64,000 bases of DNA from Verrucomicrobiales bacterium (GTDB taxonomy: Bacteria; Verrucomicrobiota; Verrucomicrobiia; Limisphaerales; CANJXF01): NCBI GenBank assembly GCA_947478865.1, contig CANJXF010000020.1, forward strand, positions 1 to 64,000. Direction: 5' to 3'. The notes beneath the pieces are model-generated. The model was not told the DNA's origin. It did not search any database and worked only from the letters and a program-made list of their open reading frames with translations. Below are positions 1 to 64,000 of the stretch, one piece after another (the stretch's first letter is position 1; each line of letters starts with the position of its first letter). The position numbers were made by a program, and so were the translations under genes.

Positions 1-148
1 CGGTGCGGGACTCCGGTCGGCCTACGCTCCGCTTCGGCCTCCCTGCCTCCCGCACCGCAGGTCGAAGAAAACCAAACAGCAGAACCAAACAACCAAGGGG
101 ACATTCTCTCCTGAGTTAAAGAGGGGACATTTCTAAAGAGCTTTGACA
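1..148. mobile_element. Possible insertion-sequence end with terminal repeats
   Basis: Positions 1-10 and 48-57 form a perfect 10-base inverted repeat (CGGTGCGGGA / TCCCGCACCG) around a GC-rich stretch. Two direct repeats of GGGGACATT then follow at 97-105 and 123-131, 26 bases apart, before a CTTTGACA at 141-148. Spaced repeats of this kind are found at the ends of some transposons, for example the IS21 type with multiple terminal repeats. No transposase lies inside the window, so the element, if real, would extend to the left. The family assignment is inference only. The stretch 149-263 up to the TolC-like gene holds nothing recognisable. Confidence 0.35.
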
Positions 149-263
149 GATAAATTAGAACTGGGGGTGGACGGAGTCTGACAGATTTATCCTTATTCAC
201 AGAATTACGGGAAGTAGAATTTCCTCAGCGAAATGCACCGAGCGGGAATCTGGCGCATCGAAT

Positions 264-1631
264 TTATTTTTTCTCAATGGGATTTCCGATCGCGCGATCC
301 AGCCGGGTTTTGGCGACAGAATAATCACGCAACGCCTGGATCTGCGTGGTGCGCGCTTCGGTGAGGGCGGTTTGCGCGCTGAGCACATCGAGTTGTGTGC
401 CGGTTCCCGCATCCACTCGGGCGCGGGCGAGACGCAACGCTTCCTTAGCTTGCTCTTGAACTTTCTTCTGCGATTCCAACAGCTCGCGCGCTTCGATGAA
501 ACTGGAGTAGGCCGTGCGCACTTCGAGTCCGACGCGCCGTGAGGCATCTTCAAGGTCGGCTTGCGCACGGTCTTGCAACGCGATGGCTTCGACCACGCGA
601 CCGCGTGTGAGCATCCCGTCGAAAATATCCCAATTCATTTCCGCGCCGACGAACCAGCCGGTGACATCGTGATCGAGCGCATTATTGAAACTGGAACTGC
701 GTGAACCGTATCCGACGAAAGCTTGCACGCTCGGCTTGTAGCCGCTCTTCGCGTTGACGATGTTTTCGCCGCGCAACTTCTCAGCCGCACGGAGTGATGC
801 GAGTTCGGTCCGATTCTCAAACGCGCGCTGCAGCGCATTGGCAAGATCGACTTCAAAAGGTTCCTCGTAGAATTTGCCCGCGAGGTGCAGCGGAATATCT
901 TCGCCCATGCCTTTGGGCAAATCGTAGCCGAGCAGGTTGGCGAAATCATTCTTGGCGATGCGAAACGCATTTCGAGCGCGAATCAGTCGAGGGCGTGCAT
1001 TGGCCAATTCGACTTCGGCGCGAAGGATGTTAAAGCGCGGAACCGTCCCTGCCGCAAATCGCCGCGAAGTGTCCTCCAGTTCCCTGGTGAGCAATTTCAC
1101 CGAGGCTTCCTGCACTTCGATACTTTGTTCGGCGAGAAGCACGTCGTCGTAGGCGATACGCACATCACGCAACGTATCCGCGACGACCGTTTGAAAATTG
1201 AGAATGGATTGTTCCTTTGTGAGCTTGGCTTTGCGCAAGGCAGAAGACATTCGCCCGCCTTCGTAAATTGATTGGACGAGGCGAACGCTCGTGGCCCATT
1301 CGCGATCGCTGGAAGTGGGACCGGCTCCGAATTCGGTCGAAAAACTTTCGATGGCGTCCGGGTCCGTTTTCTTAATCGTGCCGCCCGCGCGGATTTTCGG
1401 AATGACGATCGCGCGCGTCTGAAGAATAACGCCGTGCGCGGCCTCGAGATCCGCTTTTCCGCGCAGGATGGCCGCGTTGCGTTCGAGCGCAAGATTCAGC
1501 GCGTCCGAAACGGACAGCGGTTGGGTCAGCACCGTCCTGGATGGAACGGGATAAACGTTCTCGGCTTGGCCCAGCGTGGCGAGAAATGACAGGTTCACGA
1601 CACCAACGATTTTTAGGATCGAGCGTTTCAT
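264..1631 (-). CDS. TolC-family outer membrane efflux protein
   Basis: Outer-membrane channel of a tripartite efflux pump, 455 residues. The ATG at 1631 gives a basic start followed by a hydrophobic signal peptide (MKRSILKIVGVVNLSFLA) ending near LGQA. The coding frame stays open upstream for 49 more codons, but those lie inside the adaptor gene and read as non-protein. The chosen start sits one base after the adaptor stop codon. Two similar halves show the long Ala/Arg/Glu-rich helical stretches and the repeated pattern of OEP domains (for example LNLALERNAAILRGKADLEA near the start and RVDAGTGTQLDVLSAQTALT near the end). It is the last gene of the TetR-permease-ATPase-adaptor-channel operon and probably completes that pump. 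The substrate cannot be read from sequence. Confidence 0.92.
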   Translation of the reverse strand: MKRSILKIVGVVNLSFLATLGQAENVYPVPSRTVLTQPLSVSDALNLALERNAAILRGKADLEAAHGVILQTRAIVIPKIRAGGTIKKTDPDAIESFSTEFGAGPTSSDREWATSVRLVQSIYEGGRMSSALRKAKLTKEQSILNFQTVVADTLRDVRIAYDDVLLAEQSIEVQEASVKLLTRELEDTSRRFAAGTVPRFNILRAEVELANARPRLIRARNAFRIAKNDFANLLGYDLPKGMGEDIPLHLAGKFYEEPFEVDLANALQRAFENRTELASLRAAEKLRGENIVNAKSGYKPSVQAFVGYGSRSSSFNNALDHDVTGWFVGAEMNWDIFDGMLTRGRVVEAIALQDRAQADLEDASRRVGLEVRTAYSSFIEARELLESQKKVQEQAKEALRLARARVDAGTGTQLDVLSAQTALTEARTTQIQALRDYSVAKTRLDRAIGNPIEKK

Positions 1632-1632
1632 A

Positions 1633-2604
1633 TTATTTCTTCGTAATCGCATTCGTGATCGCTGGGTCGGAAACGGCAGCGCTGCGCTGAATAAAAACGT
1701 CCACCTGCTGGCCCACGTAAAGGGGAGTCTGCGGACGGTTGAGCTCAAAAACAATTTGCAAAACACGGGTGTCGACACGCTCAGCGCTGTCGCCGGTCAG
1801 CGACCGTTTTGGAATGACGAACGGTTCGATGCGAATGAAGCGAAGCGGAATGGCAGTCTTCGTATCGCCTTTCAAGAAAGCGACCGCGGGCTGATTCGCT
1901 TGGACCAAGGACGCGTTTTGTTCATCAACATCGGCGCGAATTTGCAACGTGTTCACCTCGCCGAGAATCATCATCGGATCGCTTGGCGTGAGGTTGGCAT
2001 ATTCGCCTGCGCGCGAATTCATCTGCAAAATGATTCCGCTGCGTGGTGCGCGAACGGTCAGGATTTCCAGTTCGACTTCGGCGTGTTCCACCTGTCGTTT
2101 GGCGGCTTGCACGTCCGCTTGAACTTTTATGACCCGCGCTTGGCTGGCTTTAAGCATGAATTCCTTGCGCTTGCGTTCGTCTTCGCTGACGACGTTGTCC
2201 TTCTCCAGTTTCGCGATGCGTGCAAACTGATCCGCGGCATCGGCGACCTGGACTCTTTCCATTTCCAGCGTGGCTTGCAGAACAAGCAACTGTGACCGCA
2301 ACGTCTCCAAACGCGCCTGCGCTTCGCGATTATCGAGCTGGAGCAGGGGATCGCCGGTCTTCACTTCGGAACCGACTTGCACGAAAACTTTTTGAATCAA
2401 CCCGGCTTTGGTTGCGCCGATTTTCACGTTTTCACGGGTTGCCTCGATGATTCCCGTCGCTGCCACGGAATTGGCGAAAGGAGAACGGGTTGGCTCGGCG
2501 AGCGGCAGGGGCGGTGGTGGTTGGCTGCGCAGTCGTTTGACCATGAAGAGACCGCCGATGAGTCCGGCGAGCGCGAGATAAAAGCTAAGTCGTTTGAATA
2601 TCAT
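1633..2604 (-). CDS. HlyD/DevB-type periplasmic adaptor of ABC exporter
   Basis: Membrane-fusion protein of 323 residues linking an inner-membrane ABC exporter to the TolC-like channel encoded next. An N-terminal signal anchor (residues 5-21) is followed by a biotinyl-lipoyl-like half (GLIQKVFVQVGSEVKTGDPL), a long alpha-helical hairpin (about 95-185), the second lipoyl half (TVRAPRSGIILQMNSRAGEY) and a beta-barrel domain. This layout and the neighbouring DevA/DevC-like genes match the DevB branch of adaptors. The distance to the ATPase gene upstream is 16 bases and only one base separates it from the channel gene, so co-translation is likely. Lengths agree with the family. Confidence 0.92.
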   Translation of the reverse strand: MIFKRLSFYLALAGLIGGLFMVKRLRSQPPPPLPLAEPTRSPFANSVAATGIIEATRENVKIGATKAGLIQKVFVQVGSEVKTGDPLLQLDNREAQARLETLRSQLLVLQATLEMERVQVADAADQFARIAKLEKDNVVSEDERKRKEFMLKASQARVIKVQADVQAAKRQVEHAEVELEILTVRAPRSGIILQMNSRAGEYANLTPSDPMMILGEVNTLQIRADVDEQNASLVQANQPAVAFLKGDTKTAIPLRFIRIEPFVIPKRSLTGDSAERVDTRVLQIVFELNRPQTPLYVGQQVDVFIQRSAAVSDPAITNAITKK

Positions 2605-2620
2605 AAAGTTGTATCGTTCG

Positions 2621-3367
2621 TTATTGGTGCGTGTGCGAGAACCCGGCCTGCGGCGCCTCGTGAACTCTCTGCACGCGGCCGTCTTCCATTTCGGTCATGC
2701 GATCGGCGAATTGATAAATGCGCGGATCGTGGGTGACAACAATGACGCATCGCCCTGGTGCGCGCGCGACGTCGCGCAATAGTTCCATGATTTTGTGCCC
2801 GGTGTCTTTATCGAGCGCCGAAGTCGGTTCATCGCAGATAATTAATTTGGGTTCATGCACCAAAGCGCGCGCAATGGCGACGCGTTGCTGTTGTCCGCCG
2901 GAAAGATTGCTCGGTCGGTCGTGGCCTCTTCCGCCAAGGCCGACGAGCGCCAGCACTTCCGCCGCCTTCTTCTCCGCGATGGCTCGGCTCACACCGTTGA
3001 TGAGGAGGGGCACGCTAACATTTTCGATGCACGTGAGCGTCGGGATCAAATTGAACTGCTGAAAGATAAAACCAATACTGCCGCCGCGAAAATTTGTAAT
3101 CGCACTTTTGCTCATGCCGTGGAGGCGCGCGTGAAACACATCTACTTCGCCTTCTTCAAATTCCAGCGTGCCAGCGATCACGCTGAGCAAAGTCGTTTTT
3201 CCACAACCCGACGGCCCGACGATCATGAGCAGCTCGCCTTCGCGCGCGTCGAAATCCACGCCCTTGAGCGCCTGCGTGCGGGCTTCTCCCGTGCCAAACG
3301 TCTTGGTCACGTTGCGCACTTGAACCGCAAAACCGTTTTTTGAATTGTTTGTAATTTCGGTGTTCAC
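2621..3367 (-). CDS. ABC exporter ATP-binding protein, DevA/LolD-like
   Basis: Cytoplasmic ATPase of 248 residues that powers the adjacent permease. Walker A is GPSGCGKTT at about residues 52-60, the signature is LSGGQQQRVAIARAL, and Walker B is LIICDEPTSALD. The arrangement is that of the MacB/LolD/DevA group, which pairs with permeases having a large periplasmic loop. It sits between the permease (18 bases upstream) and the adaptor. Nothing is missing from the catalytic motifs. Confidence 0.95.
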   Translation of the reverse strand: MNTEITNNSKNGFAVQVRNVTKTFGTGEARTQALKGVDFDAREGELLMIVGPSGCGKTTLLSVIAGTLEFEEGEVDVFHARLHGMSKSAITNFRGGSIGFIFQQFNLIPTLTCIENVSVPLLINGVSRAIAEKKAAEVLALVGLGGRGHDRPSNLSGGQQQRVAIARALVHEPKLIICDEPTSALDKDTGHKIMELLRDVARAPGRCVIVVTHDPRIYQFADRMTEMEDGRVQRVHEAPQAGFSHTHQ

Positions 3368-3384
3368 TAGAAAATTTCCAATCG

Positions 3385-4524
3385 TTAGCCGCGGAAGACA
3401 ATGGCTGGTTCAAGCTTGCGGATTCTCAAAATGCCGAGCACCGCCGCAAAAGCGCAGATGAACATGATCACGACAAACGTGAAGAGCGGAAGTTGGTAGG
3501 GCAGGGCGAATGGCGGCATTCCTTTTTTTAGTACGGCCAAACCGAACAAGACCGTGAGACCGATGCCGATGCCATATCCAATCAAACCGACTGTAAAGGA
3601 TTGCAATAGCACCATGCGGGTCAGCATCCAGTCGCTCGCACCCATGGCTTTGAGCGCGCCAATGTGACGAAGGTTTTCCAGGATAAACGAGTAAAAAGTT
3701 TGTCCGGCAATCGCCACACCCACGATGAACCCAAGAAGAATGGTCGTGCCGAAGGACATCGGAATTCCCGTGTTGCGGAAAAACCAGAGCACGGTCGAAA
3801 CCGAAAATTGCCCTTCCGTGAAGGCGCCCAGTCCCGTTTGCTTTTTGATTTGAATCACGGCTTGTTCTGCCGTCCAGCCGGGCGCGGGATGGGCGAGAAT
3901 AAAGCTGAGCATCTTGCGGACTTTTGGCGCGAACTGAAGCGCTTGATCGTAAGTGGTGAAGACGTACGGGTAGCCGAAGAAAGACTTCTCTGTTTTGCAG
4001 ATACCGACGATGCGGGCCTCCTTGTCGTTGATTTCAAATGTGTCGCCAATGCCGATGGTTTTCGCTCGACCGCGGCTGAGTCGCTCAACCGCGAGATCGT
4101 CGATCATGACCGTGTTTGGCAGTCGCAAATCTTCGAGTTTACCTGCAATAATATTTCCCGGTTGGCCGACCATCGTCGTGCTGTCGATTCCCACTAGTTG
4201 AATCGGTTTGAAGGTTCCGTCTTGCAGGCGCGCCTGTTGCACCGACCAATACATCGGCACTGCCCATGCGACTCCGGGTACGGTGCGGACGCGGCTCACA
4301 TCAGTGTCACGCATCGGTTTAATTTCATTCGCCTGTTCCACCTTCGGATCAACGACCCAGATCTGGGCGCGCATGTTTTTCAGATTGCCGTTCGTCCAAT
4401 CGAGAATCCCGAAAAAGACAGCAGCCTGCTGGGTCATGAGCAATGCCGCGAAAGTCAGGCCGCTGACGAGCATGATGTATTTCGCGCGGTCGGCAAAAAG
4501 CATTTTTAGAGCGAGGTGATACAT
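3385..4524 (-). CDS. ABC exporter permease, DevC/FtsX-like
   Basis: Inner-membrane permease of 379 residues. One N-terminal membrane helix (about 15-40), a large periplasmic domain (about 45-250) and three C-terminal helices (about 260-375, including TILLGFIVGVAIAGQTFYSF and LFTFVVIMFICAFAAVLGIL) give the FtsX/MacB-type topology. The ATPase and adaptor genes beside it make the DevBCA-type exporter the best match. In cyanobacteria the DevBCA-TolC pump exports glycolipids, but related sets export many compounds, so the cargo here is open. Confidence 0.92.
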   Translation of the reverse strand: MYHLALKMLFADRAKYIMLVSGLTFAALLMTQQAAVFFGILDWTNGNLKNMRAQIWVVDPKVEQANEIKPMRDTDVSRVRTVPGVAWAVPMYWSVQQARLQDGTFKPIQLVGIDSTTMVGQPGNIIAGKLEDLRLPNTVMIDDLAVERLSRGRAKTIGIGDTFEINDKEARIVGICKTEKSFFGYPYVFTTYDQALQFAPKVRKMLSFILAHPAPGWTAEQAVIQIKKQTGLGAFTEGQFSVSTVLWFFRNTGIPMSFGTTILLGFIVGVAIAGQTFYSFILENLRHIGALKAMGASDWMLTRMVLLQSFTVGLIGYGIGIGLTVLFGLAVLKKGMPPFALPYQLPLFTFVVIMFICAFAAVLGILRIRKLEPAIVFRG

Positions 4525-4557
4525 GGGTAATGAGTTATGAACGGTGAATAACGGCGC

Positions 4558-5220
4558 TCATTGGTTCTTTGCCAGTTGTTTAATAGCGGCAATGGAAAAG
4601 CTCGCGATATGCTCGGCAAGGTTTTCGATGTCGTTGCGGGTAAACTTCTGGTCCGGGAACAAGCGCGAGACGACCGGACGACAGTGATGATAAAAAAGGC
4701 ATTGGCTGACCACGCTCATTCCGCAGAGGCGTGATTGCCTGAGGGTGGCGCTTGGTCCGAGCAATTCACGAATGATCGAGGAGAGTTGCTGTGCTTGGGG
4801 CCGGATTTTTTCGGCGACAAGCGCGTCGAGCGCCGCGGTGGGTTCGATCATTTCGCGTGACATCAATTTCCCGTGCCAAGCGATGGGACCTTCATCAAAA
4901 ATGCGAAAGAGAAAAGACCTGATAAACGCCTTCAGCCGAAGTTCCGGTGGCGCATCCGCCTTCAGCCCGAGGTTCGTCGGATATTTCTCCAACGCTTCTT
5001 CCTGGGTGAACCGCAAGACTTCCAGATACAACTTTCCTTTGTCGCCGAAATGATAATTGATCGCGGCGATGTTTGCACCGGCCCGATCACAAATGGCGCG
5101 AACCGTGGCCGCCCGGAATCCGACCTCGGCAAAAACAGCCGCTGCCGCAGCAATCAACTGCTGGCGGGTTTTGGCCTGGGCGGATCCCAGTCTTGGTTTT
5201 GCGAGCGAGGGTCTTCCCAT
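4558..5220 (-). CDS. TetR/CecR-family repressor of the efflux operon
   Basis: DNA-binding repressor of 220 residues. The N-terminal helix-turn-helix is clear (TRQQLIAAAAAVFAEVGFRAAT, then ICDRAGANIAAINYHFGDK), followed by a ligand-binding region like the DUF1956 domain of E. coli CecR. In E. coli, cecR is placed next to ybhG-ybhF-ybhS-ybhR, a HlyD/ABC efflux set, so the context fits well. An in-frame ATG exists at 5265, but a promoter-like sequence lies between it and the ATG at 5220. I therefore prefer 5220, where the conserved protein begins MGRPS. It is first in the five-gene operon and probably represses itself and the pump until a ligand binds. Confidence 0.88.
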   Translation of the reverse strand: MGRPSLAKPRLGSAQAKTRQQLIAAAAAVFAEVGFRAATVRAICDRAGANIAAINYHFGDKGKLYLEVLRFTQEEALEKYPTNLGLKADAPPELRLKAFIRSFLFRIFDEGPIAWHGKLMSREMIEPTAALDALVAEKIRPQAQQLSSIIRELLGPSATLRQSRLCGMSVVSQCLFYHHCRPVVSRLFPDQKFTRNDIENLAEHIASFSIAAIKQLAKNQ

Positions 5221-5230
5221 TTCAAATGCA

Positions 5231-5258
5231 TATTTAAAACAGCCGTTTGAATTGTCAA
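5231..5258 (-). promoter_or_regulatory. Putative promoter/operator of the TetR-efflux operon
   Basis: Read on the minus strand, TTGACA (5258-5253) and TAAATA (5236-5231) are separated by 16 bases, close to a sigma-70 promoter. An inverted repeat, TTCAAA at 5221-5226 and TTTGAA at 5246-5251, overlaps the promoter and could be the repressor site. Transcription would begin within a few bases of the ATG at 5220, so the message would be nearly leaderless. This is inference from sequence alone. Confidence 0.4.
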
Positions 5259-5461
5259 CGATCATTTGTCGAACTTGGAATGGCGGAAAGCGATCGCGAT
5301 GAGTTTTTATAAATTATGTTGCAGCCGATTCACGAGGGGCTTTTTTTGGACGCAAAGTCAAGAGACTGAATAACCTGTGGGTAGTTTGCGAACAGGGGCT
5401 AACAAGATTTTCCGGTTTGAATTTGCGATTGATTGTCAAATCCGCTTTCCTTGTCGCTCCA

Positions 5462-6916
5462 ATGATTGACTCGATCGACCCACAAAACGGCGGACCTGCC
5501 GATTTAAAAAAGAGCCGCCGCAAAAAGATTGTGGCGGATTCGCCCAAGTCCGATCGCTTGCCCCCGCATTCCATTGAAGCGGAGCAGGGAGTGCTCGGCG
5601 CGATTTTGCTTTCGCCCAACGACAACATGGGTGAGTGCATCGAGAAATTCAAAAGTGGCGCTGACGTTTTTTATGATCTGCGGCATCAGGCGATTTTTCA
5701 GGTGTTGGTCGAAATGTATGATGGCAAGCAGCCGATTGACCTGATCACTTTGCAGCAGCGCTTGAAGGATCGGCAGCAACTCGATGTCGTGGGCGGATTC
5801 GGTTATCTCGCTTCGCTGCCGGACAAAGCGGGAACGGCAGCTCACCTCGGTTCTTACGCGCAGATTCTTTGGGAAAAATATATTTTGCGCAAAATGATCC
5901 GCACTTGCTCGGACGTCTTGGGGCGCGTTTATGAGCATGAGGGCGAAGTCGATGTGCTGCTGGATGAAGTCGAGACAGACATCTTGCGCATCAGCGAGGA
6001 ACGTGTCGAAGAGCGTTCGATCAAAATCAAAGATCTCGTTAACAGCGCGATTGGCCAGATCGAAGAAATGCATCAGAACCAGGGAATGCTCACCGGGATT
6101 TCAACCGGCTTCAATGATCTGGATAAGATGACGACCGGTTTGCACGGCGGCGAAATGATCGTAATCGCGGCACGCCCGAGTATGGGGAAAACTTCCCTCG
6201 CCATGAACATTGCCGAGCACGCTGCCCTGGAACAGAAAATTCCAGTGGGTGTTTTCAGTCTGGAAATGAGCGCGGAATCTTTGGTGCTGCGCATGTTGTG
6301 TTCCCGGTCGCGGGTTAATTTGCGGAGTATTCGTGAAGGTTTTTTGGCAGAACGCGATTTTCCGAAGCTGACTGGTTCGGCGGGAAAGCTGGCCTCGTCG
6401 CCATTGTTTATCGACGACACCCCTGGCCTCTCTGTTTTGCAAATGCGCGCCAAAGCGCGACGCATGCATAGCCAGCATGGCATCAAATTGTTTGTAATTG
6501 ACTACCTCCAACTGCTCCATTCTACTTCGCGCCGTGCAGAGAATCGCCAGCAAGAAATCGCCGATATCTCGGGCGGCGTTAAGAGTTTGGCCAAGGAGTT
6601 GAACGTGCCGGTAATTGTGTTGGCCCAGCTCAATCGTGAGATTGAAAAAGATAAAAAGCGCCCACCCCGGTTGTCTGATTTGCGCGAATCCGGATCAATC
6701 GAACAGGATGCGGATTTAGTCGGGCTGCTCTACAAACCGAGCACTGGCGATGACGATGAGCCGACTCATGAGCAGGAATCAATCGCGGTGAATTTGTTGA
6801 TTGCAAAGCAACGAAATGGTCCAACGGGTGATGTGAATTTAACGTTTCTAAAAAATTATACTCGATTTGAAAGCGCTGCCAAAATCAGCGCCGATGATGC
6901 CCAGATGGACAATTAA
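5462..6916 (+). CDS. dnaB: Replicative DNA helicase DnaB
   Basis: Hexameric helicase that unwinds DNA at the replication fork, 484 residues from the ATG at 5462. A TTG at 5417 would add 15 residues. The N-terminal primase-interacting domain begins near RLPPHSIEAEQGVLGAI (about 32). The RecA-like motor follows, with Walker A ARPSMGKTS at 237-245, the Walker B region KLFVIDYLQLL, and the C-terminal DLRESGSIEQDAD. No intein or insertion is present. The stop codon TAA touches the bamA ATG with no gap, so the two genes are probably co-transcribed. Confidence 0.96.
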   Translation: MIDSIDPQNGGPADLKKSRRKKIVADSPKSDRLPPHSIEAEQGVLGAILLSPNDNMGECIEKFKSGADVFYDLRHQAIFQVLVEMYDGKQPIDLITLQQRLKDRQQLDVVGGFGYLASLPDKAGTAAHLGSYAQILWEKYILRKMIRTCSDVLGRVYEHEGEVDVLLDEVETDILRISEERVEERSIKIKDLVNSAIGQIEEMHQNQGMLTGISTGFNDLDKMTTGLHGGEMIVIAARPSMGKTSLAMNIAEHAALEQKIPVGVFSLEMSAESLVLRMLCSRSRVNLRSIREGFLAERDFPKLTGSAGKLASSPLFIDDTPGLSVLQMRAKARRMHSQHGIKLFVIDYLQLLHSTSRRAENRQQEIADISGGVKSLAKELNVPVIVLAQLNREIEKDKKRPPRLSDLRESGSIEQDADLVGLLYKPSTGDDDEPTHEQESIAVNLLIAKQRNGPTGDVNLTFLKNYTRFESAAKISADDAQMDN

Positions 6917-9355
6917 ATGACGAAGTTTCTGCTACGTTTTACCTGGCTAGGTTGCCTTTTGTTTTCGATTTCGACACTTGTCGCGCAAACTTCCCTGACT
7001 GTTTCTAAAGTTGAAATCGTTCACAAAGGACCGGCATCGGTCAGCGATGAATTGATTCGCGCCAACATTCGAGTCAAGGAAGGTGATCCCTTTCAAAGAG
7101 GGAGCGTAGATGATGACGTTAAGAATCTCTACGCGACGAAGTTATTTAATAACATTCAGGTTGCTGAGGAGATCACGGGCGACAAAATAAAACTGACCTA
7201 TGTAGTGCAGGGAAAGCTGCTGCTGACGGATATTAAATTCAGCGGCAACAAAGAATTCAGCAACCGCAAACTGCTCAAGAAGATTACTACGAAGGTTGGG
7301 CAGCAAATTGACGAGTACAAGCTGTTTTCCGACGCCCAGGAAATTCAAAAGAGCTATCAAAAATCGGGCTATCAGAAGACCACAGTTAAACCGGTGATCA
7401 GCTCCGATGAAAGTTCGGGTCGGGCTTCGGTCACGTTTGAAATCATTGAAGCGCCCAAGGTCCGAATTCAGGAAATCGAATTTGTGGGCGCGAATGCCTT
7501 TCCGCAGAAAAAGTTGCGCAAAGTTTTGAAGACCAAACGCAAGTGGATGTTTTCGTGGCTGACCGGCAGCGCGGTTCTCAAGGACGAACAGTTCGAGGAA
7601 GATAAAGCGAAGCTGATCGAATTTTATCAGAACGAAGGCTACATCGATTTTGAGATCAAGGATGTGCAGTTTGATTACGTCACGCCAACGAAGTTGAATA
7701 TCCGCTTCATCGTTTCGGAAGGAACTCGCTACAAAGTTGGCGACATTAAATTCAAAGGAAACGCACTTTTCCCAACGAACGAGATTTATAAAGGAATCGT
7801 TGTTGAAGGCCGCACGAAGAAAATGGAGATGACAGTTGGAAAAATCTTTACGCCGAAAGGTCTGAAAAACGATGTCGAAGCGATACAGGATTTCTACGGC
7901 GCCAAGGGATATATCGATACGCGGGTTGCCGCAGTTAAGAACGCCAACACCACGACGGGCACGATAGATTTGGTTTATGAACTCGTCGAAGGCAATAAAT
8001 CGTTCATCGAAAAAATTGAAATCAAAGGCAACGACAAGACCAAGGACAAGGTGCTGCGCCGCGAACTCTCGGTTTCGCCTGGCGAAGTTTATGACATGGT
8101 GCGGGTGAAATTGAGCCGCGAACGCTTGGAAGGATTGCGCTATTTCGAAAAAGTGGACACGCAATCTGAAGAAACTGACGTGCCGAATCGAAAGAATCTT
8201 GTGATTGGAGTTGAGGAAAAAAACACCGGCAACTTCACGCTGGGAGCTGGGCTAAGTTCCGTCGACAGCGTGGTTGGATTTGTTGAAGTTTCGCAGGAGA
8301 ATTTTGATTTGTTCAAACCGCCGACGTTTACGGGTGCCGGTCAGAAGTTTCGTTTGCGCGCGCAAGTCGGAACGCAACGTCAGGACTATCAACTGACGTT
8401 TATCGAACCTTGGTTCCTCGGCCGCAAACTCGCCTTTGGTGTTGATCTCTATCATCGCAATCTTGGTTATTTGAGCGATTTGTATGATGAGACGCACACG
8501 GGCGGTACGCTTAGTCTAACCAAGGCCTTAGGCAGTGAATTTTTGATTGGTCGCGTCGCTTACACGCTGGAAAGTGTTGACGTAAATATTGATAAGAATC
8601 GGCATCCGGACACGACTTATTCTACAAACACCATCACGACGGGGACTAACACCGTCACCACCGTCACCACCAACAAAGCCAATATCTCGCAGGATATTTA
8701 CGATGAAGGCGGTCAACGTCTGGTTTCCAAGTTTGGCAGCTCAATTGCGTATGACACCCGTAACAGCAATCTATTGCCTGAGCGTGGTCAGCGCACCGAA
8801 TTATCGGGCGAAATTGCCGGCGGACCGTTAGGCGGCGAAACTGATTTTTACAAGGTTGAATTGAAGAGCGCATGGTATTTTCCGGGCTTTCTTCCAGGCC
8901 ACATTCTCGAAGTCGTTGGGCAAACTGGATTCGTCAACCATTATGGAAACGGGGATCGTGGCCGCAGTCGTGTTCCAATCTTCGACCGGTGGTTTCTGGG
9001 CGGACTCTATTCACTGCGCGGTTACAAATATCGCGAGGTTGGTCCGCAGGACGAATTCGGCGAACCCCTCGGCGGCGATACTTATTGGTTCGGATCAGCG
9101 GAATACAGCGTTCCGATTATTGAACGATTGCGCTTCGCGATGTTCTATGACATTGGAAATGTTTACGCGGACGCTTTCAGTTTCGATCCGCAAGGACGGG
9201 GTTTTTACACTGATAACTGGGGTGTCGGCTTGAGAATCAACATCCCGATGTTGGGGCCTTTGCGTTTGGATTACGGATTCCCTTTGACGCATGATGCCAA
9301 CTTAAGTGACAAGGGACGGTTTAATTTCGGAGTTGGTTTTAACACTAGATTTTGA
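6917..9355 (+). CDS. bamA: Outer membrane protein assembly factor BamA
   Basis: Omp85-family insertase for outer-membrane beta-barrel proteins, 812 residues. A signal peptide (ends near LVAQ, residue 24) is followed by five POTRA-type repeats (about 25-430) and a 16-strand barrel. The barrel carries the typical RGYKYREVGP turn (residues about 705-715) and ends in Phe (FGVGFNTRF), the usual outer-membrane signal. A Thr/Asn-rich low-complexity insert at about residues 565-590 lies in a predicted surface loop. It is encoded by short repeats of GTCACCACC near 8655-8672. An skp-like gene begins six bases after the stop, a common arrangement. Confidence 0.96.
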   Translation: MTKFLLRFTWLGCLLFSISTLVAQTSLTVSKVEIVHKGPASVSDELIRANIRVKEGDPFQRGSVDDDVKNLYATKLFNNIQVAEEITGDKIKLTYVVQGKLLLTDIKFSGNKEFSNRKLLKKITTKVGQQIDEYKLFSDAQEIQKSYQKSGYQKTTVKPVISSDESSGRASVTFEIIEAPKVRIQEIEFVGANAFPQKKLRKVLKTKRKWMFSWLTGSAVLKDEQFEEDKAKLIEFYQNEGYIDFEIKDVQFDYVTPTKLNIRFIVSEGTRYKVGDIKFKGNALFPTNEIYKGIVVEGRTKKMEMTVGKIFTPKGLKNDVEAIQDFYGAKGYIDTRVAAVKNANTTTGTIDLVYELVEGNKSFIEKIEIKGNDKTKDKVLRRELSVSPGEVYDMVRVKLSRERLEGLRYFEKVDTQSEETDVPNRKNLVIGVEEKNTGNFTLGAGLSSVDSVVGFVEVSQENFDLFKPPTFTGAGQKFRLRAQVGTQRQDYQLTFIEPWFLGRKLAFGVDLYHRNLGYLSDLYDETHTGGTLSLTKALGSEFLIGRVAYTLESVDVNIDKNRHPDTTYSTNTITTGTNTVTTVTTNKANISQDIYDEGGQRLVSKFGSSIAYDTRNSNLLPERGQRTELSGEIAGGPLGGETDFYKVELKSAWYFPGFLPGHILEVVGQTGFVNHYGNGDRGRSRVPIFDRWFLGGLYSLRGYKYREVGPQDEFGEPLGGDTYWFGSAEYSVPIIERLRFAMFYDIGNVYADAFSFDPQGRGFYTDNWGVGLRINIPMLGPLRLDYGFPLTHDANLSDKGRFNFGVGFNTRF

Positions 9356-9361
9356 GCATTT

Positions 9362-9985
9362 ATGAAAATGAGATTCGGAAAAATATTATCAATTGCTGCG
9401 GCAGGTTTGCTGCTGGCTGGCAGCGCGCATGCCGAAACAAAAATTGGACTGATCGATTTGCGCAAAGTTTTCGATAACTATTATAAAACCAAGCAGGCAG
9501 ATTCGAATTTAAAGGACGAGGCTTCTGACCTTGAGAAGCAGCGTTTGGAAATGGTGGAGGATTTCAAAAAGGGTGAGGCTGAATGGAAGAAGCTTTTGGA
9601 CAAGGCCAATGATCAGGCGATCGTTGCGACCGAACGCGCCAATAGTAAACAGGCGGCTGAGGCCAAATTGCTGGAGTTGAAAAATATGGAGCAGGCGGTC
9701 TCCCAGTTTGAACGCAGCTCACGCGCTAAACTCGGGGAAAAGCAACGCCGAAAACGCGATGCCATCCTCCAGGAAATTCGCGATGTCGTGAATGCGAAGT
9801 CGAAAGTTGCCGGCTACACCATGGTTTTGGACAGCGCGGCGGGGAGTATCAATGACACGCCTGTGATCTTGTTCAACAACGGTGAGAATGACATGACGGA
9901 AATTGTTTTGAACCAGCTCAACGCCTCCGCGCCTCCACTTTCAAAGGTTGAACCAAAACCGGTCGCAACGCCGGAAAAGAAGTAA
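9362..9985 (+). CDS. OmpH/Skp-family periplasmic chaperone
   Basis: Periplasmic holdase of 207 residues that would guide unfolded outer-membrane proteins to BamA. The signal peptide ends at AHA (residue 24) and is followed by the conserved start of the mature protein (ETKIGLIDLRKVFDNYYKTK). A long charged coiled coil runs from about 45 to 135. The C-terminal tail is Pro/Lys-rich. The gene follows bamA after six bases and is closed by a strong terminator, so dnaB-bamA-skp may form one transcription unit. Confidence 0.9.
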   Translation: MKMRFGKILSIAAAGLLLAGSAHAETKIGLIDLRKVFDNYYKTKQADSNLKDEASDLEKQRLEMVEDFKKGEAEWKKLLDKANDQAIVATERANSKQAAEAKLLELKNMEQAVSQFERSSRAKLGEKQRRKRDAILQEIRDVVNAKSKVAGYTMVLDSAAGSINDTPVILFNNGENDMTEIVLNQLNASAPPLSKVEPKPVATPEKK

Positions 9986-10005
9986 GACTCATCGATACTT
10001 TTTCG

Positions 10006-10040
10006 AAAACGCAATCTCATCACGAGATTGCGTTTTTTTT
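10006..10040 (+). terminator. Rho-independent terminator after the skp-like gene
   Basis: A perfect 13-base stem (AAAACGCAATCTC at 10006-10018 with GAGATTGCGTTTT at 10024-10036) with a five-base loop runs into a T tract ending at 10040. It lies 20 bases after the skp-like stop codon and separates this block from clpB. Confidence 0.92.
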
Positions 10041-10150
10041 GTTCAGTCAGTTCTTTTAGATTCAAACAACGCGAAGAGGTGGTGTGACTTTGGCAATTTT
10101 GGTTAAATCGATCGCCTTGACGAAAGGTGGGAGACGCTTATTGATTAATT

Positions 10151-12757
10151 ATGCAATTTGATCGCTTAACCATCAAGGCTCAGGAGGCAGTTCAAGCGGC
10201 GCAACAGATTGCTCATCGCCATTCTCACCAGGAAGTCGATGGGGAACATTTGCTCGCCGCTTTGCTTGAACAAGCCGACGGACTCATTCCATCGCTTCTG
10301 GAAAAACTCGGGGTTTCGCACGACAAAGTTGCGGCTGATCTCGCAAAGGAACTTGCCCGCCGGGTCAAAGTGCAGGGGACGAGTTCGTCGGACGTCTATT
10401 CCAGTCCCGCGCTAAGGAAAACCTTTGACGCCGCGGAGAAAGAGGCGGCGAAACTTAAAGACGACTACATTAGCGTCGAACATTTATTTCTGGGATTGAT
10501 GGACGAAGGCGGGGCTTCTCTCAAAAAGATTTTTCAGGCAAATGGATTGCGACGGGATGCCGTTTTGCAAGCGCTTGCTGATTTGCGCGGGAACCAGCGG
10601 GTCACGGATCAAAATCCGGAGGATAAATTTCAGGCTCTAGAGAAATACGGGCGCGATCTTACCGCGCTGGCGCGGGCTGGAAAGATTGATCCAGTCATTG
10701 GTCGCGATGACGAAATTCGCCGCGTGATGCAAGTGCTTACGAGGCGGACGAAAAATAATCCGGTGCTGATTGGTGAACCTGGCGTTGGCAAGACAGCAAT
10801 TGCCGAAGGTCTCGCCCGGCGCATCATCAGCGGTGATGTTCCTGAAACGTTGAAAAACAAGAAATTGGTCGCGATGGATTTGAGCGCGATGATTGCCGGC
10901 GCGAAATATCGCGGCGAATTCGAAGATCGCCTCAAAGCGTTCCTGAAAGAAATCACGTCGAGCGAAGGCCGCATTATTCTATTCATCGACGAGTTGCACA
11001 CATTAGTTGGCGCGGGGGCGGCAGAAGGCGCAGCCGACGCAGCGAATATGTTGAAGCCGCAATTGGCGCGAGGCGAACTCCGTTGCATTGGCGCGACAAC
11101 GCTGGATGAATATCGCAAACATATTGAAAAGGATCCCGCGCTGGAGCGCCGTTTCCAGCCGGTGTTCGTCGAGGAGCCGAGCGTCGAGGCGACCGTCGCG
11201 ATTTTGCGTGGCTTAAAGGAGCGCTATGAAGTTCATCACGGGATTCGCATTCAGGATGCAGCGCTCGTCGCGGCAGCTACTCTTTCACAGCGCTATATCA
11301 CCGATCGTTTTTTACCCGATAAAGCAGTGGATTTAATGGACGAGGCGGCGTCGCGGTTGCGTATGGAGTTGGATTCAATGCCAACCGAAATCGACAAGCT
11401 CGAGCGCCAGATCATGCAGTTGGAGATCGAGCAGGCCGCTTTAAGAAAAGAAAAGGACGATGCCTCGCGCGAGCGGCTAAACAAATTGGAAAAAGAGTTG
11501 GCTGATCTCAAGGAGAAATCCAAGCAACTCAAGGCGCAGTGGCAGAATGAAAAGGCGGCGATCAACGCTGCGAGCATTCTCAACAGTCAATTAGAAGAGG
11601 CGAAGACCGACGCCGAGAAGGCGCAACGTGCCGGTGACCTGAATACGGCGGCACAAATTCAATATGGGCGCATTCCTGAGTTGCAGCGAAAAATTGCCGC
11701 GGCCCAGACTGAGTTGCATAACAAACCGCAAGGCAATCGACTGCTCAATGAAGAGGTGACGGAGGAGGATATTGCGCAAGTGGTTTCGTCCTGGACGGGA
11801 ATTCCCGTGAGCCGGATGTTGGAAGGCGAACGACAAAAGTTGGTCAAAATGGAGGAGCGCCTTCAGCAGCGTGTCATCGGTCAGAAGGAAGGGATTCACG
11901 CTGCGGCTAATGCGGTGCGACGCGCGCGCAGTGGTTTGCAAGATCCTAATCGACCGATCGGCTCATTTATTTTCATGGGACCAACTGGTGTGGGCAAAAC
12001 CGAGCTCGCTCGTGCGCTGGCTGAGTTTCTTTTCGACGATGAGAATGCCATTGTTCGCATCGACATGAGCGAATACATGGAAAAACACAGCGTCGCCCGG
12101 CTCATTGGCGCGCCACCCGGATATGTGGGATACGAGGAAGGCGGGCAACTTAGTGAAGCGATTCGTCGTCGTCCTTACAGCGTAGTTTTATTTGATGAGA
12201 TCGAGAAGGCGCACCACGATGTTTTTAATATTTTGCTCCAGGTGCTCGACGATGGACGGCTCACCGATGGGCAGGGGCGTACGGTCGATTTTCGGAACTC
12301 GATCATCATCATGACCAGCAACATTGGCTCGCCGATCATTCAGGAATTTTTTGAGTCGGGCAAAATGACTCCGAAGCAGCACGCGGAAATGGAGGAGATG
12401 GTTAAAGCCGAGCTGAAGAAACATTTTCGCCCGGAGTTCCTAAATCGTGTCGATGACATCATCATTTTTCACAGCCTCGACGAGAAGCAATTGGCGCAAA
12501 TCGTGGAGGTTCAATTGAAACGATTAGAAAAACGTTTATCACAACAGCAGTTGCAGTTGGATTTTGACGAGGGTGCCAAACGGCTTTTATCGAGGGAAGG
12601 ATTCGATCCGCAATTCGGCGCACGCCCGCTCAAGCGCGCGATTCAGGAGCTGGTCCTCGACCCGCTTTCCATCAAATTGCTGGACGGTGAATTCAAGCCG
12701 GGTGACCACATCGGCGTGACTGCGGATCATGATGAGCTGATTTTCGAGAAAAAATAG
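10151..12757 (+). CDS. clpB: ATP-dependent disaggregase ClpB
   Basis: Hsp100 chaperone that pulls proteins out of aggregates together with DnaK, 868 residues. It has the N domain (about 1-145), AAA module 1 with Walker A GEPGVGKT at 208-215, the long coiled-coil M domain (about 400-530) that separates ClpB from ClpA and ClpC, and AAA module 2 with Walker A GPTGVGKT at 610-617. No ClpP-binding loop is needed or seen. There is no CIRCE-like inverted repeat in the 110 bases upstream. A purine-rich AAAGGTGGGA at about 10124-10133 lies rather far from the ATG. Confidence 0.97.
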
Positions 12758-12786
12758 AAATCGTCTCGTCCGTGTTCCGCCGCGGG

Positions 12787-13056
12787 TCAACAAGGTTGGT
12801 GGCCCCAGTCTGTTTCTTTGAGGTGCTCTTCGTAGAGGGCTAGTTGTTCTTCGGGCGTCAACTTTCTTTCGATTGGAGAGTTATTTGAAGCGGCAGCATT
12901 TGCTTCAGCAAGTGGCGATTCGCATACGGACTCAACTTTTTTGCCTGGAAATTCCTCGCTCTTTAATGATGTATTCGGATGCTCCATTTCTTGGCCATCC
13001 AATCGGTTCTGACAATCGTGGTCAATCACATTTTTTTCTAATTGAGTTAGTGTCAC
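12787..13056 (-). CDS. Small conserved-looking protein with WGHQPC tail
   Basis: 89 residues from a GTG at 13056; an internal ATG (MEHPNTS) would give a shorter form. The N-terminal two thirds look disordered and polar. The C-terminal end, LTPEEQLALYEEHLKETDWG followed by HQPC, forms a short helix and a sharply ending motif of the kind seen in conserved small proteins. I believe similar tails occur in other Verrucomicrobia, but this is from memory and unverified. No membrane segment or signal peptide is present. It converges on clpB with a 29-base gap. Function unknown. Confidence 0.55.
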   Translation of the reverse strand: MTLTQLEKNVIDHDCQNRLDGQEMEHPNTSLKSEEFPGKKVESVCESPLAEANAAASNNSPIERKLTPEEQLALYEEHLKETDWGHQPC

Positions 13057-13538
13057 GCCTCTTCAAGTCGGGGATCAAGGATCCCCATTTCTCCCCGTCG
13101 AATCCTGTAGTTCATGACACCTTCCGCGTGTTAATCGCCGAGGGGAACTCGATCGACTGAGCGAGGTAAAGGGAAAGCCACAGAATGTAAATCCCGTAGA
13201 AGGCTGGAAGTGCCCGACCTTTCGCGCCAGGCATCCTATGAAAGCTAGAGAGTTGAAAATCTCTAATTTTAAAATCAGAGACCGAATTTTGTAGGAGGCG
13301 TTCTCGAATTGGGGTGAAATCAACCATTTGATATTTCGTCGAAGCGACTTATCTTTTTTCAAAAATAAAGGGTTGCGCCACAGGTGGTTTGCACCTATTA
13401 GTAACCCGTCGAAGGTCAAACCGCAGCACGTAGTAAATCAAAATTCGTTGTCATTGCAGGCGGTTCCCCAATTCAAAATTCTTTAATCTTTTAGGGATTT
13501 TTCGTGGAAAAAGACCTTTCGATACGCACAAAAAATAT
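13057..13538. other. 480-base gap upstream of rho, probable leader region
   Basis: No convincing gene. Two short minus-strand frames exist (13075-13419 and 13112-13327); the second ends in a hydrophobic stretch but has no recognisable start signal or family. On the plus strand there is a small hairpin AGGTG-GTTTG-CACCT at 13382-13396, and TTTTTC-GTG-GAAAAA at 13498-13512, 26 bases before the rho start. A long leader would fit autogenous control of rho by attenuation as known in E. coli, but nothing here proves it. Confidence 0.4.
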
Positions 13539-14663
<1,125 letters not shown>

Positions 14664-14678
14664 GTTTGCTCTCCGCTT

Positions 14679-15710
14679 ATGTCCGCCGAACGCCCTAGTC
14701 GTTCCGGGAAATCGCGGCAAAATACCGAGCGCATGGCTCTTTCCCGTCCGCCTTTGGAGCGGATGATGAAGATTCACCAGGCGATTCAATCTGGGAATTT
14801 CCCCAATGCCACCGGCCTGGCGGGTGAACTGGAAGTGAGCACCAAGTCTATTCATCGCGATTTGGAGTTCATGCGCGACCGCCTGGATCTTCCGATTGAA
14901 TACAAAAAACCTCGCAACGGCTACTTTTACACCCAGGAAGTGAATGCCTTTCCGACGTTGCAAATAACGGAAGGCGAATTGTTCGCGTTGTTGGTCGCGG
15001 AGAAATCGTTGCAACAATATCGCGGCACAACCTTTGAGAAACCGTTGATCAGCGCTTTTAAGAAAATGGCGAATTCGCTGCCCGATACTGTTTCGCTCAA
15101 CCTTGCTGAGTGGGAGCAGACGATTTCTTTCCGCACCAGTGCAGAGCCGATTTTGAACCTGGAGATTTTTGATGCGCTGGCCAAAGCGACCTCGCAACGG
15201 CAACAGCTCAAGCTTGCCTACCGCAAACCCGGAAAAAAGGAAGCCGAGTCACGTTTGGTCGACCCGTATCATCTCGCCAACATCAATGGCGAATGGTTTC
15301 TCTTTGCCTATGATCATGGGCGCAAAGACATCCGCACGTTTGTTCCGGCGCGGGTCCATGCGCTCGAGAAAACGGGGATAACGTTTGCTCGCTCCGGGAA
15401 GTTCTCACTCGAAAAACGTTTGCGCGACAGTTTTGGAGTTTACTCAGCCGATGGCGATTTCAATGTGGTGATTCGTTTCAACGAGAAGATTGCCGATTAT
15501 ATTCGTGAAAAAAGATGGCATGAATCGCAGCAGCTCACGGAAAGGAAGGATGGCTCAGTTGATTTGCGTTTGACGCTATCCAGCCTCGCGGAAATTGAAC
15601 GATGGATTTTAGGTTGGGGTGGTGACGCCATCGCCCTGCAACCGCCTGAATTGGTTCGGGCAATTCAAAGCGCTGCTAAAAAAATATTGAGCGGGAAGAT
15701 GTCGAAGTAG
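14679..15710 (+). CDS. HTH-WYL domain transcriptional regulator
   Basis: 343 residues. The N-terminal DeoR-like winged helix (about 28-85: IHQAIQSGNFPNATGLAGEL, then STKSIHRDLEFMRD) precedes a WYL domain (about 175-255: VDPYHLANINGEWFLFAYDH) and a C-terminal WCX-like region (about 260-335). WYL proteins bind nucleic-acid or nucleotide ligands and control DNA-damage, phage-defence and other operons. No defence genes are found around this one. It probably shares a transcript with rho. Targets unknown. Confidence 0.9.
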   Translation: MSAERPSRSGKSRQNTERMALSRPPLERMMKIHQAIQSGNFPNATGLAGELEVSTKSIHRDLEFMRDRLDLPIEYKKPRNGYFYTQEVNAFPTLQITEGELFALLVAEKSLQQYRGTTFEKPLISAFKKMANSLPDTVSLNLAEWEQTISFRTSAEPILNLEIFDALAKATSQRQQLKLAYRKPGKKEAESRLVDPYHLANINGEWFLFAYDHGRKDIRTFVPARVHALEKTGITFARSGKFSLEKRLRDSFGVYSADGDFNVVIRFNEKIADYIREKRWHESQQLTERKDGSVDLRLTLSSLAEIERWILGWGGDAIALQPPELVRAIQSAAKKILSGKMSK

Positions 15711-15843
15711 GCGCTGCGTGATGCTGCTCTTTGCGCATAAATGAAGCTCTCCTTCAACTTCTTGAAGCGCCTTAAAGTTAAGAGTGACAGGAAGGTGGAA
15801 TTGGACCCGAAAGTTCTTAAAGATTTTTATTTTCCGGGAAAGA

Positions 15844-17235
15844 TCACGCAACCGGGATCTTTTCCGCCAATTCTTCGGCCGGGTAGGTCCAGATTTCCGC
15901 AAGCGTTGGATGGTAATGCGGCATGGAGGCCAACTCATGCACGGTCATGTTTTTGTGCATGGCGGCAATGATTTCATGGATCAACTCCCCGCCGTTTGGC
16001 CCGATGCAACCGCCGCCAAGCAGTTCTCCGGTTTCTGGACTGGCAAGGAGTTTGACGAACCCATCCGTTGCATCCATTAGCAACGACTTCCCATGGTCGT
16101 TGAACGGGTAGGTGGCGACAAGGTATGGGATACATTTGGCGCGGGCTTCCTGTTCGGTCAGTCCCACTGTGGCCAATTGGGGGTCCGTAAATACAACGCT
16201 GGTAATAAGGCGATAATCGATCGTTTTTTTCTTATGCGGATGAGCGATGTTATGCGCGGCGATTTCTCCTTGTTGAATGGCAATGTGAACAATTTCATAG
16301 GGCCCAGTGCAATCGCCTGCCGCGTAGATATGCGGCACCGTAGTTTGCATTTGCGGATTGGTAATGATACGTCCGTAGTCGGTTGCCACTCCTATGCCTT
16401 CAAGATTCAAGCGAGCCGTATTAGGGATTCTACCAAGACCAAAAAAGATTTCTTCGGCTGACACTTTGCGAGGGTGATGATCTTGCTGGAAGGTGACTCC
16501 TTTTAGTTTCCCATCGGTGTAAGCGTCGAGTAACCGGGTATCGCTGAAAACCTTCATGCCTTCACGCTGAAAAACTTTCGCCAGCTCGATCCCGGCGTCG
16601 CTGTCAAAATCCCGCACGAGATGCTCGCTTCGTTGGACCAGCGTAACCTCGACATCCATGCGCTGAAAGAATTGCGCGAATTCCACCGCCACGGCGCCAC
16701 CCCCCAGGACAATCAACGACTTGGGCAAACGAGTCAGCTCCAGTGCATCATCGCTGTCGATGAACCCGACCTCGTTGAGGTGGGGCAAAGGTGATGGAGC
16801 AATACTGGAACCTGTGCTGAGCACAAAATGTTTTGCCGTGAAGGATTGGCCTGTATCCAGCGACAGAGAGTGAGGATCGGTGAAGCGCGCGTTGGCTCGA
16901 ATAAATTGAAATTTGCCACCACTGAGTTGTTGCTGCCGATAATTGGCGAACTCCCGGATCACCTGATCTTTGCGCGCCATGACTTTTGTAAAATCGAATT
17001 CTGCCTTCGCAATCTGCAAACCCCAAGTCGATGCCTTTCGGCAAAGGTGCAGTACGTCCGCGGCATGGAGAAGAGCTTTAGTCGGCATGCATCCGCGCAA
17101 GATGCAGAGCCCACCGACTTCGTTGCCGCCTTCAACAACGGCCACTTTTAAACCGGACGCTGCGGCAGTCCGTGCTGCCGCATAGCCGCCGCTCCCGCCG
17201 CCCACCACCGCCAGATCGTAATCAAATTGTTTCAC
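15844..17235 (-). CDS. Dihydrolipoamide dehydrogenase-like flavoprotein
   Basis: Class I pyridine nucleotide-disulfide oxidoreductase of 463 residues. The FAD site is GGGSGGYAAARTAA near residue 12, the redox-active pair is Cys44/Cys49 (GGLCILRGC), the NAD(P) site is LGGGAVAVEFAQFF, and the C-terminal catalytic dyad is His442/Glu447 (HPTLAEIW). These residues fit dihydrolipoamide dehydrogenase. Mercuric reductase-like and soluble transhydrogenase-like members are close, and no E1/E2 genes of a 2-oxoacid complex are nearby, so the exact substrate is uncertain. It stands alone, converging on the WYL gene across 133 bases. Confidence 0.85.
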   Translation of the reverse strand: MKQFDYDLAVVGGGSGGYAAARTAAASGLKVAVVEGGNEVGGLCILRGCMPTKALLHAADVLHLCRKASTWGLQIAKAEFDFTKVMARKDQVIREFANYRQQQLSGGKFQFIRANARFTDPHSLSLDTGQSFTAKHFVLSTGSSIAPSPLPHLNEVGFIDSDDALELTRLPKSLIVLGGGAVAVEFAQFFQRMDVEVTLVQRSEHLVRDFDSDAGIELAKVFQREGMKVFSDTRLLDAYTDGKLKGVTFQQDHHPRKVSAEEIFFGLGRIPNTARLNLEGIGVATDYGRIITNPQMQTTVPHIYAAGDCTGPYEIVHIAIQQGEIAAHNIAHPHKKKTIDYRLITSVVFTDPQLATVGLTEQEARAKCIPYLVATYPFNDHGKSLLMDATDGFVKLLASPETGELLGGGCIGPNGGELIHEIIAAMHKNMTVHELASMPHYHPTLAEIWTYPAEELAEKIPVA

Positions 17236-17349
17236 CGTTCAAAGATGGAATCATGCGGCAAAGATTCAATGATGATTCGTCTGAAATCCAAAGATTTTTT
17301 TTGGTTCGACCGCTTCTGAGAGCAATGTCAATCCAGCGGGAAAACCTGG

Positions 17350-17808
17350 TCAACGCGTATGTGTGAGCTGGTCACTCGCGTAACGCCCCATTAACTCCGC
17401 TTCCTCAAGAATATGTCCGCTCATCTGTTTTTCAACGTTATCCCTGCGCGCACCGCGAACCGATGCCAGAACGGTGTCGAGTGCATAAAGCCGGAAGAAG
17501 TAGCGGTGCTCGCCCGAGGGTGGCTGCGGACCACCATATCGCACTTCGCCCCAATCATTGCGTCCCTGGGTGGCCATGACGGGGGGAGAATTCTCACGAA
17601 TTTCGCTCGTCTTTGGATTGATGTTGAACAGAACCCAATGGGTAAATATGCCGCCCGGCGCGTCGGGATCATCTACGATCAAGACAAGGCTTTTGGCGTC
17701 CTCGGGAACCCCTTCGATATGGAGGGGTGGGCTTTTATCCTCGCCATCGCGTGTGTAGCGCCGGGGTAGGTTTCCTCCTGCGGCAAATTCTGGGCTGGTG
17801 ATTTTCAT
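17350..17808 (-). CDS. YbhB/YbcL-type PEBP (Raf kinase inhibitor-like) protein
   Basis: 152 residues, full length for the bacterial phosphatidylethanolamine-binding protein family. The ligand pocket motifs are present: SLVLIVDDPDAPGGIFTHWV at about 40-59, YGGPQPPSGEHRYFFRLYAL near the middle, and the C-terminal helix with GHILEEAELMGRY. It has no signal peptide, so it is probably cytoplasmic. The role of bacterial PEBPs is poorly known. It opens a stress-protein neighbourhood (DUF2934, universal stress proteins). Confidence 0.92.
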   Translation of the reverse strand: MKITSPEFAAGGNLPRRYTRDGEDKSPPLHIEGVPEDAKSLVLIVDDPDAPGGIFTHWVLFNINPKTSEIRENSPPVMATQGRNDWGEVRYGGPQPPSGEHRYFFRLYALDTVLASVRGARRDNVEKQMSGHILEEAELMGRYASDQLTHTR

Positions 17809-18341
17809 AATTTTTTCTTTTGCAGGTTAATATTTTCTCGGGACCTCAGGTCTTGGTTGCGATTCCCATTCCCTTTCATCAAATTACGCCGCTTCTGGAT
17901 TAAAGACATGCAGGCTTACCATGGTTTCTCCACGAGCAAAAACACTGGCCAATGATCGAAGAGAAGGCTCAACGAGGAGTTTCAAGGCCGGGGTAGTGAT
18001 GCAAATCTCGATGGTTAGTAAAATTCCTTATCTCGAAGAACGGCATTGCCATTTTAGGAAGATCGTAATTCACCTGATTGAGGAATTGTTGGCCTTGGGT
18101 TCTAGTAATTGAGAGGGCGCAAGTAATTAATTATGAATTTAGATCGCTTCATTGGACAGATTCCATCATGCGCGAAATTTTCTGGGGAATTGACAGGTTC
18201 TCGTCGCAAAATCGACGAGGTGAAGGTGCGGTTAGCTGAACCTTTTTTATCGAACCTGAAACCCAATGCGCCCTTAGGGCCAGCATGCTGGATGAAATTA
18301 GTTTAGCACCATAACCACTAACAAATCTCTGAAAGGAAATT
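17809..18341. other. 530-base gap between PEBP and DUF2934 genes
   Basis: No gene can be supported; a 63-codon plus-strand frame (17921-18112) has no ribosome binding site or family resemblance. Two short palindromes lie side by side, CCCTTAGGG at 18271-18279 and CCAGCATGCTGG at 18280-18291, about 50 bases before the DUF2934 start. They could belong to its control region. AT-rich patches around 18125-18165 are plausible promoter sites, not demonstrated. Confidence 0.35.
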
Positions 18342-18629
18342 ATGAGACCTCGTTCTGTTCAAAGATCGAACCAGTCTGGATCTAGGAAATCAAGCGTCAG
18401 TTATGGGGAAGGTTCCCTCGCGGCACCAGACAAAGGAGCTGTGGAGTCCAACCAAGAAAACCTCCAGAGGACCACGGCGAAAAGATTCATGAGGGAGAAG
18501 CAGATTCACTCCAGCAAAATTGCTGAACGGGCCTATCTTGCCTGGGAACGCGCAGGTCGACCGGAGGGACGGGATCGTGAATTCTGGCTTCGCGCGGAAG
18601 CTGAATTGAAGAGTGAGCAGGCGATTTAA
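18342..18629 (+). CDS. DUF2934 domain protein
   Basis: 95 residues with a good ribosome binding site (GAAAGGAAATT before the ATG). The first half is polar and disordered. The second half holds the DUF2934 pattern (IAERAYLAWERAGRPEGRDR followed by EFWLRAEAEL), a short helical domain of unknown role that is often encoded near stress proteins. Here a universal stress protein follows about 170 bases later. No signal peptide. Confidence 0.82.
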   Translation: MRPRSVQRSNQSGSRKSSVSYGEGSLAAPDKGAVESNQENLQRTTAKRFMREKQIHSSKIAERAYLAWERAGRPEGRDREFWLRAEAELKSEQAI

Positions 18630-18788
18630 GGTTTCGACCCTTTATCTCTATGAGGGATGAGCCAGGTTTGACGCAAAACGATAGGCGAATCCATGGGCAT
18701 CGGTTTTTTATCTGGTGATTTGCAACTTTACCCGCTACGCGATGATCGACGCCGAGCGGAAACTAACCAATTACAGGAGTCGACTCGG

Positions 18789-18806
18789 ATGAGAACGAAT
18801 TTATGA
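18789..18806 (+). CDS. Five-codon mini-ORF overlapping the Usp start
   Basis: ATG at 18789 encodes MRTNL, and its TGA (18804-18806) overlaps the ATG of the universal stress protein gene (18803) as ATGA. The only good Shine-Dalgarno nearby, AGGAG at 18775-18779, sits nine bases before the mini-ORF, not directly before the Usp gene. Translation may therefore enter here and restart at the Usp ATG. The mini-ORF is so short that chance is a fair alternative. Confidence 0.3.
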   Translation: MRTNL

Positions 18807-19366
18807 AAATAAAAGCATCTCCGCACGAACGCAGCGTGGTTGTCGAATTGGAGTCACGCGAAGCGACCCTGCCGCCGATCGCGATCCCGGAAATTAAGCT
18901 TAGGAAGATTCTGGTGCCGGTTGATTTTTCAGAATCTTCACGCAAGGCCGTTCAGTATGCCATACTTTTTGCCAAGCAGTTCAACGCAGAGATACTTCTC
19001 CTGCATGTCGCGGAGATACTGCCGTCGCCGGAATTGGTGGTCGCTGAGAGTGGATGGCTTACGGCTAAGCTGCACGAGCAAGCGGATAAGGAACTGTCGG
19101 AGTGGCGCGAGAAGATCCGCCCGCAAATGGAGGTGAAGACTACCGTGCAGGATGGAACTCCATTTTGGGAGATTATTCGCGCCGCCGACGACAACAACAT
19201 GGATCTGATCATTCTCGGTACTCGCGGGCGGACTGGGCTCTCCCGGCTATTCCTCGGGAGCACGGCTGAGCGTGTCGTGCGCCATGCGCCTTGCCCCGTC
19301 ATGGTAGTTCGAGAACGTGAACATGATTTTCTCGCAGAAGAAAAGGGCGCTGTGGGTAAACAATAA
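18803..19366 (+). CDS. Universal stress protein, UspA family
   Basis: 187 residues. An N-terminal extension of about 30 residues precedes a Usp domain beginning RKILVPVDFSESSRKAVQYA. The ATP-binding motif G-2x-G-9x-G-S/T is intact (GTRGRTGLSRLFLGSTAERV). Usp proteins bind ATP and help survival under starvation, hypoxia or oxidative stress. Its last 50 bases overlap the start of the CapA-like gene, so the two are translated together. A second, tandem-domain Usp is encoded at 21843-22835. Confidence 0.92.
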   Translation: MKIKASPHERSVVVELESREATLPPIAIPEIKLRKILVPVDFSESSRKAVQYAILFAKQFNAEILLLHVAEILPSPELVVAESGWLTAKLHEQADKELSEWREKIRPQMEVKTTVQDGTPFWEIIRAADDNNMDLIILGTRGRTGLSRLFLGSTAERVVRHAPCPVMVVREREHDFLAEEKGAVGKQ

Positions 19367-20366
19367 TGAAAGTGCTGCGACTTTGAAGCTGCTCTTTGTT
19401 GGCGATGTTATGTTGGGTCGTTTGGTGAACGACGAGTTGAATCGCCGTGATGTGGATTATCCATGGGGCGATACGTTACCATTTTTCAAGGAAGCGGACC
19501 TGCGTATCTGCAATCTGGAATGTGTCATCTCAGACCGGGGAAGACCTTGGAGCCGGACGCCGAAAGTTTTTCACTTTCGTTTGGAATCTAAGAACCTTTG
19601 CACGTTGAAGGCCGCTGAGATTGATGCAGTTTCGCTGGCGAACAACCACACGCTGGATTTCGATTATAGCGCGATGTTCGACATGCTCCGCCAATTGGAC
19701 AAAGCAGGGGTGTCCCACGCCGGCGCGGGTCACAACCTGGAGGCGGCAGCCAATCCTGCGATCATAAATTTGAACGGATCGAGAATTGGATTCATCTCCT
19801 TCACCGATAATCAGCCCGAGTGGGAGGCGAGGCCGAGCGACCCCGGGCTATTCTACGTCCCCACTGATCTGCGGGATGCGCGTGCCATCCAATTGTTGGA
19901 ACTAGTGCGCCACACTCGGCAGCGAGTGGATCTGCTCGTTGTCGCTACGCATTGGGGAGGGAACTGGGGTTACGCTCCACCACCCGAGCATGTCCAGTTT
20001 GGCCGTGCGTTGATTACCGCTGGAGCTGAAATTGTCATTGGCCACTCCGCTCATGTTTTTCGCGGCGTGGAGATTTTTCACGGTGGGCTGATTATATATT
20101 CCGCGGGAAATTTTATCGATGATTACGCAGTTGATTCGGAGGAGCGCAACGACCAGTCGTTTATCTTTGTAGTCGATACGGATGGAGCGAAACTTTTGCG
20201 CTTGAGGCTCCGCCCTACCGTTATTCGTAATTTTCAGGCAAAACTCGCTTGCGAAGAGGAAGAATTCGAAATCGCAGCAAAGATGACAAAGCTCTGCGCT
20301 CAGCTTGGCACGAGGCTTTTCTGGGATAACCAGGCGCACTGTTTGATCGCCGAGGTTATGCGCTAG
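19317..20366 (+). CDS. CapA-family metallophosphatase-like protein
   Basis: 349 residues from GTG 19317; ATG 19323 or TTG 19383 are alternatives. The last would nearly remove the 50-base overlap with the Usp gene and begins right at the domain (LKLLFVGDVMLGR). CapA/PgsA-type motifs are present: GDVMLG, NLECVISDRG, NNHTLDF, THWGGNWGYAPP and GHSAHVFRG, giving the metal-binding fold of calcineurin-type phosphatases. CapA takes part in poly-gamma-glutamate capsule synthesis in bacilli, but no capB/capC is nearby and there is no signal or membrane segment. A role in a cytoplasmic stress response is as likely. Confidence 0.85.
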   Translation: MNMIFSQKKRALWVNNNESAATLKLLFVGDVMLGRLVNDELNRRDVDYPWGDTLPFFKEADLRICNLECVISDRGRPWSRTPKVFHFRLESKNLCTLKAAEIDAVSLANNHTLDFDYSAMFDMLRQLDKAGVSHAGAGHNLEAAANPAIINLNGSRIGFISFTDNQPEWEARPSDPGLFYVPTDLRDARAIQLLELVRHTRQRVDLLVVATHWGGNWGYAPPPEHVQFGRALITAGAEIVIGHSAHVFRGVEIFHGGLIIYSAGNFIDDYAVDSEERNDQSFIFVVDTDGAKLLRLRLRPTVIRNFQAKLACEEEEFEIAAKMTKLCAQLGTRLFWDNQAHCLIAEVMR

Positions 20367-20379
20367 AAAAGGAGTTAAG

Positions 20380-20454
20380 ATGGTTAACATATCTCTGCTC
20401 TCGGGAGTTAATCACGGTGATACCTCGTCTAAAGTAGCAGAGGTCTCTATATGA
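20380..20454 (+). CDS. 24-residue upstream ORF coupled to pncB
   Basis: ATG at 20380, with AAGGAG at 20369-20374 ideally spaced, opens a 24-codon frame beginning MVNISLLSG. Its TGA (20452-20454) overlaps the pncB ATG (20451) as ATGA. The pncB gene has its own weaker GAGG at 20440-20443. The peptide resembles nothing I know. It may be a leader that couples or regulates pncB translation. Confidence 0.45.
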   Translation: MVNISLLSGVNHGDTSSKVAEVSI

Positions 20455-21812
20455 ATCCTAGTTCCAGCGCGTTCTTGACCGATCTGTATCAACTCACAAT
20501 GCTGCAGGGATACTTCGATGCAAAAATGGATCGAATCGCCGTGTTCGAATTCTTCGTGCGTCGTCTGCCTGCGAACCGAAATTTTCTGGTTTCCGCCGGG
20601 CTCGATCAGGTTCTGGACTTCCTCGAAAGCTTCGAGTGCACCGCTCAAGAATTGGGGTGGTTGGAAGCGAGCGGAAATTTTAGCCGTGAATTCGTGAGTC
20701 ACCTCCGCACCACTCGTTTTACCGGCGACGTTCACGCCATGCCGGAGGGTGAAATTTTCTTTGCCAACGAACCAATCCTGCGAGTCACGGCACCAATCGC
20801 GGAAGCCCAAGTCGTCGAGACTCGCATTGTTAACCTGCTCCATTTTCAGGCCTTGATTGCCTCAAAAGCTGTCCGTTGCGCCATAACGGCTCCGGGCAAG
20901 GCCTTGGTGGATTTTGGCCTTCGTCGCGCGCATGGCGCGGAGGCAGGACTTCTCGCCGCCCGTGCATGCTATCTGACTGGATTTACCGCGACCTCCAACG
21001 TGCTTGCAGGCCAAACCTATCAAATACCACTCTCTGGGACCATGGCGCATTCATTTATTCAAGCCTCTGATTCAGAGGTAGAGGCATTCCGACGTTTTGC
21101 TTTGGCCAATCCGAATAATGTTACACTCCTGCTTGATACCTACGATACAGAAGCTGCGGCAGAGAAGGTGGTGCAACTTGCCCCGACGCTAAAGTCACAA
21201 GGAATTAGTATTCGAGGCGTGCGACTGGACAGTGGTGATTTGGGAGAACATGCCCGCCGTGTGAGGCGGATTCTTGATGACGGGAAATTACAGGAGGTCA
21301 GCATCTTTGCCAGTGGCAACCTTGATGAATTCGAGCTGCAAAGACTGGTTCGCTCCGGCGCCCCAATCGATGGATTCGGGGTCGGAACTCGTGTCCTGAC
21401 CTCAGCCGACGCTCCCTACCTGGATTGCGCCTATAAGATTCAAGAGTACAACGGTCGCCCGCTCCGCAAACTTTCAGAGGGAAAGGCCACCTGGCCAGGA
21501 AGGAAACAAGTTTATCGAAGCTACCGCAGTGGTCGAATGGAGTCTGATGTTATTACTTTGGAAGATGACAAGATGCCAGGAGAGGCATTGCTTCAACCCG
21601 TCATGCGGAATGGAAAACGGCTTCGCAGCAACGTGACCTTATTTGAAATTCGGCAGAGAGTCGCAGATCAACTCAGACAACTTCCCCCTGGGCTCCTTTC
21701 TTTGGAATGTGAGGAGCAGCACTTCCCGGTGTCGATTTCCGATTCGCTCCAGGAAATGGCAAGGAACCTGAGCTTGGCCTATGCAAGTAAGAATAGCCGC
21801 TCTTCTGCGTAA
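20451..21812 (+). CDS. pncB: Nicotinate phosphoribosyltransferase
   Basis: Salvages nicotinate to nicotinate mononucleotide for NAD synthesis, 453 residues. The N-terminus (FLTDLYQLTMLQGYFDAKM) and the core motifs (EFFVRRLPANRNFLVSAGL; SGTMAHSFIQA with the conserved His; RGVRLDSGDLGEHARRVRRI; GFGVGTRVLTS) are typical of bacterial NaPRTase. It lies between a Usp/CapA pair and a convergent tandem Usp gene, linking NAD salvage with stress proteins. Confidence 0.94.
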   Translation: MNPSSSAFLTDLYQLTMLQGYFDAKMDRIAVFEFFVRRLPANRNFLVSAGLDQVLDFLESFECTAQELGWLEASGNFSREFVSHLRTTRFTGDVHAMPEGEIFFANEPILRVTAPIAEAQVVETRIVNLLHFQALIASKAVRCAITAPGKALVDFGLRRAHGAEAGLLAARACYLTGFTATSNVLAGQTYQIPLSGTMAHSFIQASDSEVEAFRRFALANPNNVTLLLDTYDTEAAAEKVVQLAPTLKSQGISIRGVRLDSGDLGEHARRVRRILDDGKLQEVSIFASGNLDEFELQRLVRSGAPIDGFGVGTRVLTSADAPYLDCAYKIQEYNGRPLRKLSEGKATWPGRKQVYRSYRSGRMESDVITLEDDKMPGEALLQPVMRNGKRLRSNVTLFEIRQRVADQLRQLPPGLLSLECEEQHFPVSISDSLQEMARNLSLAYASKNSRSSA

Positions 21813-21842
21813 TTCAGTTCACCTCGCCAAGAAAACGACTAT

Positions 21843-22835
21843 TCAAGAACTCCGTTGATTCGTAGGGTTGCTCCGCACGACCAGAGTGGGGCAAGAGGCG
21901 TGGCGAACAACTTCTTCGGTTGTGCTGCCCAGAAGAACGCGTTCCCATCCGGTGCGTCCGTGGGTGGACATGACAATGAGGTCAGCCTTAAGTTCCTTTG
22001 CCGACTCGGTAATTTCAGTTGCAGGCCGGCCATAGCGAATCCCTGCGGTGGCCTTAAGATTTTTGGTTAGCAACGTTTTTTTCATGCTGGCCAGTTGTTT
22101 TTCTCCCGCCGCTTTCTGGTCTGCTTCCAAAATGCGATAATCCATCAGGTCATAATCACCGACCGCATAATGAATCGGGACGACATACAACACATGAAGT
22201 TCTGCCTCGTATTGTTTTGCCAGTGCGGTCGCTGATGTGAGAGCCCGCTCTGCCGGTTTCGAAAAATCGGTTGGAAAGAGAATCTTCCGGGGGCTCAAGG
22301 TAGATTGTGTTTTCCGGGCTTTTGGCTCGCGCACGACTAGAACAGAACACGGCGCGTGCCGTATTACCTTTTCTGCTGTGCTGCCGAGCAGGATGTGTTT
22401 CAAGCCTGTAAACCCGTGGGTGCCAATTACAATGAGATCGCATTTTTCGCTCTGCGCAGTTTCACAGATGATCTGATAGGCTCGGCCTATATGCACCTCA
22501 GAATTGACCGGAATAAATTCATCAATTCTGCCTTGAGCAAGCTGGTCAAGACGAGATTTGGCGGTTCGGGTGGCCTCTTTATCCCAATCGGCAAATGCCG
22601 GATTGGAACTGTTAAAAACGGTTGGGGATTCCAGGACGTGGAGCAGCAGGATCTGGGCGCCAAATTCGCTCGCTAAATTGGTCGCGTAGTCGAGTGCTTT
22701 GTCGGAGGTTTCGGAGAAATCAACTGCCACGAGCAATCGTTTAAAATGAACCTGCTCCTTTTGGCGTGGTTGCGCTCTGCTGAGTAAACGTGAGCGGTTG
22801 ATCGGCTGGTAGTTGGATTTAAGTGCCTTTTGCAT
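21843..22835 (-). CDS. Tandem-domain universal stress protein
   Basis: 330 residues with two Usp domains, about 30-175 and 182-325. The first starts RLLVAVDFSETSDKALDYAT and the second KILFPTDFSKPAERALTSAT. Both ATP motifs are intact (GTHGFTGLKHILLGSTAEKV and STHGRTGWERVLLGSTTEEV). The ribosome binding site GGAG is six bases from the ATG. It converges on pncB with about 30 bases between stops. Confidence 0.93.
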   Translation of the reverse strand: MQKALKSNYQPINRSRLLSRAQPRQKEQVHFKRLLVAVDFSETSDKALDYATNLASEFGAQILLLHVLESPTVFNSSNPAFADWDKEATRTAKSRLDQLAQGRIDEFIPVNSEVHIGRAYQIICETAQSEKCDLIVIGTHGFTGLKHILLGSTAEKVIRHAPCSVLVVREPKARKTQSTLSPRKILFPTDFSKPAERALTSATALAKQYEAELHVLYVVPIHYAVGDYDLMDYRILEADQKAAGEKQLASMKKTLLTKNLKATAGIRYGRPATEITESAKELKADLIVMSTHGRTGWERVLLGSTTEEVVRHASCPTLVVRSNPTNQRSS

Positions 22836-22976
22836 AATTTCTCCTTTCTTAAACCATCGTAGATCCGACGGATTTTGCTCTTAATTAATTCATCTGGTTG
22901 TCGTCTGCAAAAACGAGGTTATGTTTTACAAAGAAGATGAAAGAAAAGAATCAACTTCACAAGGAAAGGGACCGCC

Positions 22977-23261
22977 ATGTTGCCAAAATATAAAATTGAG
23001 TTCGGTGTGCCGTTTCGAAACCACGTTCAGCGTCACCACTATACAACGGATGATCCGGTGGCCTGCGAAGATTTTCTTGCCCAGTTGCTGGAAAAGGGCT
23101 TCGCCGTTTACGACATCATGCATGAGGGAGAGTCGTTGCACAAAAAGGAGTTTGATCGTCTGATTAAGGCTGCCGCCAACCTGCTCGTCTCCAGGCATAT
23201 TTGCACATCGTTGCACATCACGACGGAAGAAGAGCGTTTTCGGTTTGGGTTTGCCGCCTAG
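22977..23261 (+). CDS. Small protein of unknown function
   Basis: 94 residues, no signal peptide or membrane segment. The AAGGAAAG before the ATG is a fair ribosome binding site, and a strong terminator follows 60 bases after the stop, which supports a real gene. The pattern is a compact alpha/beta domain (KYKIEFGVPFRNH; DPVACEDFLAQLLEKGFAVY; LLVSRHICTSLHITTEEERF). I do not recognise a named family. Position beside the tandem Usp gene suggests a stress-related role, by context only. Confidence 0.75.
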   Translation: MLPKYKIEFGVPFRNHVQRHHYTTDDPVACEDFLAQLLEKGFAVYDIMHEGESLHKKEFDRLIKAAANLLVSRHICTSLHITTEEERFRFGFAA

Positions 23262-23321
23262 TAATTGGTGGTTCCAATCGAATAGGAACTCTGCCGCTGA
23301 CGTTTTTGCTTCTCTCAACGG

Positions 23322-23349
23322 CAAAACGCTTTCTGAGCGTTTTGTTTTT
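23322..23349 (+). terminator. Rho-independent terminator
   Basis: A nine-base perfect stem (CAAAACGCT 23322-23330, AGCGTTTTG 23336-23344), loop TTCTG, then five T residues. It ends the transcript of the small protein at 22977-23261 and isolates preA. Confidence 0.88.
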
Positions 23350-23508
23350 CATGGGGAGTGATTTTTGCTTTCGGGTAGCTGCGCGGAATTGATCCTCGCA
23401 ATGACTAAATCTAGATATTGCACTGGCCGGGTGAAATCACGGTTTATTGTGGCAATCGCATCGTATTCTCGATAAAGATTCCAGTAGTTCAACTGAAGGA
23501 TAAGATCT

Positions 23509-24645
23509 ATGCCCACACTCGCTACAACCGTTGATGGTCTTAAACTTCCGAATCCATTCATCATCGGTTCCGGGCCGCCGGGAACAAATCTCAACGTGAT
23601 TGGAAAAGCTTTTAAAGAAGGGTGGGGCGCCGTCATCGCGAAAACCGTTAGCCTCGATTCTTCCAAGGTTGTCAACGTCACTCCGCGCTACGCCAAGCTG
23701 ATGGCGAACGACGGAAAGGAAGTGATTGGCTGGGAAAACATTGAGTTGATCAGCGATCGTCCATTCAAGATCTGGATCGAAGAATTTAAAAAGTGCAAAG
23801 AAATGTTTCCTGAGGGCGTGTTGATCGCATCCATCATGGAGGAATACAACAAAGATGCCTGGATCGAAATTGTGCAGCGGTGCCAGGAAGCGGGAGTCGA
23901 TGCCTTCGAATTGAATTTCTCGTGTCCGCACGGTTTGCCGGAACGCAAAATGGGCGCGGCCATGGGACAGGACCCGGATATTCTCGAAGAAGTTTGCGGA
24001 TGGGTCAAAGGGGCGGCTAAAAAGCCGTTCTGGGCAAAAATGACGCCGAACATCACTCACATCGAGGATCCGAGCCGCGCTGCACTTCGCGGAGGAGCGA
24101 CTGGTTTGAGCGCGATTAACACCATTCGCAGCGTGATGGGCGTAAATCTCGAAACGCTTCGCCCGGAACCAACGGTGGAAGGTTATACCACGCCCGGCGG
24201 TTACTCTTGCAAGGCGGTAAAGCCGATTGCGCTCCGCATGGTCATGGAAATTTCCACGATGATTCGCAAGGAGTTTTCAGGGCGTTCCCTCTCCGGTCTC
24301 GGTGGAATTGAAAGCGGCAATGACGCAGCCCAATTCATTCTCCTCGGGGCCGACACCGTTCAAGTTTGCACTGGCGTAATGAAATTCGGTTACGAATGCG
24401 TGAAACCGATGTGCGATGAATTGCTTGCGTTCATGGAGAAACATAAATTTGAAACGCTTGCCGATTTCAAAGGCAAGAGCCTTGATTATTTTACGACGCA
24501 CGCCGATCTCGTGAGACGCCAGGCCGAACGGAAAGCCGCCCAAAAAGCTGCCGCCGCTGCCCCTCAACACAAAGTTGTGCAGGCCGATGGCGAATGGAGC
24601 GGCGATGAATTCGTGAAACAGTCGGATGCATTATCACGCGGATAA
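23509..24645 (+). CDS. preA: PreA-like dihydropyrimidine dehydrogenase subunit
   Basis: FMN-binding subunit of the enzyme that reduces uracil and thymine in the first step of pyrimidine breakdown, 378 residues. The DHOD-like barrel is complete (LPNPFIIGSGPPGTNLNVIG; ELNFSCPHGLPERKMGAAMG; AKMTPNITHIEDPSRAALRG; LSGLGGIESGNDAAQFILLG). E. coli PreA carries a Cys-rich ferredoxin domain at the C-terminus. Here it is replaced by an Ala-rich linker and EFVKQSDALSRG, with no iron-sulfur motif. preT is not adjacent, so the electron donor is unclear. A dihydroorotate dehydrogenase of another type is the main alternative. mmsA follows 81 bases later. Confidence 0.82.
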   Translation: MPTLATTVDGLKLPNPFIIGSGPPGTNLNVIGKAFKEGWGAVIAKTVSLDSSKVVNVTPRYAKLMANDGKEVIGWENIELISDRPFKIWIEEFKKCKEMFPEGVLIASIMEEYNKDAWIEIVQRCQEAGVDAFELNFSCPHGLPERKMGAAMGQDPDILEEVCGWVKGAAKKPFWAKMTPNITHIEDPSRAALRGGATGLSAINTIRSVMGVNLETLRPEPTVEGYTTPGGYSCKAVKPIALRMVMEISTMIRKEFSGRSLSGLGGIESGNDAAQFILLGADTVQVCTGVMKFGYECVKPMCDELLAFMEKHKFETLADFKGKSLDYFTTHADLVRRQAERKAAQKAAAAAPQHKVVQADGEWSGDEFVKQSDALSRG

Positions 24646-24726
24646 TCTATTAAACGCAGAGGCGCGAGGTCTTTGGATTTCAATCTGAACCTCCGCCCCC
24701 CGGGCGACCCGTTAGCAAAACTCTTT

Positions 24727-26217
24727 ATGACGAATACACTCGAAACTTGTCCCAATTTCATCGGAGGCGAATGGTTGGATTCCAATTCCTCCGGCACACC
24801 GGTTTACAATCCTTCGACCGGAGAAGTCATTGCGCAATGCCCGCTCGGGACCGCAGCGGATGCCAACGCCGCCGTCCAAGCCGCGCACGCTGCTTTTCCT
24901 GACTGGATGGAAACCCCGCCGGTCGAACGCGCAAGAATTCTCGGTCGGTTCAAAATGTTGATGGAGGACAATTTCGAGGACATCGTCCACTGCAACACTC
25001 GCGAACATGGCAAGACGCTTGTGGAATCGCGCGGCGATGTGAAACGCGGGATGGAAGTCATCGAATTTGCGCTCGGGGTTCCTTCACTGCTAATGGGTGA
25101 GGTAATCGAGAATATTGCACGCGGAATTGATTGCGAAGCCATTCGCCAGCCGCTCGGAGTTTGCGTTGGCATCACGCCATTTAATTTCCCCGCGATGGTC
25201 CCGCTTTGGATGTATCCAATTGCCATCGCTTGCGGGAACACATTCGTTTTGAAGCCGAGTGAAAAAGTTCCCCTGACCGCAATGAAAATCGCGAAGCTGC
25301 TGGGGAAAGCCGGTTTGCCCAAAGGCGTGTTGAATATCGTCCACGGGGGACGCGACGTCGTAGACGCGCTGCTCACCCATCCGAAGGTCAAGGCGATTTC
25401 GTTTGTCGGTTCTACTCCCATCGCGAAGCACATTTATGAGATCGGCACGAAACATGGAAAGCGCGTTCAATCCAATGGTGGTGCGAAGAATTACGTGCTG
25501 CTGATGCCGGATGCGGATGTGGAAAATTCCACCCGTGGCGTAATCGAAGCCGCATTCGGCTGCGCAGGCGAACGTTGCATGGCGGGCTCAACGGCGGTCG
25601 TCGTTGGCGCTGCGGAGAAAACAGTTTTACCCACGCTAATCGAAGCGACAAAGCGAATCAAGGTAGGTCCCACTGACCGCGAAACGCAGCCCGACATGGG
25701 TCCAGTCATCACGCGACAACACCGGGATCGCGTGGAAGAATTAATCGCCGTTGGTCTTAAAGAAGGAGCCAAAATTTCCGCCGATGGACGCGGCGTGAAA
25801 GTCAGCGAAGCGCCCAACGGGTTTTTCCTGGGTGCAACGATTTTGGATCATGTGGAAAGCGGAATGACGATCGCCAGGGAAGAAGTTTTTGGCCCGGTCC
25901 TGAATGTGATGCACATGGAGGACCTCGATGCCGCCATCGAACTGGCGAACGGTTCGGCGTATGGAAATGGCGCGTCCATTTTCACGCGCAGCGGAAAAGC
26001 GGCGCGCGAGTTCAAACATCGCGTCAATTGCGGAATGGTTGGAATCAACATCGGCGTGCCGGCATCGATGGCGTGGTTTCCGTTCAATGGTTGGAACGAT
26101 TCGTTTTTTGGCGACCTCCACATGCAGGGAAAAGAGGGGGTGCAATTTTTTACACAGCAGAAAGTTACGACGAGTCGCTGGTTTAGCTACGGAGAAGGCG
26201 ATATTTGGTATCGCTGA
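24727..26217 (+). CDS. mmsA: CoA-acylating methylmalonate-semialdehyde dehydrogenase
   Basis: Converts methylmalonate or malonate semialdehyde, CoA and NAD to propionyl- or acetyl-CoA, 496 residues. The ATG at 24727 (MTNTLETCPNFIGGEW) fits the family; a TTG at 24673 would add 18 residues. The catalytic Cys is residue 284 (GERCMAGS), with the typical PNGGAKN-like stretch (QSNGGAKNYVLLMPDAD) and GNTFVLKPSEKVPLTA. Next to preA it makes sense as the step that uses the semialdehydes formed from beta-alanine and beta-aminoisobutyrate. It may also serve valine or inositol breakdown. Confidence 0.93.
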   Translation: MTNTLETCPNFIGGEWLDSNSSGTPVYNPSTGEVIAQCPLGTAADANAAVQAAHAAFPDWMETPPVERARILGRFKMLMEDNFEDIVHCNTREHGKTLVESRGDVKRGMEVIEFALGVPSLLMGEVIENIARGIDCEAIRQPLGVCVGITPFNFPAMVPLWMYPIAIACGNTFVLKPSEKVPLTAMKIAKLLGKAGLPKGVLNIVHGGRDVVDALLTHPKVKAISFVGSTPIAKHIYEIGTKHGKRVQSNGGAKNYVLLMPDADVENSTRGVIEAAFGCAGERCMAGSTAVVVGAAEKTVLPTLIEATKRIKVGPTDRETQPDMGPVITRQHRDRVEELIAVGLKEGAKISADGRGVKVSEAPNGFFLGATILDHVESGMTIAREEVFGPVLNVMHMEDLDAAIELANGSAYGNGASIFTRSGKAAREFKHRVNCGMVGINIGVPASMAWFPFNGWNDSFFGDLHMQGKEGVQFFTQQKVTTSRWFSYGEGDIWYR

Positions 26218-26327
26218 CCGGCCCAAGGAGATCCACAAAATTCACTTTGATTCCAGACCCGTTTGGCGCAACATCCGCCGCTCTGGATTCTGAATTCTAA
26301 CTTGAGCTCCGGATTCCCTGAAACGAA

Positions 26328-28127
26328 ATGAAACGCACACATCATTGCAACGAACTGCGCTCGGAACACGCCGGGCAAACTGTCATCTTATCCGGGTGGG
26401 TTCACTCGCGCCGCGATCTCGGCGGTGTCCTCTTCATCGACTTGCGCGATCGCGAAGGTCGCACGCAAACCGTTTTAGATCCGTCCGATTTGACCAAAGA
26501 GCTTTTTGAACAAGCTTCCAAACTGCACAGCGAATCGGTGATTTCGATTAGCGGCAAAGTGCGCGTTCGTCCTGCTGGTACGGAGAATACAAAAATTCCA
26601 ACCGGACAGGTCGAGGTTTTGGTCAAGGAACTCGTTGTATTGAATAACGCCGATGTGCTTCCGTTCCCGGTCGATGATCCTGAACTCGCCAGCAAGGTGA
26701 ATGAAGAACTGCGTTTGAAATATCGCTATCTGGATCTCCGTCGTCCTGAGATGACCCGCAACTTGCGCGTTCGCTCGAAAGTTGCCATTGCAACGCGTTC
26801 CTACATGGACGAACAAGGTTTTCTCGAAGTCGAAACCCCGACACTTTTCAAATCCACTCCCGAAGGTGCGCGTGAATTCCTCGTGCCGAACCGGCGGGAT
26901 CCTGGAACATTCTATGCCTTGCCGCAGTCGCCGCAGCAGTTCAAACAAATCCTCATGGTCGCCGGGGTGGAAAAATATTTTCAGCTCGCCCGGTGTTATC
27001 GCGATGAAGATTTGCGCGCGGATCGCCAACCCGAATTCACGCAGGTTGATATCGAAATGTCGTTCATCGAACGGGAGGACATTTACGCGCTGATCGAAGG
27101 ATTGCTGAAACGCGTTTGGAAAACCGCGCTGAACGTCGATGTGCCGACGCCATTCAAGCGGATTTCATTTGAAGAAGCGTTGAACCGTTTTGGCATCGAC
27201 AAACCCGACACCCGTTTTGGAATGGAGCTTGTCGATTTCACCGAGGAGTTCCGTGCAAGCACGTTTAAAGTCTTCAGCGGAACGATCGCCAACGGCGGGG
27301 TTGTAAAAGCGATGAATGCCAAAGGGCTTGCCGACGCGACCCAAGGGCAAATCGAAACCATGACTGAATACGCCAAAGGTTTTGGCGCAAAAGGACTGGC
27401 TTACATCAAGGTCGAAAAAGGAGAATGGAAATCGCCGATTGTAAAATTCTTTAACGAGGCGGAAAAAGCGGCCCTCATTGAAAAGCTGAGAATCGAAGAA
27501 GGCGATTTGATTTTGTTCGCCGCCGATCAATGGCTCAACGCCTGCGAAATTCTCGGAAAAATCCGCCTTTACTGCGCTGATCTTTTGAAGAGTCAGGGCA
27601 AGCTGACTATCGACGCAAATCGTTTTGATTTCCTTTGGGTGATTGAATTTCCTCTGCTCGGTTTCGACCGCGAACAGAACCGCTGGTACTCAAGCCACCA
27701 TCCGTTCACAGCGCCTGTAAATGAAGACATTCCGATCTTAAAGACCGAGCCGAAGAAAGTTCGCGGCCAACATTACGACATCGTGGTGAACGGTGTGGAA
27801 CTCGGCGGCGGGTCGATTCGTATTCATCAACCCGACGTTCAGAAAACGATCTTCGAAGAGATTTTGCAGATCCCGCCCGACATGGTTAAGGCGCGCTTTG
27901 GTTACATGCTCGACGCGTTTCGTTACGGCGCTCCTCCCCACGGAGGCATCGCCCTCGGTTTCGATCGACTCATCGCAATTCTCTGCGGTACGCAAAGTAT
28001 TCGCGACGTGATTGCATTTCCGAAGACAGCCAAAGGCACTGACTTGATGACCGATTCGCCTGCGCCGGTTGAGCCAAAACAACTGCGTGATCTGCACATC
28101 GAATTAAAAGTCGCCAAAAAAGAATAG
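26328..28127 (+). CDS. aspS: Aspartyl-tRNA synthetase
   Basis: Class II synthetase of 599 residues with the bacterial architecture: OB-fold anticodon domain (GQTVILSGWVHSRRDLGGVL), catalytic core with motif 2 (YFQLARCYRDEDLRADRQPE), the bacterial GAD insertion (about 290-410), and motif 3 (GGIALGFDRLIAILCG). The residue after RRD in the OB fold is Leu. Leu at this site has been linked with discriminating AspRS and His with the non-discriminating form. This suggests it charges tRNA-Asp only, but that is a single-residue argument. Confidence 0.96.
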   Translation: MKRTHHCNELRSEHAGQTVILSGWVHSRRDLGGVLFIDLRDREGRTQTVLDPSDLTKELFEQASKLHSESVISISGKVRVRPAGTENTKIPTGQVEVLVKELVVLNNADVLPFPVDDPELASKVNEELRLKYRYLDLRRPEMTRNLRVRSKVAIATRSYMDEQGFLEVETPTLFKSTPEGAREFLVPNRRDPGTFYALPQSPQQFKQILMVAGVEKYFQLARCYRDEDLRADRQPEFTQVDIEMSFIEREDIYALIEGLLKRVWKTALNVDVPTPFKRISFEEALNRFGIDKPDTRFGMELVDFTEEFRASTFKVFSGTIANGGVVKAMNAKGLADATQGQIETMTEYAKGFGAKGLAYIKVEKGEWKSPIVKFFNEAEKAALIEKLRIEEGDLILFAADQWLNACEILGKIRLYCADLLKSQGKLTIDANRFDFLWVIEFPLLGFDREQNRWYSSHHPFTAPVNEDIPILKTEPKKVRGQHYDIVVNGVELGGGSIRIHQPDVQKTIFEEILQIPPDMVKARFGYMLDAFRYGAPPHGGIALGFDRLIAILCGTQSIRDVIAFPKTAKGTDLMTDSPAPVEPKQLRDLHIELKVAKKE

Positions 28128-28149
28128 CCGTTGTTCCAGGGTCTATCGT

Positions 28150-28998
28150 ATGGCAATCGACGCTTCTCCGCTCCAACCAAGAACGAAGCGGAATTCGAGG
28201 GCGTTGCGCATGATGCTAACCTTGCTGAGTCTTTATCTTTTACTCTGCGTCGGTTGCGGAGTTCTTCAGCGCAAACTGATTTATTTTCCGAGGAAAATTG
28301 ATCCCAAGGTCGTTGTCGTCATGGCTGCGAGAGAAGGGTTTTCCCCTTGGACCAACAATTTAGGGAGCATCATCGGTTGGAAAATTCCTGCGACGCGAAA
28401 GTCCACCGGCTCCGTCCTAATCGTTCATGGGAATGCTGGCTCTGCGCTCGATCGTGGTTACTTCGCGCAGCCAATCCACGATGCCGCATCGATGGACGTT
28501 TATGTCCTTGAGTATCCCGGCTATGGAGCAAGAGACGGTTCGCCGAGTGAAAAAAGTTTTCTGGCCGCGGCTGATCAAGCGTTCGCAATGCTGAGTCGAA
28601 CGGGTTCGATTTACATTGTGAGCGAATCCCTCGGGACCGGCGTCGCGGCACATTTGGCCAAGACTCACCACGCAGATATTGCCGGACTCGCACTCTTTGT
28701 CCCCTACGATGACTTCGCCTCCCTTGCCCAGGATAAAATGCCATTCCTACCCATCTCTCTCATTTTGATCGATCGTTTCCATCCGTCTGCATGGCTGAAA
28801 GAATTTCAAGGGCCAATCCAATTTGTGCTCGCAGAAAACGATCAAGTGATTCCAACCAAGTTTGGACAACGATTGCACGACGGCTACGCAGGCTCAAAGA
28901 AGCTCCAGATTACCCACGGCGCTGGGCACAACGATGTCTCCGCTCAATCGCCGGAATGGTGGAAAACCGTCTTCTCCTTTTTCGAGCAGCATCGCTAA
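28150..28998 (+). CDS. Membrane-anchored alpha/beta hydrolase
   Basis: 282 residues. One N-terminal membrane helix (about 21-40) anchors a hydrolase domain. The oxyanion turn is HGNAG (93-97). The probable triad is Ser160 (VSESLG, where the first Gly of GxSxG is Ser), Asp231 (ENDQVIP) and His260 (GAGHND). This fits the BEM46/YfhR-like group. It starts 22 bases after aspS and is probably co-transcribed. Substrate unknown. Confidence 0.88.
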   Translation: MAIDASPLQPRTKRNSRALRMMLTLLSLYLLLCVGCGVLQRKLIYFPRKIDPKVVVVMAAREGFSPWTNNLGSIIGWKIPATRKSTGSVLIVHGNAGSALDRGYFAQPIHDAASMDVYVLEYPGYGARDGSPSEKSFLAAADQAFAMLSRTGSIYIVSESLGTGVAAHLAKTHHADIAGLALFVPYDDFASLAQDKMPFLPISLILIDRFHPSAWLKEFQGPIQFVLAENDQVIPTKFGQRLHDGYAGSKKLQITHGAGHNDVSAQSPEWWKTVFSFFEQHR

Positions 28999-29107
28999 GA
29001 TTTCATTTCGCTATCCTGGAATTCCAGACGCCCGTGAATGTCCTTTGAATTTGAGTGGGCATGATCACTGAAGGCTCAGTCGAAGTGCAAATCGTCCTGT
29101 ATTGCCA

Positions 29108-30577
29108 CTAATAAAGACGTCTGAAGCGGGCGAACGCTTTATGCCACTCTGCGCATTGCACAGGCTGATAATCGGAAATGGTAAAGGACGCGCGAACAGT
29201 TTCACGAAGCGTGGCAAGCGAGTCCAGATGCCCGAGTGCAATGGCTTGGATGAGGACGTTGCCGAGGGCAGTCGCCTCGACCGGACCGGCGAGAACAGGA
29301 CGACCGGTGGCGTTGGCGGCAAATTGATTGAGCAGGGCGCTCTGGCTCCCGCCGCCAACAATGTGCAATCGCCTGATGGTGCGTCCGGTGACTTGCTCAA
29401 GTTCTTGAAGCGTGCTGCGATACAGCAACGCAAGACTCTCGTAAATGCAACGTGTGAACTGGCCGGGATTCTCGGGCTCCGGCTGGCCGGTTTCGCGGCA
29501 AAAGGCAGCAATTTTTTCCGGCATGTCATCGGGCTTGAGAAAGCGCGAATCTGCGGGGTTGATTAGCGAGCGGAAGGGTTCCGCGGCCTCAGCCTGAAGG
29601 GCAAGAGAGGCGTAATCCAGCTCGCGTCCCGCCTTGGCCCAGGCCCGCCGCGATTCTTGAAGCAACCAGAGTCCACCAATATTTTTCAAAAAACGCGTGG
29701 TGCCGCCGAAACCTGCTTCGTTGGTGAAATTGTGCGCGCGCGCCGCTTCGTTGACTAATGGCGCGGGAAGTTCCACGCCGATCAGCGACCAGGTTCCTGA
29801 ACTGAGAAATGCCCAGTCGTCACCGCTTGCCGGCACAGCCGCGACAGCCGCACCCGTGTCGTGCGAGCAGGTCGCGATCACTTCCAGTGCAGGGACACCG
29901 GTTTCAGCAACGATTTCTGAAAGCAGTCGCCCGAGTCGTGCGCCAGAAGGAACGATCTGTGGAAAAATTCTTCGCGGAAAACCGAACTGTTCGATGAGCC
30001 GCCCTGACCAGGCGCGCGTCACAGGATTATAAAGCTGCGTGGTGCTCGCGAGGCTTTCTTCGATGGCGGCTGCGCCGCTAAAAAGGAAATTCAAATAGTC
30101 AGCGATGGTTAGGAATTGGTCGGCAATTTCAAGCAATCTAGGGCTGCGCTCCATCTCAGCCATGAACTGGTAAAGCGTGTTGATCGACATGAACTGGATG
30201 CCGGTCTCAGAGAAGATTAGTTCCGGGCCCGGCATTTCTAAAGCCGAGGAATAGGTGCGGTCGGTGCGCGAATCGCGGTAGTGATGGGGCAGGGCAAGCA
30301 TTGGCTGCGCTGCGCCGGTGAGAACATAATCAACACCCCACGAATCAACGCTCAGACTTTCAGCGACCACGCCGCTGGTCGCGACCTTGCGCAGACCGAT
30401 TTTTAACTCCTCGAAAATCCGCAGAACATCCCAACGCAGCGAACCGGCAATTCTGACTGGGCCGTTTGGAAAACGGTGAATTTCTTCCAGAGTCACCTTG
30501 CCGCGACGAAGGTTTCCAAGAATTACGCGGCCGCTTTCCGCGCCCAGGTCGCACGCGATGTAGTGATGCTCGCTCAC
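29108..30577 (-). CDS. rhaB: Rhamnulokinase, FGGY family
   Basis: Phosphorylates L-rhamnulose at O1 using ATP, 489 residues, start GTG 30577. The N-terminal ATPase lobe begins IACDLGAESGRVILGNLRRG, followed by SVDSWGVDYVL. The sugar-site and second phosphate regions are present (CSHDTGAAVAAVP; FLSSGTWSLIGVE; HIVGGGSQSALLNQFAANAT). The AESGR and GTWSLIG patterns fit rhamnulokinase better than xylulokinase or fuculokinase. Its GTGA start overlaps the aldolase stop by four bases. Rhamnose isomerase and transporter genes are not nearby. Confidence 0.9.
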   Translation of the reverse strand: MSEHHYIACDLGAESGRVILGNLRRGKVTLEEIHRFPNGPVRIAGSLRWDVLRIFEELKIGLRKVATSGVVAESLSVDSWGVDYVLTGAAQPMLALPHHYRDSRTDRTYSSALEMPGPELIFSETGIQFMSINTLYQFMAEMERSPRLLEIADQFLTIADYLNFLFSGAAAIEESLASTTQLYNPVTRAWSGRLIEQFGFPRRIFPQIVPSGARLGRLLSEIVAETGVPALEVIATCSHDTGAAVAAVPASGDDWAFLSSGTWSLIGVELPAPLVNEAARAHNFTNEAGFGGTTRFLKNIGGLWLLQESRRAWAKAGRELDYASLALQAEAAEPFRSLINPADSRFLKPDDMPEKIAAFCRETGQPEPENPGQFTRCIYESLALLYRSTLQELEQVTGRTIRRLHIVGGGSQSALLNQFAANATGRPVLAGPVEATALGNVLIQAIALGHLDSLATLRETVRASFTISDYQPVQCAEWHKAFARFRRLY

Positions 30578-31332
30578 AGGCCGAGGGCGCGCTGCCGGTG
30601 ATGTTCGTCGCGCCGGTTGGCAATGCGATCAATCTCTGCTGGCGACATAAATACCGGCCCGCCCAGCGCCGCTGAACCGACAAAAATTTGCGCGGCTTTA
30701 ACCGCCATGAACATCGCGGTTTTCACCGCTGCAGGCGAGGTCCCCAAGGTGATGATGCCGTGGTTCCGGAGCAAGATAACGCGCGGCGGAGCGCCGTTTT
30801 CTTCGATGAAACGCTCGGTTTGACCGCGGATGATTTGCGCCAGCTTGAGACCGGGATCAACGTAAGGCACGAAGACCGAACTCGAGCCGCAGCAAACGAC
30901 TTCATCCGGAAAAATGCGTTGTGTCGCGAGCTTCTCGGCGAGCGGTGAACAGAGGATGGAATTTACGGCGACAGGATGGGTATGCCCTACGAATCTGATG
31001 CCCGGCAGGCTGAGCAAATACGAGTGAAAGAGCGCTTCCACGGAAGGCTTTTTGGCGTTTGGATCAAGGCGGCTTTCCAAAAGAACCTGGTCAATAGCGT
31101 CGTCCGAAATGGCAGTTTCCTCCAGCAGTTTGAGCAGTGCCGCAGATCGGCATGCCACGACATCCTCGTCCCGCAAAGTGCCAAGACTGCTGCCGCTGGC
31201 TTTGACCAGAAAAGTGTCTTCGCTCACTTTTGCGGAGGTGTTTCCTTCGCCGAGAATTGCGAGTTGCCGATGCTCGGCGCCGAGTTCATGCGAAAGTTCC
31301 ACCAATTCGCGCAGCTGGTTTTCAAAGGTCAT
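30574..31332 (-). CDS. Class II aldolase, likely rhamnulose- or fuculose-1-phosphate
   Basis: Zinc aldolase of 252 residues that would split a 1-phospho-ketose to DHAP and lactaldehyde. The phosphate-binding GN-S (GEGNTSAKV) and SG-SLG motifs, the catalytic Glu99, and Zn ligands His117/His119 (GHTHP) and His191 (RNHGII) are all present. Coupled translation with rhaB through a four-base overlap argues for rhamnulose-1-phosphate. It does not closely resemble E. coli RhaD in length or N-terminus, so the exact substrate is inferred. Confidence 0.85.
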   Translation of the reverse strand: MTFENQLRELVELSHELGAEHRQLAILGEGNTSAKVSEDTFLVKASGSSLGTLRDEDVVACRSAALLKLLEETAISDDAIDQVLLESRLDPNAKKPSVEALFHSYLLSLPGIRFVGHTHPVAVNSILCSPLAEKLATQRIFPDEVVCCGSSSVFVPYVDPGLKLAQIIRGQTERFIEENGAPPRVILLRNHGIITLGTSPAAVKTAMFMAVKAAQIFVGSAALGGPVFMSPAEIDRIANRRDEHHRQRALGL

Positions 31333-31382
31333 AGTTTTAATTGATGCGGAGACGGAGGGCTTTTCTCGATCGAAATCTATTT

Positions 31383-32021
31383 CTAATGCTGAATAAAGTA
31401 GCTCAAGTTCTCCAACTCGATGGCGAGATTAACATTGTTCACGGTAACATCTTCGGGCACGTCGAGGACGATCGGCGCAAAATTCAAAATTCCAGTGATG
31501 CCAAGTCCGATTAACGTGTTCGCAACTTCCTGAGCTTCGGACGGCGGCACGGTAATGATCGCCATTTTCACACCGCGTTTGCTCTTTTCCAAAACCTCGG
31601 GAAGTTTCTCCATTGGATAAATCGGCTGGGCGACGTTTTTATTTCGTTTGCGATTCAGATCCACATCGAACGCCGCAATGATTTCAAAACCTTCCTGTTC
31701 AAACCCGCGATAGGACAGCAGTGCCAATCCCAGATTTCCAACCCCAACCAAAACCACGGGCTGAAGGCTGTTCGTGCCTAGAAGATCGGAGATCATTTTA
31801 GCGAGCTGCTCGACATCGTAGCCAAGACCGCGCGTGCCAAATTGCCCGAAGTATGTCAGGTCTTTGCGGAGTTGGGTGCTCTTTACGCCTGCAGCCTTGG
31901 CGAGCGCTTCGCTTGAAACGGTGCGAATGCCGTTGGTATTCAGACGTTGCAGGCACCGCAGATAAACCGAAAGCCGATAAACAGCTTTGCGGGGAATTTC
32001 CTGGCGAGTGATCTTTTTCAA
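31383..32021 (-). CDS. rex: Redox-sensing transcriptional repressor Rex
   Basis: 212 residues. The N-terminal winged helix (about 15-75: VSSEALAKAAGVKSTQLRKD, then YFGQFGTRGLGYDV) is the Rex-specific DNA-binding domain. The Rossmann fold with GVGNLG at 93-98 binds NADH, which releases Rex from DNA when NADH/NAD is high. The C-terminal swapped helix (NLAIELENLSYFI) is present. I found no clear TTGTGAA-type Rex operator next to it. Its regulon is not visible in the window. Confidence 0.94.
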   Translation of the reverse strand: MKKITRQEIPRKAVYRLSVYLRCLQRLNTNGIRTVSSEALAKAAGVKSTQLRKDLTYFGQFGTRGLGYDVEQLAKMISDLLGTNSLQPVVLVGVGNLGLALLSYRGFEQEGFEIIAAFDVDLNRKRNKNVAQPIYPMEKLPEVLEKSKRGVKMAIITVPPSEAQEVANTLIGLGITGILNFAPIVLDVPEDVTVNNVNLAIELENLSYFIQH

Positions 32022-32066
32022 GTGCGGCGGAGAGTAAAATTTTTTGGCAGCCGAAGCAAGCGCGGC

Positions 32067-35000
32067 TCAGTCGATGAACATAAATTCATTCGATAGCAAC
32101 AACACCTGCGCATATTTTTCCCATGCGCTGATGGGCTTGAATTCCTCCTGAGGTCCATCAAATTCGGTCTGCGCGCTCCACTCCGTTTTCGAGGGAGCAC
32201 TGGTCTCCGATACTTCGTTGTTGAGCTTGATGATCGGCGCCCATTTGAAGGTGTCATGCGTGGCGGTGGACCGCATCTCGGCGATGAAGTCAATGGTTTC
32301 GCCAGCACGCAGGTCGCACGATTCAATTACTGTTTTAGCAGTTCCATTGTGCACAATCCATTTTCCCAATTCGCCTTGGCGATTCGACACAATTCGGCCC
32401 AGGACACCATCGCCGTTTTCCGATGGATGCTGCAATTCACCTTCAATCTGAAACGTTCCGGAGATGGGCGCAGTCCAGCGTCGGATCGCCGCTTCTCCGG
32501 CATTGTTCCCGGGATGTCCTCCGCTGGAATCCAACATGGCGTGTCCCAGTTGCGGATCGGGATAATCTTTGGAGGCGCGCCATTGTTTTTGTGCAAAGTG
32601 GGGGAACGGCGAGAAATGCACCTGTCGTTTTTTCTCATCATACTGCCCGTAGCCGTATCGCCAAATCACCCGTGAAATGGAGTTTGTGGAAAGCAGCGGC
32701 TGAACTTTTAAAAATGTTTCGCCGAGCCGCACTTCCTCTTTGACTGGAGGGCGTTGATAAATTCTTTCATGCAAAAAGCGAATCCGTTTTTCATCCGATG
32801 CAAGCGCTGCAAATTGTGCATTGGTCGTAAGGCGGTTAGCCTGCTCGACCACAAACGGATTGTTCAGGAAAAATAATGCCTGTTGGGGAACAGTCGTGAA
32901 AAAACGTTGCGAGCTGCTGGAGTCGGGATTGGCGAAATCGAACGTGCGAAAAACGCCGGGCAAGTTCTGGCGATCAATATAGCCATAGACGCTGCGCCGC
33001 CCGGAGAATGGTTGAGCAAAAAGGTCCACCGCGCGACCGCCGCTGGCGGAATCGAATTTGCCGGAAATCGCGAGCAGTGAATCGCGCAGCGCCTCAAAAT
33101 CCAGACGTTGACGATTCATTTTCCAGAGCAAACGATTCTCTGGATCCGCTTTGGCCGAGTGCAGATTATCTTGGCTGCTCTGCTGATAAACGGCTGACAA
33201 CATGATTTGCCGATGCAGCTTTTTCAGTGACCAGCCATCTTCCATGAAGTTCAAGGCTAGATAATCCAAAAGCTCGGGATGGCTTGGCGGATCGGATCGC
33301 GTGCCGAAATCACTTGGCGTGGTCACGAAACCTTTGCCGAAGTGAGTGAGCCAGACGCGATTCACGATGACCCGGGCGGTTAGTGGATTTGTTCTATTCG
33401 CGATGGCTTGCGCCAGTTCCAAACGGCCGCTTCCTTTTTCGAAGGGCTTGCGCGCCTCGCCGGCGACGACTCGCAAAAATTGCCGAGGCGCTTCGGGTCC
33501 GGGATTTCCTGCATTGCCGCGAATAAAAACGCGGGAATTTTGCGGGGTCGCATTATCGGCGAGCGCCATTGCGCGGGCGGGAGCACCGGCGTGGGTGACA
33601 TCCACTTCGGCCACTTGCCGCCGCAGTTCCCGGAGTCGTTCAATTGAAGGAACATCGAACAACCCGTCCACTTCAGACAAATTCGGCGGAGCATCCGCGG
33701 CGTAAAGAACTTGCCGAAGTGTTTCTTGATTGGCGTTGGTTAACCCCGTTAGCGCTGGAGCATCGGTGGCTTTTGCGCCCAGCGCATCGCGCCAGGTTTT
33801 CTCCACGAATGCAAAGAGTTTTCCGTAGCGCTCGGATACTTCCTTCAGTGACGCGGGTGCTTGTTTAAATGTTTCTGCGACGAGCGGGTGGATCGATTTG
33901 TCCGCGGCATATTTCTGCGCCAGATCGGTTGCTTTGCTCGAGAAATCCTTTTCCGCTAATGACGAAAACGCAAACCACGGCGCGAAAATCGGATTGGTTG
34001 CGTTGTTCCAACCGGCCAAACTCTTGATCCAACGCTGAACGACGCCCGGATCGAGTTTCCGCTCGCGCGCCAAGGTCTCCGTTTTCGATTTGTCGGCGAG
34101 TCGCTCAGAATCCACCGCAGCCAGCATGTATTCGCCCGACTTCACGCGCAGTTGCGAAATCACTTCGGCAGATTTTTGTTCGCGAAATGTTTTGGCCGCC
34201 TCTTCGCGGCGCTTCTTCTCGGCTAGATATTCGATGTGGAGGGTTTCCGGAGAAGGGATTCCCAGCAGCGGCTTTTCTTCCGGTTCATGTGAGCTGGCAA
34301 AAACTCCGTAAAGTGAATAGTAATCTTTCGTTGGGATCGGATCGTATTTGTGGTCGTGGCACCGGGCGCAGGCGACGGTTAATCCCATTGTGCCGCGCGT
34401 CACCACATCGATGCGATCGTCAATGATGTCCTGCTGATTATTTAAAAATCTTCGTCCCAGCGTTAGGAATCCGAGCGCGGCGAGCGGACGCTTGTCTTGG
34501 CCCAGATCGAGGCGATCCGCAGCAATTTGTTCGATCAGAAATTTGTCATAGGGCAAATCCTCGTTGAAGGCCCGGATCACGTAATCGCGATAGGTATAGG
34601 AATACGGAAAACGGCGCTCCTCATTTCCGGCAAGATAACCCTTGGTGTCGGCATAGCGCGCCACGTCCAACCAATGGCGGCCCCAGCGTTCGCCGTAAGC
34701 CGGCGAGGCGAGGAGCCGGTCCACCACCTTGGCGAAGGCATCCGGCGATTTGTCGTTTTGGAATTTTTCAACCTCGTCGAACGTTGGCGGCAAGCCGGTT
34801 AAATCAAAGGTGGCGCGGCGAATTAAAGTGCGGCGGTCTGCAATCGGCGATGGCTTTATCTTTTTTTCCTGCAGCTTCGCCAAAATGAAATTGTCGATGG
34901 GCGATTTCGCCCAGGACTTATTTTTGACACTTGGAATCGGAGTATTTTTGACCGGCTGAAACGCCCAGTGAACTTTAGGCAAACTCAGGAGGTTTGATTT

Positions 35001-35411
35001 CGACCCCTGGACGCGCGGGTCCGGGGCGCCCATTTTGATCCACGTTTCCAGGTCGGCAATTTGTTCTGGGGAAAGCTTCTTGCCTTTCGGCGGCATCTGA
35101 AGATTTTCATCGCCGTAGCGAACGGCTTTGATCAACAAACTTTTATCAGGCTCGCCGGAAACGATGGCTGGCCCGGAGTCGCCGCCCTTAAGGAGGTCTT
35201 CTTTGGAGTCCAGCAACAATCCTCCTTTGACCTTTTCACTCTCGCGGCTATGGCATTTGTAGCAGCTATCGATCAAGAGCGGGCGGACCTTTTTCTCGAA
35301 AAACTCCAGCCCGGCGGCGTTGGGTGCCGCAGCGGCCGCGCTGGAAAGATTTGCGGCCAGAAGAGCCGCTCCGCCCAGCGCAAGGAGTTTGGTTTTAAAA
35401 GGTTTTTTCAC
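32067..35411 (-). CDS. PSD1/DUF1549/DUF1553 secreted cytochrome c-type protein
   Basis: 1114 residues with a signal peptide ending near SSAAAAA (about residue 28). A planctomycete-type cytochrome C domain carries one haem site, CYKCH at 50-54, with a distal MPP motif (LQMPPKGKKL). DUF1549 (about 160-370: WRWG-type pattern ERWGRHWLDVARYADTKGY) and DUF1553 (about 650-880: VNRVWLTHFGKGFVTTPSDF) follow. A C-terminal extension (about 930-1100) looks like a carbohydrate-binding beta-sandwich. Such proteins abound in Planctomycetes and Verrucomicrobia; their function is not settled. Located in the periplasm or outside. Confidence 0.92.
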   Translation of the reverse strand: MKKPFKTKLLALGGAALLAANLSSAAAAAPNAAGLEFFEKKVRPLLIDSCYKCHSRESEKVKGGLLLDSKEDLLKGGDSGPAIVSGEPDKSLLIKAVRYGDENLQMPPKGKKLSPEQIADLETWIKMGAPDPRVQGSKSNLLSLPKVHWAFQPVKNTPIPSVKNKSWAKSPIDNFILAKLQEKKIKPSPIADRRTLIRRATFDLTGLPPTFDEVEKFQNDKSPDAFAKVVDRLLASPAYGERWGRHWLDVARYADTKGYLAGNEERRFPYSYTYRDYVIRAFNEDLPYDKFLIEQIAADRLDLGQDKRPLAALGFLTLGRRFLNNQQDIIDDRIDVVTRGTMGLTVACARCHDHKYDPIPTKDYYSLYGVFASSHEPEEKPLLGIPSPETLHIEYLAEKKRREEAAKTFREQKSAEVISQLRVKSGEYMLAAVDSERLADKSKTETLARERKLDPGVVQRWIKSLAGWNNATNPIFAPWFAFSSLAEKDFSSKATDLAQKYAADKSIHPLVAETFKQAPASLKEVSERYGKLFAFVEKTWRDALGAKATDAPALTGLTNANQETLRQVLYAADAPPNLSEVDGLFDVPSIERLRELRRQVAEVDVTHAGAPARAMALADNATPQNSRVFIRGNAGNPGPEAPRQFLRVVAGEARKPFEKGSGRLELAQAIANRTNPLTARVIVNRVWLTHFGKGFVTTPSDFGTRSDPPSHPELLDYLALNFMEDGWSLKKLHRQIMLSAVYQQSSQDNLHSAKADPENRLLWKMNRQRLDFEALRDSLLAISGKFDSASGGRAVDLFAQPFSGRRSVYGYIDRQNLPGVFRTFDFANPDSSSSQRFFTTVPQQALFFLNNPFVVEQANRLTTNAQFAALASDEKRIRFLHERIYQRPPVKEEVRLGETFLKVQPLLSTNSISRVIWRYGYGQYDEKKRQVHFSPFPHFAQKQWRASKDYPDPQLGHAMLDSSGGHPGNNAGEAAIRRWTAPISGTFQIEGELQHPSENGDGVLGRIVSNRQGELGKWIVHNGTAKTVIESCDLRAGETIDFIAEMRSTATHDTFKWAPIIKLNNEVSETSAPSKTEWSAQTEFDGPQEEFKPISAWEKYAQVLLLSNEFMFID

Positions 35412-35491
35412 GTGAAAATATGGACGAAAAAATATGGCGTCAATTCATCGAAAAACAAAACCTATTTTCCCCGCGCCCTCCTCAAACATGG

Positions 35492-36682
35492 TTACAGATT
35501 CAGGATTGCTTTCGAGGCTCGCTCACTTGCTCCATGTTTTCCGAGCGACTCGATCACTTTGCCCAGTTTGGTTTTGATTTTATCGAGGCGCTCCGGGTGG
35601 TTCAGCAAATCGATTGCCGCACTTGAAATATCCTTCGCCGTCGCCTCGTGCTGGATGAATTCTGGAAAAATCATTTCATTCGCGAGCAGGTTGGGCATCG
35701 CGAGGAATCTCACCTGGATGATGCGTTTGCCAATCTGATACGTGCTCCACGACGTCTGGTAGATCGCGATGGTCGGCACGCCAAAGTAAGCGCATTCCAT
35801 CGTGACGGTTCCGGTGGAGGCAATGGCCAGAGTTGCGTTGGCCAGCGCCTCAGCCAATCCGCCGATCTGAACTTTTAAATTTGGCAACGGCGCAGATATC
35901 CCGTTCGCGAGTTGTTCTAATTTTTTATCCGGCAAAACCATTTTGAACTGCACGGTCTGTTCTGCTGAAATTGTCTGGGCTGCTTCCAGCATAATCGGCA
36001 AATGACGTTTCAGTTCCCCGACGCGGCTGCCTGGCAATAAAAGGATTGTAGGGATGCGTTCCGCCGCGTCCCTGACTCTTTCTTCAGGAACGGGGGAAGT
36101 TTTCAGGGGCGCAGTGGAATGGGTTCCTGCCGCGTGTCGATCTACAATTGGATGCCCGACGAATTCCACGCGCAGATTGGGAACACGCTTCGCATACCAA
36201 TCTTTTTCAAACGGAAAAATGCAGAGCAGCAAATCAATGTCTCGCGCCATCTTTTCGGCCCGACTGGGACGCGAGGCCCAGACCTGCGGCGAAACGAATT
36301 GAACGATTTTCGGGCTCCAACCACCGGCGGAGTTTTGGTGCTTGCGAATATATTCCCGAACGGCGTGAGCAAAACGACGGTTGAATCCAGAAAAATCGAC
36401 GCAAACAATCACGTCGGGTTTTCGCTCGACGGCGAGTTGCAGAAGCTGATTAAAAATCCGTCTGAAATGCGAATAGCTCTTGAGCACTTCGATGAGACCG
36501 ATGACCGAATGCGCGGTCATATCAACCGCAAGGTCAACGCCAGCCTCAGTCATTTTCGACCCACCTGCGCCGAAAAATTCCAGGGAAGATGGAGAAGCTG
36601 CGCGCAACGCCTTGACCAATTCCGCCGCCAGCATGTCGCCACTGGCTTCCCCGGCGATGAGCATGATGCGTTTTGGATTCAC
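35492..36682 (-). CDS. lpxB: Lipid-A-disaccharide synthase
   Basis: Joins UDP-diacylglucosamine and lipid X to the lipid A disaccharide on the cytoplasmic face of the inner membrane, 396 residues. GT19 motifs are clear: IAGEASGDMLAAELVKALR at the start, the conserved VCVDFSGFNRRFAH, FVSPQVWASRPSRAEKMARD, and LLPGSRVGELKRHLP. This shows the organism makes LPS. It is the last gene of a unit with the 109-residue protein and a Gfo/Idh dehydrogenase. Confidence 0.95.
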   Translation of the reverse strand: MNPKRIMLIAGEASGDMLAAELVKALRAASPSSLEFFGAGGSKMTEAGVDLAVDMTAHSVIGLIEVLKSYSHFRRIFNQLLQLAVERKPDVIVCVDFSGFNRRFAHAVREYIRKHQNSAGGWSPKIVQFVSPQVWASRPSRAEKMARDIDLLLCIFPFEKDWYAKRVPNLRVEFVGHPIVDRHAAGTHSTAPLKTSPVPEERVRDAAERIPTILLLPGSRVGELKRHLPIMLEAAQTISAEQTVQFKMVLPDKKLEQLANGISAPLPNLKVQIGGLAEALANATLAIASTGTVTMECAYFGVPTIAIYQTSWSTYQIGKRIIQVRFLAMPNLLANEMIFPEFIQHEATAKDISSAAIDLLNHPERLDKIKTKLGKVIESLGKHGASERASKAILNL

Positions 36683-36705
36683 AATTTATACAATCGATGT
36701 GGAGA

Positions 36706-37035
36706 TCAAGGGGAGATAATTTGCTGTTTTTGTTTCAGTAATCGAACTCCGAAATAGCTCTGCGGTAGTTTGCTTTCTACTGCCGACTTATTTCCCTCGC
36801 CGTCGATATAAAGGAGAGTGGGGAAATCCTTATGTTGATCTTCGCGCCATGCTTCATCGAATTTATTGTAGTTCGAGCGAAGCGATAGACGAATTCCGCT
36901 TGGCAGCTTTGTTTCGTAATAAACACCTAAATACAGGGAGTCATGAGGTTCCATTTTAACTCCGAGAATATCTTCCATAATATCTTTCGCTTCGTCTATA
37001 TCCGGGAGCAATAAACCATAAATATCCTGTTGCAT
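36706..37035 (-). CDS. Unknown 109-residue protein between gfo/idh and lpxB
   Basis: No family recognised. No signal peptide or membrane segment; mixed alpha/beta with a predicted amphipathic start (LLLPDIDEAKDIMEDILGV) and several Tyr/Asp-rich strands. Its ATG (37035) directly follows the stop of the dehydrogenase gene and lpxB begins 23 bases after it, so it is part of that operon. Base composition is more AT-rich than its neighbours, which may mean recent insertion. Small immunity-like proteins have a similar look, but this is only an impression. Confidence 0.7.
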   Translation of the reverse strand: MQQDIYGLLLPDIDEAKDIMEDILGVKMEPHDSLYLGVYYETKLPSGIRLSLRSNYNKFDEAWREDQHKDFPTLLYIDGEGNKSAVESKLPQSYFGVRLLKQKQQIISP

Positions 37036-38076
37036 TTAATTACCGCCTCTCTGCGTCTCTGCGGCTGAATTGATCTGCCTCGTAATTTCAAACGCCAAAT
37101 CGAGCGCGCGTTTGGCAGATTCACCGCTGACTTTGGGAGTTTGCTGGGCCTGGACGCATTCGACAAAATGTTGCAGTTCCAGTTTCAGCGGCTCGTCTTT
37201 CTCGATCGGCACCGGCTCCCGCACGATTCGTTTGCCGCCAAATTCGCTGACGATGGTGGAATCCTTTGCCGCCAAGAGCTTTCTCAGCAGGGACGATTCC
37301 TCTTCGCCGTCGCGGGCAATGCGATAAATGAAACCTTCCTGGGCGCGGTAATCGAGCGAAACGTAACTGGTCATCGCGCCGCCGCTGAACACGCGGATTT
37401 TTCTCATGCGCTCCGGGCTGACGCGGCTGGCGGTGAGGTTGGCGACGCATCCGTTGGCGAAACGGATTCGCGCATTGGCGATGTCTTCAGATTTGCTGAG
37501 CACGGGAATTCCAACGGCATCGACGCTCGTAACCGGCGATTTCACGAACGCGAGCACGACATCCAGATCGTGAATCATCAGATCAAGGACGACGCCAATA
37601 TCCGTCGAGCGGGCAGGGAAGGGCGAGAGGCGGTGCGTCTCGATGAAGCGCGGTTCGGTCGCGACGGTTTCGAGATATTTGAAAACGGGATTGAATCGTT
37701 CAATGTGGCCGACTTGCAGGATGCATCGGTTTTGTTGCGCCAGTTGAATCAACTCCGCCGCTTGCGCGGAATCGTCGGTCATCGGCTTTTCGACGAGCAG
37801 ATGTTTCCCTTGCTGAAGGAGGGTTTTAGCGAGATCGAAATGCGTTGTGGTGGGCGTGACAATGTTCAGCGCCTCACAGGCTCCCGCAATTTCTTGAACG
37901 GAGCGGAAGGCGCGCACCTGGAATTTATCCGCAAACTTTTTCGCGGCCTCCGGCGCCACATCGTAAACGCCAACGAATTCAATTTTTTTGGCGGCAGCCA
38001 GTTCGGCATAAACCCGCGCATGCTCTTTTCCCAGCGAACCGGTTCCGAGGACGCCAACTTTCAACAGCAATGACAT
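37036..38076 (-). CDS. Gfo/Idh/MocA oxidoreductase, possibly GnnA-like
   Basis: NAD(P)-dependent dehydrogenase of 346 residues from the ATG at 38076 (MSLLLKVGVLGTGSLGKEHA); an upstream frame to 38208 reads as non-protein. Rossmann GTGSLG at 11-16, EKP at 96-98, and GHIERFNP at 123-130. Members with GHIERFNP encoded beside lpx genes include UDP-GlcNAc 3-dehydrogenases of the GnnA type, which prepare 2,3-diamino sugars for lipid A. The lpxB two genes downstream supports that idea. No GnnB aminotransferase is in the window, so the substrate is unproven. Confidence 0.85.
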   Translation of the reverse strand: MSLLLKVGVLGTGSLGKEHARVYAELAAAKKIEFVGVYDVAPEAAKKFADKFQVRAFRSVQEIAGACEALNIVTPTTTHFDLAKTLLQQGKHLLVEKPMTDDSAQAAELIQLAQQNRCILQVGHIERFNPVFKYLETVATEPRFIETHRLSPFPARSTDIGVVLDLMIHDLDVVLAFVKSPVTSVDAVGIPVLSKSEDIANARIRFANGCVANLTASRVSPERMRKIRVFSGGAMTSYVSLDYRAQEGFIYRIARDGEEESSLLRKLLAAKDSTIVSEFGGKRIVREPVPIEKDEPLKLELQHFVECVQAQQTPKVSGESAKRALDLAFEITRQINSAAETQRGGN

Positions 38077-38232
38077 GGCGTTTGTATAAAGTCCAAGGTC
38101 CAAAGTCAAAAGGCCAAAGTTCTCGGATGCGGATATGGATTTCAAGCGATCACCCTCGTGTTCACACCGCCGGAGGCAGGCGCTTCCCAAAAGCACGCTT
38201 GAATGCACCCTGCATTCGCCTAGATTCGCTGC

Positions 38233-38907
38233 GTGGAAATTTTTAGCTACATCCTGACTGCTCTCGCCGCTTATTTGCTTGGCTCGATCCCAACCGGTTA
38301 TCTGGTGGCAAAGGCGAAGGGGGTGGACATCCGCAGCGTGGGCAGCGGAAATATTGGTGCGACCAACGTGTTTCGGATTCTTGGCAAACAGGCGGGGATT
38401 TTCGTTTTGCTCGTTGATGCCTTGAAAGGGTGGGTTGCGGTTGTTGCCATTGTAAACTTTTATCCAGCTCTCCGGGACGCTTTGCCGAGCTTATTCAGTT
38501 CAGCAGAAGGCACGGCGGGGCAGGTCCGTGAATATCTCGGCATTATCGCCGGCGTCTCCGCAATTCTCGGGCACAATTACACCTGTTTTTTGAGGTTCAA
38601 GGGTGGAAAAGGAATCGCCACAACGGCTGGGGTTCTGGTCGCGCTCGTTCCAATGGCTTTGCTCATTGTGCTCGGTGTTTGGATCCTAACCTTTGCTGTG
38701 AGCCGATACGTTTCGCTCGCTTCAATCACCGCGGCCTTTTGTCTTCCATTCGGAGTATGGGCTTTAAATGGAAGCCGGTTGATGCTCCTTGTTACGTCAC
38801 TTCTGGCTCTGCTCGCGATCTACAAGCATAAGGCCAACATTCAGCGTTTGCTGAACGGAACGGAAAATCGAATTGGCAAAAAGAAAAAGACTGAGGTGGC
38901 GAAATGA
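38233..38907 (+). CDS. plsY: Acyl-phosphate:glycerol-3-phosphate acyltransferase PlsY
   Basis: Membrane enzyme making lysophosphatidate, 224 residues, start GTG 38233. Motifs are complete: GSIPTGYLVAK and GSGNIGATNVFR (about 17-48), GHNYTCFLRFKGGKGIATT, and the last hydrophobic segments (LMLLVTSLLALLAIYKHKAN). About seven membrane stretches fit the family. It overlaps gpsA by four bases (ATGA), a functional pairing in phospholipid synthesis. Confidence 0.95.
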   Translation: MEIFSYILTALAAYLLGSIPTGYLVAKAKGVDIRSVGSGNIGATNVFRILGKQAGIFVLLVDALKGWVAVVAIVNFYPALRDALPSLFSSAEGTAGQVREYLGIIAGVSAILGHNYTCFLRFKGGKGIATTAGVLVALVPMALLIVLGVWILTFAVSRYVSLASITAAFCLPFGVWALNGSRLMLLVTSLLALLAIYKHKANIQRLLNGTENRIGKKKKTEVAK

Positions 38908-39884
38908 AAATTACCGTGCTTGGGGCGGGCGCATGGGGAACAGCCCTGGCCAATTTGCTGGCGCAAAATTCGCATTCAGTGACGATCTGGGGACACGACG
39001 CCGCGCATCTCGATGAAGTATGTCGCTTGCGACGGAACGAGCGTTATCTGCCGGGAATTGAACTTTCGCCCGAGCTGAATTGCCTACCTGATTTGCCCCA
39101 CGCGATCAGCGGGAGCGAATGTGTCGTGATCGCCGTGCCATCGAGATTTTTTCGCGAAGTCACCGTCCAGGCGGCGGACTTCAGTGGAATTGCGGTCAGC
39201 GTGACCAAAGGGATTGAGTTTGAAACCGGTTTGACCATGTCTGGCATTTTGAAAAGCACCATGCCGGGAGCGTCGCGTTCTGCGCTTTCGGGCCCGACAC
39301 TTGCCCTCGAGGTGGCGCGAAACATTCCGGCCGCGATTGTTGCCGCAAATCTTGACGCTCGAGTGGCGGAGATCGTGCAGAATCTTTTTCTGCGACCCAC
39401 GTTTCGCGTTTACACCAGCACCGACTTGCTAGGGGTGGAATTGGGTGGCTCGTTGAAAAACGTGATCGCGATTGCTGCAGGCATGTCGGACGGCCTCGGG
39501 TTTGGCGACAATACCAAGGCCGCACTCATTACTCGCGCGATTGTAGAGATGCGGCGGCTTGGTGTGGCTTGCGGTGCGAATGCGGAAACTTTTTCTGGAT
39601 TAAGCGGCCTCGGCGATTTGGCGGTGACTTGCTTTTCCAAACTCAGCCGCAACCGCGGATTTGGCGAGCGGCTTGGACGGGGTGAATCGGTGGAGAAAAT
39701 CTTGGCGAGCACCACGAGTGTCGCTGAAGGTTATCCGACCGCGCGTTCGGCTTTTCAACTTGCCAAGAAGATGAATGTCGAAACGCCGATCATTGATGAA
39801 GTTTACGCGATGCTTTACGAGGGAAAGGCAATTCGGCAAGCCGTTCAGGACTTGATGACGCGCGATACGAAGCCGGAAGTTTGA
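38904..39884 (+). CDS. gpsA: Glycerol-3-phosphate dehydrogenase [NAD(P)+]
   Basis: Makes sn-glycerol-3-phosphate from DHAP, the substrate of PlsY, 326 residues. Rossmann motif GAGAWGTALA at 7-16, the substrate loop SVTKGIEFETGLTMS, catalytic Lys region (GVELGGSLKNVIAIAAG), and SGLGDLAVTCFSKLSRNRGF. Normal length. It is coupled with plsY by the ATGA overlap. Confidence 0.96.
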   Translation: MKITVLGAGAWGTALANLLAQNSHSVTIWGHDAAHLDEVCRLRRNERYLPGIELSPELNCLPDLPHAISGSECVVIAVPSRFFREVTVQAADFSGIAVSVTKGIEFETGLTMSGILKSTMPGASRSALSGPTLALEVARNIPAAIVAANLDARVAEIVQNLFLRPTFRVYTSTDLLGVELGGSLKNVIAIAAGMSDGLGFGDNTKAALITRAIVEMRRLGVACGANAETFSGLSGLGDLAVTCFSKLSRNRGFGERLGRGESVEKILASTTSVAEGYPTARSAFQLAKKMNVETPIIDEVYAMLYEGKAIRQAVQDLMTRDTKPEV

Positions 39885-39893
39885 CGAAAGCCT

Positions 39894-40502
39894 TTAACCC
39901 TTCAGCTCGGCTTTAAATGCGTCCATCAACTCGCTGTATTCTTCAAACGCTTTAAACTGCGGGAACTGCTGCTTGATATTCTCCGGCGCGTGAAAGAGAA
40001 AACCGACATTCGCTTCAATCAACATCGCTGTGTCGTTGAAAGAATCTCCCGCCGAAAGAACGTTGTAATTCAACAGCTTCAAAGCAGCGACCGCTTTTTG
40101 CTTTTGTTCCGGCGTGCGGATTTTGTAATCAACGACGCGGTCGTTTTCGACGACTAATTTATGACAGAGCAGCGTCGGCCAACCGAGTTGTTGCATGAGA
40201 GGTTTCGCAAACTCCTCGAAGGTGTCCGATAAAATAATCACCTGGGTGATCGTGCGAAGCTCATCGAGAAAATCTTTCGCCCCTTCCAGCGGGCGAAGCG
40301 TGCCGATGACCTCCTGGATGTCCGAAAGTTTTAAGTTATTCTCTGCGAGGATTTTCAGCCGCCCTTTCATGAGCACATCGTAATCGGGTTCATCGCGAGT
40401 CGTGCGGCGCAAAGCCGCGATGCCGGTTTTCTCGGCGACGGCGATCCAAATCTCAGGAACCAACACGCCTTCCAGATCCAAAGTGACAATTGACTGTTTC
40501 AC
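39894..40502 (-). CDS. thrH: ThrH-like HAD phosphatase (phosphoserine/homoserine)
   Basis: 202 residues from GTG 40502; the longer upstream frame runs into rsmI antisense and is not coding. HAD motif I is SIVTLDLEGVLVPE with Asp9 and Glu11, motif II VIILSDTFEEF, motif IV SAGDSFNDTAML. This closely fits ThrH of Pseudomonas, a phosphoserine phosphatase that can pass phosphate to homoserine. The divergent start of rsmI lies 85 bases away. Role in serine synthesis is likely. Confidence 0.88.
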   Translation of the reverse strand: MKQSIVTLDLEGVLVPEIWIAVAEKTGIAALRRTTRDEPDYDVLMKGRLKILAENNLKLSDIQEVIGTLRPLEGAKDFLDELRTITQVIILSDTFEEFAKPLMQQLGWPTLLCHKLVVENDRVVDYKIRTPEQKQKAVAALKLLNYNVLSAGDSFNDTAMLIEANVGFLFHAPENIKQQFPQFKAFEEYSELMDAFKAELKG

Positions 40503-40586
40503 GGCGCGGATAATTTCACATTCGAAAAAATTGTCTAGCGAATCAACATCTTGAAACGCCGATTGGTTTCCCGTTAAGTGAAGCCC

Positions 40587-41291
40587 ATGGAACAAACGCT
40601 GCCGCCACTCACGCCCGGAACTCTCTATCTGGTGGCCACGCCGATTGGGAATTTGGAAGACATCACGTTGCGCGCACTCCGGGTTTTGAAGGAATGCGAT
40701 GTGGTTGCCGCGGAGGACACGAGGCATTCAGGGCAATTGCTCAAACATTTTGGCATTACAAAACCGTTGCTCAGCTATTTTCAATTCAACGAGACCAAAC
40801 GCAGCGAGGAAATCATCGAGCGGCTCCGGCGCGGCGAGAAGGTTGCACTCGTCACTGATGCGGGCAGTCCTGGGATTAGCGACCCGGGCGAGCGAGTTGT
40901 CAAAGCAGCGATCCAGGCGGGATTGCGCGTCGAAGCAATTCCCGGAGCGTGCGCCTTGATTGCCGGTTTGACGGCGAGCGGATTGCCGACGGACGAATTT
41001 CATTTCATCGGATTTCTTCCGCACAAATCCGGGCAGCGGCGCAAGCAATTGGAAAACCTTAAAGCATTCGACGGCACGCTGATTCTTTATGAGTCGCCTT
41101 ATCGCATCGAAAAACTTTTGCTGGAATTGAGCGAGGTTTTTCCCGAGCGCCACGTGGTGATGGCGCGCGAGTTGACCAAAAAGTTTGAAGAGTTCTTGCG
41201 CGGAACCCCTCGCGAGTTGCTGGAGATTCTGAAAAAGCGCTCACTCAAAGGAGAGTTTGTCGTGCTAATCGCGGGTGCGCCGTTGGCGTGA
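40587..41291 (+). CDS. rsmI: 16S rRNA (cytidine-1402-2'-O)-methyltransferase RsmI
   Basis: Methylates the 2'-O of C1402 in 16S rRNA with S-adenosylmethionine, 234 residues from ATG 40587; a GTG at 40578 adds three residues. TP-methylase motifs: LYLVATPIGNLEDITLRALR, VVAAEDTRHSGQLL, VTDAGSPGISDPGERVV, AIPGACALIAGLTASGLP, YESPYRIEKLL. Ends normally with LKGEFVVLIAGAP. Confidence 0.95.
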   Translation: MEQTLPPLTPGTLYLVATPIGNLEDITLRALRVLKECDVVAAEDTRHSGQLLKHFGITKPLLSYFQFNETKRSEEIIERLRRGEKVALVTDAGSPGISDPGERVVKAAIQAGLRVEAIPGACALIAGLTASGLPTDEFHFIGFLPHKSGQRRKQLENLKAFDGTLILYESPYRIEKLLLELSEVFPERHVVMARELTKKFEEFLRGTPRELLEILKKRSLKGEFVVLIAGAPLA

Positions 41292-41305
41292 CCCGGCGTT
41301 TGCGT

Positions 41306-42454
41306 TTATTCGACAGGGCTCAAAACCACTTGGCCCGCCTCGCCATTCCGGTTTACGAAATATCCGCCGCCAATATTTTGTTTTTGTAGAATTGCGCCGC
41401 GGAAAATGACGGTGCGATTGTTGGATTCCAAAAAACTTCCGCTGAAAAGACCCGTGGTGCGGTTGACAGACAAAGCATCGCCCTCCAGTCGTGGCGAGAA
41501 AATAGACTTATTTGCCGACGTCAACGTTAGGTCGCGTGCCATCGAAGTTTCCAGGCCGCCACCGCTCATCGATAAATGTAAGTTGTTAGTGGAGGAGTTC
41601 ATTTCAATTACTGACCCGGCTGGAGCGGCGTAGCGGCTTCCCGCGACCGAAACGGTTCCGGAAAATTCAGGCACAAACGCCTGATTCGGTCCGGGTTGTT
41701 CCGGGCCAAGCCAGATGAGTTGTCCGGCGAAATCCGTCGCTGGGCTTTCTTCAAAAGCCAGCCAGCCGGATAAAATTCCACGCGTTTTTCCTCCCAAAGT
41801 CGTGAAGAATGGCCAGCGGTTGTTGACCGTCAGACTGGCGCTCCGGCTGAACGTCATTCCGTCAGGTGCTCTTCCCCTCGCCGAGATGCGCCCCACGCGA
41901 TTGATGGTGGCTGATCCATAGCCGTATCCGGGAGGAATGCCGGTGGCGCCCGAATCGGAAAAAAGGAACGTGTAATAACCCGCTTCAGGCGTCGGGTTGG
42001 AAGAGTTGGAGCCTGCCACGCGTTCCATCTCCACGGTGGAGCTGTGGGTCAGGTCGGTGATGATTCCGTGAATTTGGGTTGGCGCGGACCCGTTGTCCAA
42101 TTGGAGATCGATGATCCGGGCGATTGCGTAACGGGTGTCGGTGACCTCGGGTCCCTCGAAATGAAATGCCCCGTTTGCGTCAAAACGCCCGGTCTTCGCA
42201 TAAGAATGGTGGCCGATCTTGTTGACGCCCAAATTGAAACGAACCGTGAATGATCCTGAGCGGGCCAACGCGAGGGTGATGAATCCAAAGCTCTCATCAT
42301 TGTCGCTATCCGACTGCAACAATCCTTGAAAAACGGCCGGCTCAAAGGTTGTCTGTCCAAAAAGTTTGGGCATCTCGCCAAGGAGGCAGGTCAAGCCGCC
42401 GACCGCAATCATCCAGAAGCAAACGGCGGCTGAGCGAAATGAATTCATACGCAT
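41306..42454 (-). CDS. Secreted protein of unknown function
   Basis: 382 residues from ATG 42454 (or 380 from 42448). A signal peptide (about 5-34, ending near GQT) is followed by two similar beta-rich halves, each with a hydrophobic strand pattern (SFGFITLALARSGSFTVRF; YTFLFSDSGATGIPPGYGYG; GKTRGILSGWLAF; GGGYFVNRNGEAGQV). The GYYTFLF ... PPGYGYGSATIN pattern is familiar to me from C-terminal parts of large surface proteins in Verrucomicrobia; I cannot name the domain. Stop codon converges on rsmI. Confidence 0.8.
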   Translation of the reverse strand: MRMNSFRSAAVCFWMIAVGGLTCLLGEMPKLFGQTTFEPAVFQGLLQSDSDNDESFGFITLALARSGSFTVRFNLGVNKIGHHSYAKTGRFDANGAFHFEGPEVTDTRYAIARIIDLQLDNGSAPTQIHGIITDLTHSSTVEMERVAGSNSSNPTPEAGYYTFLFSDSGATGIPPGYGYGSATINRVGRISARGRAPDGMTFSRSASLTVNNRWPFFTTLGGKTRGILSGWLAFEESPATDFAGQLIWLGPEQPGPNQAFVPEFSGTVSVAGSRYAAPAGSVIEMNSSTNNLHLSMSGGGLETSMARDLTLTSANKSIFSPRLEGDALSVNRTTGLFSGSFLESNNRTVIFRGAILQKQNIGGGYFVNRNGEAGQVVLSPVE

Positions 42455-42599
42455 AACAGCATTCAGTTTGAAGGCGCGCGCGGCCAGGGACAATCAGGTG
42501 AAGGCGGGTCTAAACATTCAGATTTTCCAGCAGAACGACGGGGGAGCGTCACCCAATCGCAACGAGGCTGGCGCGATCCCGATTAAAAATTGTCGATTC

Positions 42600-42911
42600 C
42601 TACAACTCCGCGATGAACCAATCTTCGACTTTTTTTCGTGCCCAGGGAGTCTTGCGCAGGAACGTGAGGCTGGACTTGACGCTTGGATTGTTGAGGAAAC
42701 AGCGCACCGGAATATGGCGGCCCATCTCCGCCCATCCGTGTCGATCCGACAAAGTGCGCACAATTGTTTCGAGCGTGACGCCGTGCAGTGGGTCACGTGG
42801 ATGAACGCGTTCACTCTGGCTGTCAGCGGCTACTGGATGGATATCTGGCACCGCGGCGTCGGCTGGTATTTCTTCAGATTTCGGAGCTGGTTCGTCGGAA
42901 CGTGATTCCAT
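42600..42911 (-). CDS. VF530 (DUF2132) family protein
   Basis: 103 residues. A disordered N-terminal tail of about 38 residues precedes a complete VF530 domain ([55 protein letters not shown]). The family has a small helical fold and a proposed DNA-binding role. It lies 17 bases after the ABC-F gene on the same strand and is probably co-transcribed. Confidence 0.9.
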
Positions 42912-42928
42912 AAGGCGTTGTTAAGAAA

Positions 42929-44539
42929 TTACGCGGCCGTGAGTGCGGCGCGGGCGTCATCCAGCGCGCCAGTTTTTTCCAGGAAATAATCGTATCCGCC
43001 CACATACGGCACGACCTGGCCAGCGTTGACGTGAAGAACCTTCGTCGCGAGCTTTCGGATAAAATGGACGTCGTGGGAAATGAAAACCAGCGTCCCTTCG
43101 TAACGTTCCAACGCGAGCGTCAGTGACTCCACGGTGTGGATGTCCAGATGTGTGGTTGGTTCGTCCATCAAGAGGAGATTCGGCGGATCCACCAAAAACT
43201 TGATGAGGTTGAGCCGGCTTTTTTCACCACCGCTGAGGACGGCGGTTAATTTGTAAATATCGTCTTTGCGAAACATGAACGAGCCGAGCACGCCTCGCGC
43301 CTCGTCCTCGCGCATGAGCGGTGCGCTGGCCAGAACTTCCTCGAGCACCGTGCGCTCAGGGTTGAGTGTGTCCGCGCGATGCTGGCTGAAGTAACCAATC
43401 TTCGCATTGTGCCCGAGATCACGTTCGCCTTCTTGGAAAGCGACCACCCCAGCCAATATTTTTAGCAACGTGGATTTGCCCGATCCGTTGGGTCCGACCA
43501 GCACTGTGCGTTCGCCGCGCTCCACCGTGAGGTCGAGTCCCTGATAAACTTTGTTCGATCCGTAAGCCATGTGAATTCCAACCAGCGAAACCGCTCGTTG
43601 TCCTCCGCGTGGCGGCTGCGGAATTTGAAATCGAAACGGCTTGCGCGGCGCGACCGGTTTTTCGATGAGTTCGAGTCGCTCGATTTGCTTGAGCTTGCTC
43701 ATGGCCTGCGATGCTTTTGAAGGCACGGCGCGAAAACGATCGGCGAACTCCTGGAGCGCTTGAATTTCTTTCTGCTGGTTCTTATGGGCGGCCAGTTGTT
43801 GCTCGTAACGTTTCTCCCGTTCTTCGAGGTAATCGGAGTAATTTCCGGTGTAAGCGATCAGCTTTCTTTCGGAAATTTCATGAACCTGGCCGACGACCTC
43901 ATCCATGAATTGGCGGTCGTGGGAAATCAAGAGCAGCGCGCCGGAATAATTCTTCAAATAATTTTGCAACCAAAGCAGTGAAAGCAAATCGAGATGGTTC
44001 GTCGGTTCGTCCAATAACAAGAGGTCCGGTTCCATCACGAGCAATCGGGCCAGCCGGGCGCGCATGATCCAGCCGCCGCTCATCTCCCGCGCTTTCCGGT
44101 CGAAGTCGGTGTCGCGGTAACCCAAACCGCGCAACATCTTCTTTGCTTTGGTTTCCACCTGCGGATCGTTTAGTGCCTCGTGCTTGGCGTGAGCCTCCAT
44201 ATATTCCGCCTCCGCTACTGCTCCCGCAGCTTCCAGTTCGTGCAGCCGCTTTTCCAAACGCGGCAGTTCATCCACGCGGCCGGTCGCGACATCCAAAACG
44301 GTTTCATCGCCCTGCGCTTCGCCTTCTTGCGGAAGATGGCCGACCATCGTCCATTCGTCGCGGGCGACGGTGCCTTCATCCGGCACTTTCTCTTTGAGAA
44401 TGATGGAGAAGAGCGTCGTTTTACCGGCGCCGTTCGGGCCAACGAGCGCGACGCGGTCGCCGTAATTCACCTGAAATGAGGCGTTTTCGAAAAGCGTTCG
44501 CCCCCCAAGGGACATTTTTAAATCGTTTATTGTAAGCAT
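42929..44539 (-). CDS. ABC-F family ATPase
   Basis: 536 residues, two ABC domains and no membrane part. Walker A motifs are GPNGAGKTT at 34-42 and GPNGSGKST in the second half; signatures are MSGGWIMRARLARLL and LSGGEKSRLNLIKFL; the linker (about 240-300) is charged and helical. ABC-F proteins act on the ribosome. The length and order fit the YbiT/Uup/EttA groups, and I would not choose between them. No arm-domain peculiarity is visible. Confidence 0.92.
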   Translation of the reverse strand: MLTINDLKMSLGGRTLFENASFQVNYGDRVALVGPNGAGKTTLFSIILKEKVPDEGTVARDEWTMVGHLPQEGEAQGDETVLDVATGRVDELPRLEKRLHELEAAGAVAEAEYMEAHAKHEALNDPQVETKAKKMLRGLGYRDTDFDRKAREMSGGWIMRARLARLLVMEPDLLLLDEPTNHLDLLSLLWLQNYLKNYSGALLLISHDRQFMDEVVGQVHEISERKLIAYTGNYSDYLEEREKRYEQQLAAHKNQQKEIQALQEFADRFRAVPSKASQAMSKLKQIERLELIEKPVAPRKPFRFQIPQPPRGGQRAVSLVGIHMAYGSNKVYQGLDLTVERGERTVLVGPNGSGKSTLLKILAGVVAFQEGERDLGHNAKIGYFSQHRADTLNPERTVLEEVLASAPLMREDEARGVLGSFMFRKDDIYKLTAVLSGGEKSRLNLIKFLVDPPNLLLMDEPTTHLDIHTVESLTLALERYEGTLVFISHDVHFIRKLATKVLHVNAGQVVPYVGGYDYFLEKTGALDDARAALTAA

Positions 44540-44887
44540 GAAAATGTGGTGATTGCCGATGTATTCCTGTCCCGAAACGGAGAAAGAGTTACTTTCGCTT
44601 TGCGGGATCGAGAATTGATTTTACCGGCAGCAACACGAGCCAGAGAGGGTAATCCAAGAGCACTCTCCGTCAATGGCCCATTTTGGAGGCGGGCTTGGAT
44701 GAATTCTGTTGGTCTCGTCACGTTCATCAATGGCAGGTGTCACTTGGATCGAATAGTCAACCCACTGCCCAGTCTTTGCTCGGAGCTTTTCACCACACGA
44801 GGCGAACTGAGTTTTCCCTTTACTGACAACTGCAGCCTGCTTTAGCTTCGGTTCACCCTGAGTCACCACACTACCAACACGCATTTC
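44540..44887. other. 350-base gap between ABC-F and MFS genes
   Basis: Divergent intergenic region. Short frames exist on both strands (44546-44845 plus and 44621-44962 minus), but they overlap each other, lack ribosome binding sites and show no family resemblance. Promoters for the ABC-F gene and the MFS operon must lie here. I could not identify them with confidence. Confidence 0.4.
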
Positions 44888-46222
44888 TTGTCGCGCGAGG
44901 CCACGGTTGCTGCGCCTGGTTTTACCCGCTGGCTCGTGCCGCCCTCCGCCATCGCGGTGCACATCTGCATTGGGGATGTTTACGGATTCAACGTTTTTAA
45001 CGAACCGCTCACGCGCCTGGTTGGCGTTAGCAGATCCATCGCCGGCGAGGATTGGACCATTCCTCAGGTGGGTTGGATTTATTCAATTGCTCTCATGATG
45101 CTTGGGCTTTCCGCGGCGCTCTTCGGAAAATGGGTGGAGCGGAGCGGGCCGCGCAAAACGATGCTGGTCAGCCTGGTCTGTTTTTGCGGAGGACTGGTGC
45201 TGTCGGCAATTGGCGTGAAACTGCATCAATTGTGGCTGCTTTATCTGGGTTACGGGGTTCTCGGCGGAATCGGCTTGGGCTTGGGTTATATCGCGCCGGT
45301 ATCCACTTTGATTAAATGGTTTCCAGACCGTTCCGGCATGGCGACGGGAATGGCGATTATGGGATTTGGCGGCGGGGCGTTGATCGGCGCACCGTTGGGA
45401 GTGGAATTGATGGCCCGGTTCAAGACCGCGACCTCTTTGGGAATCGCAGAGGCTTTCCTGACGATGGCTGGCCTCTATGCGTTGTGGATGCTTTTTGGCG
45501 CCTTGACGATACGAGTGCCCGCACCGGAATGGCAACCGGCGGGATGGAGTCCGAAGCCCAACGCGCCCGGCCGGGCACCGCAGGACAGCGTGCCAGTGGA
45601 CAAAGCATGGAGAACGCGGCAATTCTGGTTCCTCTGGGTCGTTCTTTGCATGAACGTGAGCGCTGGCATTGGGGTGCTGGGTCAAGCCTCGCTGATGTGC
45701 CAGGATATGTTTGGAGTCAGTGCCGCGGTGGGCGGAGGTTTTGCCGGACTCTTGTCGATCTTCAATCTGGGTGGCCGGTTCATCTGGTCCTCCATTTCGG
45801 ATCTAACCGGACGAAAAGCGGTTTACTGCATTTATTTTCTTCTGGGAGCCGTGCTATACGCCGTGATCCCGCTAACCCAAAAAATCGGCAGCCAATTTCT
45901 GTTTGTGACGGTGACCGCCATAATTATCTCCATGTATGGCGGCGGCTTTTCAACGGTGCCTGCTTATTTGAAGGATTTGTTTGGGACAGCCGAAGTCGGT
46001 GCGATTCACGGGCGGTTGATCACGTCCTGGTCTTTGGCGGCCATCGTTGGTCCGATGCTGATCAACTACATCTCGACTGCCAAAAAAGCGGCAGGGGTTC
46101 CGAAAGAGCAGGCTTACAATGCAACGCTTTATCTGATGGTTGGCCTATTGCTGGTCGGATTTATCAGCAATCTTTGCATTCGCCCGCTCAGTGCAAAGCA
46201 AACCGCAAAGCACACTGTATGA
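44888..46222 (+). CDS. MFS transporter, OFA (oxalate/formate antiporter) family
   Basis: 444 residues from TTG 44888, the only reasonable start. Twelve membrane helices with OFA-type features: IHICIGDVYGFNVFNEPLTR in helix 1, GVLGGIGLGLGYIAPVSTLI and KWFPDRSGMATGMAIMGFGG in the first half, and GRFIWSSISDLTGRKAVY between helices. The family exchanges small organic anions such as oxalate and formate. The exact substrate is unknown. The stop overlaps the start of the small-subunit gene as ATGA. Confidence 0.9.
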   Translation: MSREATVAAPGFTRWLVPPSAIAVHICIGDVYGFNVFNEPLTRLVGVSRSIAGEDWTIPQVGWIYSIALMMLGLSAALFGKWVERSGPRKTMLVSLVCFCGGLVLSAIGVKLHQLWLLYLGYGVLGGIGLGLGYIAPVSTLIKWFPDRSGMATGMAIMGFGGGALIGAPLGVELMARFKTATSLGIAEAFLTMAGLYALWMLFGALTIRVPAPEWQPAGWSPKPNAPGRAPQDSVPVDKAWRTRQFWFLWVVLCMNVSAGIGVLGQASLMCQDMFGVSAAVGGGFAGLLSIFNLGGRFIWSSISDLTGRKAVYCIYFLLGAVLYAVIPLTQKIGSQFLFVTVTAIIISMYGGGFSTVPAYLKDLFGTAEVGAIHGRLITSWSLAAIVGPMLINYISTAKKAAGVPKEQAYNATLYLMVGLLLVGFISNLCIRPLSAKQTAKHTV

Positions 46223-46401
46223 AAGCGCTCCGAATCATCATCGCTTGGTTGCTCGTGGGCCTTCCGCTGGCGTGGGGCGTTTCCCGGTCGGTCCTAAAAT
46301 CAATGCCGTTGTTCAGCTCAAAAACCCTCGATGCTCGTTCCGTATCAACGAGCAGAGATACAATTCAAAATTCCGAAAAAACCAATCCAACTAAACCATG
46401 A
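46219..46401 (+). CDS. MFS transporter small subunit (60 residues)
   Basis: Short membrane protein starting MKALRIIIAWLLVGLPLAWG and followed by a polar, Ser/Thr-rich tail. One membrane helix (about 5-21). A small protein with this AWLLVGLPLAWGV pattern is encoded directly after OFA-type transporters in many bacteria and is thought to be a partner subunit. It overlaps the MFS stop by four bases and the PQQ dehydrogenase start by four bases (ATGA at 46398). Its translated C-terminus is longer than the core pattern needs. Confidence 0.82.
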   Translation: MKALRIIIAWLLVGLPLAWGVSRSVLKSMPLFSSKTLDARSVSTSRDTIQNSEKTNPTKP

Positions 46402-47747
46402 AAAAACTAATCCAACTCATGCTTGCAGCGGCCACCACGATCACCGTGGGCGCGGCCACCCACAATACCGCCACGTCTGGCGGCAAATTGCCCAAGCCCG
46501 TCACCGTCGCTTTGGTCAAAGTGGCCGATGGCTTTGTCGATCCAGTGCGCGTGACTGCGTCGCCGGACGGCACGGGGCGTCTTTTCGTTTGCGAGCGGAG
46601 CGGCGTGGTTCGGATCATCAAGGACGGCAAAGTGCAGGAAAAGCCGTTCCTGGACATCCACGAAACGGTCGTCAGCTCCTTTGTGGAGCAAGGTCTTTAC
46701 GACCTTGAGTTTCATCCCAAGTTTAAGGAAAACGGCAAGTTCTATGTTCACTACTCGGATATGTGGTTCAACGGGGCTGGCTTCATCGTCGAATACAAAG
46801 TTTCCGCCCGCAGCCCGGACCGCGCCGATCCGGAAAGCGCCCGGGTCGTCATCCAGTTGCCCCGTCCTTTCGCGAATCATAACGGTGGAGAAATTGCCTT
46901 TGGCCCAGACGGTTATCTTTACATTGGCAGCGGCGACGGAGGCTGGGAAGGCGACGTGCTGGGTGCCGGACAGGACCTCACCACGTGGCTGGGAAAAATT
47001 CTGCGAATCGACGTCAATGCCTCGAGCCCAGATCGGGGCTACAACATTCCCAAGGACAATCCGTTTGTGACGCCAGGGCAGCAGATGAAACTTTTCGGAG
47101 TCAGCGAGATAGCGTTCAGCAAGCTTCATCCTAATGCGAAGCCGGAAATTTGGTCCTACGGTTTGCGCAATCCGTGGAGCTTTTCCTTTGATCGCAAAAC
47201 CGGCGATATGTACATCGCGGACATTGGCCAGAACCATTACGAGGAGATCAATTTTGAGCCAGCCAGGACGGCCGGCGTAAATTATGGATGGAAGTTCATG
47301 TGCGGCACCCATCCATTCCCATTGCCGACCGATGAGCAGGGCCGACCTGACCATGCGGCCGTGAAAGATGCGCCGCGCGTGGGTGAATTACCGATCGCCG
47401 AATATAGCCACGTGGACCAAGGCAACTGCGTGATGGGCTTCGGTGTTTATCGCGGCAGCAAATATCCCCAGATGGAGGGCACCTACTTCTTTGGCGATTG
47501 GGGCTCGGGCAAAGTTTGGGGAACAGCGCGCGACGCGAAAGGCAATTGGCAAATGGAAGAGCTGCTCAATACTAAACTCATGTTCACTGGCGCAGGCGAA
47601 GCAGAGGATGGAACCATTTATGTCACCAATGCCCATGCGAATTACGGTGGTCCCGTGGATCCAGCGAAAAATGAGCGCGGGGCAGTTTGGATGCTGGTTC
47701 CGCGCGACAAGGTGCCCAAAGGAGCCGAAACGGCCCCGCTCGAATAA
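46398..47747 (+). CDS. PQQ-dependent sugar dehydrogenase (GSDH-like)
   Basis: 449 residues with a signal peptide (MKKLIQLMLAAATTITVGAA). The soluble glucose dehydrogenase/sorbosone dehydrogenase propeller is evident: VRVTASPDGTGRLFVCERSG, GLYDLEFHPKFKENGKFYVH, NHNGGEIAFGPDGYLYIGSG, IWSYGLRNPWSFSFD, GVNYGWKFMCGT. Members oxidise sugars or aldoses in the periplasm and pass electrons to a carrier. Downstream a blue copper protein is encoded, a plausible carrier. PQQ biosynthesis genes are not in the window, and some family members use no PQQ. Confidence 0.88.
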   Translation: MKKLIQLMLAAATTITVGAATHNTATSGGKLPKPVTVALVKVADGFVDPVRVTASPDGTGRLFVCERSGVVRIIKDGKVQEKPFLDIHETVVSSFVEQGLYDLEFHPKFKENGKFYVHYSDMWFNGAGFIVEYKVSARSPDRADPESARVVIQLPRPFANHNGGEIAFGPDGYLYIGSGDGGWEGDVLGAGQDLTTWLGKILRIDVNASSPDRGYNIPKDNPFVTPGQQMKLFGVSEIAFSKLHPNAKPEIWSYGLRNPWSFSFDRKTGDMYIADIGQNHYEEINFEPARTAGVNYGWKFMCGTHPFPLPTDEQGRPDHAAVKDAPRVGELPIAEYSHVDQGNCVMGFGVYRGSKYPQMEGTYFFGDWGSGKVWGTARDAKGNWQMEELLNTKLMFTGAGEAEDGTIYVTNAHANYGGPVDPAKNERGAVWMLVPRDKVPKGAETAPLE

Positions 47748-47793
47748 CGAGCGGTGGAGTCATTCCAGTCAAATCTTAGCTCACGTTTAAAAT

Positions 47794-48393
47794 ATGTTGC
47801 ACCATCGCTTTGCCGTCCTCTTACCTTTAGTCGGCGTTTTTTCGCTGTCAGTGGCTCTGGCTGAGGACACGTCTGCGATTCCCGATGGGAGCGCTGCGCA
47901 CGAGCACGCGATTCCGGCCAAACTACCTCCCCTTAAACCGGAGGATTGCATCAAGTTGGATTCATCCGCACCCAGAACCGTTCTCCTGAATGTGATGGCG
48001 GCTTATGGCGATGTGAACTACGGGATGAACTTCAACGGATTTGCGAAAGGCAACGCCCGTTACGTGATTCCAAAAGATTGGACGGTTAAAATTACGTTTC
48101 TGAACAGAAGCCCTGTGCCCCACAGCGCAATTGTTGTGGAGCGTCCCACGTTAAAAAAGCTGCAGATGGGTGACCCTTACTTCAAAGGGGCGAGCACCCC
48201 GAACCCAGTGCAAGGAACCACGGGACCGGCGGTGACGTTTCAATTTGTTCCGAATGAGGCGGGTGACTTCGCCCTGGCTTGCGGATTTCCGTCCCACGCT
48301 TTGGGCGGTCATTGGATCGAATTTGAGGTTAGTGAAACAGCCACCGCTCCCAGTTGGACAGCGGGGAAGGCTGAGCCTTACACCGCGAAATGA
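47794..48393 (+). CDS. Sulfocyanin-like blue copper protein (cupredoxin)
   Basis: 199 residues, signal peptide about 1-23 (ends SVALA). A sulfocyanin-like cupredoxin domain spans about 60-180. Probable copper ligands are His110 (VPHSAIVV), Cys163, His168 and the residue five after it (CGFPSHALGGHW). In sulfocyanins I recall, the last position is Met in a CG-PGHA--GMW motif; here it is His173. It would be a periplasmic electron carrier. It follows the PQQ-type dehydrogenase by 46 bases, so an acceptor role is likely by context. Confidence 0.85.
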   Translation: MLHHRFAVLLPLVGVFSLSVALAEDTSAIPDGSAAHEHAIPAKLPPLKPEDCIKLDSSAPRTVLLNVMAAYGDVNYGMNFNGFAKGNARYVIPKDWTVKITFLNRSPVPHSAIVVERPTLKKLQMGDPYFKGASTPNPVQGTTGPAVTFQFVPNEAGDFALACGFPSHALGGHWIEFEVSETATAPSWTAGKAEPYTAK

Positions 48394-48423
48394 GCCTTAG
48401 GGCTGCGTCGCCCTGCGAACGGT

Positions 48424-48966
48424 TCAAGGCGGGTCGAGTCGGATGATTCGATTGACGGGATCGTAAATGATCTGCTTGCCCGCAGGTGCGGTAGGCAGCT
48501 TGGGCAACCGCCATTTGCGAACCAGTTCTTCGAGAGTTTCAGGGGCATCCTTCTGTTGAAAAATGGCGCGAGCCAATTCCTGGTTGTAGGCCGCAAGCAC
48601 TTCGGGCGTCGCCATTTCGCCCCCGCGGAGTTTCAGGGCGGGCGCCGAAGGTTCGATGCCTGCGCGCTGCGCCAATGCCTGGGCAATGCGCGCTTTTTCC
48701 TCGGTGACGGGCGAAGCAGAGGGTTGGACTGGGTCAGCTGGGCTTGGCGTGGTTACTTGTGCTGCATCCGGCGTTGCTGGTGTTATCGTCTTGGCTTTCT
48801 TGTTGCCACAGCCAATCAGCAGGAATCCCACTGTGACCAAAATGATTGCGCCAGCCGTCAACCGCAGGACGTGAGGCTGGTGGCTGAATCGGTGAGTGGT
48901 TGCCGTCCTGGGTGCGATTGACACGGCTGGCCTGTTTTCGAAGGAATGATTGTTCGGGGTGGTCAT
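48424..48966 (-). CDS. Membrane-anchored protein of unknown function
   Basis: 180 residues from ATG 48966; the upstream frame to 49080 looks unlike protein. A single hydrophobic helix (about 35-53, ending LLIGCGNKK) could be a membrane anchor or a poor lipobox. A Pro/Thr/Ala-rich linker follows, then a C-terminal domain with LEELVRKWRLPKLPTAPAGK and IIYDPVNRIIRLD. Similar PAGK--YDP endings occur in pilin-like and pseudopilin-like proteins of this phylum; I do not know the function. Convergent with the cupredoxin gene. Confidence 0.7.
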   Translation of the reverse strand: MTTPNNHSFENRPAVSIAPRTATTHRFSHQPHVLRLTAGAIILVTVGFLLIGCGNKKAKTITPATPDAAQVTTPSPADPVQPSASPVTEEKARIAQALAQRAGIEPSAPALKLRGGEMATPEVLAAYNQELARAIFQQKDAPETLEELVRKWRLPKLPTAPAGKQIIYDPVNRIIRLDPP

Positions 48967-49117
48967 GGATTTATTCGCTTTCACGGCTTCTTTGGTCCAA
49001 CACAACGATGCACTTTCGAATAGGGCAGGTAGAGTCGGGTTACGCGAACAATCTATGCTGCGCGATTTTTTCGTCAACAAATCTCTATGAACTTACAGCC
49101 GATTATCTCCAATACGC

Positions 49118-50218
49118 CTAAACGTTTTGGGGTCGAGCCAGGGCGGGACCCAGGGTCTCACCTTCCCGAAATTCCGGCATGATCAGGTGATTGGCGGGAC
49201 TCACCATTCCGCTCTCCAGCATTTCCAAGACAGCGGAGGAAACTCGTTTTGCCATGGTTTCTGAATTCTGAACGTAGCTGGCCACACTCGGCACCATTAG
49301 TTCGAGAAACGATTCATGGTCGCGCGCAATGACAGCCATGTCCTGAGGCAGGCGCAGGCCGCAGCGCATGAGGTGACCCATCACGGTGAGAACGTAAACG
49401 GATTGTGAAACTAGAATTGCCGTCGGACGTTCCGGGCGCCGGATGAGCGCGTTTAATTTCTTTTCAATGTCGGCCACCGTCCGGTCATGCCGGATTACGC
49501 TGGCCTGGACGTCGGTCCGGTTGCTTCGGGCCACGCCTTCGAGGAAGCCTTCTTCGCTCTCCAGATCCCCAGCGGCGCCTGACTCTGGATTCAACAGGAC
49601 GAACCGGCGGTGCCCCCGGGAGAGGAACATGCCGACGGCATGTCGGCACATGGCTCGGTGGGCCTTGTCCACGAAGGGTAGTTCAACCCCCGCATGTTTC
49701 GAGCCGACGATGACGCACGGCAGCTTGCGCTTGGAGAACCACGATTGCATGGCATGGGTCGAATTCGAGAGCACCCAGCCCACGGGACGCAACTGCTGGA
49801 CCATGCGTTCGAGATTCGTGGTCATAGCCCGACCATACGACCCGTGATTGGCGTGGAGTTCCAGATGGTAACCCGCCTTCTCCAAACTTTCCCGGAGTTC
49901 ATTGGTCCAGAATGCGTCGAAGGGCAGGCGGGACTGCATTGGCACCTGGGTCAGCAACAGAACCCGGCGGCTCAGATTCGGAGCCGGTTGGTTTCGGCGA
50001 ACGAGGATCTCTCTGGGTTTACCCTGGCTGGAGCGAATGAGTCCGGCGCGCTGAAGCTGTAGCAGGGCACGGCGCAATGTCATGCGGGCGATGTGCAATT
50101 GCGCGCAAAGTTCGTGCTCGCCCGGAAGCCATTTGTTCCATTCGCCTGCTTGGATTCGTTCGCTCAGGATAGCGGCGGTCTGCGAAACCAGCGATGATCT
50201 TTGTGGTATGCGGTGCAT
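49118..50218 (-). CDS. GntR-type HTH / LacI-type sensor hybrid regulator
   Basis: 366 residues. A GntR winged helix (about 8-70: AAILSERIQAGEWNKWLPGE, then LHIARMTLRRALLQLQRAGL) is joined to a periplasmic-binding-protein-like sensor (about 85-355: RRVLLLTQVPMQSRLPFD; ILVSQSVYVLTVMGHLMRCG; RLPQDMAVIARDHESFLELM). This architecture is like AraR, which senses a sugar and releases its operator. Divergently placed next to the sulfatase/sialidase genes, it is the likely regulator of the glycan-degradation locus. The ligand is unknown. Confidence 0.9.
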   Translation of the reverse strand: MHRIPQRSSLVSQTAAILSERIQAGEWNKWLPGEHELCAQLHIARMTLRRALLQLQRAGLIRSSQGKPREILVRRNQPAPNLSRRVLLLTQVPMQSRLPFDAFWTNELRESLEKAGYHLELHANHGSYGRAMTTNLERMVQQLRPVGWVLSNSTHAMQSWFSKRKLPCVIVGSKHAGVELPFVDKAHRAMCRHAVGMFLSRGHRRFVLLNPESGAAGDLESEEGFLEGVARSNRTDVQASVIRHDRTVADIEKKLNALIRRPERPTAILVSQSVYVLTVMGHLMRCGLRLPQDMAVIARDHESFLELMVPSVASYVQNSETMAKRVSSAVLEMLESGMVSPANHLIMPEFREGETLGPALARPQNV

Positions 50219-50232
50219 CTTGTAAAAACGTC

Positions 50233-50283
50233 AGCAAGTGCGTTGCTTGGCTAAGAATTATACAATCGCTTTGCCAAAGGCAA
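50233..50283. promoter_or_regulatory. Candidate operators between divergent GntR and Gfo/Idh genes
   Basis: Two perfect palindromes occur in the 186-base divergent region: AGCAA-GTGCG-TTGCT at 50233-50247 and TTGCC-AAA-GGCAA at 50271-50283. They could bind the GntR-type dimer. Between them lies an AT-rich ATTATACAAT at 50258-50267 that resembles a -10 box. Function not tested. Confidence 0.35.
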
Positions 50284-50404
50284 GCAGTTCCGACGTGCTT
50301 GCCTCAGTGGGTGGGCTTCTGGAGGCATTTCTGAATCCACGATGCCGGGTGCGGGGATTTGTCGCGAGCTTGACATGGCCTTCCGGCGGGACATTTTCAA
50401 GGGC

Positions 50405-51652
50405 ATGAATTCCAATAGCCATGAGCTTGCTGCGCGCCGCGTGAAGTCCTCCAAGGCGTCTGCCACATCTTTCACTCGGCGATCGTTCTTGCAAACGGTC
50501 GGCCTCGGTTCGGCCGCGCTGGCCCTTGGACCATCGGCCAACGCCAAGGACAAGGTGATCCAAGGTTTCGAAAAAACTTCGGTGGATCCAAACGCATCGA
50601 AGGGCTGGCAGCCGATTTCCGACCGCAAAATTCGAGTGGGATTGGTCGGCTATGGCGTATGCAAGTTCGCCGCCGCGTTTGGTTTTCAGGATCACCCGAA
50701 TGTGGAGGTGGTCGCGGTAAGTGATATCGTTCCCGATCGCTGTGCCGCGCTGGCGAAAGCGGTGCGGTGCGCAAAAACCTATCCTTCACTGGAAGAACTG
50801 GTCAAAGACGATCGTATCGAAGCGGTGTTTGTGGCAACCGATGCGCCTAGCCACGCCAAGCATTGTATCGAGGTTCTTAAGCACGGAAAACACGTTGCTT
50901 CGGCCGTGCCGGCGGTGTTTGGCTCGCTGGAAGACGCAGACAAGTTGTTTGCGGCGGTCAAAGCCAGTGGTCGCAAATACATGATGTTCGAGACCTCCTA
51001 TTTCCATGCCGATGTTTACTCGATGCGGCAAATTTACAACGCGGGCGGGTTAGGCAGGCTGTTGTATTCCGAAGGTGAATATTTTCACTATATGGCCGAG
51101 CCGATTGATTCTTACAAAGGATGGCGCGTCGGGTTGCCGCCGCAGTGGTATCCGACCCACTCGAATGCCTATTATACTGGGGTGACTGGCGGGAGCTTTG
51201 TCGAAGTCTCCTGTATGGGAGTGCCCAGCCAGCTCGGTCATTTAAATCCTGCAAACAATCCTTACAAAAACTCTTTCGGCACTGAAATTGCCATGCTTCG
51301 TACCAGCGAAGGAGGGATGGCGCGGATGGCGGTCAGCTGGGACACGCCCGGACTCGGCGGCGAGGTGGGGCGCATTCGCGGAGAGAAAGGTTCCTTCTAC
51401 GGTAAATACGAAGGTTTGGAAAAAAATCTACCGTCCTCGACACGTCCGGTGCTCCCGCCCGGCGTGGATGCTGGCAGCCACGGCGGCTCGCATGGCTACC
51501 TCATGAATGAGTTCGTCACCGCCATTCTCCAGGATCGCAAGCCGCTGGTGGATATTGTTCAAGCCTTGAACATGACCGTCGCCGGCATCGTCGCTCACCA
51601 ATCGGCGTTGAAAAATGGCGAGTTGATGAAAATTCCGCAGTTCCATTTGTAG
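50405..51652 (+). CDS. Tat-exported Gfo/Idh/MocA oxidoreductase
   Basis: 415 residues from ATG 50405. A twin-arginine signal (TRRSFLQTVGLGSAALALG, Arg25-Arg26) sends the folded protein to the periplasm. The NAD-binding Rossmann domain follows (IRVGLVGYGVCKFAAAFG), then the substrate domain (VFGSLEDADKLFAAVKASGR; GHLNPANNPYKNSFGTEIA). The usual EKP after the Rossmann fold is replaced by SAVPAVFG, so catalysis may be altered; GH109-type glycosidases of this fold also differ there. It heads the sulfatase genes 43 bases downstream. Function: possibly sugar processing, unproven. Confidence 0.85.
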   Translation: MNSNSHELAARRVKSSKASATSFTRRSFLQTVGLGSAALALGPSANAKDKVIQGFEKTSVDPNASKGWQPISDRKIRVGLVGYGVCKFAAAFGFQDHPNVEVVAVSDIVPDRCAALAKAVRCAKTYPSLEELVKDDRIEAVFVATDAPSHAKHCIEVLKHGKHVASAVPAVFGSLEDADKLFAAVKASGRKYMMFETSYFHADVYSMRQIYNAGGLGRLLYSEGEYFHYMAEPIDSYKGWRVGLPPQWYPTHSNAYYTGVTGGSFVEVSCMGVPSQLGHLNPANNPYKNSFGTEIAMLRTSEGGMARMAVSWDTPGLGGEVGRIRGEKGSFYGKYEGLEKNLPSSTRPVLPPGVDAGSHGGSHGYLMNEFVTAILQDRKPLVDIVQALNMTVAGIVAHQSALKNGELMKIPQFHL

Positions 51653-51694
51653 GATTATCGCGCCGCGCAAAGTTTCGCCGGCTGGCCCAAGACC

Positions 51695-53461
51695 ATGATT
51701 CGCCAAAAAACGGCTCTACTCGTCGGGATGATGCTTCTGGGTTGGCTGTCCTCTGCCGCGCCTGCTGCGGCGAAGGGTGCGAAGCCAAACGTCATCATCA
51801 TTCTCACGGATGACCAAGGCTACGGCGATTTGTCCTGCCACGGCAATCCCGTGCTCAAAACGCCGAACCTCGACCAGCTCCATGCCGAGAGCATTCGCCT
51901 CACCGATTTTCATGTCGCGCCGATGTGTACGCCCACGCGCGGGCAACTTCTGAGCGGACGCGATTGCCTGGCCAATGGCGCTATGAACGTGAGCAGTGGT
52001 CGCACCTTCCTCCGCCAGGAACTGCCGACGATGGCGAACATTTTCGCCGCAAATGGTTATCGCTGCGGTCAATTTGGCAAATGGCATCTTGGCGACAATT
52101 ATCCCTATCGCCCGCAGGACCGCGGTTTTCACGAATCCATTTTCTATCCGTCATCCCACATCGGCAGTGCGCCGGATTTTTGGGACAACGATTATTTTGA
52201 CGACACCTACTCCCACAATGGCCAACGCGAAAAATTCACCGGCTACACCACGGATGTTTTTTTTAACGAGGGCATGAAGTGGATGCGCTCGCAGGCCGCC
52301 GCCCGCAAGCCGTTCCTTTGCTACCTGCCGACCGCTGCTGCGCATAGTCCGCTCTACGTTCCGGAGAAGTATCGCCAGCTCTACAAGGGCCAGAAGGATA
52401 ACGTCGCGCGCTTTTTCGGAATGATTGCGAACATCGACGAGAACGTAGGTCGCCTCAATGCGTTTCTGCGCGAGACCGGGTTGTCGGAGAACACCATTCT
52501 CATTTTCATGACGGACAACGGTGGCACCGCCGGCGTGTCGGTCTTCAACAGTGGTATGAGAGGAAAAAAGATTCAACTCTACGAAGGCGGTCACCGTGTG
52601 CCGTGCTTCATCCGCTGGCCAAAGGGTCAACTGCGCGCACCTGGCGACCTTCCGGAACTGACCGAGGTGCAGGACATTTTGCCGACGCTCGTTGAGCTCT
52701 GCCAGTTGCGAAAGCTGCGGGACACACCATTTGACGGCTTGAGTCTGGCCAAGGTGCTGCGCGGCGAGCAGGACCATCTGCCGGACCGAATGCTGACGGT
52801 GCAATTCAGCCGGATGGATTCCCCCGCACCTAAAAAAGGCGACGCCGCCGTGCTCTGGCGGCGCTGGCGGTTGGTGCAGGACAAGGAACTCTACGACCTC
52901 AACACCGACTTTTCACAATGGACAAATCTCATCGCGCTACATCCCGAGGTGGCTGGGAAAATGCGCGCCCACTACGAAGCGTGGTGGGCCAAAGTTGCTC
53001 GAAAAGTAAATGATCACGGATCAATCATCATTGGCGCCGCCGCCGAAAATCCCAGCGAGCTTTCTCCAGCCGATTGGAATGACTCGTTCTTTGACCAGGG
53101 CGCACAGGTTCGCAACGGTCTTCGCCGAAATGGCTTTTGGAATATCCAGGTTGCCCGATCCGGCAACTATGAGATCGAACTTCGCCGCTGGGCGCGCGAA
53201 GTGAATTTGCCGCAGGCGGTCAGCCTGACGCCCTACCCGGACGTGGATGGTCAAATGGTCGCTGGCAAAGCGTTGCCCATTGCGAAGGCGCGGCTGAAAA
53301 TCGAAGGGTTTGACCAAGCTCAAACAGTTGGTTGCTCCGACACAGGAACGAAATTTTCTATGAAACTCAAAGCAGGTCCAACGAAGCTGCAGACGTGGTT
53401 TTACGATGCAACCGGCGCAGAAATCAGCGGCGCGTACTATGTATATGTTCAGAAGAAATAG
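51695..53461 (+). CDS. Sulfatase, arylsulfatase type
   Basis: 588 residues with a signal peptide (about 1-27). The formylglycine site is C78-T-P-T-R82 (MCTPTRGQLLSGRD), with the metal-binding NVIIILTDDQGYGDLSCHGN before it and FMTDNGGTAGV later. Cys here means an FGE-type maturase is required. The C-terminal part beyond about 430 forms an added beta-rich region (NYEIELRRWAREVN; YDATGAEISGAYYVY). It removes sulfate esters from a glycan outside the cytoplasm. Substrate unknown. Confidence 0.92.
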   Translation: MIRQKTALLVGMMLLGWLSSAAPAAAKGAKPNVIIILTDDQGYGDLSCHGNPVLKTPNLDQLHAESIRLTDFHVAPMCTPTRGQLLSGRDCLANGAMNVSSGRTFLRQELPTMANIFAANGYRCGQFGKWHLGDNYPYRPQDRGFHESIFYPSSHIGSAPDFWDNDYFDDTYSHNGQREKFTGYTTDVFFNEGMKWMRSQAAARKPFLCYLPTAAAHSPLYVPEKYRQLYKGQKDNVARFFGMIANIDENVGRLNAFLRETGLSENTILIFMTDNGGTAGVSVFNSGMRGKKIQLYEGGHRVPCFIRWPKGQLRAPGDLPELTEVQDILPTLVELCQLRKLRDTPFDGLSLAKVLRGEQDHLPDRMLTVQFSRMDSPAPKKGDAAVLWRRWRLVQDKELYDLNTDFSQWTNLIALHPEVAGKMRAHYEAWWAKVARKVNDHGSIIIGAAAENPSELSPADWNDSFFDQGAQVRNGLRRNGFWNIQVARSGNYEIELRRWAREVNLPQAVSLTPYPDVDGQMVAGKALPIAKARLKIEGFDQAQTVGCSDTGTKFSMKLKAGPTKLQTWFYDATGAEISGAYYVYVQKK

Positions 53462-53473
53462 CAGTCATTCGCG

Positions 53474-54868
53474 ATGAAAATCTTATTTGGTTCACTGGTG
53501 ATTTTCGTGCTGGCGGCAGCGGAGATGGCTCGCGGCGCTCAATCGCCTGGTTCAAAGCCCAACGTCATTTTCATTCTTATCGATGACATGGGCTGGACGG
53601 ACTTGGGCTGCCAGGGTTCTAAATTTTATGAGACGCCGAACATTGACCGCCTAGCCCGCGAAAGCATGAGATTCACGCAGGCCTACTCTGCCTGCACCGT
53701 TTGTTCGCCGACACGAGCAGCATTGATGACCGGCAAATATCCGGCTCGGTTACACATCACGGACTGGATCGCAGGGCATGTGAATCCATTCGCAAAGCTC
53801 CAAGTGCCCGACTGGCAAATGCACCTGCCGCTCGAAGAGCGGACCATCGCCGAGGCGCTGAAAGAAGCGGGTTACGCCACCGCGAGCATCGGCAAATGGC
53901 ATCTCGGTGGACCGGAGTTTTATCCTGATCGACAGGGATTCGATGTGAACATCGCCGGCACTGGTCTCGGGTCGCCGCCAAATTATTTTTCACCGCACGG
54001 CATTCCTACCCTGAAGGATGGCCCGAAAGGCGAGTTCCTGCCTGACCGGCTCACGGATGAGGCGTTGAAGTTCATTGACCAAAATCAGACGAAGCCATTT
54101 TTCATTTACCTGCCGCATTACGCCGTGCACACGCCGTTGATGGGCAAGCCGGAGGTGGTCGCCAAATATCGCGCCAAAGCCGATCCCAAGAATCCACAGC
54201 ACAACGCCACCTACGCCGCGCTGGTCGAAAGCGTGGACGACAGCGTCGGTCGCATCTTGAAAAAGCTCGACGAACTCAAGCTCGCGGAAAACACAGTAAT
54301 CTTTTTTAACTCCGACAACGGTGGCTTGGTGCTGCGTGACACCACCAGCAATCTTCCGTTGCGCGTTGGCAAAGGTTCATATTACGAAGGGGGCGTGCGT
54401 GTGCCGCTCATCGTCAAGTGGCCCGGCGTCACCAAAGCCGGCAGCATTTGCGAGTCGCCAGTCATCACCCCCGACTACTACCCAACCATCCTAGAAATGA
54501 CGAAGCTCAAGCCGGCGAAGGGCCAGGTGATTGATGGCAGGAGCATCGTTCCCATGCTTCAACAACGGGGCAAACTCCGGCGCGATCCGATCTACTGGCA
54601 TTACCCGCACTACCACCCGGGCGGCGCAACCCCCTACAGCGCGATTCGTGAAGGTGATTGGAAGCTGATCGAAGTTTTCGAGGATAGCCACGTGGAGTTA
54701 TACAACATCAAAGACGACATCGGTGAGAAGAACGACCTCGCCGCAAAACGGCCCGACAAAGCAAAGCAAATGCAGAAAAATCTTCAAACCTGGCGCAAGA
54801 ATGTGGGTGCGCAAATGCCTGAATTGAATCCAAATTACGACCCAAAACGCGCGAACTCGGTTAAATAG
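53474..54868 (+). CDS. Sulfatase, arylsulfatase A/N-acetylglucosamine-sulfatase type
   Basis: 464 residues, signal peptide about 1-22. Formylglycine site C77-S-P-T-R81 (TVCSPTRAALMTG), metal site IFILIDDMGWTDLGCQGSKF, and the substrate-side WHLGGPEFYPDRQGFD and NSDNGGLVLRD. Family-typical length. It starts 12 bases after the previous sulfatase, so both are in one transcript. Confidence 0.93.
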   Translation: MKILFGSLVIFVLAAAEMARGAQSPGSKPNVIFILIDDMGWTDLGCQGSKFYETPNIDRLARESMRFTQAYSACTVCSPTRAALMTGKYPARLHITDWIAGHVNPFAKLQVPDWQMHLPLEERTIAEALKEAGYATASIGKWHLGGPEFYPDRQGFDVNIAGTGLGSPPNYFSPHGIPTLKDGPKGEFLPDRLTDEALKFIDQNQTKPFFIYLPHYAVHTPLMGKPEVVAKYRAKADPKNPQHNATYAALVESVDDSVGRILKKLDELKLAENTVIFFNSDNGGLVLRDTTSNLPLRVGKGSYYEGGVRVPLIVKWPGVTKAGSICESPVITPDYYPTILEMTKLKPAKGQVIDGRSIVPMLQQRGKLRRDPIYWHYPHYHPGGATPYSAIREGDWKLIEVFEDSHVELYNIKDDIGEKNDLAAKRPDKAKQMQKNLQTWRKNVGAQMPELNPNYDPKRANSVK

Positions 54869-54884
54869 CTGCTCAGAACCAATT

Positions 54885-56708
54885 ATGTATCCTGCTCAAT
54901 CTCCTGTTGTTCCAGCTCGTTTGCTAGGCTTGGTGTCGTTGCTCTTTATAGGTTGGGCGGCGATGGCCGCGGCGGATTCCCGCAACTTCGGTAATGGAAG
55001 ATTAATTCCAGCGGAGAACTATTGCGATCAACCGCGCATCGTCGTCACCAGGGACGGCACGTGGGTTTGCATTCTCACTACCGGCCCAGGCAATGAAGGC
55101 GAGGAGGGGCAGCACGTGGGCGCCACATCCAGTCAGGATAAGGGCAAGACGTGGTCCCGATTGGTGGACGTTGAGCCGCCCGACAAGGAGAAGCGGTCGG
55201 CTTATGCCCTCGCTTTGATCACCCCGGCGGACCGCATCTATGCGTTCTATTGTTACAATGGTGACGCCATTCGCACATTACCTGACGGAAAACCGATTCG
55301 CGATGACATGCAGGGTTGGTGTGTTTTCCGTTACTCGGACGACAAAGGAGCAACCTGGTCGGATCGCCATCGTCTGCCCATGCGCCTTACCGCGGTGGAT
55401 CGCGGAAACGAGTGGCAGGGCCGATTGCAAATGTGGTGGGCCATTGGTACGCCGACCGTTTTCGACGGCAAGGTTATGTTCGGATTTACCAAGCTGGGTA
55501 AATACATTCTGCAAAATGGCGAAGGCTGGTTCTTTCGTTCCGACAACGTCCTGACCGAACGCGACCCCGCGAAACTCGACTGGCAATTGCTCCCCGATGG
55601 CGATCACGGCGTGCGCCTGCCGGAATTCGGTTCTGTGCAGGAGGAATTTGATCTCGTGCATTTGGAGAAAGAGGATCTCTACTGCGTCTATCGCACAACG
55701 ATGGGACACGCCGGCAGTGCCTACAGTCGCGATGGCGGCCATACGTGGAGCAAACCCGATGCCCTGCGTTATGAACCGAACGGGCGCATGATGAAGCAAT
55801 CGCGCGCCTGCACCAAGATTTGGAAAACCAAGAATGGCCGCTATCTGCTGTGGTTTCACAACAACGGCACGACCACCTATAACAATGGGATCAATGCCGG
55901 AAGCCGCAACCTCGGTTGGCTGAGCGGCGGACAGCTCCAAAATGGCAAGGTGATCTGGTCTCAGCCCGAGATCGTCACGTATGTCGAGAACGGGTTGCTG
56001 GGTTGCAGCTACCCGGATTTGGTGGAGGACGAAGGAAAGTATTACATTTGCGCTACTCAAAAAACAGAAGCCCGGGTGCAGGAGGTGGATAAATCGTTGT
56101 TGGAAAGTTTGTGGAAGCAGTCCGAAAATCACGTGGTCGCCAGCGACGGCTTAGAGCTGAATTTAGCCGGTGCACAATGTGCCGCAACGACAACGGCGCG
56201 CACGCCGAGACTTGAACCGCTTTGCGGAGATATCCAACGCCGCAAATCGCGGGATGACAACGCGGGAGGACTCACTCTAGACGTGGCGGTGCAGTTCAGC
56301 GATCTGATGCCGGGGCAAGTGATACTGGATTCCCGCGATGGTGCAGGACGAGGTTATGTTTTGAAAACCGGCGAGCGAGCTACGGTGCGGCTCGAAATGT
56401 CGGATGGTTGGCAGGCGACGTTCTGGGATTCCGATGCCGGGCTGCTAAAGACCAACGCACTCCACCACATCGTCGCTACGGTGGACGGCCGGTCCAAGGT
56501 GATTTGCTTTGTGATTGACGGAGTTCTGGGCGACGGCGGCGCTGAACGACAATTCGGGTATGGACGTTTCAACCCGACTTTCAAGGAGATCAGCGGCAGC
56601 CGCAAATTGCAATTGGCTCCGCAACTTCATGGCGAACTGAAACACGTGCGGTTGTATAGTCGCGCACTCAGGACCAGCGAAGCGGTGGGTAATTTTCACG
56701 TTCCGTGA
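54885..56708 (+). CDS. Sialidase-like BNR protein with C-terminal LamG-like domain
   Basis: 607 residues with a hydrophobic signal region (about 12-30). A sialidase-type six-blade propeller holds three Asp boxes: SSQDKGKTW (82-90), SDDKGATW (151-158), SRDGGHTW (281-288). A concanavalin/LamG-like beta-sandwich (about 455-600: VQFSDLMPGQVILDSRDGAG; ALHHIVATVDGRSKVICFVI; GELKHVRLYSRAL) ends the protein. It would release or bind terminal sugars from a sulfated glycan. Catalytic Arg triad cannot be assigned, so sialidase activity is not certain. It follows sulfatase 2 by 16 bases. Confidence 0.85.
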   Translation: MYPAQSPVVPARLLGLVSLLFIGWAAMAAADSRNFGNGRLIPAENYCDQPRIVVTRDGTWVCILTTGPGNEGEEGQHVGATSSQDKGKTWSRLVDVEPPDKEKRSAYALALITPADRIYAFYCYNGDAIRTLPDGKPIRDDMQGWCVFRYSDDKGATWSDRHRLPMRLTAVDRGNEWQGRLQMWWAIGTPTVFDGKVMFGFTKLGKYILQNGEGWFFRSDNVLTERDPAKLDWQLLPDGDHGVRLPEFGSVQEEFDLVHLEKEDLYCVYRTTMGHAGSAYSRDGGHTWSKPDALRYEPNGRMMKQSRACTKIWKTKNGRYLLWFHNNGTTTYNNGINAGSRNLGWLSGGQLQNGKVIWSQPEIVTYVENGLLGCSYPDLVEDEGKYYICATQKTEARVQEVDKSLLESLWKQSENHVVASDGLELNLAGAQCAATTTARTPRLEPLCGDIQRRKSRDDNAGGLTLDVAVQFSDLMPGQVILDSRDGAGRGYVLKTGERATVRLEMSDGWQATFWDSDAGLLKTNALHHIVATVDGRSKVICFVIDGVLGDGGAERQFGYGRFNPTFKEISGSRKLQLAPQLHGELKHVRLYSRALRTSEAVGNFHVP

Positions 56709-56888
56709 TCAATCGCGGCAGGGGCGATTTGGCGACGAGCCCAACGTAATTTGTCGGATAATGTCAGTGACAAGTCGGCTCGCAGCCAAGCGATCTTGAT
56801 GTTGATGAGTCGGCGGCTAGGAAGCGAGAAATCGATCAAATGGCTGCGTTCCGTTGTTCTTGAAAAAGGAATTCGGTAGTGCAGGCAC

Positions 56889-58322
56889 TTATTGAATTTT
56901 TATATGATAGAACCGTTGCTGGCCGCTCGGATTAAGGTCGGACATGCTGATCGTGCTCCCAGTGCCGGGCTTGGAGGTGACTGGGGTCCAGGAAATGGTC
57001 GGGTTTAGGTTGGTAGTGTATTCGAGATAATAGTTCAGACCTGTCAAGCTTTCCATGGCGAACGTAAATCCGGCTCCCACTGAACCGGATACTGTCATCG
57101 CCGGCGGGATGACCATTACGAAGGCGCGGGTGTTCAAGCTGCTATCTGCTCCGATGCCTGCAATTACCTTCTGTCCATAATGATCCACACCGATGGTATA
57201 TGCGCGGGAAAGTCGGATGAAATCGCCTAGAACGCCATTGGCGGCGGCGATGTCTGTCAGGTCGGTGATCGTCCAATTGGTCGGGCTGGCATCCCGCGTA
57301 TTCCAGAGTGCAGCTTTCTCCGTGCTGCGATAGCCCATGCCCACTGCGAAGTTTCCGTCGGCCGAGCAGCCATAAGGCGCGCAGGTGGTTGTTCCTGCCA
57401 CATCGGGGAATGTGGGCAACTGGTTTATGGTTTGCGATGCGCCAGGGTTAATCACTTTATATCCGTAGATGGTGCCGCTGACTGTCGAACGGCCAAAAAT
57501 TGTGTTGCCATCCGCGCTGACCGAAAACGCTTCCCCATTGGTGGTGCCATCGAGGCCCGGGAAAAACACCGGGGATGGAGTGCCGGTGCCGTTCCAAGTC
57601 AGCATGTAATTCATTCTGATGCCGGATTGCTTTCTTTGACCGACAGCTCGACCGCTGCCCGAGACGCCGTTCATAGTCACAGTGTCAGTAGCGCTGATTC
57701 CCTTTTGAGACCAGTTTGGCACCACCGGCCAAGTGTTGGAGCATTGGGCCAGGCAAACGGGGAATCCGGCGCGAGTATCGACTTCGGTGGTATAATATGT
57801 ATCTGGCGTAGAAGTTGAGCCGCCGGCGGTCGAATTTGCCGTGCCGCCAGTGGTATAGTGGTTGTCGGCAATCGGGAAGCCGGTATTCCTAACCTTAACA
57901 TCCCAATTGGTACCGCCGTCGATCGTCATCCAGTCGGTGCGCCAACCGCCGGACCAGCCATCGACAATGAGTTCCTGCTGGCTGGCAACGGTGCGGTAGG
58001 CCACGCCCGTCAGGATGACCGCCTTGGAGCCATCACTGCTGTAAATCGGCCCAGCCAGGTATCCGTTGGTTACGTTGTAAAGGAAACCGGTGCCAGTATC
58101 CGCGCTCACACTGGCTGGACCTGAGACACCGACTACATACTTGCCGTCTGGCGTTATGGCTCGGGCTTCATTGATGGTATCAGACTCCACCGTGGGTATC
58201 ATGGTGAGGCTTATTCCAGCCCGCGCGTTTGTAGCTCCCGCCGTGAGCGCGGCAGTGGCAATTAACAGGGCTAGTCTCGTCAACGGTGAAACCGGACTGT
58301 GGTCAGTGGCTTTATGATGCAT
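56889..58322 (-). CDS. Secreted beta-rich protein, HAF-like repeats
   Basis: 477 residues from ATG 58322 (MHHKATDHSPVSPL); the 27-residue upstream extension is not typical. Signal peptide about 18-37. The mature part has repeated EARAITPDGKYVVGVSGPAS, GEAFSVSADGNTIFGRS and GCSADGNFAVGMGYRS strands, as in extracellular HAF/kelch-type propellers. The C-terminus (GLNYYLEYTTNLNPTISWTP ... QQRFYHIKI) matches a tail I have often seen in secreted Verrucomicrobia proteins, perhaps a sorting or adhesion domain. Convergent with the sialidase gene. No enzyme motif. Confidence 0.75.
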   Translation of the reverse strand: MHHKATDHSPVSPLTRLALLIATAALTAGATNARAGISLTMIPTVESDTINEARAITPDGKYVVGVSGPASVSADTGTGFLYNVTNGYLAGPIYSSDGSKAVILTGVAYRTVASQQELIVDGWSGGWRTDWMTIDGGTNWDVKVRNTGFPIADNHYTTGGTANSTAGGSTSTPDTYYTTEVDTRAGFPVCLAQCSNTWPVVPNWSQKGISATDTVTMNGVSGSGRAVGQRKQSGIRMNYMLTWNGTGTPSPVFFPGLDGTTNGEAFSVSADGNTIFGRSTVSGTIYGYKVINPGASQTINQLPTFPDVAGTTTCAPYGCSADGNFAVGMGYRSTEKAALWNTRDASPTNWTITDLTDIAAANGVLGDFIRLSRAYTIGVDHYGQKVIAGIGADSSLNTRAFVMVIPPAMTVSGSVGAGFTFAMESLTGLNYYLEYTTNLNPTISWTPVTSKPGTGSTISMSDLNPSGQQRFYHIKIQ

Positions 58323-58747
58323 AGATAGTTCGCTATAAGAATTTCTGGCCAATGGCCGCGAGTGGGATAAAAAGAGCCTCCATTGACTTACCGGAAAGTT
58401 CAACCGTGCTTTCGCTGTCTAATGCCTAGGCAGGCGACGGTTTTCTCCCGAGGAATATCTCGGTTTTGCTTCCGAGAATGGAAGATGGCGTTTATTCCAA
58501 AATCGGGTCTGGAAAACCTTCCTGGAACATAGCTCATAAACCGGGAGCGGAGCACGGCTGGATGCAAAGGATCAGCCGCGGCAGAGAGAAACGCCCTTGA
58601 AATAAATCTCCACTGCGGCGGGTTGGGGACACACATCCACGCTCGGGGATTTAGGAGGTGAATTCCAAGTATTCGTGCGAAGCTGCAATCGTTCTCCGTT
58701 GGGATCAATGAGCCTCAACGCGGGGGAGTGTCATTCCCGCGTGTAGG
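58323..58747. other. Gap between secreted-protein gene and sulfatase operon
   Basis: 425 bases without a supported gene; a 102-codon minus frame (58400-58708) has no family resemblance. A GC-rich hairpin, ACGCGGG at 58718-58724 with CCCGCGT at 58736-58742, begins six bases after the sulfatase stop (minus strand direction) and may slow or end transcription, but there is no T tract. The promoter of the 56889-58322 gene should lie near 58330-58450. Confidence 0.4.
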
Positions 58748-60145
58748 CTATTTTCGTCCCCGGTGGAGCAAGGTTTGAAGTTCTGCTACGACGCTCCCAT
58801 ATTTCGTATCATGTGCGAGATTGGTGAACTCATTTGGATCGTTGACGTGGTCATAGAGTTCGACTCCTGCTTTGCCCTTGTTCCATTCGGTGTAACTCCA
58901 GCGTTCGGTGCGAACATTGTAACCGGTTGGGCGATTCTTGTCGGTCAAGCGGACGACCTGGCAATAAGCGGGCGAATCCCATTTTGCGTCAGGTTTCTGC
59001 AGCAGGGGCTTTAGGCTTTTTCCTTCGAGACCGGCGGGCGGCTTTAATCCGCACACATCGGCAAGGGTCGGAAACATATCAAGCAATTCCACCATGCGCG
59101 GAGACGTTTTTCCTTTGGATATTCCCGGCCCGGCCATGATCAACGGCACACGCGCGGAGCCTTCAAAGAGCAACCATTTCATCCATTGCCCGTGCAATCC
59201 GAGCAGATAACCGTGATCGCTCCAAAAAACGATGATTGTCTTGTCCGCGAGGTGAAGCCGTTCAAGGGCATCCACGACCTTGCCGACCTGCTCGTCCATG
59301 AAGCTGACGCTGGCGTAATAGCCGCGTATGACTTCCCGCTGTTCGTGTTCGCTGATTCCCCAGTGCGGCGGGTCCATGAACGTCGCGGCCTTGGGAATAT
59401 CGTCGAGGTCGTTGGTCGGATATTGTGCCGCCTGGATTTTTTCAAACGGATAAAGATCAAAAAACTTCTTCGGCGCGATGTGAGGTGAGTGGGGACGGTA
59501 GAACCCAACGCCTAAGAAGAACTGTCGATCACGGTTCTGTTCGAGAAGTTTGATCGCCTCGGCAGCGACCTTGCCGTCCGTCTGGTCTTCGGAAGCGCCT
59601 TCGGCCATCTGATAACAAAGGCAACTGCCGAGGCTCCGTTTTGGGGTAAAGTTGGTGAGCGAATCTTCGTCATCTCGGTCGCGGCCTCTCGGATTCACCA
59701 CGTGATCCCAGGACGGCGCGTCGTCTTTGCCGTCGGTGCCGATTTCCATGGGCACACCGACATGAAACATTTTGCCGACGCGTGCGACATAATACCCGTT
59801 CTGCCGGAACATTTGCGGCAACGTGACCACGTCGGGCAACGCCTCGCGGAAGTGGGGGCCATTGTTGAACACGTGCGTGGCGTCCGGCCGGCGACCGGTC
59901 ATCAGGGAAGCGCGGGAGGGATTACAAAGGGGATACTGGCAATAGGCGCGATCGAAACGCACGCCGCGGCTCGCCAAGCGATCAATATTCGGGGTCTTGA
60001 CGAGTGGATGGCCGTAACATCCCAGATCCGCGTTCAGATCGTCTGCCGCGATAAAGAGCACATTTAGCTTCGGTTTAGCCGGTGCAGGCGCGCCCGCGGC
60101 AGTGATTCCAACGAGAAGGAGTAGGAAAAGTGGATTGAATTTCAT
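58748..60145 (-). CDS. Sulfatase, iduronate-2-sulfatase-like
   Basis: 465 residues, signal peptide about 1-20. Formylglycine site C74-N-P-S-R78 (LCNPSRASLMTGRRPD), metal site VLFIAADDLNADLGCYGHPL. The sequence VFNNGPHFREALPDVVTLPQ and the DGKVAAEAIKLLEQNRDRQF stretch follow the pattern of iduronate-2-sulfatase relatives. Start overlaps the upstream sulfatase stop by four bases (coding order 62861 to 58748). Third gene of a three-sulfatase operon. Confidence 0.92.
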   Translation of the reverse strand: MKFNPLFLLLLVGITAAGAPAPAKPKLNVLFIAADDLNADLGCYGHPLVKTPNIDRLASRGVRFDRAYCQYPLCNPSRASLMTGRRPDATHVFNNGPHFREALPDVVTLPQMFRQNGYYVARVGKMFHVGVPMEIGTDGKDDAPSWDHVVNPRGRDRDDEDSLTNFTPKRSLGSCLCYQMAEGASEDQTDGKVAAEAIKLLEQNRDRQFFLGVGFYRPHSPHIAPKKFFDLYPFEKIQAAQYPTNDLDDIPKAATFMDPPHWGISEHEQREVIRGYYASVSFMDEQVGKVVDALERLHLADKTIIVFWSDHGYLLGLHGQWMKWLLFEGSARVPLIMAGPGISKGKTSPRMVELLDMFPTLADVCGLKPPAGLEGKSLKPLLQKPDAKWDSPAYCQVVRLTDKNRPTGYNVRTERWSYTEWNKGKAGVELYDHVNDPNEFTNLAHDTKYGSVVAELQTLLHRGRK

Positions 60146-61506
60146 CGCGATGGATCTTCCGCGGATTGTTGCAGCGCGGCCATTTTGGTTTTGAGCAATT
60201 GGACTTGAGTGGACTGTTTTGGATCGTCCGCCAGATTGTGCATTTCCGCTGGGTCTTTGCGCAGGTCAAACAACTGTAGTTTCTGAAGCTTGGGATAAGA
60301 GATGAGCTTCCAGCGGTCGGTGATGACGGCGCGTTGCACATCGCGATATCCCAGGAGCAACGCTTCCCGCGCTTGTGTTTGCCCGCCCGTGAGCACGGGG
60401 CGGAGACTCTGGCCGTCCACGCCAGCGGGAAGCTTTACGTCCGCCAGATCGGCGAGCGTCGGAAAAATATCGAGGAGGTGACAGAGCGCATCCGATTTTT
60501 TCCCGTGCGGAATGCCGGGTCCCGCAAAAATCAGCGGTGACCGCATGGAGTGCTCATAGAGGTTTTGTTTGCCCATCAAGCCGTGGCTGCCCACGGCCAG
60601 GCCGTGGTCTGATGTGTAGACGATGATGGTGTCCTTTGCCGCGCCACTTTCCTTCAACGCGGCGAGCACGCGCCCGACCTGTTCATCCAAGTGGCTGATC
60701 ATGCCGTAATAGTCGGCGAGATGCCGGCGAACTTCTTCCGGGGTGCGGGGGTGCGGCGCCAGCATTTCGTCGCGGATTTTCAACTCCCCATTGTCAAATG
60801 GATGCTCCGGGAGAAAGTTTCTGGGCAAAGGCATTTTCTTGGGGTCGTACATCTTGGCGTAGTTTTCCGGGGGAGTGCGGGGGTCGTGCGGCGCAGTGAA
60901 TGCAACATAGATGAAGAATGGCTCATCCGCCTTGCGCCGATGCAGGAAATCAATCGCCGCATCCGCAAAGAGCACGCTGGAATAGCGATCGGCTTTGTGG
61001 GTCAGTTTAGGGTCGAATTTTCCGGTTGGATCAAAATCGCTGATCGGCAGGGAAAAATGGTCGCCCATGCCGCCAAAAAAGACCGGGCCGCCGGTTGAGA
61101 ACCCGCGTGCGAACGACTTCCTTTCGTTATGCCATTTGCCGATGCCGCAAGTGGCGTAGCCGCTTTGGCGGAATACTTCGGGCATGATGGGAACGTCCGC
61201 CAGGCCCAACGGAGCGCGCCACAGGGTCCGCCCGGTCATAATCATGGCGCGGCTGGGGGCGCAAATCGCTCCGACCGTGCCGCCCATGCAGTAAGCCCGC
61301 GTGAAGGTCGTGCCGGTTTTAACCAGAGTATCGAGGTTGGGCGTTTTGATCGTTCGATTGCCCATAGCCGCAATGGTGTCCGCGCGCTGGTCGTCGCTCA
61401 GAAGGAAGAGCACATTTGGACGACTCGCAGCCAGGAGTCCGGTGGGCGATGCAGCGAAAATCCAGAGCAACAGGACGCAGATCTGGACGGTGTTCTTGGT
61501 TCTCAT
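60142..61506 (-). CDS. Sulfatase
   Basis: 454 residues, signal peptide about 1-27. Formylglycine site C82-A-P-S-R86 (GAICAPSRAMIMTGRTLW). Metal site NVLFLLSDDQRADTIAAMGN, and IVYTSDHGLAVGSHGLMGKQ for the later Asp/His ligands. It overlaps both neighbours by four bases and is the middle gene of the operon. Substrate not assigned. Confidence 0.93.
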   Translation of the reverse strand: MRTKNTVQICVLLLWIFAASPTGLLAASRPNVLFLLSDDQRADTIAAMGNRTIKTPNLDTLVKTGTTFTRAYCMGGTVGAICAPSRAMIMTGRTLWRAPLGLADVPIMPEVFRQSGYATCGIGKWHNERKSFARGFSTGGPVFFGGMGDHFSLPISDFDPTGKFDPKLTHKADRYSSVLFADAAIDFLHRRKADEPFFIYVAFTAPHDPRTPPENYAKMYDPKKMPLPRNFLPEHPFDNGELKIRDEMLAPHPRTPEEVRRHLADYYGMISHLDEQVGRVLAALKESGAAKDTIIVYTSDHGLAVGSHGLMGKQNLYEHSMRSPLIFAGPGIPHGKKSDALCHLLDIFPTLADLADVKLPAGVDGQSLRPVLTGGQTQAREALLLGYRDVQRAVITDRWKLISYPKLQKLQLFDLRKDPAEMHNLADDPKQSTQVQLLKTKMAALQQSAEDPSR

Positions 61507-62861
61507 TCTTTTTTGTCACTTTTCGGTATTTTAAGAAAGCCGGGAAACGGGGGCGGGCCGTCTGCGGGAAGGGCGTTTAATGCCGCCACGAGTTTATTCC
61601 GCTCCCGCACAATTTCCTCGGTGCTCCTTGTGCTTAAATCATTTTGCTCCTGGGGATCGTTTTGGAGGTCCCAGAAGCGGCCGCTGCTATCAATCTTGAA
61701 GCGCTCATTGCGGAGCGTGCGGTTCTTGCCGCGTTCCGAAAATATCCAGTTGCGCTTCTGTTCCGGGCTGGCGGTGCCTTGGAGCAGCGGGACAAAGGAA
61801 TGACCATCAATCGTCAAATTCTTTGGAACACGGGCTCCTGCGACTTCCAAAAGCGTCGGGAAAACATCGCTGAAATCAACGGGACTTTCCACCGTCCGGG
61901 CGGCTTTCGAGAGCCAAGGGGCTCGCACGACCAACGGCACCTGGACGCCCCAGTTGCTGGTCAGTCCTTTTCCGGGTGGAATTTTTTTGCCGTTGCGCTC
62001 GCCGCCGGTCGAGGAGCCGTTGTCGCCGGTGACGATGATCATGGTCCGCTCGGCCAGCCCGAGTTGGTCCACGGCGGCCATGATCGAACCCACTTGCTGG
62101 TCCACGTAGGTGATCAAGTCGGAGTAAACCTGCTTTTGGCCTTGGGGCGGTTTGGACTTGTTGAACGGCGTGGAAGGGTAGGGGGTGTGGCAAAGAATCA
62201 TCGGGTAATAAAGCAGGAACGGCTGATCCTTTCGGCGTTTAATGAAATCCAGGGCAAACTCATTGACGACATCGGGCCCGAAGCGGTTGGGATGAATCTC
62301 CCGCTTGCCGTTGGTTTGCAGGAATGCGTTCCAGTAACGCTCGTCGCTGGGAGGGACGTTGCCGGTTTCGTAACCTGGCCAGACACAATGCTCATCGAAG
62401 CCATGCAGCTTCAACGCGTCAAATTTCCGCAAATCGTTGATTTGCCATTTGCCTGCAATCGCCGTGGCGTAACCTGCTTCCCGGAGGATGCGCGCAAATG
62501 TTTTTTCCCGTTCCCAATCCAGCCCCTTGCCGCCCCAGCGCGGCGCGTCATGGTGGTCGATCCATCCCGTGCGGAACGGATAGCGGCCGGTCAACAATTC
62601 GACGCGCGACGGACTACAAATGGGGGTCGCCCAAGCCGTTTTAAATCGCACTCCCTGAGCGGCCAGCCGGTCCACGTTGGGGGTCTTTTGCGTCGCCTCG
62701 TAGCAGCCAAACCAATCGCAACCGACATCGTCGACCAGGATTAAAATGATATTGGGCGGGCGCTCGGCTCGATTCGGTGCCGAATGGCAAATCGCCGGTG
62801 CCAGAGCCGCCAAGAAAAGCAGCAGGCGATACGGCCTGCCAAAAAAATGACTTAATTCCAT
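61503..62861 (-). CDS. Sulfatase, arylsulfatase A type
   Basis: 452 residues, signal peptide about 1-27 (ends AICHS). Formylglycine site C82-S-P-S-R86 (PICSPSRVELLTGRYPFR); metal site IILILVDDVGCDWFGCYEAT; later VTGDNGSSTGGERNGK. First gene of the operon, four-base overlap with the next. A divergent surface-protein gene starts 281 bases upstream. Confidence 0.93.
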   Translation of the reverse strand: MELSHFFGRPYRLLLFLAALAPAICHSAPNRAERPPNIILILVDDVGCDWFGCYEATQKTPNVDRLAAQGVRFKTAWATPICSPSRVELLTGRYPFRTGWIDHHDAPRWGGKGLDWEREKTFARILREAGYATAIAGKWQINDLRKFDALKLHGFDEHCVWPGYETGNVPPSDERYWNAFLQTNGKREIHPNRFGPDVVNEFALDFIKRRKDQPFLLYYPMILCHTPYPSTPFNKSKPPQGQKQVYSDLITYVDQQVGSIMAAVDQLGLAERTMIIVTGDNGSSTGGERNGKKIPPGKGLTSNWGVQVPLVVRAPWLSKAARTVESPVDFSDVFPTLLEVAGARVPKNLTIDGHSFVPLLQGTASPEQKRNWIFSERGKNRTLRNERFKIDSSGRFWDLQNDPQEQNDLSTRSTEEIVRERNKLVAALNALPADGPPPFPGFLKIPKSDKKE

Positions 62862-63142
62862 CCTGTCACCACTCTAGGAGCGTGCGGATTGGTCCGGCAA
62901 TGTTTTCCATGCGTCGAGTGCCTATCTACGATCTAGACAAGCATAACTCCCTTGAGCCGAATCGCGGCCCATCGTAAATCTATAATCATGCAATCACCCA
63001 ATTCCAAGGATCCACTTTGGTTCCAGACGATCGTGATTACTGTTCCCGGATCGACAATCTCTTTTTTGTGCCCGGTGAGGCTTGCCGATCAATGCGTCCG
63101 TCCCGTATGCTCTCCCTCTCAACAAATCCCAATCAATCCATT
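62862..63142. promoter_or_regulatory. Divergent control region, sulfatase operon and surface protein
   Basis: 281 bases between two divergent starts. It must hold promoters for both, but I see no firm -35/-10 pair. Short frames here are not convincing. The palindromes of the GntR region (50233-50283) are not repeated in an obvious form. Confidence 0.3.
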
Positions 63143-64000
63143 ATGAAGAAATCCATTCCGCTCATTATGTCGCTCCGTCCGAAACATCCGAATCCAACAA
63201 CTCGCTCCGGTTCGTGGCGAACCGGGCGGATCGCCGCCGCACTGTCCCTTTTGGCTGGAGTCTTGGTCCTTTTCCAGCCCGCAGACGCGCGTGCTGCCAG
63301 CGGCACATGGAACATCACTGGGAACGGCACTTGGAACACTGCCGGAAATTGGGGATCTTCCATCATTGCGGATGGAGCCGGCAATACGGCGTTCATCACA
63401 AAATCGATTACGTCCGCCAGGACGGTCACTTTAGATGGACCGCACACCATTGGTGTGGTGACCTTCACGCCAAACGCTCAATCCTACACGCTCGCTGGTA
63501 CAAATGTCCTGACTCTCGACAATGGCGTTGGTATCCCAGCGCAAGTCAGAAGCACGCAGCTCACGAACTTCTGCAACGTGGTTCTTGCGGGCGGTGCTGC
63601 GGGGGTGCGAATGCCAGATAAGGGTGCAATTCTTTCCTTGGGCGGCGTCAATACCTATACCGGTGATACCTATATTGAAAGCCAGAGTTCAGGCAACAAC
63701 GCTGGGACTCTAAGAATCGGAAACTCCCAAGCCATTCCACATGGAGCGGGCAAAGGAAATGTTTATCTCAGCTTGACTGGCGTCACCGACGGCGCTCTGG
63801 ATCTCTTCGGGTTCAGCATTACAATCAACGGTCTGGGGGGAGGCACTGCCGGCGGCCAGGTGAAGAATGCCAAGGCCTCGACCACCTCGACCCTGACGGT
63901 GGGCGACAATGATGCGACTAGCACGTTTGATGGCTTGATCGTGGACGGCAACGGCATCGTTGCCTTGTCCAAAATCGGCAACGGCACACTGACATTGAGC
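63143..64000 (+). CDS. Autotransporter-associated beta-strand repeat protein, truncated by window
   Basis: Open from ATG 63143 to the end of the window, 286 codons, no stop, so the protein is longer. A long signal region (hydrophobic around residues 30-48, then ADARAAS) is followed by the start of the passenger: SGTWNITGNGTWNTAGNWGS, VTLDGPHTIGVVTFTPNAQS, GGVNTYTGDTYIESQSSGNN, ALDLFGFSITINGLGGG, LSKIGNGTLTLS. The NTYTGDTYI and KIGNGTLTL patterns are autotransporter-associated repeats of large adhesin-like surface proteins. The C-terminal anchor is not in the window. Confidence 0.88.
   Translation, partial: MKKSIPLIMSLRPKHPNPTTRSGSWRTGRIAAALSLLAGVLVLFQPADARAASGTWNITGNGTWNTAGNWGSSIIADGAGNTAFITKSITSARTVTLDGPHTIGVVTFTPNAQSYTLAGTNVLTLDNGVGIPAQVRSTQLTNFCNVVLAGGAAGVRMPDKGAILSLGGVNTYTGDTYIESQSSGNNAGTLRIGNSQAIPHGAGKGNVYLSLTGVTDGALDLFGFSITINGLGGGTAGGQVKNAKASTTSTLTVGDNDATSTFDGLIVDGNGIVALSKIGNGTLTLS

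Follow-up and report, generated by a model that had tools for sequence, protein, structure and literature searches.

Predicted axial histidine throughout a Verrucomicrobiota family of sulfocyanin-type cupredoxins, and association of the family with a glucose/sorbosone dehydrogenase-fold gene

A cupredoxin gene in the window, the 64,000-nucleotide stretch of contig CANJXF010000020.1 of a Verrucomicrobiales bacterium analysed here, belongs, as judged from sequence, to a natural, family-wide variant of the sulfocyanin type in which histidine occupies the place of the axial methionine, and a gene for a protein of the glucose/sorbosone dehydrogenase (GSDH) fold is strongly associated with it. We favour, with moderate confidence, the reading that the product is a natural His3Cys cupredoxin which would take up single electrons from the GSDH-fold dehydrogenase in the periplasm and conduct them towards a haem-copper oxidase.

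Results

The translation of the window open reading frame at 47794..48393 on the forward strand includes ...LACGFPSHALGGHWIEFEV... and begins with a stretch which, by inspection, resembles a Sec signal peptide. The Pfam model PF06525 (SoxE) matches the protein with 57.4 bits, above its gathering cut-off of 21, and the sulfocyanin equivalog TIGR03094 with 49.9 bits, below its cut-off of 168.4, so that by these profiles the protein is a member of the sulfocyanin domain family, yet no sulfocyanin proper. The features of the gene and its neighbourhood are as follows.

44888..46222, + strand: MFS carrier of the oxalate/formate - lactate type; precedes the GSDH gene, with which it often shares a gene run
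46398..47747, + strand: GSDH-fold protein (glucose/sorbosone dehydrogenase; PF07995, E 2.2e-38), 46 bp upstream of the cupredoxin gene, predicted electron donor
47794..48393, + strand: sulfocyanin-type cupredoxin gene, 199 amino acids, ATG start (open reading frame and PF06525 match)
47899..47907, + strand: H36-x-H38, a short His motif that follows the signal peptide (88/101 rows have H36, 54/101 have H38)
48025..48027, + strand: M78, invariant (100/100), in the motif MNFNG; archaeal sulfocyanin, with FNFNG, has Phe here
48121..48123, + strand: H110, predicted first equatorial His ligand (100/100; sulfocyanin and rusticyanin alignments)
48280..48282, + strand: C163, predicted Cys ligand (101/101)
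48295..48297, + strand: H168, predicted second equatorial His ligand (101/101)
48310..48312, + strand: H173, axial-ligand position, replaces Met (101/101; sulfocyanin and rusticyanin alignments)

The ligand loop of the window protein reads C163-GFPS-H168-ALGG-H173-W, and an earlier sequence-only reading, which had drawn attention to the motif C163/H168/H173, described the reading frame and numbered the residues correctly. For sulfocyanin Q53765, PMC517927 gives the ligands H110, C171, H176 and M181, the signature [C]-[G]-[I]-[AL]-[G]-[H]-[A]-[VAQ]-[SA]-[G]-[M]-[W] and the second signature FNFNGTS; the comparison motif with axial Met of the earlier reading agrees with that first signature. The spacing of the window protein matches it at each column, with Met exchanged for His at the axial place, where H173 corresponds to M181. 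When a profile built from 46 homologues is aligned to PDB chains, the H173 column coincides with Met148 of rusticyanin (1a8z) and with the Gln of 1e30, the Met148Gln rusticyanin mutant. Alignment to both families, which had been proposed as a check, therefore sets H173 on M181 and on M148, and the claim of a blue-copper, sulfocyanin-type fold with His at the axial-Met place is borne out column by column, the histidine being invariant in the family.

Homologues were collected from the order set with the query P0001 at an E-value of at most 1e-8 (38 of 320 genomes with 39 places, one of them a C-terminal fragment) and by searches with the family alignment in the families f69 (47/68 genomes) and f64 (15/195 genomes). 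Position 173 is His at all 101 places in 100 Verrucomicrobiota genomes (39 order, 47 f69 and 15 f64 places), and H173 is thus neither chance nor a sequencing error. C163, H168 and G172 are equally present at all 101 places and H110 and M78 in every row except that of the C-terminal fragment, which has neither; position 174 is W in 95 and R in 6, and positions 167 and 169-171 are variable. For the 43 distinct sequences collected first, pairwise identity over the domain goes down to 42%, and 16 clusters form at 70% identity. The six homologues with Arg for W174 (L174-L179), which retain the His at 173, all belong to f64; close to their N-terminus, a CC pair stands at the site of the His motif that most other homologues possess.

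A contrast set of 19 other places in the same phylum that are weakly matched by PF06525 comprises 18 with a cupredoxin loop, all with Met, and one with no motif. A Met-type cupredoxin domain, CTFPGHWRRM, is also encoded on contig 9 of the own genome.

Outside the phylum, a tblastn search against plasmids retrieved 11 records, from Sinorhizobium (7), Phyllobacterium (2), Microvirga (1) and Deinococcus (1). Four of the five plasmid homologues examined are rhizobial (Rhizobiales), with the loop CARQTHLMDGHW and axial His, and the fifth, from Deinococcus, has the loop CGVPGHGMGGQY with axial Gln; at the place of M78 the rhizobial homologues have the Met-free motif IIDFNG and the Deinococcus homologue has LNFNG. 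With His in the rhizobial and Gln in the Deinococcus proteins, the residues found at the predicted axial column across the wider sulfocyanin-like family are Met, Gln and His. GSDH is not among the annotated neighbours of the plasmid homologues in the two annotated records, and a scan of viral contigs with the family alignment found no relatives.

The AlphaFold model of the window cupredoxin, computed with five sequences as input, has a mean pLDDT of 61.5, with residues 71-86 below 50. Foldseek, run with this weak model, lists rusticyanin and other cupredoxins as top matches (best E 8.7e-05), and the highest VIA-align Z is 8.7, for a CuA domain, which speaks for the general cupredoxin fold only; the modelled protein would accordingly adopt a cupredoxin beta sandwich.

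The GSDH gene lies directly upstream of the cupredoxin gene, on the same strand, at 38/39 places of the order, 14/15 of f64 and 11/47 of f69; at the 39th order place the cupredoxin gene starts 5 bp from the contig end, so that the upstream region is cut off. With GSDH presence called at an E-value of at most 1e-100 in the order and at most 1e-90 in f69, 38 genomes of the order have both genes, none the cupredoxin only, four GSDH only (G085, G093, G258, G277) and 278 neither, and in f69, with the genes mostly unlinked, 42 have both, five the cupredoxin only, four GSDH only and 17 neither. Three of the five f69 genomes with the cupredoxin only have a completeness of 68, 74 and 76%. The corresponding Fisher values of 3.7e-45 (order) and 2.3e-08 (f69) are overstated, as the genomes are related and shared ancestry is ignored. 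Because GSDH and cupredoxin genes are mostly apart in f69, their co-occurrence there is more than the co-inheritance of one block; around the unlinked cupredoxin genes of f69, no conserved neighbour appeared other than the cupredoxin gene and frames that overlap it. The family-wide conservation of the histidine and the linked dehydrogenase gene had both been overlooked by the earlier reader.

In 25 of the 40 stretches with both cupredoxin and GSDH, the MFS carrier is encoded directly upstream on the same strand. Its best NCBIfam match is the L-lactate MFS transporter (318.1, with a cut-off of 320), and the arrangement suggests a three-gene set of MFS carrier, GSDH-fold protein and cupredoxin with an organic-acid or sugar-acid substrate. 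In G093 (L108 5269-5997) the gene after GSDH encodes, in place of an axial-His cupredoxin, an exported protein that has the motif CFMHPWM and a CarboxypepD_reg-like tail and may be another cupredoxin-like carrier; this genome is also among the few of the order with PqqC. Four of five scanned proteins of the phylum have DUF7133, a large protein type which we take to be a dehydrogenase-type beta-propeller, fused to a cupredoxin (Copper-bind) domain. The own genome has four COX1-family matches.

Discussion

Copper in this exported, single-domain SoxE-type cupredoxin would be held by H110, C163, H168 and, axially, H173, hence by a His3Cys set instead of His2CysMet. The predicted axial His draws support from the finding that the only other residue of homologues in the 173 column is Gln, which is also a known axial ligand. 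With H173 as a putative copper ligand, the site is likely to be a perturbed one, resembling type 1.5 or type 2, and the protein greenish or reddish as opposed to plain blue; azurin Met121His, by the title of a reference listed in PMC4059628, represents such a type-1.5 site. The statement of the sequence-only reading that an axial His would lower the potential, on the other hand, is unsupported in this form. In PMC6487685, the potential of the Thermus laccase is 371 mV for M460H, 357 mV for the wild type and 258 mV for M460Q, and the efficiency of M460H is 400-fold lower. As the M460H exchange barely shifted the potential (PMC6487685), a lower potential would, by analogy, not be a safe prediction for the window protein.

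The axial assignment has a competitor in M78. H173 could be a conserved residue outside the coordination sphere, the site being three-coordinate or having M78 as axial ligand, and perhaps an ordinary or high-potential blue site; M78 is invariant (100/100) in place of the Phe of archaeal FNFNG, and in the profile alignment the MNFNG motif comes to lie near rusticyanin residue 54, in a region presumably close to the copper. The rhizobial homologues, however, have His at 173 while lacking Met at 78, in the Deinococcus homologue position 173 is Gln and position 78 Leu, and H173 is retained where its neighbour W174 has become Arg (6/101), which makes this explanation unlikely. A Met ligand elsewhere in the site had been named beforehand as an observation that would overturn the axial His: a suitable invariant residue does exist in M78, but it is dispensable for the axial His, as rhizobial homologues do without it. 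Less probable still is a role as copper buffer or tolerance protein in the manner of CopI, in which the N-terminal His motif would catch copper and the His3Cys site store or oxidise it. CopI, a green cupredoxin of copper tolerance, is likewise exported with an N-terminal His motif, and H36, present after the signal peptide in 88/101, is comparable to its His-rich stretch (PMC13308877); the conserved motif would also suit a copper-handling role, and an axial His should bind Cu(II) more firmly. CopI nevertheless has a His-Cys-His-Met site, in which Met is axial, as well as an internal segment rich in His and Met (PMC13308877), whereas the window family has axial His and no such segment was seen in the window protein; moreover, the genes linked to the cupredoxin code for the GSDH-fold protein and the MFS carrier, and no known copper genes are among them.

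In the reading we prefer, that of a His3Cys electron acceptor, the GSDH-fold dehydrogenase encoded upstream would hand one electron to the cupredoxin in the periplasm, and the cupredoxin would then pass electrons towards a haem-copper oxidase. The possible second carrier encoded after GSDH in G093, the fusions of cupredoxin domains to DUF7133 and the COX1-family matches of the own genome speak for this reading. Both the choice of the GSDH protein as partner and the direction of electron flow are inferred from gene association, a donor function of this protein being plausible. As a counterpoint to the pairing, the two genes are not adjacent at 36/47 f69 places. It is also conceivable, if rather doubtful, that the linkage reflects descent alone and that the proteins do not cooperate: all genomes seen with the pair belong to one phylum, and the two genes are separated at most f69 places. 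Against this stands that the f69 co-occurrence holds despite the mostly unlinked genes (42/5/4/17), with three of the five cupredoxin-only genomes incomplete. Iron oxidation, the usual role of sulfocyanin, was set aside, as no iron-oxidation gene was seen among the genes neighbouring the cupredoxin.

The likely cofactor of the GSDH-fold protein calls for caution about its donor role. The protein's closest solved relatives are Hedgehog-interacting proteins (132.7 bits), followed by 3a9g, 2ism and 2g8s; the Hedgehog-interacting protein is a signalling protein and no enzyme. PqqC was detected in 7/320 genomes of the order and in 0/38 of those with the cupredoxin, the own genome being among the negatives. 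Because PqqC is absent from the 38 cupredoxin-bearing genomes of the order, the protein either uses imported PQQ or is an enzyme that does not depend on PQQ; some bacteria do take up PQQ. Going further than the acceptor role as such, we put forward tentatively, and with clearly less confidence, that a clade-fixed natural His3Cys cupredoxin serves as the dedicated acceptor of a GSDH-fold dehydrogenase in organisms without PQQ synthesis of their own, and that axial Met, Gln and His represent a series in which a single scaffold is tuned by nature.

Among known proteins, sulfocyanin (SoxE, PF06525; TIGR03094) shares with the window family the Pfam fold family, the H-C-H ligands, the C-x4-H-x4-axial spacing, the CG-x-x-x-H-x-x-x-G-x-W loop and the FNG motif; sulfocyanin, however, has axial Met and FNFNG, whereas the window family has axial His and MNFNG, is bacterial and is encoded beside a GSDH gene. 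Rusticyanin (1a8z, 1e30), which heads the Foldseek list and is detectable by profile, has the same C-x4-H-x4 spacing and differs in that the natural protein has axial Met148 where the window protein has H173. The axial His is shared with engineered azurin M121H (reference list of PMC4059628) and laccase M460H (PMC6487685), which are laboratory mutants, unlike the natural and fixed histidine of the window family. Nitrosocyanin (red copper), a further natural departure from His2CysMet, is His2CysGlu (PMC9241007); the window family in contrast conserves H110, H168 and H173, a predicted His3Cys set, and the match to nitrosocyanin (1iby) is not significant (E 0.54).

A literature search limited to open-licence papers found no description of a natural axial-His cupredoxin, and within these papers the His3Cys set was otherwise met solely in engineered axial-His mutants. 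Descriptions of sulfocyanin, or of cupredoxin together with PQQ, in Verrucomicrobiota were likewise not found among open-licence papers; two Gemmatimonadota MAGs are reported to have sulfocyanin genes (PMC10367259). The axial ligand is a classic handle for the tuning of cupredoxins and has been studied mainly through mutants. A natural family with invariant His would make it possible to follow how an axial His affects colour, potential and electron-transfer rate in a scaffold adapted to it by evolution, with the Met-type cupredoxins of the same genomes and the Gln-type homologue elsewhere as natural comparison. The linked GSDH provides a concrete candidate partner, which may explain how these Verrucomicrobiota respire electrons from a widespread uncharacterised dehydrogenase.

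The sulfocyanin-like proteins on plasmids of Sinorhizobium, Microvirga and Phyllobacterium belong by tblastn to the same family, with axial His in the four examined, and differ from the window protein by the CARQTHLMDGHW loop and by the lack of an annotated GSDH neighbour in two annotated records. On pSymA of Sinorhizobium meliloti 1021 (L066, about record 1068558-1069148), the axial-His sulfocyanin-like gene has no feature in the plasmid table. On the plasmid of Deinococcus sp. NW-56 (L062 4923-5402), the axial-Gln sulfocyanin-like gene adjoins an annotated nirK, and its product is a possible candidate for a donor to nitrite reductase.
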